Under the pieces are notes generated by a model, which saw only the letters and a list, made by a program, of their open reading frames with translations, was not told the DNA's origin and made no database searches. The position numbers were made by a program, and so were the translations under genes. This document shows, piece by piece, positions 1 to 28,531 of a DNA stretch of 28,531 bases; positions within the stretch are counted from its first letter, which is position 1, and each line of letters starts with the position of its first letter. The DNA lies in the IMG/VR virus record IMGVR_UViG_3300030101_000155, positions 1-28,531 of that record. One strand, written 5' to 3'. Origin of the DNA: a virus.

Positions 1-73
1 AATGAATCTTGAAAGGCCTATGCAGAGCAGCAAATTAACATTAAGAGATTTCTTAACTCCTGATTTAACGTAA
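1..73 (+). CDS. 3' end of the head-tail connector gene (duplicate of 28431-28503)
   Basis: In-frame codons from position 2 read MNLERPMQSSKLTLRDFL and onward to a TAA at 71-73. This is the C-terminus of the 186-residue connector-like protein encoded in full at 27943-28503. It is here only because the contig ends overlap. It is not a separate gene. In the circular molecule the stop overlaps the ATG of the next small gene (TAATG). Confidence 0.9.
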   Translation, partial: MNLERPMQSSKLTLRDFLTPDLT

Positions 74-101
74 TGAAGAAACACTATAAACCAAAAAACA
101 C
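1..101. repeat. Terminal direct repeat, left copy
   Basis: Bases 1-101 match 28431-28531 at 100 of 101 positions. The single difference is C at 99 against T at 28529. It either marks a circular assembly overlap or a terminal redundancy. The unique genome length would be 28,430 bp. Confidence 0.95.
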
Positions 102-195
102 AAATATAACTAAGCTTAAATCCTACTTGGAAACTAAGCCTAAATCAAATAAAAATGACAGATTTAAAAGACACAATACAAGTAGGGTTAGCTAA
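73..195 (+). CDS. Small basic protein of 40 residues, unknown function
   Basis: ATG at 73 overlaps the connector stop codon (TAATG) and the frame runs to TAA at 193-195. The product begins MKKHYKPKNTNITKLKSYLE and is rich in Lys, Arg and Asn with no hydrophobic segment. The only polymorphism between the two terminal repeat copies (C99/T28529) falls in this frame and is synonymous (AAC/AAT, Asn), which mildly supports coding. It overlaps the following membrane-protein gene by 41 bp in another frame. I do not recognise a family. It may be a minor DNA-binding or structural protein, or its only role may be translational coupling. Confidence 0.5.
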   Translation: MKKHYKPKNTNITKLKSYLETKPKSNKNDRFKRHNTSRVS

Positions 196-316
196 CGGAT
201 CAGCTATTGGTTTTAGCCTAACAGATTGCAACGAAATATTAACTTTTGTATCCTTAGTTTTGGCAATAGGATTTACAATTTATAAATTTATAAAATATGA
301 AAACAATAATTTGTAA
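155..316 (+). CDS. Holin-like small membrane protein (53 residues)
   Basis: The ATG at 155 is preceded by AAAA and the frame runs to TAA at 314-316. The product starts MTDLKDTIQVGLANGSAIGF and has one strong hydrophobic helix at about residues 29-46 (ILTFVSLVLAIGFTIYKF), followed by a short charged tail. The N-terminal pattern 'DLKDTIQVGLANGSAI' followed by one helix and 'YKFIKY' resembles small holin-like proteins I remember from flavobacterial phages. It lies about 290 bp upstream of the M15 endolysin and forms part of a chain of overlapping genes, which fits a lysis module. A holin or antiholin role is inferred from size, topology and neighbours; a pinholin or another membrane effector is possible. 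Confidence 0.65.
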   Translation: MTDLKDTIQVGLANGSAIGFSLTDCNEILTFVSLVLAIGFTIYKFIKYENNNL

Positions 317-377
317 AATAATAAACATAATAACAGGTGGCAGGTATTGCTTAAATTTATGTGGTAATTGCAGATGA
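297..377 (+). CDS. 26-residue Cys-rich micro-ORF
   Basis: ATG at 297 lies inside the end of the holin-like gene and the frame ends in a TGA that overlaps the next ATG (ATGA at 374-377). The product is MKTIICKIINIITGGRYCLN followed by LCGNCR, with four cysteines, the last pair as CGNC. The 4-bp ATGA overlap is the same coupling used by many genes in this genome. The family is unknown. It could be a tiny metal-binding or membrane-associated peptide, or it could only bridge ribosomes between its neighbours. Confidence 0.4.
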   Translation: MKTIICKIINIITGGRYCLNLCGNCR

Positions 378-505
378 AAAAAAGAAAATTAAATAGCATT
401 AATCCAAAATACCATAAGCAAGAAAAAAAAGCAATTAAAGCTCGTAAAGAGTTTGTTAAAGAGGTTAAAGGGTGCAAAATCTACAAAACCTATTATTTAA
501 CATAA
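374..505 (+). CDS. 43-residue Lys/Arg-rich protein, unknown function
   Basis: ATG at 374 overlaps the stop of the preceding micro-ORF by ATGA and the frame ends TAA at 503-505. The product starts MKKRKLNSINPKYHKQEKKA and is strongly basic, with a predicted helical middle and one cysteine. No membrane segment or known domain is visible. The complementary strand reads as an apparently hydrophobic ORF (280-477), which is a shadow of these Lys-rich codons. Its position between the holin-like gene and the endolysin suggests a small accessory of the lysis or late operon, without direct evidence. Confidence 0.5.
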   Translation: MKKRKLNSINPKYHKQEKKAIKARKEFVKEVKGCKIYKTYYLT

Positions 506-528
506 TAAATTAAAAAAACAATGCTCTT

Positions 529-591
529 CTCTAGTGTTTTTAAGTTATACTTTTTTTGATACTACCATACTAGAAAGGCATAAAAGTCGCT
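529..591 (+). repeat. Element B: diverged copy of the 2022-2085 intergenic element
   Basis: The 100-bp gap between the genes ending at 505 and starting at 606 contains TAGTG followed by a T-run, then ATACTAGA (567-574), a 10-bp spacer and AGTCGCT (585-591). The control region at 2022-2085 has TAGTCG, ATACTAGA (2061-2068), a 10-bp spacer and AGTCGCT (2079-2085) in the same order. The spacing between the last two words is identical (18 bp). The function is unknown; it may be a shared regulatory or replication site. A second local oddity follows: a tandem 10-bp repeat GCTTAAAATG just before the endolysin start. Confidence 0.45.
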
Positions 592-605
592 TAAAATGGC
601 TTAAA

Positions 606-980
606 ATGGCTAAAACAATTAATCTAAAATATTTTAAACTATCAGAATTTGATAGCCCAGATGAACTAGGATCAGGTTCAAAAATGGACAAAAAATTCCT
701 AGAAAAATTAGACTATGCTAGGCATAATGCAGGCATTCCATTTAAAATTAATAGTGGATATAGAACTAAGGCGTGGAATAGTAAAGTGGGTGGGCGTGTA
801 GGTTCTAGCCATAAAAAAGGAATAGCAGCAGATATTGGATATAATGGCAGTAGAGATAGATATATAATAGTCAAATCTTTAATGGAGGTGGGAATAACAA
901 GAATTGGAATCGGCAAGAGTTTTATACATTGTGATGTTGATAAACAAAAAGACCAAGACGTTATTTGGCTTTATAATTAA
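606..980 (+). CDS. Peptidase M15 family endolysin (D-Ala-D-Ala carboxypeptidase-like)
   Basis: This 124-residue protein probably cleaves peptidoglycan stem peptides to lyse the host. It has the M15 zinc signature: S-x-H-x(3)-G-x-A-x-D-like SSHKKGIAADI at residues 67-77 (His69, Asp76) and the HxD motif FIHCDV with His108. The upstream NSGYRT at 49-54 is also typical. The frame is open from a GTG at 534, but the family normally begins near 'NLKYFKLSEFDSP', and ATG 606 gives MAKTINLKYFKLSEFDSPDE, so I chose 606. The length is usual for single-domain phage M15_3 enzymes. There is no signal peptide, so it should need a holin; holin-like genes lie on both sides (155-316 and 1010-1204). Confidence 0.88.
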   Translation: MAKTINLKYFKLSEFDSPDELGSGSKMDKKFLEKLDYARHNAGIPFKINSGYRTKAWNSKVGGRVGSSHKKGIAADIGYNGSRDRYIIVKSLMEVGITRIGIGKSFIHCDVDKQKDQDVIWLYN

Positions 981-1009
981 AATAAATTTACTAACTAAAA
1001 TAAATAATC

Positions 1010-1204
1010 ATGAATGACTTTTTAAACAAGTATCTAATTGGCTCTATGCTTCGCAGCCGCAAGTTCTGGTACACAGTAATTGGAATTATAACAACTCTAT
1101 TGAGTGACACTTTTGGTTTAAATCCAGAAGAGGTTAAAAACATTTTAATCAGTATTGGTGCTTTAGTATTAGGGCAAGGCTTTGCAGATGCAGCAAAGAA
1201 GTAA
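1010..1204 (+). CDS. Holin-like two-helix membrane protein (64 residues)
   Basis: This protein has two probable membrane helices, about residues 19-37 (RKFWYTVIGIITTLLSDTFG region) and 42-60 (VKNILISIGALVLGQGFADA region), separated by a short polar turn. The short length, the 'SRKFW' entry and the 'LGQGFADAAKK' end resemble small phage holin or inner-membrane proteins placed beside endolysins. It starts 29 bp after the M15 gene, and its last 17 bp overlap the phosphoesterase start. A holin role is likely, but the 53-residue protein at 155-316 is a competing candidate; one may be the antiholin. Confidence 0.65.
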   Translation: MNDFLNKYLIGSMLRSRKFWYTVIGIITTLLSDTFGLNPEEVKNILISIGALVLGQGFADAAKK

Positions 1205-1931
1205 TAATAGATACAGATTAAAGCCGCAAGAGATAGCGGTTATTGAAAAAATGAGGGCAACAAATGAGAGGAGGAAGCTTATCATACCAGATTTGCATGC
1301 TCCTTTCATTGAGCCTGGATTCTTTGAGCATTGCCGAGAAATCTATCAGAAATGGGATTGCACGTCCGTACACTTTACAGGGGATTTGTTGGACAATTCA
1401 TTTTCATCTTTTCATGAGATAGCCCCTGATGGGAAAAGTGCAGGTGATGAACTAGCCTTAGCAATAGAACAGATTAAGCCTTTTTGGGAAGAATGGAAAG
1501 AAGCAACTGTTTGCATTGGCAACCATGATGCTATTATCAGCAGGAAGCTAGTGGCATCAGGTTTATCACAGGCTTGGCTTAAAGATTTTAATGATGTATT
1601 AGGCACACCAGGGTGGGTTTGGAAAGATAAATTTGTAGAAGATGGGGTCATGTATATACATGGCACAGGTAGTTCAGGTAGAAATGGGGCTATCAATAGG
1701 GCTATAAATTGGAACACAAAAATTTGTCAGGGGCATATACATACTGAAACTAGCATTATATATCATGCGAATCAAGATAATTTATTATGGTCTATGCAAT
1801 TAGGATCAGCATTTAATGTAAATTCTTATGCAGCAAACTATGCTAAAAACTTTACTAAAAAACCAATTATAGCAGTAGGTGTTATATTAGATAATGGGCG
1901 TTTACCTATTTTAGAACCAATGAACTTATAA
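1188..1931 (+). CDS. Calcineurin-like metallophosphoesterase
   Basis: The 247-residue product carries the metallophosphoesterase motifs in order: D-x-H (DLH, residues 35-37), GD (65-66), GNHD (111-114) and GHIH (182-185), which together hold a two-metal centre. An extra HGTG at about 158-161 matches the histidine between GNHD and GHxH in this superfamily. The frame is open from a TTG at 1182, but ATG 1188 (MQQRSNNRYRLKP) is the better start. It overlaps the holin-like gene by 17 bp. The substrate is unknown: phage members include nucleic-acid phosphatases and phosphodiesterases. Its place between lysis genes and the control region gives no functional hint. Confidence 0.88.
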   Translation: MQQRSNNRYRLKPQEIAVIEKMRATNERRKLIIPDLHAPFIEPGFFEHCREIYQKWDCTSVHFTGDLLDNSFSSFHEIAPDGKSAGDELALAIEQIKPFWEEWKEATVCIGNHDAIISRKLVASGLSQAWLKDFNDVLGTPGWVWKDKFVEDGVMYIHGTGSSGRNGAINRAINWNTKICQGHIHTETSIIYHANQDNLLWSMQLGSAFNVNSYAANYAKNFTKKPIIAVGVILDNGRLPILEPMNL

Positions 1932-2011
1932 TGACCGAAAAACAAATAAATACACGTCTTTTCATTTTATATATGCTTATAATATTAAGCGTGCTAATAT
2001 TCAGTTTATAA
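1931..2011 (+). CDS. 26-residue single-pass membrane peptide
   Basis: ATG 1931 overlaps the phosphoesterase stop (TAATG) and the frame ends TAA at 2009-2011. The product is MTEKQINTRLFILYMLIILS followed by VLIFSL: eight mostly polar residues, then an almost pure hydrophobic helix to the C-terminus. Coupling plus a clean membrane helix argue that it is a real gene. No family is recognised. It could be a lysis accessory, an exclusion peptide or an antiholin; these are guesses. Confidence 0.5.
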   Translation: MTEKQINTRLFILYMLIILSVLIFSL

Positions 2012-2021
2012 CCCCCCCCTT

Positions 2022-2085
2022 TAGTCGTTTTAAGCACTTTTAAAACTTTTTAATGGTAATATACTAGACGCCACCTAAAGTCGCT
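2022..2085 (+). repeat. Element A: intergenic element shared with 529-591
   Basis: It contains TAGTCG, TTTTAAG, a T-rich stretch, ATACTAGA (2061-2068), a 10-bp spacer and AGTCGCT (2079-2085). The same words in the same order occur at 529-591. AGTCG or AGACG recurs three times within this element (2023, 2066, 2079), giving it an iterated look. Confidence 0.45.
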
Positions 2086-2101
2086 AATCTAGTCAAAACA
2101 C

Positions 2102-2124
2102 TATTAACACTTAAATTGTTAATA
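2102..2124. repeat. Perfect 8-bp inverted repeat with DnaA-box-like arms
   Basis: The arms are TATTAACA (2102-2109) and TGTTAATA (2117-2124), separated by 7 bp. The right arm, read on the minus strand with one more base, is TTATTAACA, one base from the TTATTCACA form of the DnaA box. It lies upstream of an operon that encodes a DnaA-domain-IV-like protein (4005-4514). It could be an initiator site, a repressor operator or a weak hairpin. Confidence 0.55.
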
Positions 2125-2151
2125 ACTTTGTAAATAAAGTTGTAAATAATT
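2116..2151 (+). repeat. Three phased 12-bp direct repeats (iteron-like)
   Basis: TTGTTAATAACT (2116), TTGTAAATAAAG (2128) and TTGTAAATAATT (2140) follow each other exactly 12 bp apart, and a weaker copy, TTGTGTGAATTA, begins at 2150, two bases inside the third copy's end. The first repeat overlaps the right arm of the inverted repeat and the fourth provides the -33 TTG of the promoter. The arrangement suggests iterons or operator sites. Confidence 0.55.
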
Positions 2152-2180
2152 GTGTGAATTAAAAATAATATGTATCTTTG
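2150..2180 (+). promoter_or_regulatory. Bacteroidetes-type promoter for the early/middle operon
   Basis: TTG at 2150-2152 is followed after 20 bp by TATCTTTG at 2173-2180. This fits the Bacteroidetes primary-sigma consensus TTG (-33) and TAnnTTTG (-7). Transcription should start near 2185-2190, leaving a leader of about 22-27 nt before ATG 2212. A second TAnnTTTG (TAACTTTG, 2123-2130) lies 50 bp upstream but lacks a well-placed TTG. Confidence 0.75.
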
Positions 2181-2211
2181 CAGTATGAAAACAATATTAA
2201 AAACAAAGAAA

Positions 2212-2616
2212 ATGAAATCTGAATTACATAAAAAAATAGATACTCTAATAGAAAAAGGAAAGATATATGAATACTCTAATAGATGTTGGTTTACTTGTTA
2301 TATGACTTGGCTAAAACTTAAAAAAGATGAAAAATTAAGAACCAAAATAATAGAGGGCAAATATATAGGTTGGGGTACTCATTATTGGTTAGAGATAGAT
2401 AACCAAGAAATATGTGATCCTCATTATAAATTAACTAATGGAGATTTAGATTTTGACTTTGATTGGGATGGAAATTTCTTGCCTGATAGTTATAAAAAAG
2501 AAAAAAGCATAGACCCTTATAAACTTAAAATAGACAAAGAATCTCCTGAATTTAGACCATCTTATAATTGGTTAGGAAAAGAAAAATGGAGTAGAATATG
2601 GGATTTACAACAATAA
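2212..2616 (+). CDS. Early protein, possible papain/transglutaminase-like Cys-His-Asp fold
   Basis: This is the first gene after the early promoter. The frame is open from 2170 and has ATGs at 2170, 2185 and 2212. The -7 box covers the first and the expected transcription start covers the second. ATG 2212 follows AAAACAAAGAAA, almost the same leader as the next gene's GTG at 2641, so I chose it (134 residues). NRCWFTC holds a candidate nucleophilic Cys. THYWLEID and ICDPHY hold a candidate His and Asp, as in the 'C ... HxWLE ... xDP' layout of transglutaminase-like proteins of phages and bacteria. The rest is rich in Trp and charged residues. The catalytic reading is inference; it may instead be a host-takeover protein with no enzymatic role. 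Confidence 0.6.
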   Translation: MKSELHKKIDTLIEKGKIYEYSNRCWFTCYMTWLKLKKDEKLRTKIIEGKYIGWGTHYWLEIDNQEICDPHYKLTNGDLDFDFDWDGNFLPDSYKKEKSIDPYKLKIDKESPEFRPSYNWLGKEKWSRIWDLQQ

Positions 2617-2640
2617 TTTAAAAACTAAAAACAAAGAAAA

Positions 2641-2898
2641 GTGAAAACAAATTACAAAATTACAAACAAGGTAAGCGGTAACACGCAAATTATGAACCAA
2701 CAAGAAAAGGATATATTTTTTTCTTATAGCAAAACTCAAATGTCAAATTGGGATAAGTATGGAAAACGTAATATGATAGATGATTACGATATTGAAGCAA
2801 TTAATTATATAAACAAAATACCTGTTTGGCTAATGGCAAGTGTATTAATTGCAGCGACTATTTGCTCTATGTTGCTTCACATACAATTAAATTACTAA
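2641..2898 (+). CDS. Small tail-anchored membrane protein, unknown function
   Basis: GTG start at 2641 after AAAACAAAGAAAA, the same leader type as the gene before. The 85-residue product has a polar N-terminal part (about residues 1-60) and one hydrophobic helix near the C-terminus (about 61-79, VWLMASVLIAATICSMLLHI), so it is probably anchored in the inner membrane with the N-terminal part in the cytoplasm. No family is recognised. Its place in the early operon would suit superinfection exclusion or host modification, but nothing in the sequence proves this. Confidence 0.65.
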   Translation: MKTNYKITNKVSGNTQIMNQQEKDIFFSYSKTQMSNWDKYGKRNMIDDYDIEAINYINKIPVWLMASVLIAATICSMLLHIQLNY

Positions 2899-2900
2899 TT

Positions 2901-3266
2901 ATGGATTTGATTTGTCAAGATTTCCATTTCTATAATAATGAAGTGTATAAAAATATCTCTAAATTTTCTCCTGATGGTTGGTTCACAGACTTAGAAAAAG
3001 TAGAGCCTAGTATTAGAATATTTGGAACGCAACAACAAGTTAATGAAGCTTTAGATACTTATATAAAACTAACAGGACTTAATTTAAACGAATGTTTTGA
3101 TTATAAGCCAGAACCAAAAGGATCATATTGGTATGAGCATAGAAAAAGAAGATATGGAGAGAATGAAGCTATAACGCAAAATAAGATAGTAGAAAACAAA
3201 CTAAAAGAATATAAGGAATTATATAATAAACTAAGTAATAACAAAGCATTAATAACAACAATATGA
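2901..3266 (+). CDS. Hypothetical early protein (121 residues)
   Basis: ATG 2901 lies two bases after the previous stop. The frame is open further upstream from a TTG at 2826, but that part overlaps the membrane helix of the previous gene. The protein starts MDLICQDFHFYNNEVYKNIS. It is polar, rich in Tyr, Asn and Lys, and has a probable helical, charged C-terminal third. The stop overlaps the next ATG as ATGA. No known motif is visible. Confidence 0.7.
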   Translation: MDLICQDFHFYNNEVYKNISKFSPDGWFTDLEKVEPSIRIFGTQQQVNEALDTYIKLTGLNLNECFDYKPEPKGSYWYEHRKRRYGENEAITQNKIVENKLKEYKELYNKLSNNKALITTI

Positions 3267-3646
3267 AAACTAATATTTTAAAGGAAAAGTATATTAAGTA
3301 CGAATTAACAAAAGATGATGTTTTTAAGCATCAGCACTATATAATAATAACTAGAAGCGGTATAGAAAAAATACAAGCAATTGAAAATATACATATTACT
3401 TACAATGTAATTAAATGCGAAACAAATTTTGCTGCTGTTCAAGCTATCGCAATCAAAAACGAAAATACAATACAAACATTTGGATCAGCACTAAAAGGCG
3501 ATACATTTAAGGATGGCAACACCAATAGTTGGTATGTAATGGAAATGGCAGAGAAAAGGGCTATGAGCAGGGCAGTATTGAAGCTTACAGGTTTTTATGA
3601 ACTTGGGGTATTTGGAGAGGATGAATCAGAAGAATTTAAAAAATAA
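3263..3646 (+). CDS. Phage recombination/replication-associated protein, possibly ssDNA-annealing related
   Basis: The 127-residue product ends with WYVMEMAEKRAMSRAVLKLT and GVFGEDE. The pattern 'EMAEKRA-x-SR-x(2)-LKL-x-G-x-YE-x-GV-x-GE-x-E' recurs in small flavobacterial phage proteins and resembles the conserved core of ERF/Rad52-like annealing proteins (EMAExRAxxRA). It lies directly upstream of an SSB-like gene, the usual partner of an annealing protein. The N-terminal part (residues 1-70) looks like a beta-rich domain with TFGSALKGD. The assignment rests on a short motif and on context; it is shorter than typical annealing proteins. Confidence 0.5.
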   Translation: MKTNILKEKYIKYELTKDDVFKHQHYIIITRSGIEKIQAIENIHITYNVIKCETNFAAVQAIAIKNENTIQTFGSALKGDTFKDGNTNSWYVMEMAEKRAMSRAVLKLTGFYELGVFGEDESEEFKK

Positions 3647-3669
3647 TCAATTAAATAAATAAAAAAACT

Positions 3670-4002
3670 ATGGAAGTAAAAGGTAAATTAATTAAGAAGT
3701 TACAAGCTGAAGCAGGAACAAGTAAATCAGGAAAGACTTGGGAAAGTCAAACCTGCTTAGTAGACACAGAAGAAAAATTTAATAACATCATAGCTATCAA
3801 ATGCTTTGGGGATAAGGTTAAACAAATGAATAAGTTAAAAGAGGGTGATATGGTTACTATAAGCTGTAATGTTTATTCTAGGGAGTATAACGGAAAGTAT
3901 TATAATCAAATTGATGGATGGTTTTTTGAAAATCAAAATGAGAATCCAACCGATAATAGATCAGAATTTGTAACTACTGATGATAAAGATTTACCATTTT
4001 AA
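3670..4002 (+). CDS. SSB-like OB-fold protein (DUF3127 type)
   Basis: This 110-residue protein is predicted to bind single-stranded DNA. Residues 1-85 read as an OB-fold-like strand series (VKGKLIKKL, KTWESQTCLVDT, NNIIAIKCFG, EGDMVTISCNVYSREYNGKY). The C-terminus is acidic and ends DDKDLPF, closely matching the SSB tail (DDDIPF) that recruits replication and repair partners. The family resembles DUF3127 proteins of Bacteroidetes. It lies between the putative annealing protein and the DnaA-domain-like protein in the replication cluster. Confidence 0.8.
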   Translation: MEVKGKLIKKLQAEAGTSKSGKTWESQTCLVDTEEKFNNIIAIKCFGDKVKQMNKLKEGDMVTISCNVYSREYNGKYYNQIDGWFFENQNENPTDNRSEFVTTDDKDLPF

Positions 4003-4004
4003 TT

Positions 4005-4514
4005 ATGACTGAAGAATTAAATTTTAAAATGATTTGTGACCTTACAACAAGCGTATTAAACATGCCTAAAGGTTCTTTAGCATTAAGAAGTAGAAAACGA
4101 CCATTACAGGTTGCTAGAGCAGTAGCAGCCTATATAGGTAGGCTAGAGCAGAACATCCACAGAACAGTAATAGGGAAAGAATTAAATAGGGATAGAAGTT
4201 TAATCTATCACTATGAGAATACCCATAAACATAACTATGCAACCTGTTTAGTTTACAGAAATACTTTTAACAAAGTCTATGCAGCATTTGAAGATATTGA
4301 TAAAACAAAAAAGACTTTTAATAATGATGATGTTTTAAAAAGTCACTTGTTGCAAAATGGGGTTGTTGAAAGCCAAAAAGTACAAGTTTGTATAGAAGTG
4401 AAAAGTGGTAAAGCTATATGTATTATTAAAACATCTTACTTTGATTTTTCCAATCAATTTGAAAATATTAAGTTTGCCATGTTAAATCATCATTATAAAA
4501 TTAAAATTATTTAA
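4005..4514 (+). CDS. DnaA domain IV-like DNA-binding protein
   Basis: Residues about 25-75 contain SRKRPLQVARAVAAYIGRLE and then IGKELNRDRSLIYHYENTH. This matches the layout of the DnaA C-terminal domain: a basic 'R-x-x-ARxxAxYL' helix, then a helix-turn-helix with the 'IGxxxGRDxSTVxHA' pattern, here IGKELNRDRSLIYHY. There is no AAA+ ATPase part, so it would bind sites without ATP-driven unwinding. The C-terminal 90 residues are unassigned. It begins 2 bp after the SSB-like stop and overlaps the next gene by one base. DnaA-box-like sequences are present upstream at 2101-2125. It may act in replication initiation or regulation. Confidence 0.65.
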   Translation: MTEELNFKMICDLTTSVLNMPKGSLALRSRKRPLQVARAVAAYIGRLEQNIHRTVIGKELNRDRSLIYHYENTHKHNYATCLVYRNTFNKVYAAFEDIDKTKKTFNNDDVLKSHLLQNGVVESQKVQVCIEVKSGKAICIIKTSYFDFSNQFENIKFAMLNHHYKIKII

Positions 4515-5146
4515 TGGATAAGCCTAATTATTATGCCATAATACCTGCTGAGGTGAGGTACTCTAATTTAAAGCCTAATGCAAAGCTTTTATACGGAGAG
4601 ATAACTGCATTAAGTGGAAAGTTAGGGTACTGTTATGCAACTAATAATTATTTTGCTGAATTGTATGGAGTTAGTAAAAACACTATTAGCAGTTGGATTA
4701 GTGATTTAAAAAAATTAGGATTTATAAATGTAATTGTAGAAAGAAATGCTAAAAAGCAGATAATAAAAAGATGTATAGGTATTACGAAAAAGATGGATAG
4801 CCCTATACATAAAAAGATGAAAGGTAATAATACAAGTAATAATAATACAAGTAATATAAATATAACTAAAGAAAAATTTATTTTAGAGGTTATGACTTTT
4901 GATTATCCTAAAGATATGTTAGAGGATTTTATAAACTATTGGACTGAGGGAAAAAAGAAAATGAGATACCAAAAACAAAGTACATTTGAAATAAAATTAA
5001 GATTATTGCGTTGGCAAAAAAATCAAAAGAATTGGGATAAACCAAAAGCCATGAGTAAAATCCATCAACACTTACAGAAAAACTTAAACGTAAAAGAAAA
5101 ATTAAAAAAACAATTTGAAAATGAGAATAATAAAAACAATGTCTAA
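4514..5146 (+). CDS. Replication initiation protein with winged helix (O-like)
   Basis: The N-terminal domain (about residues 1-95) is a winged-helix type: 'AEVRYSNLKPNAKLLYGEI', then YGVSKNTISSWISDLKKLGF, as in phage replication initiators and helix-turn-helix domain proteins. A linker of Asn/Thr repeats follows (NNTSNNNTSNINIT, about 104-117). The C-terminal domain has FINYWTEGKKKMRYQKQSTF, a motif I associate with the C-terminus of Bacteroidetes phage and plasmid replication proteins. The linker is encoded by a perfect 15-bp tandem repeat, reminiscent of the lambda origin inside gene O. No helicase or primase was found, so the phage probably recruits host replication enzymes. Confidence 0.65.
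   Translation: MDKPNYYAIIPAEVRYSNLKPNAKLLYGEITALSGKLGYCYATNNYFAELYGVSKNTISSWISDLKKLGFINVIVERNAKKQIIKRCIGITKKMDSPIHKKMKGNNTSNNNTSNINITKEKFILEVMTFDYPKDMLEDFINYWTEGKKKMRYQKQSTFEIKLRLLRWQKNQKNWDKPKAMSKIHQHLQKNLNVKEKLKKQFENENNKNNV
4826..4855 (+). repeat. Two perfect 15-bp tandem repeats inside the replication gene
   Basis: AATAATACAAGTAAT occurs at 4826-4840 and again at 4841-4855, encoding repeated Asn-Asn-Thr-Ser-Asn. Iterons within the initiator gene mark the origin in lambda-like phages. It could equally be a simple linker expansion. Confidence 0.6.
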
Positions 5147-5489
5147 TGAAGATTTGCTAATGTGTTCTGTTGATTTAGTCAGTAAAACATACATAGAACT
5201 AGGGCAAAATAACGTGGAAGAGGATACAATATCTATAATGGCTCAAAGTTTAGCTACTGATCTTAAAAGAATGTATAAGAACTTTTATTTTGAAGATGCT
5301 GAAAACGCTTTTAATTTAGGCGTAAGAAGCCCTATAACAAGCGATTTTATACACTTAAACGTTCCAACCTATATAAAGTGGCTTAGAAAACATCAGCAGC
5401 TTATATGGGATGCTAGAGCAAGAGTAGACAAAGGTGAGAACCCAAAACAAGTTCCACATTTTAGAGAAGAACCAAAACTATTAAAATGA
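5139..5489 (+). CDS. Conserved phage protein, replication-cluster partner (unknown)
   Basis: The frame is open from a TTG at 5115, but ATG 5139 follows AAAAAC and gives MSNEDLLMCSVDLVSKTYIE (116 residues), overlapping the previous stop by 8 bp. The protein looks mainly helical, with 'SIMAQSLATDLKRMYKNFYFEDAENAFNLGVR' and 'VPTYIKWLRKHQQLI'. Proteins of this pattern follow the initiator gene in many Bacteroidetes phages. A helicase-loader-like role is possible but not shown. The stop overlaps the next micro-ORF by ATGA. Confidence 0.65.
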   Translation: MSNEDLLMCSVDLVSKTYIELGQNNVEEDTISIMAQSLATDLKRMYKNFYFEDAENAFNLGVRSPITSDFIHLNVPTYIKWLRKHQQLIWDARARVDKGENPKQVPHFREEPKLLK

Positions 5490-5548
5490 TAGGATGGGTA
5501 TTAATAACAGCCATTACAATGTGGCTAATAAGACAAATAAGACAATGA
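5486..5548 (+). CDS. 20-residue membrane micropeptide
   Basis: ATG 5486 overlaps the previous stop (ATGA) and its own stop TGA at 5546-5548 overlaps ATG 5545 of the dam gene (ATGA). The product is MIGWVLITAITMWLIRQIRQ, one short hydrophobic helix with a basic end. Two coupled junctions and the membrane-like composition support it as a translated ORF. The competing reading is that dam starts at ATG 5494 and this peptide does not exist. Confidence 0.4.
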   Translation: MIGWVLITAITMWLIRQIRQ

Positions 5549-5970
5549 ATAGACAACAAATAAAACTTTTTTCTAGTAAAAAGACGGATAACTGGTCAAC
5601 TCCAAAAAAACTATATGATGATCTGAATAAGGAATTTAATTTTGATTTTGACCCCTGTCCTTTAAATTCCTCTTTTAATGGTTTAGATATTAAATGGGGA
5701 AAAAGAAATTTTATAAACCCCCCCTATAGTAATGTGATAGGATTTTTGCAAAAAGCCCATGAAGAGTTAGAGAATGGTAATGCGGATTTATGTGTGTTTT
5801 TGACTTTTGCAAATACAGATACGAAATGGTTTCATAATTATTGCTATGGAAAAGGAGAATTAAGGTTTATAAAAGGGAGATTAAAATTTGTAGATGAAAA
5901 TGGTAATACTAAAAATAGTGCTATGCGACCAAGTATGTTGGTAATTTTAAAAAGAAAGCATGAAAAATAA
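5545..5970 (+). CDS. dam: Phage N6-adenine DNA methyltransferase (Dam family)
   Basis: This enzyme should transfer a methyl group to adenine in DNA, probably to protect phage DNA from restriction. Residues 17-38 show the phage-Dam N-terminal pattern 'WSTPKKLYDDLNKEF-FDFDPCP', and the catalytic motif IV NPPY is at 58-61 (FINPPYSNV). RFIKGRLKF and RPSMLVIL near the C-terminus also fit the family. I chose ATG 5545 (MNRQQIKLFSSKKTDNWSTP, 141 residues). ATG 5494 would add 17 residues. No restriction enzyme is nearby. A run of seven C encodes the Pro-Pro of the catalytic motif. Confidence 0.88.
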   Translation: MNRQQIKLFSSKKTDNWSTPKKLYDDLNKEFNFDFDPCPLNSSFNGLDIKWGKRNFINPPYSNVIGFLQKAHEELENGNADLCVFLTFANTDTKWFHNYCYGKGELRFIKGRLKFVDENGNTKNSAMRPSMLVILKRKHEK

Positions 5971-5992
5971 TATTAATTTAAAAACAAATAAA

Positions 5993-6211
5993 ATGAAAAA
6001 AATGACACAAAAAGAAAGAGTAGTAAGACACTTAAATGACAAAGGTTCTATTACATCATTAGAAGCCATGAAAGAATATGGCATCATGAGGCTAACATCA
6101 AGAATTTGCGAATTAAAAGATGAGGGATATAAAATAAGGAGTGAATTTGTAAGTAGTAAAAACAGATACAACGAGCCTGTATCTTTTAGTAAATATTCAC
6201 TAATGAATTAA
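5993..6211 (+). CDS. Small helix-turn-helix protein (HTH_39-like)
   Basis: ATG 5993 follows AAAAACAAATAAA, the usual A-rich leader; the frame is also open from 5960, inside the dam end. The 72-residue protein contains 'MTQKERVVRHLNDKGSITSL' and 'EAMKEYGIMRLTSRICELKDEGY', matching the small helix-turn-helix domain often found in phages ('GSITSLEAxxxxGIxRLxxRIxxLxxxGY'). It is probably a DNA-binding regulator or recombination accessory. Its stop TAA overlaps the next ATG (TAATG). Confidence 0.8.
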   Translation: MKKMTQKERVVRHLNDKGSITSLEAMKEYGIMRLTSRICELKDEGYKIRSEFVSSKNRYNEPVSFSKYSLMN

Positions 6212-6615
6212 TGAAGTCAATAAGTAAATTAAAAAAAGAATTAGATAAATGGTTTAGTCTTTTTATAAGGCTTAGAGATGCTGATGATTTGGGTTTTGTA
6301 AAGTGTTACACATCAGGGCGTTACTATCACTATAAGAGTATTCATGCAGGACACTTTATGTCAAGAAAATGCTTATCAACTAGGTGGGATGAAATTAACG
6401 TACAACCACAATCAATAGCGGACAATCTTTATGGGCAGGGCAGACAATATCAGTTTGGTATAAATTTAGATGCTGAATATGGAGAGGGAACTGCTGAAAG
6501 ATTACAGATCATATCTAGGCAAATACAGAAGTTTTCTAGGGCAGATTATGAAGAAAAGATAAGTTATTACAAAGAGGCTGTTAAAAACTTAAAAAAAGAA
6601 AAGGGAATTGAGTAA
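6211..6615 (+). CDS. NinG-like recombination protein with degenerate zinc knuckles
   Basis: The 134-residue protein has the NinG/Rap signature: FIRLRDADDLGFVKCYTSG (residues 18-36), HAGHFMSR (45-52), TRWDEINVQPQS (57-68) and YGEGTAERL (about 90-98). NinG proteins (lambda Rap) are recombination nucleases acting on branched DNA such as Holliday junctions. Usual family members carry CxxC-type pairs; here the first has only Cys32 and the second reads QSIADN. The core histidines of HAGHF remain. It could be active with fewer metal ligands, or be an altered version. Confidence 0.8.
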   Translation: MKSISKLKKELDKWFSLFIRLRDADDLGFVKCYTSGRYYHYKSIHAGHFMSRKCLSTRWDEINVQPQSIADNLYGQGRQYQFGINLDAEYGEGTAERLQIISRQIQKFSRADYEEKISYYKEAVKNLKKEKGIE

Positions 6616-6637
6616 ACATTTATTATAAATTTGGCGT

Positions 6638-6994
6638 ATGCACAAACCAATATACGCAAGTGAACAACATAAATCTATTATAGATGTTTATATTACTATG
6701 TGCAAACAATTTGTTGAAGATGTCACAACCAAGACAAGATACAACAATTATTTGGAAGTTGTTGATGTAATTATGGAGTATTCTAATAATTATGGGAAAG
6801 GAACACATGAAAACAACTTTTACGATTGGATCATGATTATTCCAATAAACTTATCAGTAGCAACAAATGGTTTTTTTGCAGGAATAGAAACTAAGACAAA
6901 TGCAGCAGTAGTCAGAGCATATAAAGTTGTGTTAGAAGAAATGCTATATGAGGTTGTAGAAAAGCTAGACAAACTAGAGCCAAAACATGACTGA
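6638..6994 (+). CDS. Hypothetical protein (118 residues)
   Basis: It starts MHKPIYASEQHKSIIDVYIT and appears largely helical, with a mildly hydrophobic middle (DWIMIIPINLSVATNGFFAG) that is too polar for a clear membrane helix. It begins 22 bp after the ninG-like stop and overlaps the sigma-like gene by 8 bp, suggesting coupled expression with that gene. No family is recognised. A sigma-factor partner or antagonist is conceivable from the overlap alone. Confidence 0.7.
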   Translation: MHKPIYASEQHKSIIDVYITMCKQFVEDVTTKTRYNNYLEVVDVIMEYSNNYGKGTHENNFYDWIMIIPINLSVATNGFFAGIETKTNAAVVRAYKVVLEEMLYEVVEKLDKLEPKHD

Positions 6995-7580
6995 GATATA
7001 TTTAGAAATAGCTAAATTGACAGATAAGTTTAGAACAATGGCTTACGGATTAACAACAGATGAAAACAAAATAAATGATGCGGTGCAGGAATTAATGCTT
7101 TATTTTTTACAAATGAATCCTGATATTTTAAAGGGCATATATAAAAAGGATGGTGTTGATGGCTTAACAAGGTATGGGGCGGTTGCTCTAAGAAGAGCAT
7201 TAACAAGCAAAAGGAGTAATTTTTATTATAAGTATGAGAAGTATTACACACATATTGATTGCAATTCTTATAATGTGCATTTTACTTGTAGCGGTGATAC
7301 TATGGCATATCATTTTGACAATAATAAACATATATATAATTTGCCGAATGAAGAAGTAGATAACACACAATTAGAAAAATTGGAATTGATTGACCAAGAG
7401 CTTGACAAATTAGACTATTGGTACGACAGGGAATTATTTAAGCTTTATTATTATGAAGCAGGTAGCACACTAGATAAAATACATAAAAAAACAAAAATAA
7501 GCAGAAACAGCATATTTACAACAATAGACAAAGTAAGAAACATTTTAAAAAATAATTTAACTGATAAAAAAAATAAATGA
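6987..7580 (+). CDS. Phage sigma-70-like RNA polymerase sigma factor
   Basis: The 197-residue protein has a sigma region-2-like part at about residues 28-85 (INDAVQELMLYFLQMNPDI, then YGAVALRRALTSKRSNFYYK) and a region-4-like helix-turn-helix at about 145-190 (LFKLYYYEAGSTLDKI and KTKISRNSIFTTIDKVRNIL). This fits the small sigma-like proteins of Bacteroidetes phages. It probably redirects host RNA polymerase to phage promoters. The only repeated promoter-like motif in the genome, CTATTATATAATAG, lies in the late module, so that is its likely target. It overlaps both neighbours, and the next gene begins inside its stop (ATGA). Confidence 0.7.
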   Translation: MTEIYLEIAKLTDKFRTMAYGLTTDENKINDAVQELMLYFLQMNPDILKGIYKKDGVDGLTRYGAVALRRALTSKRSNFYYKYEKYYTHIDCNSYNVHFTCSGDTMAYHFDNNKHIYNLPNEEVDNTQLEKLELIDQELDKLDYWYDRELFKLYYYEAGSTLDKIHKKTKISRNSIFTTIDKVRNILKNNLTDKKNK

Positions 7581-8050
7581 AAAAAATAATTTTATTTTTA
7601 TTTGTAGTATATGGATTAAAAACATCCGCACAATTATGTGATTCAATAACATATTGGGCAGATCAAAGCCAAGGATTTAATGTAGGTCTTGATACATCAA
7701 ACATAGCTAATAGCCCTGATTCTATGGAAGTATGGTGGGGGGCTTGTGCTAATGGTGTATGTTATGCAGGGCAAGGTATGAGTTATTATTTTTCACAAAT
7801 TACACCAACCGATACAGTAAAATTAAATTATGATGTGTATATATATATAAATGGTTTAGTAGAGGTATGTAGTATAGAAGATTGGTTAATATTTGATGGT
7901 AATAATTGGGTAATATACAATATGAATACTGTTGGAATAAAAGAACACAAAGATAAAATAGGAATCAATAAAATGTATGATTTATATGGCAGGGAGATAT
8001 TAAGGCCTAATGGTTTTTATATAAGAAACAATAAATTATTTTATGAATAA
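7577..8050 (+). CDS. Secreted protein with signal peptide and type IX secretion-like C-terminal tail
   Basis: Residues 1-18 form a signal peptide (MKKIILFLFVVYGLKTSA) with probable cleavage before Gln19. The mature domain has paired cysteines and a beta-rich pattern ('DSMEVWWGACANGVCYAGQG', 'PTDTVKLNYDVYIYINGLVE'). The C-terminus holds YDLYGRE (134-140) and GFYIRNNKLFYE (146-157), which resembles the end of the type A sorting domain of Bacteroidetes type IX secretion substrates ('YDLLGRE ... KGLYIxNGKK'). It overlaps the sigma gene by 4 bp. Phage structural genes would not need export, so it probably acts in the periplasm or on the infected cell surface. Similar proteins seem to occur in marine flavobacteria and their phages, from memory. 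Acquisition from a host is likely. Confidence 0.7.
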   Translation: MKKIILFLFVVYGLKTSAQLCDSITYWADQSQGFNVGLDTSNIANSPDSMEVWWGACANGVCYAGQGMSYYFSQITPTDTVKLNYDVYIYINGLVEVCSIEDWLIFDGNNWVIYNMNTVGIKEHKDKIGINKMYDLYGREILRPNGFYIRNNKLFYE

Positions 8051-8444
8051 GTTTTTTGTGCCAAACAATGTGTATGAGGACAGGCTAGAAATATGTAAGT
8101 CATGTGTTTACTATTTTAAACCTACTGGAACCTGCAAGCGGTGTTTGTGTTTTATGAAACTGAAATGCAGGTTAGCACCTATGGAGTGTCCGCAGGGTTT
8201 TTGGCAAAAAACAACAGATATAGAAACCCCTGATGATTTGCCACAGGAAATAATAGATGAAATATTAGATATGTGGAAAGATTTAAAAACAGGTAGGGCA
8301 AAAGACGTACAAGCAAAAAAAAGAATGATAGAAACATACAACGTAATACACATGACTAATTACAGTCCTACTACAAATTGTGGTAGTTGTATATCTACAT
8401 GCTATGATGCAATTAAAAAACTATATAATAAATATTCGGAATGA
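8043..8444 (+). CDS. Cys-rich zinc-binding protein
   Basis: The first 60 residues have ICKSCVYYFKPTGTCKRCLC followed by CRLAPMECPQGFW, a 'CxxC ... CxxCxC ... C ... C' array typical of small phage zinc-ribbon proteins ('ERLxICxxC...CxxCGCFM...CPxGKW'). The C-terminal half is helical and ends with CGSCISTC, a second CxxC group. Metal binding is likely, but the role is unknown. It overlaps the secreted-protein gene by 8 bp and the next gene by ATGA. Confidence 0.75.
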   Translation: MNKFFVPNNVYEDRLEICKSCVYYFKPTGTCKRCLCFMKLKCRLAPMECPQGFWQKTTDIETPDDLPQEIIDEILDMWKDLKTGRAKDVQAKKRMIETYNVIHMTNYSPTTNCGSCISTCYDAIKKLYNKYSE

Positions 8445-8656
8445 GCTATTTAACACATTTAAAAAGAAATAAAATGCACTATTCAAGCAGATGGATAGTA
8501 AAGTATGATGATAACAATTTAGTTAGAGAGGTCAAGCTTATATACAGTCCTGAAGAATATAGGAAGTCATCAAAATCAAGAAAGCTAAACACCCAAGAGG
8601 GTTTAATTAAAATATTAGAAAATGACAAAGAAAGAAGATTACAAACTACAGACTGA
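8441..8656 (+). CDS. Hypothetical protein (71 residues)
   Basis: It starts in the previous stop (ATGA). The product, MSYLTHLKRNKMHYSSRWIV and onward, is basic with a short beta-like start and a charged helical end. An internal ATG at 8474 is an alternative start. Its last 35 bp overlap the next gene in another frame. No motif is recognised. Confidence 0.6.
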   Translation: MSYLTHLKRNKMHYSSRWIVKYDDNNLVREVKLIYSPEEYRKSSKSRKLNTQEGLIKILENDKERRLQTTD

Positions 8657-8885
8657 ACCACACTATTATATAGGTTCTATGTATGGCTATTCAGCTAGGC
8701 GTATAGTTGAAGATTTTGAATTAAATGCGTGGACTGCTCAGGCTGTTCAGTATATATTAAGATCAGGGAAAAAAGCAGGTAGCCCACCAGAACAAGATAT
8801 AAGAAAAGCTATTAATGTTTTACACTTTGAATTAGATAGACTACATAACGAAAGTAAAACAAGAACAGGGGGATTAGCAAAATGA
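8622..8885 (+). CDS. DUF3310-like small phage protein
   Basis: The 87-residue product has HYYIGSMYGYSARRIVEDFE and AVQYILRSGKKAGSPPEQDI followed by RKAINVLHFELDRL. This matches the DUF3310 layout 'HY ... GNxxKYxxRAGKK ... EDLxKAxWYLxxxI', found in many phages, sometimes labelled a nucleotide-kinase-like protein without proof. ATG 8622 is preceded by AAAAATGAC-type A-rich sequence. It overlaps the cytosine methyltransferase start by 4 bp (ATGA). Confidence 0.75.
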   Translation: MTKKEDYKLQTEPHYYIGSMYGYSARRIVEDFELNAWTAQAVQYILRSGKKAGSPPEQDIRKAINVLHFELDRLHNESKTRTGGLAK

Positions 8886-9487
8886 AAATATTAAATTTAT
8901 ATGCAGGAATTGGGGGAAATAGAACCCTTTGGGGAGATGAACACGAAATAACAGCAGTAGAAATAAATGCTGAAATTGCAGGAATTTATAAGAGTAAATT
9001 CCCAGATGATAATGTAATAGTTACAGATGCTCATTACTATTTACTAAATAATTATAAAGAATTTGATTTTATTTGGAGTAGCCCACCATGTCCTAGTCAT
9101 AGCAAATTATGTTATAGTCAAAACACAAAACAATATATAGATGTAACTTTATACCAACAGATAATATTACTAAAGTCATGGTTTAAAGGTAAATGGGTTA
9201 TAGAGAATGTTATTCCTTACTATGAGTATTTAGTTAAACCATCATTTATAATAGGCAGACACCCGTTTTGGAGTAATTTTAATGTTACATTATTAGAAGT
9301 GAAAAATATAGATGTTTCAAGAAGCACTAATGAACAGCTTTCAGATTATTTAGGAGTGCCTATACCAAGATATAAAGCAGGTAAAACATTAAGAAATTGT
9401 GTAGAACCAAAAACAGGGCTACATATTTTAAATTGTGCTAAAGGTATAATAGAAGAAAATAAAGTTGAACAAAACAAACTATTTTAA
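8882..9487 (+). CDS. dcm: C5-cytosine DNA methyltransferase
   Basis: Motif I (SAM binding) is LNLYAGIGGN at residues 4-13, followed by the acidic AVEIN (25-29) that binds the cofactor ribose. Motif IV is SSPPC with catalytic Cys70 at 66-70, and motif VI is WVIENV with ENV at 108-110. At 201 residues it is shorter than typical enzymes (about 300 or more), so the target-recognition domain must be small. With the Dam-type enzyme at 5545-5970 it gives the phage two kinds of DNA methylation and no visible restriction partner, which fits protection from host restriction. Its stop lies one base before the next ATG. Confidence 0.85.
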   Translation: MKILNLYAGIGGNRTLWGDEHEITAVEINAEIAGIYKSKFPDDNVIVTDAHYYLLNNYKEFDFIWSSPPCPSHSKLCYSQNTKQYIDVTLYQQIILLKSWFKGKWVIENVIPYYEYLVKPSFIIGRHPFWSNFNVTLLEVKNIDVSRSTNEQLSDYLGVPIPRYKAGKTLRNCVEPKTGLHILNCAKGIIEENKVEQNKLF

Positions 9488-9488
9488 A

Positions 9489-9749
9489 ATGACACTATAT
9501 AAATGTGATTGTGGGAAACAGGAAAAGGAAATAAGCAAAGCAATTATTGGATTGAGAGATGGCAAATGGGTTTGTGTAGATGCTAAGTGTGAATGTGGTA
9601 AATACATGGATAGTGAACCAACAGAGGGAATGCCAAGCATTAAAAGAACAGAAGCATCACTAAGTAAAAAAAAACGCCATGACAAACTTTGGGAAGGGGC
9701 AAAAGAAAAGTTATGCGGAGAGCGTGGAATAAATGAATCCTTTGATTAA
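9489..9749 (+). CDS. Small zinc-ribbon protein
   Basis: ATG 9489 gives MTLYKCDCGKQEKEISKAII; the frame is open from a TTG at 9465 inside the previous gene. Two CxCGK elements (KCDCGK near residue 5-10 and KCECGK near 34-39) form a four-cysteine zinc ribbon. The rest is Lys/Glu-rich and helical. Similar zinc-ribbon proteins precede NinB-like genes in Bacteroidetes phages, as here (TAATG overlap). A DNA or RNA accessory role is inferred. Confidence 0.7.
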   Translation: MTLYKCDCGKQEKEISKAIIGLRDGKWVCVDAKCECGKYMDSEPTEGMPSIKRTEASLSKKKRHDKLWEGAKEKLCGERGINESFD

Positions 9750-10132
9750 TGAACTTTGTAATAAAGAACAGTCAAGATAAGCAAATGCTTTTTAATTACT
9801 TAAAAGAACTTGATAATGATTATATAGTAAACGTAAAAAAACAAAGAAACAATAGAAGCAGTATGCAAAATAATTACTATTGGGCATGTATAGTACAACC
9901 ATTAGCAGAAGAACTAGGATATTTTCCTGATGAAATGCATGACACTTTAAAAGTAAAGTTCGCAAGTGAGTGGCAAAGCATAGAGATAAACGAAAAGCAG
10001 ATAGGACTACAAACAATAAACAGCACAGCTAGAATGAACACAGGAGAGTTTGAGTTATATGCAGAACAAATAAGGATATGGGCTTTAACAGAATTAAATG
10101 TAAGATTAATGCTGCCAAATGAATTCAAGTAA
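9749..10132 (+). CDS. NinB-like recombination protein
   Basis: The 127-residue protein contains RNNRSSMQNNYYWACIVQPL, then 'YFPDEMHDTLKVKFASEW', and 'NSTARMNTGEFELYAEQIRI' with a final LPNEF. The sequence 'R(S/T)xxQNxxYW ... L(G)Y ... STAxMxTxEFxxYxEQIxxWA' is the layout of NinB-like single-strand DNA-binding recombination proteins, which in lambda assist Red-like recombination. It is the last gene of the early/middle operon. The stop is followed at once by the first late-type motif. Confidence 0.65.
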   Translation: MNFVIKNSQDKQMLFNYLKELDNDYIVNVKKQRNNRSSMQNNYYWACIVQPLAEELGYFPDEMHDTLKVKFASEWQSIEINEKQIGLQTINSTARMNTGEFELYAEQIRIWALTELNVRLMLPNEFK

Positions 10133-10160
10133 GTTTCTATTATATAATATAGACTTGAAT
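10123..10160. repeat. 8-bp inverted repeat flanking the first late motif
   Basis: ATTCAAGT (10123-10130) and ACTTGAAT (10153-10160) are perfect inverted copies separated by 22 bp, and the promoter-like motif lies exactly between them. The left arm overlaps the last codons of the ninB-like gene. It is operator-like; no other late motif has such flanks. Confidence 0.5.
10134..10150 (+). promoter_or_regulatory. Late promoter-like motif, site 1
   Basis: TTTCTATTATATAATAT. The 14-mer at 10137-10150 differs in one base from CTATTATATAATAG. It lies just after the early operon and 27 bp upstream of the small terminase ATG, where late transcription would be expected to begin. Confidence 0.65.
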
Positions 10161-10177
10161 AATCAAAATATTTCAAA

Positions 10178-10438
10178 ATGAGTACACATGGAGGTAAAAG
10201 AGCAGGAGCAGGGCGTAAGGCTAAGGCAGAAGAGCAGAAGCTAATAGAGAATCTTACACCAATGAATCCAATGGCTTTAGAATCATTACAAAAAGGATTA
10301 GAGAAAAAAGAACAATGGGCGGTAAAATTATTCTTTGAGTATTTTTATGGGAAGCCACAACAAAGGGTAGATGTAACAACTAATGATGAAAGCTTAAACA
10401 TGCCATTAATAAACTTTGTAGAAACTGAATCTGAGTAA
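10178..10438 (+). CDS. terS: Terminase small subunit-like protein
   Basis: The 86-residue protein starts MSTHGGKRAGAGRKAKAEEQ, the usual basic 'GGKRxGAGRK' N-terminus of short Bacteroidetes phage small terminases, and has 'WAVKLFFEYFYGKPQQRVDV', another common element of that group. It should recognise phage DNA for packaging together with the large subunit. The terL coding frame overlaps its end. It is shorter than classical small terminases, so it may be only the DNA-binding or oligomerising part. Confidence 0.75.
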   Translation: MSTHGGKRAGAGRKAKAEEQKLIENLTPMNPMALESLQKGLEKKEQWAVKLFFEYFYGKPQQRVDVTTNDESLNMPLINFVETESE

Positions 10439-11627
10439 AAAATATAATCCGCTATTTACATCTGATGCTAGATACTTTATTATTACAGGTGGTAGAGGGT
10501 CAGGCAAATCATTTGCAGTAACAGTATTTTTAACTTTGCTAACTATGGCAGAGGGGATTAGGGTTTTGTTTACTCGTTACACAATGGTATCAGCTCATCT
10601 ATCAATAATACCTGAGTTTTTAGAAAAGATAAATCTATTAGGATATGAGAATATATTTAGTGTAAACAAAGCAGAGGTTGTTAATCTTAAAAACAAATCA
10701 GATATATTATTTAGGGGTATTAAGACCTCAGCAGGAAATCAGACAGCTAGTCTAAAATCTTTACAGGGTATTAGCTGTTGGGTGTTAGATGAAGCAGAAG
10801 AATTAATAGATGAAGATATATTTGATACTATTGATTTATCAATTAGAGAGAAAGATATACAGAACAGAATTGTATTAATATTAAATCCTGTAACTAAAGA
10901 GCATTGGATATATAATAGGTTCTTTCAAGACAAAGGCGTTGAGGCAGGTTTTAATGGCGTTAAAGACAATGTATGTTATATCCACAGTACATACCTAGAC
11001 AACAAAGAAAATCTTTCTAGCAGCTTCCTAGAACGTATTAAGGCTATAAAGCATAGGAACTTTAAAAAGTATCAGCATAAGATAATGGGAGGGTGGTTAG
11101 ACAAAGCAGAGGGTGTTGTATTTGATAATTGGAGTATAGGAGAATTTAATCCAGATGGATTGCAGACATCATGCGGAATGGACTTTGGATTTAGTGTCGA
11201 TCCTGATAGCTTAACAGAAGTTGCGATAGACAAAAGAAAGATGAAAATATATCTTAAAGAACATATATATAAAAATGGATTAAAGAGCCATGACTTAGCC
11301 AAGTTAATATTAGACAAAGTGAAAAACACGCTTATTATTGCAGATTCAGCAGAGCCTAGACTAATAGCAGACTTAAAGCATTTAGGAGTAAATATAAAGC
11401 CTGTTAAAAAAGGAACTATTGAAAGTGGTATAACTAGGATGCAAGATTATGAATTAGTCATAACACCAGAATCAACTAATATAGCTAAGGAATTAAACAA
11501 CTATGCATATCAGGATAAAGGTTCTAAGTTATACATTGACAATTACAACCATGCTATTGATGGTGTGAGGTATAATGTTATATATCATTTAGACAACCCA
11601 AATGCAGGCAAGTATTTTGTGCAATAA
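10425..11627 (+). CDS. terL: Terminase large subunit, apparently with a non-canonical start codon
   Basis: This is the ATP-driven packaging motor and nuclease, 400 residues if started at CTG 10425. Walker A GGRGSGKS is at 22-29, Walker B WVLDEAEE at 119-126. The RNase H-like nuclease shows GMDFGF (Asp253), LIIADS (Asp307) and HAIDGVRY (Asp379). The frame is closed by TAG at 10419-10421. Between that stop and Walker A there is no ATG, GTG or TTG; the first is a TTG at 10536, after Walker A. The N-terminus LNLSKKYNPLFTSDARYFII fits homologues if CTG 10425 (or 10431) initiates. Start-site overlap with terS (13 bp) suggests translational coupling. A +1 frameshift from terS or a base error are alternatives. 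Confidence 0.9.
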   Translation: MNLSKKYNPLFTSDARYFIITGGRGSGKSFAVTVFLTLLTMAEGIRVLFTRYTMVSAHLSIIPEFLEKINLLGYENIFSVNKAEVVNLKNKSDILFRGIKTSAGNQTASLKSLQGISCWVLDEAEELIDEDIFDTIDLSIREKDIQNRIVLILNPVTKEHWIYNRFFQDKGVEAGFNGVKDNVCYIHSTYLDNKENLSSSFLERIKAIKHRNFKKYQHKIMGGWLDKAEGVVFDNWSIGEFNPDGLQTSCGMDFGFSVDPDSLTEVAIDKRKMKIYLKEHIYKNGLKSHDLAKLILDKVKNTLIIADSAEPRLIADLKHLGVNIKPVKKGTIESGITRMQDYELVITPESTNIAKELNNYAYQDKGSKLYIDNYNHAIDGVRYNVIYHLDNPNAGKYFVQ

Positions 11628-11631
11628 AAAA

Positions 11632-11654
11632 GGGGCGGCATTACGCCAACCCCC
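11632..11654 (-). terminator. GC-rich hairpin after terL, T-tail only for the minus strand
   Basis: GGGGCGGC (11632-11639), loop ATTAC, then GCC AA CCCC (11645-11653) can form a stem with a small internal loop. On the + strand it is followed by CTAACAAG, not by T. The A-run at 11625-11631 gives a T-tail on the minus strand, so it looks like an intrinsic terminator for antisense transcripts. It may also end or stabilise the + transcript of terL. Confidence 0.5.
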
Positions 11655-11709
11655 TAACAAGAGAAATGAAAACGTGGCAAAGATAATAAAAAAAACTAAA
11701 TATTAACTA

Positions 11710-11726
11710 TTTCTATTATATATTAG
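11710..11726 (+). promoter_or_regulatory. Late promoter-like motif, site 2
   Basis: TTTCTATTATATATTAG. The 14-mer at 11713-11726 has one mismatch to CTATTATATAATAG. It directly abuts the ATG at 11727, so a transcript starting at a normal distance from it would have almost no leader. It follows the terL hairpin. Confidence 0.65.
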
Positions 11727-12374
11727 ATGAAAGTTGCAATTAAAAATAAAAAAGGTAAAAACAAGGAGTACAAATTAATTGATAGTTGGGAGGATGTAAC
11801 ATTAGAGAAGTGGATTAAATTAATAAATATCAATGACAATGATAAAAGCAAAGAGGCATTAGAAACCATAGCACTTTTGTCAGACATTCCTAAAAAGCTG
11901 ATTAATCAATTAGGGATACAAGATGTAGCATTAATATTAAGCAAGATAGCAGAGTTACAAAAAAAGGCAAATAGTTCTTTAAAAAAGATAATTGAGATAA
12001 ATGGCAAAAGATACGGATTTCATCCTAGCCTATCGGATATAACATTAGGGGAATATGCTGACATAGAGGCTTTTATGAAAAATGATTTAGAGAAAAATTT
12101 AGCAAATGTAATGGCAGTTCTTTACAGACCAGTTATTGAAGAGGGAGAGAATGGATTTTATACTATTGAGAGTTATGATGGCAATATAGATAAGAGGGCA
12201 GAAGAGATGAGTAAAATGAGTTCTGAGCAAGTGCAATCTGCTCTGGTTTTTTTTTGGATTTTCGTAAACTCGTTGCTAACGACTTTCGAGTTATCTTTGA
12301 TTCGCAACATGAGGGAAACGAAACAGCAATTGCAACCGAAGACTTCGCAAGTCAATGGAATTGGTTCGGAGTGA
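11727..12374 (+). CDS. Late protein, frame-0 product of a frameshifted gene
   Basis: The 215-residue product starts MKVAIKNKKGKNKEYKLIDS and resembles small flavobacterial phage proteins with 'W-x-D-V-T-L-x-x-W', a helical middle and 'GKRYGFHPSLSDITLGEYAD'. It is conserved across this phage type but has no known function. At 12247-12255 a run of nine T holds an in-frame T TTT TTT site. A -1 shift here leads into the 12254-12511 frame. After the site the frame-0 tail (WIFVNSLLTTFELSLIRNMR and onward) runs through the region coded in the other frame. It may be a tail-assembly-chaperone-type pair, although the tape measure gene is 7 kb away. A homopolymer error is the alternative. Confidence 0.7.
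   Translation: MKVAIKNKKGKNKEYKLIDSWEDVTLEKWIKLININDNDKSKEALETIALLSDIPKKLINQLGIQDVALILSKIAELQKKANSSLKKIIEINGKRYGFHPSLSDITLGEYADIEAFMKNDLEKNLANVMAVLYRPVIEEGENGFYTIESYDGNIDKRAEEMSKMSSEQVQSALVFFWIFVNSLLTTFELSLIRNMRETKQQLQPKTSQVNGIGSE
12246..12255 (+). promoter_or_regulatory. Candidate -1 programmed frameshift site (GTTTTTTTTT)
   Basis: Frame-0 codons read GTT TTT TTT TGG at 12246-12257, giving the slippery heptamer T TTT TTT (12248-12254). A -1 slip re-reads T12254 as the first base of TTG and enters the frame that ends at 12511. No downstream pseudoknot was worked out. Confidence 0.55.
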
Positions 12375-12511
12375 TGTATAGACTAGCAGGTGGGCAAATA
12401 ATAAATTTAGAAGCAGTAACCAAATTAAATCTTTATGAGTGTTTAACTTGGCTAACTTATGAAACAGAATTAGATTCACAAAATAGAGTAAAATATGGCA
12501 GTAACCAATAA
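12254..12511 (+). CDS. -1 frame extension of the 11727 gene (C-terminal domain)
   Basis: This frame has no good start of its own (it begins with a TTG inside the T-run). It encodes a convincing domain, 'ASQWNWFGVMYRLAGGQIIN' then 'LEAVTKLNLYECLTWLTYET', of a type I recall as the C-terminal part of flavobacterial phage proteins ('WFxxIYxLAxGDIxxxxxVTKLNLxxxLxxLxYE'). It ends 17 bp inside the next gene, the usual overlap here. With a -1 shift at 12254 the joined protein would have 261 residues. I therefore read it as part of the 11727 gene. Confidence 0.7.
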   Translation: MDFRKLVANDFRVIFDSQHEGNETAIATEDFASQWNWFGVMYRLAGGQIINLEAVTKLNLYECLTWLTYETELDSQNRVKYGSNQ

Positions 12512-13043
12512 GACATACAACAACGTAATAGAAACGCTAGCAAGACTAGGAGAGTATCATCAGCAAATAGAAACGGTTTCTGTTGGTGATATTTTTGATA
12601 TTAATTTGGAGAAAATGGAAAAAATGCCTTTGTTGCATATCAATCCTGTTAATGTTACAACAGGTGATGCAGAGCTTACTTATAACTTTCAAATATTTAT
12701 TTGTGATTTAGTTAGCGAAAAGGATAATTGGCAAACCTACAATGCAAAAGGATTAACAAAGCTAATAGATAATAAAAATAACGAGCAACAAGTATATAAT
12801 CAAACTTTAGAAATAGCAACAGATTTTATAGGAATGTTAAGACATAGTACAAGACAATCATTAGCAGGTGTTGATGATATTAATAAGCCTTTGTACTTTA
12901 CGCAGGATCAGTTTACAATAGAGCCATTTAGTGAAAGGTTTGATAATTTGCTATGCGGTCAAGTGTTTCAAATTGGAATCTTAGTAATGAATGACTTTGA
13001 TACTTGTAATATTCCTGTAACTGATGCAGGAGCAGGGTACTAA
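12495..13043 (+). CDS. Probable tail or head-tail connection protein
   Basis: The 182-residue protein begins MAVTNKTYNNVIETLARLGE, has a beta-rich centre ('LLHINPVNVTTGDAELTYNFQIFICDLV'), and ends with 'FDNLLCGQVFQIGILVMNDFDTCNIPV'. This layout, with a late 'F-D-N-L-x-G-x-x-F-x-I' segment, is what I remember of tail-terminator-sized proteins in Bacteroidetes phages. Its neighbours (HK97 gp10-like at 13919, tail genes after) support a role in head-tail joining. The exact role is inferred. Confidence 0.6.
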   Translation: MAVTNKTYNNVIETLARLGEYHQQIETVSVGDIFDINLEKMEKMPLLHINPVNVTTGDAELTYNFQIFICDLVSEKDNWQTYNAKGLTKLIDNKNNEQQVYNQTLEIATDFIGMLRHSTRQSLAGVDDINKPLYFTQDQFTIEPFSERFDNLLCGQVFQIGILVMNDFDTCNIPVTDAGAGY

Positions 13044-13059
13044 TGTTTAAGTTTAAAAT

Positions 13060-13464
13060 ATGGAAGATAGAGATACAAATAATACCACCAAAGATAACCA
13101 TAAAGCTATGAGTTATGAAGATGTATTAGAAATGGCAGAAGCTGTTAGTATTAAAATGGCTAGTTATAATGACTACCCACAATCAGCAACTAACAACGCT
13201 AAACGTGCAAGAAAGTGGAAGGAAGAAAATGGTAGTGATTGCGGAACACGTGTTGGGTGGACACGTTCAGCACAATTAGCAGATAGAAAACCAATAAGCA
13301 GAGATACAATAGCACGTATGGCATCATTTAAAAGACATCAACAAAATAAAGACGTTCCATATAGTGAGGGATGTGGAGGTTTAATGTGGGATGCATGGGG
13401 AGGCACATCAGGTATTGAGTGGGCAATAAGAAAATTAAAACAAATAGATAAAAATAAAAAATAA
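13060..13464 (+). CDS. Small protein with a GTxVGWTRxxQLA domain
   Basis: Residues about 40-130 match a domain seen in other phage proteins: 'ATNNAKRARKWKEENGSDCG', then TRVGWTRSAQLADRKPISRD, TIARMASFKRHQQNKDVPYS and DAWGGTSGIEWAIRKLK. In other phages this domain is often found near, or joined to, prohead-protease or portal genes; here it stands alone among tail genes. The domain is basic and helical, so DNA or protein binding is possible. No catalytic motif is evident. Confidence 0.7.
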   Translation: MEDRDTNNTTKDNHKAMSYEDVLEMAEAVSIKMASYNDYPQSATNNAKRARKWKEENGSDCGTRVGWTRSAQLADRKPISRDTIARMASFKRHQQNKDVPYSEGCGGLMWDAWGGTSGIEWAIRKLKQIDKNKK

Positions 13465-13469
13465 CAATT

Positions 13470-13919
13470 ATGGCAAATTTAGTAGTAACAGTATCTGAAA
13501 GTGTAACCATTAATGGGGCTTTAAGAGGTTCGTCAAATAGCTTAACAGTTACAGATATAACAGATACTTTTGAAAGGGTAGTAACATGCCCTCATTCAAA
13601 TACAACAACAATAGCAACATTTAACAGTAATGTTTACGGAAGTGCAGGGGCTTTGGATTTAGAAAACTGCAAGTACATTAGAGTAACAAATTTAAGTGCA
13701 ACAGCAGTTATGGATTTAGCAATAGTAACTGAGAATACAAACTATCAGGTAGTAATGACCGCAGGAACCTCACACCTTTTGTGTCAGGCAGATACAGCCG
13801 CAATAGCAGAAGCAGATACAACTCCAAACTTTCCAACGCTTGAAGATATTACAAGCATACAGGTAAGGCCACGTTCAACTGATGATGTAGATGCAGAAAT
13901 ATTTGTAGCTAGTATATAA
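13470..13919 (+). CDS. Structural protein, probably beta-rich virion decoration
   Basis: The 149-residue product is rich in Thr, Ser, Ala and Val with few charges, starting MANLVVTVSESVTINGALRG. It contains 'ENCKYIRVTNLSATAVMDLAIV' and 'VRPRSTDDVDAEIFVASI', a pattern of short phage structural proteins or fibre-base domains. It overlaps the gp10-like gene as TAATG. A tail or neck location is inferred from position. Confidence 0.6.
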   Translation: MANLVVTVSESVTINGALRGSSNSLTVTDITDTFERVVTCPHSNTTTIATFNSNVYGSAGALDLENCKYIRVTNLSATAVMDLAIVTENTNYQVVMTAGTSHLLCQADTAAIAEADTTPNFPTLEDITSIQVRPRSTDDVDAEIFVASI

Positions 13920-14458
13920 TGGACTTTAAAAATCTTGAAAGGTATTTAGAAAGCTTTGGTAAGCAGGTTATAAACAGGGCAAAGCGAAATCTTGCGAGAG
14001 CAAAAGGAGGTGGTAGTGCGTTAGAAAAATCAATACGTTTTGAGGTTAAAAAAAGCAAAGATAGTTTTGAGGTTCAATTCTGGATGGCTCCATACGGAAC
14101 CTATGTTGATAAAGGAGTTTCAGGAACTAAACAAATTAGGAAATTTAAAAACTATGAAAATCAAACTAAAACAAGTCCTTATAAATACAAATCAAAACAA
14201 CCACCATCAGGAATTTTAGATAAGTGGGTAGTAAAAAAACGTATAGCCCCTAGAGATGAACAGGGCAGGTTTATAAAAAGAAAGAGTTTGGTTTTTTTAA
14301 TTGCAAGAAGTATTAAGTTTAATGGAATACAAGGTATAAGTTTCTTTCAAAAACCGCTAGGATTAGGGATGAAACAATTTGGTGATAAAATGTTGGGAGC
14401 TTTAGGCGAGGATGTTTTAAGTTCAATTAAAAAAGAAACTTTAACAACAGTAAAATAA
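13919..14458 (+). CDS. HK97 gp10-like head-tail/tail completion protein
   Basis: The 179-residue protein begins MDFKNLERYLESFGKQVINR and contains 'ALEKSIRFEVKKSKDSFEVQ', 'MAPYGTYVDKGVSGTKQIRK' and 'LIARSIKFNGIQGISFFQKP'. This is the HK97 gp10 layout ('GxLxxSIxxxV...YAxxVExGT...'), with the typical aromatic-Gly patch. Such proteins close or join the tail to the head. It is very basic. Spacing to the next gene is 6 bp. Confidence 0.75.
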   Translation: MDFKNLERYLESFGKQVINRAKRNLARAKGGGSALEKSIRFEVKKSKDSFEVQFWMAPYGTYVDKGVSGTKQIRKFKNYENQTKTSPYKYKSKQPPSGILDKWVVKKRIAPRDEQGRFIKRKSLVFLIARSIKFNGIQGISFFQKPLGLGMKQFGDKMLGALGEDVLSSIKKETLTTVK

Positions 14459-14464
14459 AAAAAT

Positions 14465-15916
14465 ATGTCAGTAACAAATTCAGTAATAGAGCAACAACCA
14501 TTATATACTACAATGCCTGTTGGGCAGGATGTTATTTTTGTAATATCAAATGATGATGCAGTAGCAAATTATGAAAAGGTAAAATTTATAGTAGATATAC
14601 ATATAAGCAGCACAACACCGCCTGATACTACTACAACAAATGATTTAGTAGGTAGTTATAAAACAACGCCTAACAATGCAGGTGTAGGAATGTTTGATTT
14701 ACGTAATGTTTTAGAAAATTATGTAGAAGCAGATAATATGGCTGCTAATGGCAGTAGTTATAAATCAACAGTTACAAGTCCTGAAGAAAGACATCCTATA
14801 CATTTAATAGATAAGTATTCTGTAAACAATAATACTACTAGATATATGGCATTAGTATTTGCAGTAGAATTTTTGGGGGCAACAGATGCAGCAGGCAATC
14901 AGGATGCAAACACAGTTCGCAGGCAGGTAGGAACAGAAGTAAATTCAGATTTATTTGTTTTATTTAATGGCTATTTAAAATATACTGATAAATTGATGAT
15001 GGGAACCCCTGTAAACAATAATTTTGGATTTACAATGGTTGATTTCTTTCCTGCTGCTGTTGGGCTTCCTTTTGTAACTGATAAAAAGTTTTTAACAAAT
15101 GCTCCATTAATACAATATGCTAATTTAGAAGATTACGGAACACTTGCTTTTTTAGCACCAACAGATTTAATAGGCAATAATGTAACATCAATAAAAATAT
15201 CATATTTTGATTCAGCAGGGGCGGCAGTAGGAACGCCTGATACAGTAACTAAAAGCATAGGCACAGGGGCTTATACTATTTGGGATGCTGAAATAAACAA
15301 ACAAATTGTATTTTTTGGTTGCTATCCTGGTAATTTACAAAATTGGAGTGCAACCTTTCAGGCTAATTCATCTACAATAAGCTATTATACCATTAAGGCT
15401 TTAGATGCAAGCGGTGATGATTCTACAAAAACTTATACAATCAACATTAATTGTCCTGATGGTTTTGGCTATGAATCTATTAGGCTTTGTTGGCTTAATC
15501 AATGGGGTGCTTGGGATTACTATACATTCACAAAAAAATCAACTAGAACTATATCTACAAGCGGGACCACTTATACGCAATTACCAGGAACTTGGAACTC
15601 ATCTTTATATAGGCTAGATACTTACAAAGGCGGTAAAAAAGCATTAAGAAGAAATGCAACTGAAAGAATTAGTATGAACACAGACTTTGTAAAAGAAGAT
15701 GATAATGTAATGTTTCAAGAACTAACAAACAGCCCAGAAGTTTATTTGTTAGAGGGCTACCAAACTGATGGAAATTTTGCGGCATTAAATCAATATGTAA
15801 CACCTGTAACATTAAGCAGTTCATCATTTACTAAAAAAACAATAGCTAATGATAAATTGATACAATACTCTTTTGATGTAGAAAAAACTAAAATGTTAAG
15901 AACACAATCTGTATAA
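14465..15916 (+). CDS. Large tail structural protein (483 residues)
   Basis: It starts MSVTNSVIEQQPLYTTMPVG, followed by a beta-rich domain ('QDVIFVISNDDAVANYEKVK', 'GVGMFDLRNVLENYV'). A later part has 'YESIRLCWLNQWGAWDYYTF' and the C-terminus carries 'EVYLLEGYQTDGNFAALNQY'. This arrangement is familiar from flavobacterial siphophage tail genes that lie before a very large baseplate-like protein, as here. It is probably a distal-tail or baseplate component. The stop overlaps the next start (TAATG). Confidence 0.65.
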   Translation: MSVTNSVIEQQPLYTTMPVGQDVIFVISNDDAVANYEKVKFIVDIHISSTTPPDTTTTNDLVGSYKTTPNNAGVGMFDLRNVLENYVEADNMAANGSSYKSTVTSPEERHPIHLIDKYSVNNNTTRYMALVFAVEFLGATDAAGNQDANTVRRQVGTEVNSDLFVLFNGYLKYTDKLMMGTPVNNNFGFTMVDFFPAAVGLPFVTDKKFLTNAPLIQYANLEDYGTLAFLAPTDLIGNNVTSIKISYFDSAGAAVGTPDTVTKSIGTGAYTIWDAEINKQIVFFGCYPGNLQNWSATFQANSSTISYYTIKALDASGDDSTKTYTININCPDGFGYESIRLCWLNQWGAWDYYTFTKKSTRTISTSGTTYTQLPGTWNSSLYRLDTYKGGKKALRRNATERISMNTDFVKEDDNVMFQELTNSPEVYLLEGYQTDGNFAALNQYVTPVTLSSSSFTKKTIANDKLIQYSFDVEKTKMLRTQSV

Positions 15917-18714
15917 TGAATACACAATTAATATTATATCCGCAATCTTATACAGGGCAGTATAACACTACAACCAATACTTATACTATTGGCTCTACTG
16001 AATTTGTTGTTGATGGCATGAATTTTAGCACTATAAACTCAGCACCAACCTATGAGCAGCTAATAGCTACTTTATATCCGCCTACTATTATTGCAGCAGC
16101 CCCTCCCACAATTATAAATTCATGGTATAAATTTAGAGCAGCATATGCAATACCACAAGCTGCATATCCTATCAATATAAGTAGTGTATTAGCTTTAAAT
16201 TCCACCTCTAATCCTACAATGACAGGAGTGTATCAAAGGCTTTCAGGATTGACAATAGGGCAAAATTATGATATTGTTGTAGATGTTGGCTCTGTTAATA
16301 ATGACCATTTGGATATTAGAGCTTATGATGGCTCAGCACAAATTGCAATAGAGCAGTTTGCCGCACCACTTACAGCAGGCCTCTACACTTGTACGTTTAC
16401 TGCAACTGCTACTGATAATACAATTAGTATCGCATCTAGTGGTTCAGTAGCAGGCAATTTAATAATAAACAGTATATCAGTATTACAACAAGGCGCAGGT
16501 ACTACAACTACCACCTATCAGATGGAAGATGGGCAGGTTATATGTGACCTGTATGAAGATGAAAACATACCATTAACTTTAAGTGTTGATGATTTTAAAA
16601 ATGCAGCAGAGCAGGTACAATCGTACTCAAAGGCTTTTAAGCTACCAGGCACTAAAAAGAATAATTTAATATTTGATAATATCTTTGAGGTAACACGCTC
16701 TACAACAGGGCTAGTATTTAATCCATATGTTAAAACTAAAAGTATTTTAAAGCAAGATGGATTTATTTTATTTGAGGGCTATTTAAGATTAATAGATATA
16801 CAAGAAAAGCAGGGCGAGATAAGTTACAATGTGAACTTATATTCAGAAGTGATAGCGTTAGCAGACATGTTGGGAGAGGCTACATTAGCAGATTTAGGAT
16901 TTGAAGAGTTAGAGCATGACTACGTAAAATCAAACATTAAAAATAGTTGGAACACATCAGGAACAGGAATTGCTTATACTAATTCTAATGCATCAGGATT
17001 TAGAGATGATTATAGCACAGTAAAATATCCGTTTTGTGATTGGAACCATCAGATGTTAGTGGCTAATGGCTCAACAGGCTCAGGGGCTACATTAGGCGAT
17101 CCTGAATTAACACTATTAGAGCAGGGCTTTAGACCTTTTATTCAGGCTAAGTATTTAATAGATAGAATTTTTTATCAAACAGGCTCTCCATTTAGCTATA
17201 CAAGTGCGTTTTTTGATACTGATGAATTTAAGGAATTATACATAGACTTTAATTGGGGTGAAGAAAACACAGGGGCAGCTCCTATTAGAGATGATATATT
17301 AAAAAGGGAAACAGATGCAGTTAATACAACTATTGCACAATCTCCATCCTATACATCAATACCATTAACAATAGACAATGGTAGTACAAGTACGGCCTTG
17401 TGGAATAATACTCTTTATGCTTTTATTTCGGATGTAAATAATTTAGAAGTAAATGTTTCATTTAGAATACAACTAGAAAACAAGCCATTCCCTAATGTTG
17501 ATGATTGGACTGTTGAAATGAGAGTAGTTAGAATGAATCAATCAGGCGTGGTTACAGAAATATTCCAGTCAGATTCACCAACAATTAATGCAGGGGGGTC
17601 AGGTGCTTTGTCAGGCAGCTTTGATACTGTTTTACAAGCAAATGAGCAAATAAGATTACAGGCTACTACTTTTAATAGTGATAATGACATAGAACAGTCT
17701 GATACTACTACGTCTTATCTAAATGTTACATACAATAACCATGCAGCAACAGTAGAATCTTTATTAATAAAAGAACGTGGGGAATTGTCACAATGGGAAC
17801 TAATAAAGGGCATAATGACAATGTTTAACTTAGTTTCAATACCTGACAAATCAAATCCTAATAATATATTAATAGAGCCTTATAATGATATATTTTTAAA
17901 CAACGCTAATAGCACGCAATTAGACTGGACTAGCAAAATAGATGTAGAAGAAATTAAATTAACACCATTAACAGATTTAAAAAGATTAACCACTTTTAAA
18001 TTTGTTGAGGATGATGATGATTATGCTTTTAATCTTTACAAGCAGTCAGTAAATGGAGTTTATACTGAGGGGCATTTATATGGCTCTAAACATTTTGATG
18101 CTTCTGTTTCAGGTGGTGGTTTGCCTACAATATTGACAGGAGAGGAAGAGATAATAGCAGAGCCATATGCAGCAACAGTGCCTAAGCCTTTGATGTCACA
18201 ATTTCCAGATTTTATAACACCTGCAATATATTCTTACAATCCTGATGATGGCACATCTCAAGGGTTTGCAAATAGCCCTAGAATCATGTATAACAATGGG
18301 GTAAAGACTTTAACAAGTTGCACATATTATATACCTGCTCAAAACACAGAAGCAGGAGAGCAAATGACAGACTTTTTGCAGTTTAGCCATTTAACAGATA
18401 TTCCAACTGTAACGACAATACCACCATTAGCAACAGATACAAATGATTTCCATTTTGGGGATTGTCAGTTAATAAACCCAATAGGAAACGCAACAACAAA
18501 TAATCTATTTTATCTTTATTGGCTACCTTATTATAATGAGTTGTATAATGCAGATACAAGGACAATGACATTAAAAGTAAATCTAACTCCAGGAGATATG
18601 AACAGCTTTAATTTCTTTGACACTGTATTTATAAAAAACAGAGAATATAGAGTAAACAAGATAGATTACAAACCAGGCGATTTAGCAACAGTAGAATTTA
18701 TACTAATTATATAA
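15916..18714 (+). CDS. Tail/baseplate hub-like protein with N-terminal carbohydrate-binding-like domain
   Basis: This is the largest gene (932 residues). Residues about 95-195 look like a jelly-roll carbohydrate-binding module ('TIGQNYDIVVDVGSVNND', 'LTAGLYTCTFTATATDNTIS'). From about 200 a conserved tail-hub region begins: LYEDENIPLTLSVDDFKNAA, 'QVQSYSKAFKLPGTKKNNLI', 'LFEGYLRLIDIQEKQGEISY'. The C-terminus 'TMTLKVNLTPGDMNSFNFFD' and 'REYRVNKIDYKPGDLATVEF' is typical of flavobacterial phage baseplate proteins. It should sit at the tail tip and may contact host glycans. Stop and next start overlap (TAATG). Confidence 0.7.
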   Translation: MNTQLILYPQSYTGQYNTTTNTYTIGSTEFVVDGMNFSTINSAPTYEQLIATLYPPTIIAAAPPTIINSWYKFRAAYAIPQAAYPINISSVLALNSTSNPTMTGVYQRLSGLTIGQNYDIVVDVGSVNNDHLDIRAYDGSAQIAIEQFAAPLTAGLYTCTFTATATDNTISIASSGSVAGNLIINSISVLQQGAGTTTTTYQMEDGQVICDLYEDENIPLTLSVDDFKNAAEQVQSYSKAFKLPGTKKNNLIFDNIFEVTRSTTGLVFNPYVKTKSILKQDGFILFEGYLRLIDIQEKQGEISYNVNLYSEVIALADMLGEATLADLGFEELEHDYVKSNIKNSWNTSGTGIAYTNSNASGFRDDYSTVKYPFCDWNHQMLVANGSTGSGATLGDPELTLLEQGFRPFIQAKYLIDRIFYQTGSPFSYTSAFFDTDEFKELYIDFNWGEENTGAAPIRDDILKRETDAVNTTIAQSPSYTSIPLTIDNGSTSTALWNNTLYAFISDVNNLEVNVSFRIQLENKPFPNVDDWTVEMRVVRMNQSGVVTEIFQSDSPTINAGGSGALSGSFDTVLQANEQIRLQATTFNSDNDIEQSDTTTSYLNVTYNNHAATVESLLIKERGELSQWELIKGIMTMFNLVSIPDKSNPNNILIEPYNDIFLNNANSTQLDWTSKIDVEEIKLTPLTDLKRLTTFKFVEDDDDYAFNLYKQSVNGVYTEGHLYGSKHFDASVSGGGLPTILTGEEEIIAEPYAATVPKPLMSQFPDFITPAIYSYNPDDGTSQGFANSPRIMYNNGVKTLTSCTYYIPAQNTEAGEQMTDFLQFSHLTDIPTVTTIPPLATDTNDFHFGDCQLINPIGNATTNNLFYLYWLPYYNELYNADTRTMTLKVNLTPGDMNSFNFFDTVFIKNREYRVNKIDYKPGDLATVEFILII

Positions 18715-19562
18715 TGGCAACAATACCTTACATAACAGGATTTGCAATAAAACCTGCAAAGATTAGCGGAACAGGAGTTGTAACATTTACAGATGGCAGG
18801 AATGAGATAGTTCCTAACCAAAGACAATGTGAAGCTTATGGATATACCTACAACCCAACAACAGGGGTTTGCGAGGCTTTTAAATATAGTTCTAATTTAA
18901 GTGTAAATTTAAACAACGAAAATAACAACGTACAAGGTTCGCAAAACGTAACAGGCGTAGGCACTAATAACACGTATATAATGGGCGAGAATAACGAGGT
19001 TATTGACGTATCAAGAAATAACATTTTAATAGGTAGCAGAAACCAAATTACTAAACAGGTTGATAATACTGCTGTATTTGGTACTTTAGGAGAGGTTAGA
19101 GAAACGAACTCTTTTGTCATAGGGGGTAATGCCACATCAGATGTTTTAGGCAAAAGGCAAAGTGTTCAATTGTTGTATGGTGGACAAACAACAGATGGAG
19201 CAACAACAGATTCTTACTTAAATAATACAACAGATTCTTTTGTGGTAGTCCCTGATAACACTATAATGTATTTTCATGCTGATTGTGTAGCAGTTAGGGT
19301 TGGTGGTACTAGCGGATCAGGTGCAGTAGGTGATTATAAGTCATGGGTAGAACGTGGCGTTGTAATTAACAAATCAGGAACATTAAGCATAGAAAGAGAA
19401 AGAGATACAATCAAAGGCTCAGGAACTACAACAGGATGGCAGCCAACAGGGGCGGTTTCAGGAACTAATTTCTTGTTACAAATAAAAGGAACTAATAATA
19501 TGACTTTAGAATGGGCTTTAAATGTAACATTCACACAAATAAAAACAGGAGTAGCACTATAA
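18714..19562 (+). CDS. Tail fibre with YadA-like head repeats
   Basis: The N-terminal 60 residues hold a two-cysteine module (QCEAYGYTYNPTTGVCEAF) common in flavobacterial phage fibres. Residues about 65-145 form repeats like those of trimeric adhesin heads: 'NNVQGSQNVTGVGTNNTYIM', 'NNEVIDVSRNNILIGSRNQI', 'NTAVFGTLGEVRETNSFVIG'. These suggest a left-handed beta-roll trimer. The C-terminal half is beta-rich with Gly and Thr. It probably binds the host surface. Confidence 0.7.
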   Translation: MATIPYITGFAIKPAKISGTGVVTFTDGRNEIVPNQRQCEAYGYTYNPTTGVCEAFKYSSNLSVNLNNENNNVQGSQNVTGVGTNNTYIMGENNEVIDVSRNNILIGSRNQITKQVDNTAVFGTLGEVRETNSFVIGGNATSDVLGKRQSVQLLYGGQTTDGATTDSYLNNTTDSFVVVPDNTIMYFHADCVAVRVGGTSGSGAVGDYKSWVERGVVINKSGTLSIERERDTIKGSGTTTGWQPTGAVSGTNFLLQIKGTNNMTLEWALNVTFTQIKTGVAL

Positions 19563-19572
19563 ATAAAAAGAT

Positions 19573-21042
19573 ATGGCAAGTAAAACAGAAACTTTAAATT
19601 TAAACGTAAAATCAGATGTTGGTAAGGTAGGTGAGGACGCTAAAAATGCAGCAGGTGAATTTAGAATAATGGGGGTGTCTTTAAACTCTGTAAAATCAGG
19701 GTTTTTATCAGCAGGTAAACAGGCAAAGACTATGTTTGCTTCTGTTAAGGCAGGATTAATAAGCACAGGTATTGGAGCATTTCTAGTGGCAATAGGCTCG
19801 CTAGTATCTTATTTTACAAATACCAAAAGAGGTGCAGACCAACTTGAAAAGGCTTTGGCAGGAATGGGGGCTGTTGTGGATGTTATAGTAGATAGATTTT
19901 CTAAATTTGGAGAAGTTTTAACTTTTGTGTTTTCAGGAGAGTTTCAAAAGGCAGGAGATGCTTTAAAAGAAACATTTTCAGGGATAGCAGATGAAATAGA
20001 ACGTGAGGTTGTAGCTATGACTGAGTTAAAAAGAAGAACGCAAGAATTGAGAGATGCAGATTTAGAGTTCATGGTGCAAAAGGCAGCGACTAGACAAGAA
20101 ATAGAAAGGGCAAGGTTAATAGCAGAAGATGAATCAAAATCAGCAAAAGAAAGGCTAGAGAATTTAAAGGTGGCGTTAGACTTAGAAGAAAAAACCACAC
20201 AAAGAGAGTTGGAGTTAGCACGTGAAAGATTGGCAATACAAAAGGAAGAAATGGCACAATCTGAAAATTTAATAGAAGATGAAGAAAAGCTAGCTAGTTT
20301 AAAAGTTGAATTAATTGAAAAGGAAACAGCCTCTATTAAAATGCGGAGAAGAGTTGTAACTGAGGTAAACGCTTTAGAACGTGAAATACACGCAGAAGAA
20401 CAGGCTAGACTAAAAGAACGTCAAGAAGCATTTGACGAAAGGTTTGGTGAAATTGAAAAAATGCCAGGCATAGTTGCAAAAGTAAACAACGAACTTATAC
20501 AAGCAGATAATGATTATTTAAAAAATTATCTAGCAAGCAATGAGGCAATAAAAAAATCTGATGAAGCAGTAAAACAAAATAAATTACAAGTAACAGCCGC
20601 AATAGGTCAAGCAATAGGTGCATTAGGCGGATTATTTAGGGAGGGTTCAGCAGCAGCAAAGGCAGCAGCCTTAACAGAAATAGCAATAGGAACTGGGGTT
20701 GGATTTATTCAAGGTTTAGATATTGCACAAAAATCATCAAAGGCAGCAGGGCCTGGCGCCGCATTTGCATTCCCCTTGTTTTATGCAACGCAAGTAATGG
20801 CAGTATTAAATGCAGCAGCACAAGCAAAAAGCATTCTAGGAGCAGGAGGAGGAGGAGGAGGAGGAAATGTAGGGGGTAGCCCTCAAATGGTACCACAAAC
20901 ACCAGCACCACAAATGATGTCAGGGGCTTTTGAATTAGGCGGAGGATTAGCGCCAGAAGCAACAAAGGCGTTTGTTGTAACTGATGAAATGACGAATTCA
21001 CAAAACCAATTAGCTAACATTAGGCGCCAAGCTACAATTTAA
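19573..21042 (+). CDS. Tape measure protein (489 residues)
   Basis: It starts MASKTETLNLNVKSDVGKVG. A hydrophobic segment (about 59-81, VKAGLISTGIGAFLVAIGSL) is followed by a long charged coiled coil (about 140-300, e.g. 'ERLENLKVALDLEEKTTQRE'), then an Ala/Gly-rich hydrophobic part (about 345-420) and a glycine run. The order membrane-like segment, coiled coil, second hydrophobic segment is that of tape measures. The short length predicts a short tail of roughly 70 nm by the usual 0.15 nm per residue rule. It precedes the protease gene, not a tail tube gene, which is unusual. Confidence 0.75.
   Translation: MASKTETLNLNVKSDVGKVGEDAKNAAGEFRIMGVSLNSVKSGFLSAGKQAKTMFASVKAGLISTGIGAFLVAIGSLVSYFTNTKRGADQLEKALAGMGAVVDVIVDRFSKFGEVLTFVFSGEFQKAGDALKETFSGIADEIEREVVAMTELKRRTQELRDADLEFMVQKAATRQEIERARLIAEDESKSAKERLENLKVALDLEEKTTQRELELARERLAIQKEEMAQSENLIEDEEKLASLKVELIEKETASIKMRRRVVTEVNALEREIHAEEQARLKERQEAFDERFGEIEKMPGIVAKVNNELIQADNDYLKNYLASNEAIKKSDEAVKQNKLQVTAAIGQAIGALGGLFREGSAAAKAAALTEIAIGTGVGFIQGLDIAQKSSKAAGPGAAFAFPLFYATQVMAVLNAAAQAKSILGAGGGGGGGNVGGSPQMVPQTPAPQMMSGAFELGGGLAPEATKAFVVTDEMTNSQNQLANIRRQATI
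20845..20865 (+). repeat. (GGA)7 microsatellite
   Basis: Seven GGA units inside the tape measure gene encode a run of seven glycines (residues about 425-431). Such triplet runs change length easily and stay in frame. Confidence 0.85.
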
Positions 21043-21063
21043 AAATCAAATAATTATTAATTA

Positions 21064-21080
21064 AATCTATTATATAATAT
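21064..21080 (+). promoter_or_regulatory. Late promoter-like motif, site 3
   Basis: AATCTATTATATAATAT, with the 14-mer at 21067-21080 one base off the consensus. It overlaps the ATG of the protease gene at 21079, so a transcript from it would be leaderless or nearly so. Confidence 0.65.
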
Positions 21081-21798
21081 GCCATGTAAAGAATGCGAAA
21101 ACGGAAAGTACAAATTTGGTAATACTGGTGAGTGTAAATATGACACACTAACCGAATGTCAACAAGATAATAAAGACTATTACGAAAAAACCACATCTAT
21201 TGTAGAGCTTGTAATTGCAGATGATAGTGAGGAATTAGCTATTGATGCTATCTCGCTAGTTAATTCTCCTGCAATAGAACAAGACTTTGTGTTTTTTGGT
21301 AAAGAAAAAAATAATCTAACCTTTGCTAAGGTAGATGAAGAAAAGAGAATGCTAGTTAGCCCTGCTTTGATACCTAACAAACAGATATTTAGATATGATC
21401 CTAATACAGATTCAGAATACTATGTTTACTTTAGTCCTGAAACAGTACGCAAGGCTAGTGAGTTATATTTAAAGCATAACAACCATCATAAAGCTACACA
21501 TGAACACAACGAAAGAGTGTCAGGCGTTCTAACAGTAGAATCATGGATAAAAGAGGGCGATAGTGATAAGTCTAAATTATATGGTTACGACCTCCCAAAT
21601 GGCACATGGTTTGTTAAAATGAAAATAACAAATGATGAACTCTGGAGAGAGATTAAAGAGGGCAAATTAAAAGGGCTTAGTATAGAAGGCTACTTTACAG
21701 ATAAGATGGCTAAGATGTCAGAAAAAACACCAACAGATGAAGAAATACTATCAGCTTTAAATGAGATAATACGTGAAAATCAAACAAACTCAAAATAA
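21079..21798 (+). CDS. XkdF-like prohead serine protease
   Basis: The N-terminus is a Cys-rich module (PCKECENGKYKFGNTGECKY, residues 2-21, and Cys27). Residues 41-208 match the XkdF-like protease domain: 'VELVIADDSEELAIDAISLV', 'VSPALIPNKQIFRYD', 'FSPETVRKASELYLKHN' and 'ATHEHNERVSGVLTVESWI'. The probable catalytic residues are His141 or His143 in THEH and Ser201 in LKGLSIEGYF. It should cleave scaffold and capsid proteins during head maturation; scaffold and capsid genes follow directly. Confidence 0.85.
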   Translation: MPCKECENGKYKFGNTGECKYDTLTECQQDNKDYYEKTTSIVELVIADDSEELAIDAISLVNSPAIEQDFVFFGKEKNNLTFAKVDEEKRMLVSPALIPNKQIFRYDPNTDSEYYVYFSPETVRKASELYLKHNNHHKATHEHNERVSGVLTVESWIKEGDSDKSKLYGYDLPNGTWFVKMKITNDELWREIKEGKLKGLSIEGYFTDKMAKMSEKTPTDEEILSALNEIIRENQTNSK

Positions 21799-21814
21799 AT
21801 CTATTATATAACAG
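21797..21814 (+). promoter_or_regulatory. Late promoter-like motif, site 4
   Basis: AAATCTATTATATAACAG, with the 14-mer at 21801-21814 one base off the consensus. It begins in the stop codon of the protease gene and lies 17 bp before the scaffold ATG at 21832. Confidence 0.65.
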
Positions 21815-21831
21815 AACCTAAAACATTAATC

Positions 21832-22566
21832 ATGGATATTAAAGAACAAATATTAGTAGCACTTGGCTTAAATAAAGCTGAGGAAGAAATTAAATTGGGA
21901 TGGCAATCTAAAAGCGAAGATGGTGGAACAATTTTTGTTTCTACTGCTGAGGAACTAGAAGCAGGTGTAGACGTGTCAGTCCTTTTGGAAGATGGCACGA
22001 CAATTTTAGTTCCCATCGGAACGTATCGAACTGATACAGGCGTATCATTTAGAGTAGAAGAGGAAGGTGTTGTTTCAGAAGTTATTGAATCAGAAACGGA
22101 AGAGGAAGATACAGATGAAGATTTAAGAGAAGAAAAAGAAGAGTATAGCGAAATGACTGAATCTGTTGAATTTGCGTTCCCTGAAACTGATGCAGAAAAA
22201 GCAGATTGGGCAAAGTCTTATGAAGAAATGAAAGACAAAGTAGATAATTTAATGGATGCAATAGCAGATATTAAAGAAAGATTAGGAGAAAATGATACTG
22301 AAGATGTGGAAATGACTGAAGAAACAGCAGAGCCATCTACTAATCCTAAATCTATTAAAACAACAGAAGTGGTAGAATTTTCAGCAGAAGATGAAATAAA
22401 GAATTTAAAAGCTGAGAATGAAAAGTTAAAAACGGAATTAGCAGCAAGTCCTGCTGATGCTCCAATTAACACAAATAAATTTAGTGCGGAAAGACCTGTG
22501 TTAAGCAGAAAAGAATACAACAAACTTTCTCAACAAGAGAAGTTTTTATACAATTTAAACAAATAA
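21832..22566 (+). CDS. Acidic scaffold-like protein
   Basis: The 244-residue protein is strongly acidic, with an N-terminal beta-rich domain ('GGTIFVSTAEELEAGVDVSV', 'TTILVPIGTYRTDTGVSFRV'), an acidic stretch ('VIESETEEEDTDEDLREEKE') and a coiled coil near the end (AEDEIKNLKAENEKLKTEL). Its place between protease and major capsid, low complexity and high charge fit a scaffolding protein that shapes the procapsid and is removed by the protease. Confidence 0.75.
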   Translation: MDIKEQILVALGLNKAEEEIKLGWQSKSEDGGTIFVSTAEELEAGVDVSVLLEDGTTILVPIGTYRTDTGVSFRVEEEGVVSEVIESETEEEDTDEDLREEKEEYSEMTESVEFAFPETDAEKADWAKSYEEMKDKVDNLMDAIADIKERLGENDTEDVEMTEETAEPSTNPKSIKTTEVVEFSAEDEIKNLKAENEKLKTELAASPADAPINTNKFSAERPVLSRKEYNKLSQQEKFLYNLNK

Positions 22567-22589
22567 TATTAACTTAAAACAATAAAAAA

Positions 22590-23501
22590 ATGGCAGTAAC
22601 TACAACGTCAAACTTTGCAGGAAAGGCAGCAGGATTTTATATCAGTGCAGCTTTAAAAGAAGCAAAGTCGTTAGAATTCTTAACATTGATTGAAAATATC
22701 AAATTTAAGTCTAACATACAAAAAATGGATGCAACAGGAATGGTTCAAAATGCAACATGTAATTTCAATGAAGCAGGAACTCTTGCATTAACAGAAAATG
22801 TATTAGAACCAAAAAATTTAATGGTAAACACTGATATTTGTAAGCAAACTCTTTTAGATTCATGGGAGGCTTTACAAATGAGAGCAGGAGCAGGTGCGCC
22901 TCCACCTCCATCATTTGATGACTATGTGATTTCTTACTTAGGGCAAGTAATATCAGATGCAGTAGAGGGTGATACTTGGGTAGGTAACAATGGTGCAGGT
23001 AGATTTTTAGGGTTTATAGATGCAGCGGCAGGTTCTATCTCAACAGGTGCAGGTATTGTGGCTTCTACTGCAACAGCACCTTATAATGCGGCAAATATCA
23101 TTGCTAACCTACAGCAATTAGTTTCTGATTGGGCAGGTGGAACAGCGGCTAACACTTTATATAAAGAAGATTCTTATATCTACTTAAATAAAAAATCTTA
23201 TTCTCTATATATATCAGCAGTTTCTGCTTTAAATGCATTTCCATACAACAACATGAACGAAACTTATGAGCCTGTATTTGAAGGACATAAACTAGCAGTT
23301 TGCCCTGGAATGGCAGATGATAAAATGGTTGTAGCTGAAAGAAGCAACTTGTTTTTTGGTACTGATTTATTAAGTGACCAAACTAGAATTAGCATGATGG
23401 ATATGGCTGCTTTGGATGGGTCTGACAACATGAGAGTGGTTGTAAGATACTCAGCAGGAGTTCAAACAGGAATTAATACTGATATTGTTTACCAATCATA
23501 A
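22590..23501 (+). CDS. Major capsid protein
   Basis: The 303-residue product begins MAVTTTSNFAGKAAGFYISA and contains 'NLMVNTDICKQTLLDSWEAL', 'FDDYVISYLGQVISDAVEGD', 'KEDSYIYLNKKSYSLYISAV' and 'YEPVFEGHKLAVCPGMADDK'. This order resembles HK97-fold capsid proteins of flavobacterial phages, and it follows protease and scaffold genes. A UUCG hairpin lies just after the stop, consistent with a separately controlled, abundant transcript. Confidence 0.8.
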   Translation: MAVTTTSNFAGKAAGFYISAALKEAKSLEFLTLIENIKFKSNIQKMDATGMVQNATCNFNEAGTLALTENVLEPKNLMVNTDICKQTLLDSWEALQMRAGAGAPPPPSFDDYVISYLGQVISDAVEGDTWVGNNGAGRFLGFIDAAAGSISTGAGIVASTATAPYNAANIIANLQQLVSDWAGGTAANTLYKEDSYIYLNKKSYSLYISAVSALNAFPYNNMNETYEPVFEGHKLAVCPGMADDKMVVAERSNLFFGTDLLSDQTRISMMDMAALDGSDNMRVVVRYSAGVQTGINTDIVYQS

Positions 23502-23519
23502 TAAACTTAATTAACAGAT

Positions 23520-23541
23520 GCGAGGGCTTCGGCTCTCGCTT
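23520..23541 (+). terminator. UUCG-tetraloop hairpin after the capsid gene
   Basis: GCGAGGGC-TTCG-GCTCTCGC (23520-23539) forms an 8-bp stem, with one G-T pair, closed by a C(UUCG)G tetraloop. The following TTCTATAACCTTT is only partly T-rich, so it may act as a weak terminator, an RNA-stabilising end or a processing point. Confidence 0.7.
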
Positions 23542-23567
23542 CTATAACCTTTAAAACATAAAAAAAT

Positions 23568-24152
23568 ATGGCATGTACTAATTTAACTAAGGGTAGAGGT
23601 TTAGATTGTAATAGAATATCAGGAGGAATAAAATATGTTTATTTTGGTGTTTATGACCAATTCACAGCTCCTATTGATGGAACAGGTATTGTAGTAGCTA
23701 ATGGAGAGATAACAGATATTGAAATGGGCGCAGGGACTGGCTTATATCGTTACACAATGCCTTTGGGTGTTGCATCAGCTACAGATACTGTAACAGGCAG
23801 TCGTGAAAATGGCAGTATTTTCTATGAGCCTAGTGTTGAAGTTGTGTTAAACAGATTGACAAAAGAAGATCAACACGAAATTAAGCTATTAGGAGCTACA
23901 AAAACAGTTGTATTTTGTCAATTAAATGCACAATTAGCAAACGGACATGATGTAATTATTGGAATGGGCGTTGTTAATGGTATGGAAATGAATGCAGGAA
24001 CTATGACTACTGGAGCTAGTTTTGGGGATAGAGGAGGTTATAATTTGACCTTTTCAGGCATGGAGGCAGAACCATTTGCAATGGTTGCTGACTATACTAC
24101 AAACCCATTTGATAATGCAGCATTTACAAATGTATCTATAACTACATCATAA
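23568..24152 (+). CDS. Probable major tail tube protein
   Basis: The 194-residue protein starts MACTNLTKGRGLDCNRISGG followed by 'IKYVYFGVYDQFTAPIDGTG'. Later 'SRENGSIFYEPSVEVVLNRL' and 'GMEMNAGTMTTGASFGDRGG' precede 'YNLTFSGMEAEPFAMVADY'. The pattern 'CxxxxG...DCxxxxGGIKxVYF...NGxxFFExxLxVxLxR...GxxxGDxxGYxLTFxGxE' is what I associate with tail tube proteins of Bacteroidetes siphophages. A clear terminator follows, so it is the last gene of its transcription unit. Confidence 0.7.
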   Translation: MACTNLTKGRGLDCNRISGGIKYVYFGVYDQFTAPIDGTGIVVANGEITDIEMGAGTGLYRYTMPLGVASATDTVTGSRENGSIFYEPSVEVVLNRLTKEDQHEIKLLGATKTVVFCQLNAQLANGHDVIIGMGVVNGMEMNAGTMTTGASFGDRGGYNLTFSGMEAEPFAMVADYTTNPFDNAAFTNVSITTS

Positions 24153-24186
24153 AACTTATCATTAGTTTTTATATATATTCTTGATT

Positions 24187-24210
24187 AGGAGGGCTTTATG
24201 CCCTCTTTTT
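24187..24210 (+). terminator. Intrinsic terminator
   Basis: GAGGGC-TTTAT-GCCCTC (24189-24205), followed by TTTTTCTTTT, is a textbook intrinsic terminator on the + strand. It separates the tail-tube unit from the genes driven by the late motif at 24237. Confidence 0.92.
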
Positions 24211-24236
24211 CTTTTATTAGCAAATAAATAAGACCT

Positions 24237-24254
24237 TTTTCTATTATATAATAG
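24237..24254 (+). promoter_or_regulatory. Late promoter-like motif, site 5 (perfect palindrome)
   Basis: TTTTCTATTATATAATAG. The 14-mer CTATTATATAATAG at 24241-24254 is its own reverse complement. It lies between a strong terminator and the ATG at 24266. New transcription must start in this 60-bp stretch if the terminator works, which is the best local evidence that the motif is a promoter. Confidence 0.75.
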
Positions 24255-24265
24255 GTACACTAATT

Positions 24266-24964
24266 ATGATACACGCAACAACAAATTCTAGCTTTCAAGC
24301 CAACATACAAACTCAGGATGTGAGGATTGGTACTGCAAGTGATGCTAACACTAGGTATTTGTTTAAGTTCACTAATGATATGAGCGGAGCGGTGCAATAT
24401 GCGTATCCTGAACAACAGCTATATAATAGATACTCTATGTTTTCATTTAGCTACAATCCAACGCCTGATGTTTTCTTAGGGCGTGTTGATTTAAAACCTG
24501 CCGGGTATTGGAAATACGAAGTTTATGAGGTTACTTGGGGGGTTTTTGGAGTATTAGATAATGAACAAGCACCATCAACTGAATTAGCAATATTATTGCC
24601 TGCAAGTATAAGAAGAGGTGTAGTACAAGGATTAGTTACAAAAGGCAAAATGTTAGTATCAGAACTTAGCGGAACAGAAGAGGTGCAATATACTCAAAAT
24701 GGTGGCGAGGTCATCAGTTTAGATATAGCTTATGGCGGTATTGGTTATACAATTGCCCCTACTGTAACAATAACAGGTGATAGCATAACCCCTGCAACTG
24801 CAACATGTACTATATCAGGGGGTGTTGTGAATAGCGTAACTCTTACTTATGCAGGAAACGGATATACCGAAAATCCTGTTGTTACGCTTTCAAGTGTAGG
24901 CGAAACAGCAACAGCTAGTATAACAGCTAGCATTCAAGAAAACAATTATATTTATAACGGATAA
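24266..24964 (+). CDS. Structural protein with C-terminal GYTxxPTVT repeats
   Basis: Residues 1-135 read as a beta-rich phage structural domain ('RYLFKFTNDMSGAVQYAYPE', 'FLGRVDLKPAGYWKYEVYEV'). Residues about 148-215 have two repeats of the type 'GGxGYTxxPTVTI', seen as GGIGYTIAPTVTITG and GNGYTENPVVTLSS, joined by TATCTISGGVVNSVTL. These repeats are common in fibre and adhesin proteins. It is probably an outer tail or head fibre component. Confidence 0.65.
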   Translation: MIHATTNSSFQANIQTQDVRIGTASDANTRYLFKFTNDMSGAVQYAYPEQQLYNRYSMFSFSYNPTPDVFLGRVDLKPAGYWKYEVYEVTWGVFGVLDNEQAPSTELAILLPASIRRGVVQGLVTKGKMLVSELSGTEEVQYTQNGGEVISLDIAYGGIGYTIAPTVTITGDSITPATATCTISGGVVNSVTLTYAGNGYTENPVVTLSSVGETATASITASIQENNYIYNG

Positions 24965-24974
24965 AAATTAAAAA

Positions 24975-25253
24975 ATGGCAATAGAAAACGTACAACAATT
25001 ATTAACAGAGCAACTAGGTAAAAATGGAAATACAGAGGTTGTTACATCAGCAGCAGCAGTAACAAGTAAAGACTATTATTGTGTTTACTTTCCTGTTGAA
25101 AGTGTAGTAGCATCAATTACAGCAGCAGATACAGAGGGAGAGGCGGCACTACAAACAACACTAGCCGCAGGAACCACATTATTCATGAACATAAATTCTC
25201 TAACCCTAACTAGCGGAATAGCGATTTGTTATAATGAGGGAGCAACTTCATAA
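24975..25253 (+). CDS. Small structural protein, possible decoration protein
   Basis: The 92-residue product starts MAIENVQQLLTEQLGKNGNT and is rich in Ala and Thr with the pattern 'YYCVYFPVESVVASITAADT' and 'LAAGTTLFMNINSLTLTSGI'. It resembles small beta-rich phage decoration or fibre-base proteins. It lies 10 bp after the repeat protein and 3 bp before the lectin-like gene. Confidence 0.6.
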   Translation: MAIENVQQLLTEQLGKNGNTEVVTSAAAVTSKDYYCVYFPVESVVASITAADTEGEAALQTTLAAGTTLFMNINSLTLTSGIAICYNEGATS

Positions 25254-25256
25254 TCT

Positions 25257-25934
25257 ATGTTATCACTTAGTCAAAAATTAAGTTTAAATACAATAAGACC
25301 ACAGGGCGGTTGGACACCTGGCTCTGATAATGTTGTGGCGTGGTATAAAATGGCAGCAGGAATTATTTTAAATGGCTCTGATGTTAGTGAATGGAGAGAT
25401 AGTTCAGGAAATGGTTACACTATGAAACAATCGGATACTGCACAACAACCAGAGTATTCAGCAGGGGTTTTAACATTTGATCCTACAAGCAACGAATGTT
25501 TAGAGTTAGATGGAACTCAAATACAATTAGCAGGAGATTTTACAATTGGTATTCGTTTTAACGTATCAGCCACAACAGGAACACTATTGGCAGACCAAAC
25601 AGAAACAGGAGAGTTTTTAAGATTTCAGGCTAGTAACAAAATAAGAGTAAAAATTGATGGTACAGCACCATTAGATCTGACTTTAAATAGTGGTAATTTT
25701 AGCGGAGAGCAGTACATGGTTTTGACACGTTCTAGCGGTACAGTTAATATGTGGGTAGATGGTGTTCAACAAACAAGTTCAGGAACTAAAACAGGAACAG
25801 CAGATATTGATGCAATAGGCATTAGAAAAACAGATGCATCCCCTTATGATGGTACCATGAGAGAAATACAAATATACAGCAGTACAAGTGCGGCATTAAC
25901 AGCTAATGTCAATACATGGTTAGCAGCCTTATAA
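25257..25934 (+). CDS. LamG/concanavalin A-like lectin domain protein
   Basis: The 225-residue protein carries a jelly-roll lectin pattern: 'VVAWYKMAAGIILNGSDVSE', then WRDSSGNGYTMKQSDTAQQP, 'ELDGTQIQLAGDFTIGIRFN', 'QYMVLTRSSGTVNMWVDGVQ' and a final MREIQIYSS. This 'W-D-x-SGNG ... F-T-I-x-I-R-F ... R-x-x-G-x-x-x-x-Y-V-D-G' layout is typical of phage LamG modules. It is probably a virion surface adhesin that binds host glycans. It shares the transcription unit with the portal gene. Confidence 0.8.
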   Translation: MLSLSQKLSLNTIRPQGGWTPGSDNVVAWYKMAAGIILNGSDVSEWRDSSGNGYTMKQSDTAQQPEYSAGVLTFDPTSNECLELDGTQIQLAGDFTIGIRFNVSATTGTLLADQTETGEFLRFQASNKIRVKIDGTAPLDLTLNSGNFSGEQYMVLTRSSGTVNMWVDGVQQTSSGTKTGTADIDAIGIRKTDASPYDGTMREIQIYSSTSAALTANVNTWLAAL

Positions 25935-25944
25935 AATAAAAAAT

Positions 25945-27939
25945 ATGAAAGACAATATTATTAATATTAATTTAGAAACTTCAACTTCTCCAATTATTTC
26001 TGAAACTAGGGGTAGGGATTGGATAGAATACGGAACTGATGATTGGAGAAACCTATATCCTCAGTTTTTGATAGATTTGTATTATTCTAGTTCTATTACA
26101 GCAGCTATTATTAATGCTACTTCTGAAATGATAGCAGGAGAGGATTTGATAATAGAGGATGAAGAGGATAGAGATTTAGAGGCTAGGGTAAAACTACAAA
26201 ACTTTATGGACAGGGCTAATGGTAATGAAAGCCTGCATGAAGTTATTAAAAAATTATCTTTTGATTTTAAATTACAGGGTGCTTTTGCACTTAATATTGT
26301 ATGGAGTAAAGATAGAACACAAATAGCAGAAATATATCATGTGGCAGTAGAGAAGATAAGATGTGCAAGACCTAATGAATTTGGCAAAACACCAGGATAT
26401 TATATTAGTTCTGATTGGACTAATACTAGACAAAACAAACCTTATTATGTTCCTGCTTTTAATGTTAATGATAGAACCTCAGCTAATCAAATAATGTATG
26501 CAGGGCTTTATAGTCCTAACATGAATAGCTACTACACTCCTGATTACGTTAGCTGTAACAATTGGGCATTAATAGATTCTAGGATTAGCGAATTTCACCT
26601 TAATAATATATCTAGTGGATTTGCAGGGTCTTTTATGATTAATTTTTCAAATGGAATACCAACGCAAGAGGAGAGATTTCAAATAGAGCAAAGCTTAACA
26701 GATAAATTTACAGGGCAAAATAATGCAGGTAAATTCGTTTTAACATTTTCAGATGATAAGACTAGAACTCCAGAAATACAAGCAATAACACCAGATAAAT
26801 TATCAGAGCAATATTTAGCATTACAAGAACTTTTAACACAAAACATTTTAAGTGGACATAGAGTAACATCCAAAACTCTTATGGGTATTGATAGTGCTAA
26901 TGGCTTTTCTTCAAATACTGATGAACTAATAAATGCTGCGGATTTTTACAGACAAACAGTAATTTTACCTTTCCAAGATATGCTAATCAAACAGCTTAGG
27001 AAGATATTCCAAGTTAATGATATGGATATGCCTGTACGCTTTGTGCAGCTTAAACCAATTACAGTTCAATTTGATTCTAAGACAATACGTGAGGTGATGA
27101 CAACGGATGAAATACGTGAAGAACTAGGATTAGAGCCTTTAGGAGATGAAGATACAGTAGAACAGGATGTAAAGTTTAGCAAAGTTGGAATGATTGATGG
27201 AGAGCCTGTTTTTAGCACAATAGAAGAGGCTGAGGCTCATGCAAAGACAAAAGGGTGTGTAGGGTACCATGAGCATGAATATGAGGGGAAAACAGCTTAT
27301 ATGGCGTGTGAGGGGCATGAAGAGGCAACGGAACTATCTAAGTTTATTGAAGAGTTTGGAGAAGATATTCCTAAAGATTGGGAAATGATAGAGGAGGAAA
27401 TTGTAGATGGGGAACACCAAGATTTTAATTTTGAACAGGTGTTAAATGAAGAGGCTAATAAAAAGTTAGAATTAGCATCAACAGGCACAGCTAGACCAAA
27501 TGCAAGAAGTAGTCAGGATGGCACTAATAAATCTGATAATGACTTTTACAAAGTTAGATATGTTTACACAAAAGATAATTTTTTAAGTCAAGAGGGATCA
27601 ACAAGAGAATTTTGTAAATTAATGACATCTAGCAAAAAAATCTACAGAAAAGAAGATATTTTACAAATGAGTAATAGAGCAGTCAATCCAGGATGGGGGC
27701 CGAGAGGTGCTGCAACGTATTCAATATGGCTTTATAAAGGCGGAGGAAACTGCCATCATTTTTGGCTTAGACAAATCTATAAAACTTCTTTAAGAGGTGC
27801 TAAAGGTAATATATCATCTAAGCAATTAATATCATATACAAAGGCAAAAAGTGAGGGGTTTACAGCAGAAAAAAATGATAACTTAGTAGCTAGACCACCA
27901 AAAAGAATGAAAAATAACGGATTTTTAGAACCAAGATAG
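25945..27939 (+). CDS. Portal protein with C-terminal extensions
   Basis: The first 400 residues look like a phage portal: 'ITAAIINATSEMIAGEDLII', 'IKKLSFDFKLQGAFALNIVW', 'SEQYLALQELLTQNILSGHR' and 'SKTLMGIDSANGFSSNTDEL'. At about 437-455 there is a Cys/His module (CVGYHEHEYEGKTAYMACEG, then H). From about 540 to 664 a second domain carries NRAVNPGWGPRGAATYSIWL and YKGGGNCHHFWLRQIYK, known to me from other Bacteroidetes phage head proteins. At 664 residues it is longer than usual portals. The extensions may serve head assembly or ejection. Confidence 0.75.
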   Translation: MKDNIININLETSTSPIISETRGRDWIEYGTDDWRNLYPQFLIDLYYSSSITAAIINATSEMIAGEDLIIEDEEDRDLEARVKLQNFMDRANGNESLHEVIKKLSFDFKLQGAFALNIVWSKDRTQIAEIYHVAVEKIRCARPNEFGKTPGYYISSDWTNTRQNKPYYVPAFNVNDRTSANQIMYAGLYSPNMNSYYTPDYVSCNNWALIDSRISEFHLNNISSGFAGSFMINFSNGIPTQEERFQIEQSLTDKFTGQNNAGKFVLTFSDDKTRTPEIQAITPDKLSEQYLALQELLTQNILSGHRVTSKTLMGIDSANGFSSNTDELINAADFYRQTVILPFQDMLIKQLRKIFQVNDMDMPVRFVQLKPITVQFDSKTIREVMTTDEIREELGLEPLGDEDTVEQDVKFSKVGMIDGEPVFSTIEEAEAHAKTKGCVGYHEHEYEGKTAYMACEGHEEATELSKFIEEFGEDIPKDWEMIEEEIVDGEHQDFNFEQVLNEEANKKLELASTGTARPNARSSQDGTNKSDNDFYKVRYVYTKDNFLSQEGSTREFCKLMTSSKKIYRKEDILQMSNRAVNPGWGPRGAATYSIWLYKGGGNCHHFWLRQIYKTSLRGAKGNISSKQLISYTKAKSEGFTAEKNDNLVARPPKRMKNNGFLEPR

Positions 27940-27942
27940 ATT

Positions 27943-28503
27943 ATGGCATACGTATTATTTATATCAGAAGATAAACTAAAGGATTCAACAGCATTGAATC
28001 TTAATATTGATCCTGCAATTTTGCTTCCTTTTGTGAGAGAAGCACAGAAATTGTATATTGAAACTGCATTGGGTACAGATTTAACAGCCCATTTAAAAGC
28101 ACAGATAACAGCAGGAACCTTAGCAGGGGCGGACAAAACATTAGTAGATGATTATATTGCTGAGTGTTTGCCAGGCTATGCCGTGTATCATGCTATACCA
28201 TTTTTGAGATTCAAATTTGAGAATGGCAATATATATTCTAAAACCTCAGAAACAGGAAATTCCATTAGTACGGAGGAAGCCCAACATTTAAGAGAGGAAG
28301 TTATGAACACAGCAAGTTACTATCGTGAAAGGCTAATAGACTACATTAGAAATAATACCTCTAGCTTTCCTGCCTATTCTACAAACTCAGGTGCAGATGT
28401 TAGTCCATCAACGGATAACTATTATGCAGGAATGAATCTTGAAAGGCCTATGCAGAGCAGCAAATTAACATTAAGAGATTTCTTAACTCCTGATTTAACG
28501 TAA
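27943..28503 (+). CDS. Head-tail connector-like protein (DUF6712 type)
   Basis: The 186-residue product begins MAYVLFISEDKLKDSTALNL and has 'PFVREAQKLYIETALGTDLT', 'YIAECLPGYAVYHAIPFLRF' and 'LREEVMNTASYYRERLIDYI'. This helical layout ('F...AQ...I...LG...L...L') matches the small connector-like proteins that follow portal genes in Bacteroidetes phages. It starts 3 bp after the portal stop. Its last 24 codons lie in the terminal repeat and reappear at 1-73. Confidence 0.75.
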   Translation: MAYVLFISEDKLKDSTALNLNIDPAILLPFVREAQKLYIETALGTDLTAHLKAQITAGTLAGADKTLVDDYIAECLPGYAVYHAIPFLRFKFENGNIYSKTSETGNSISTEEAQHLREEVMNTASYYRERLIDYIRNNTSSFPAYSTNSGADVSPSTDNYYAGMNLERPMQSSKLTLRDFLTPDLT

Positions 28504-28531
28504 TGAAGAAACACTATAAACCAAAAAATAC
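28431..28531. repeat. Terminal direct repeat, right copy
   Basis: It matches bases 1-101 with one difference (T at 28529 for C at 99). The last 29 bases (28503-28531) hold the start of the small basic gene whose full copy is at 73-195; the difference is synonymous there. Confidence 0.95.

Follow-up and report, generated by a model that had tools for sequence, protein, structure and literature searches.

The open reading frame at positions 7577-8050 of the window (the whole 28,531-nucleotide stretch of viral DNA analysed here, IMG/VR record IMGVR_UViG_3300030101_000155) is best explained, with a confidence somewhat above even, as an accessory phage gene that probably came from flavobacteria and codes for a small cargo protein of the host type IX secretion system (T9SS). 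Judging from sequence comparisons, we consider it likely that the C-terminal tail of the protein is a T9SS signal and the protein itself a T9SS cargo. Our data bear directly on the gene, its architecture, the homology of the tail, its co-occurrence with T9SS genes and its mobility as a cassette; export, cleavage and anchoring are what we infer beyond them.

The gene and its product

The reading frame starts with ATG and comprises 157 codons, in agreement with its earlier description. Comparison with close relatives (91-97% identical) gave dN/dS values of 0.10-0.27, and we therefore take it to be a genuine coding sequence on which purifying selection acts. Its start overlaps the stop of the upstream gene by 4 nt (ATGA, 7577-7580), and its 3ʹ end overlaps the start of the next gene by 8 nt (ATGAATAA, 8043-8050). 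The sequence-only reading had reported an overlap with a sigma-factor gene; the overlap was found, but the sigma-factor label is weak (Table 1). Further downstream in the window, a 201-aa reading frame at 8882-9487 matched PF00145 (C5 cytosine methylase) in its first third only (E 2.4e-8) and is perhaps a reduced methyltransferase.

Table 1. Positions of the gene, its neighbours and the parts of its product in the window.
Feature	Position	Strand	Basis
Complete gene, 157 aa; putative secreted protein ending in a short signal of T9SS type	7577..8050	+	ORF, dN/dS, relatives
Upstream overlapping gene, weakly sigma-factor-like	6987..7580	+	PHROG sigma factor, E=0.0027
Downstream overlapping gene, DUF6171-like	8043..8444	+	HMM search
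Extra segment missing from sister phages	7568..8042	+	Empty site in L164, L167, L168, L170
Signal peptide, residues 1-19, TSA/Q	7577..7633	+	Sequence; conserved in close relatives; AlphaFold2 helix, low confidence
Body, residues 20-114, Ig/FnIII-like beta-sandwich (predicted)	7634..7918	+	Alignment; AlphaFold2 blocks at pLDDT 84-96
Linker, residues 115-131, candidate cleavage site TV/GI (Gly120-Ile121)	7919..7969	+	Lowest model confidence; family conservation
Short T9SS-like signal, residues 132-157	7970..8047	+	Motifs, profile comparison, C-terminal position, strands at pLDDT 84-90
Motif B YDLYGR 134-139; motif D GFYI 146-149; motif E Lys153	within residues 132-157		

The N-terminus of the protein (MKKIILFLFVVYGLKTSAQ) is a typical Bacteroidota Sec signal, which bears out the signal peptide claimed earlier. 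In the family alignment Cys21 and Cys62 of the body are conserved, and so is a TxI/GI motif in the linker across the family; the tail, NTVGIKEHKDKIGINKMYDLYGREILRPNGFYIRNNKLFYE, is the best-conserved part. Export as a lipoprotein was ruled out, as there is no lipobox and the distance from the signal peptide to the first cysteine varies.

The AlphaFold2 model (30-row alignment) had a mean pLDDT of 81, with a high-confidence beta-sandwich at residues 25-114 and a low-confidence linker. In the tail it contained strands at 147-150 and 153-156 as well as two-residue bridges at 133-134 and 140-141. A Foldseek search of the PDB with this model returned weak matches, mostly to FnIII/Ig-like folds and with no CTD among them, and the matches of a sequence search of the PDB were at chance level only. 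In the BFVD, Foldseek found A0A218ML00 of an uncultured virus (E 7.3e-13, 34% identity, 166 aa), which likely belongs to the same family and is unannotated, with no function proposed for it.

Relation of the tail to type A sorting domains

The sequence-only reading had noticed a resemblance of the tail to T9SS sorting domains and proposed an HMM search against TIGR04183-type domains as a check. This check was negative: TIGR04183 and PF18962 matched neither the protein nor the tail, and scans with NCBIfam, Pfam and PHROGs likewise gave no meaningful match for either. The resemblance was recovered by profile-profile comparison, with short tails of bacterial proteins as a bridge and with classical type A C-terminal domains (CTDs) collected from two of the tail-bearing bacterial genomes. 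In hhalign, the phage tails matched the bacterial short tails with 99.5% probability, and the bacterial short tails matched the classical CTDs with 92.8% (P 3.9e-7); the direct comparison of phage tails and classical CTDs reached 55% (P 1.2e-4) over 15 columns only. Column-shuffle controls (150 each) never came near the real scores, with maxima of 16.8 against 23.8 and 13.7 against 34.2. A motif expression was devised as well, but only after inspection of the family, and it is not independent evidence.

In the profile alignments the tail was the counterpart of the C-terminal half of the classical type A domain. The full domain (TIGR04183 / PF18962) has at least 70 residues; the window tail is about half of it and has no YPNP strand. 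The profile comparisons support a relationship of the tail to type A T9SS sorting domains.

Comparison with short CTDs of Prevotella intermedia

In P. intermedia, a class of short CTDs was described that are 40-55 aa long and are predicted to form a three-stranded sheet; they contain motifs B, D and E and the cleavage consensus PT/GI, and both cleavage and glycosylation were demonstrated for them (Ye et al. 2025, PMC11969387). For the CTD of P. gingivalis HBP35, the last 22 residues (motifs D and E) were the smallest part that brought GFP to the cell surface in a PorT-dependent manner (PMC3120885). By its sequence, the window tail fits the short-CTD class, so far reported only from P. intermedia. 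Both are about 40 residues long, with an Ile at the cleavage site (a candidate site in the window protein) and a predicted few-stranded fold, and both stand at the C-terminus of proteins with a signal peptide at the opposite end. They also share motif B (Y..G and a basic residue; Y134, G138 and R139 in the window), motif D (GxY and Ile; G146-F-Y148-I149) and a basic motif E (K153).

The agreement is not complete. Counted from the candidate site (Gly120), the window tail has 38 aa, slightly below the published 40-55, whereas its relatives have longer ones. Between Ile121 and Tyr134 there are 12 residues, as against the published 6-11 from the cleavage motif to motif B, counted with approximate motif borders. 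The gap between motifs B and D lies within the 1-6 residues given for P. intermedia; many relatives, however, carry GxxYI (GKMYI) instead of the GxY motif D, and in some of these the gap is 7. Unlike the P. intermedia domains, the window tail is phage-encoded, belongs to a marine flavobacterial setting and is known here from its sequence.

The tail as a module in viral proteins

Successive scans of viral contigs yielded 11, then 21 and then 49 loci, and with further relatives spanning the region about 70 viral contigs were found to encode proteins ending in the tail. Cultured phage records searched for relatives gave nothing beyond one chance match. Almost all extracted viral proteins consisted of a signal peptide, body, linker and tail, and a few were cut by contig ends. 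Every strong match of the tail profile in the viral loci lay 0-4 residues from the C-terminal end. The tail was also present on an unrelated body (TNCELCVEQNGFYCGDDESNWTQ...; loci L040-L043, L045, L046, L069, L071 and L074), so that at least two unrelated bodies carry it among the viral contigs. This position and its presence on the unrelated body indicate that the tail is a module. AlphaFold2 gave no usable model of the alternative body (pLDDT 36).

Bacterial homologues and co-occurrence with the T9SS

Genome contigs contributed three loci. The first, L037 (PBGL02000003.1, from a MAG titled Euryarchaeota archaeon SP3063), is a 29-kb phage contig collinear with the relatives of the window, and hence apparently mis-binned in an archaeal MAG. 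The second, L038, comes from a bacterial chromosome and encodes a homologue of both body and tail; inspection by eye showed OmpA-like, asparaginase-like, TatD-like and glycosyltransferase-like genes beside it. Its source (CAMBDW010000009.1) is a MAG titled Chryseobacterium gleum, a title that may be wrong, given that a genome of about 1.5 Mb seems small for Chryseobacterium. In the third, L039, a Paraprevotella protein shares the tail but not the body.

In the order to which the L038 genome belongs, 39 of 296 genomes had the phage-type tail, on many unrelated secreted proteins as well as on homologues of the window protein. One of these homologues has 170 aa and lies on a 354-kb contig (L139:8431-8943), and another is in the same genome (L138:8152-8724), with neighbours of the same kind as those in L038. 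Like the window protein, both of them and the L038 homologue (5605-6447), which has an extra N-terminal domain, comprise a signal peptide, body and short tail; unlike the window gene, all three are on chromosomes among genes for secreted proteins. In the tree, phage and bacterial rows were intermixed, with no clear direction of transfer, and the window protein grouped with rows from phages in whose contigs no further gene in common with the window was detected.

We then looked at the T9SS genes of the tail-bearing bacteria. Of 20 genomes with the tail, of which 19 belong to the L038 order and one is the Paraprevotella genome G002, 18 encode SprA and all encode PorV; this sample has no T9SS-lacking contrast. 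The presence of these components in bacteria with the same tail agrees with the earlier proposal that the protein is built for export by a T9SS-type tail. In a Bacteroidales-wide sample, SprA was found in 277 of 295 genomes and in 32 of 32 tail-positive ones, a result that chance gives in about 13% of cases. As this test was uninformative, we repeated it within the family of G002, which offers a real contrast. Among its 201 genomes, 144 had both the tail and SprA, 44 had neither, 11 had SprA only and two the tail only (Fisher P 2e-31; as the genomes are related, this overstates the significance and is not to be taken literally). The two tail-only exceptions may be incomplete genomes. The tails inspected in the Bacteroidales search were C-terminal and resembled short CTDs. 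At the sequence level, these observations speak for a distribution of short CTDs much wider than P. intermedia.

A second class of short C-terminal tails (LVKIxDILGRETK..NQPLFYIYDDGTVEKKIVIE) was observed at the ends of several secreted proteins and one phage ORF. It was found at L139:1062-2546, 6310-6999, 7095-8327 and 14083-15546 (-), at L038:4478-5419 and 6690-7289 (+), and in a 920-aa ORF from position 6215 of L011; its bearers include an agmatine-deiminase-like protein and a choice-of-anchor V protein (NF041895). This class had no NCBIfam match, and its profile matched the first tail class weakly (62%) and the classical CTDs with 3%.

Accessory status of the gene

The sister phages L164, L167, L168 and L170 lack the gene; in them, the sigma-like and the DUF6171-like genes overlap each other by the same ATGAATAA, and BLAST found no counterpart of window positions 7568-8042 in L164, L167 and L168. 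A short-tail gene was present in 17 of 49 related loci spanning the region, usually elsewhere in the genome, between homologues of w9465 and w9749. The gene is absent from these sisters and has homologues in bacteria and near kin in unrelated phages, as is the case for morons. The most likely reading is that the phage carries, as a moron, a T9SS cargo gene of flavobacteria. The terminase (63%) and portal (31%) of the window phage are nearest to those of the Nonlabens phages P12024S/L, and these similarities are consistent with a marine flavobacterium as the host.

Proposed function and alternative explanations

Since the last 40 residues of the protein resemble a minimal T9SS address tag, the phage probably displays its own protein through the machinery of the host. 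The Sec signal would bring the protein into the periplasm, where its Ig/FnIII-like body would fold. The tail would then serve as a minimal ('short') T9SS signal, to be bound by host PorV and passed by the SprA translocon, and a PorU-type sortase would probably cut the linker near TV/GI, after which the body could be linked to surface polysaccharide or released. The infected cell would in this way display or shed a phage-made beta-sandwich. We hold surface anchoring to be evenly balanced. The purpose would most plausibly be a change of the surface directed against competing phages, which is speculative; superinfection exclusion or receptor masking is our leading guess, and a tentative one. Several observations count against the T9SS-cargo reading: the curated HMMs are silent, the direct match of phage tails and classical CTDs is short, the tail is shorter than the published short CTDs, and CTDs may be incompatible from one species to another (PMC11285876).

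The protein could instead act at the surface or outside the cell as a host fitness factor (in adhesion, particle attachment or nutrient capture), helping the infected population and unrelated to other phages. The full homologues on flavobacterial chromosomes, among other genes for secreted proteins, favour this explanation, but the body has no known function and there is no sign of long-lived lysogeny, and we consider it unlikely. Still less probable is a T9SS decoy, a periplasmic protein whose tail would occupy PorV or the translocon and throttle the T9SS traffic of the host during infection, including gliding adhesins, hydrolases and phage receptors. The evidence on the tail applies equally to such a decoy, and conservation is highest in the tail, with bodies that vary; however, a pure decoy would need no conserved body, and that of the window protein is conserved, under purifying selection and common to host proteins.

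We give a similarly low probability to a phage protein confined to the periplasm, with a degenerate and non-functional tail. The tail escapes the curated HMMs for sorting domains and is half as long as the classical domains, and the sequence-only reading had itself suggested a possible remnant. However, the tail has a low dN, as expected under purifying selection, it is the best-conserved part of the protein, strictly C-terminal and common to unrelated bodies, and in P. intermedia such short domains do function (PMC11969387); the idea of a remnant is not supported. A part in lysis or in the virion, as a spanin-like or decoration protein, is hardly credible, and a lysis or spanin role was rejected: phages do have exported lysis proteins, but here there is neither a lipobox nor a transmembrane anchor, the gene does not adjoin the peptidase-like ORF at 534-980, most sister phages lack it, and it has bacterial homologues.

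Relation to known phage T9SS cargo

T9SS cargo encoded by a phage was reported for Cryophage, where superinfection exclusion was proposed as well (PMC7468147), and ORFs with T9SS domains were found near crAss-BACON genes in cluster 2 phages (PMC6949934). As in the window phage, the genes with T9SS signals are variable or accessory in these phages. Their signals, however, had been assigned to the ordinary T9SS sorting domains and are carried by enzymes, PA14 or BACON proteins, whereas in the window family the phages have 28 kb and the signal is a minimal one, attached to a domain of 95 aa. Within the open-licence literature, a family of short-signal T9SS cargo in small marine flavophages appears to be new, together with its bacterial homologues, its cassette behaviour and the occurrence of short CTDs outside P. 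intermedia.

As a wider, and only possible, picture, phages of marine flavobacteria would have a dedicated, exchangeable family of minimal T9SS cargo, whose phage-made domains the host sortase attaches to the surface during infection for superinfection exclusion or remodelling, and short T9SS signals missed by HMMs would form a general class that spans gut bacteria of the Prevotella type and marine flavobacteria. If this is true, small marine phages exploit a secretion system specific to their hosts for a protein of one domain and offer a compact system for testing how phages remodel marine flavobacterial surfaces. Our results indicate that short T9SS signals are far commoner than P. intermedia alone would suggest; as TIGR04183 and PF18962 do not see them, T9SS secretomes are probably undercounted. 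In the BFVD, we also noticed A0A6J5L8Z9, a protein of an uncultured Caudovirales phage annotated as 'Gliding motility-associated, C-terminal domain', which possibly carries a type B T9SS signal.
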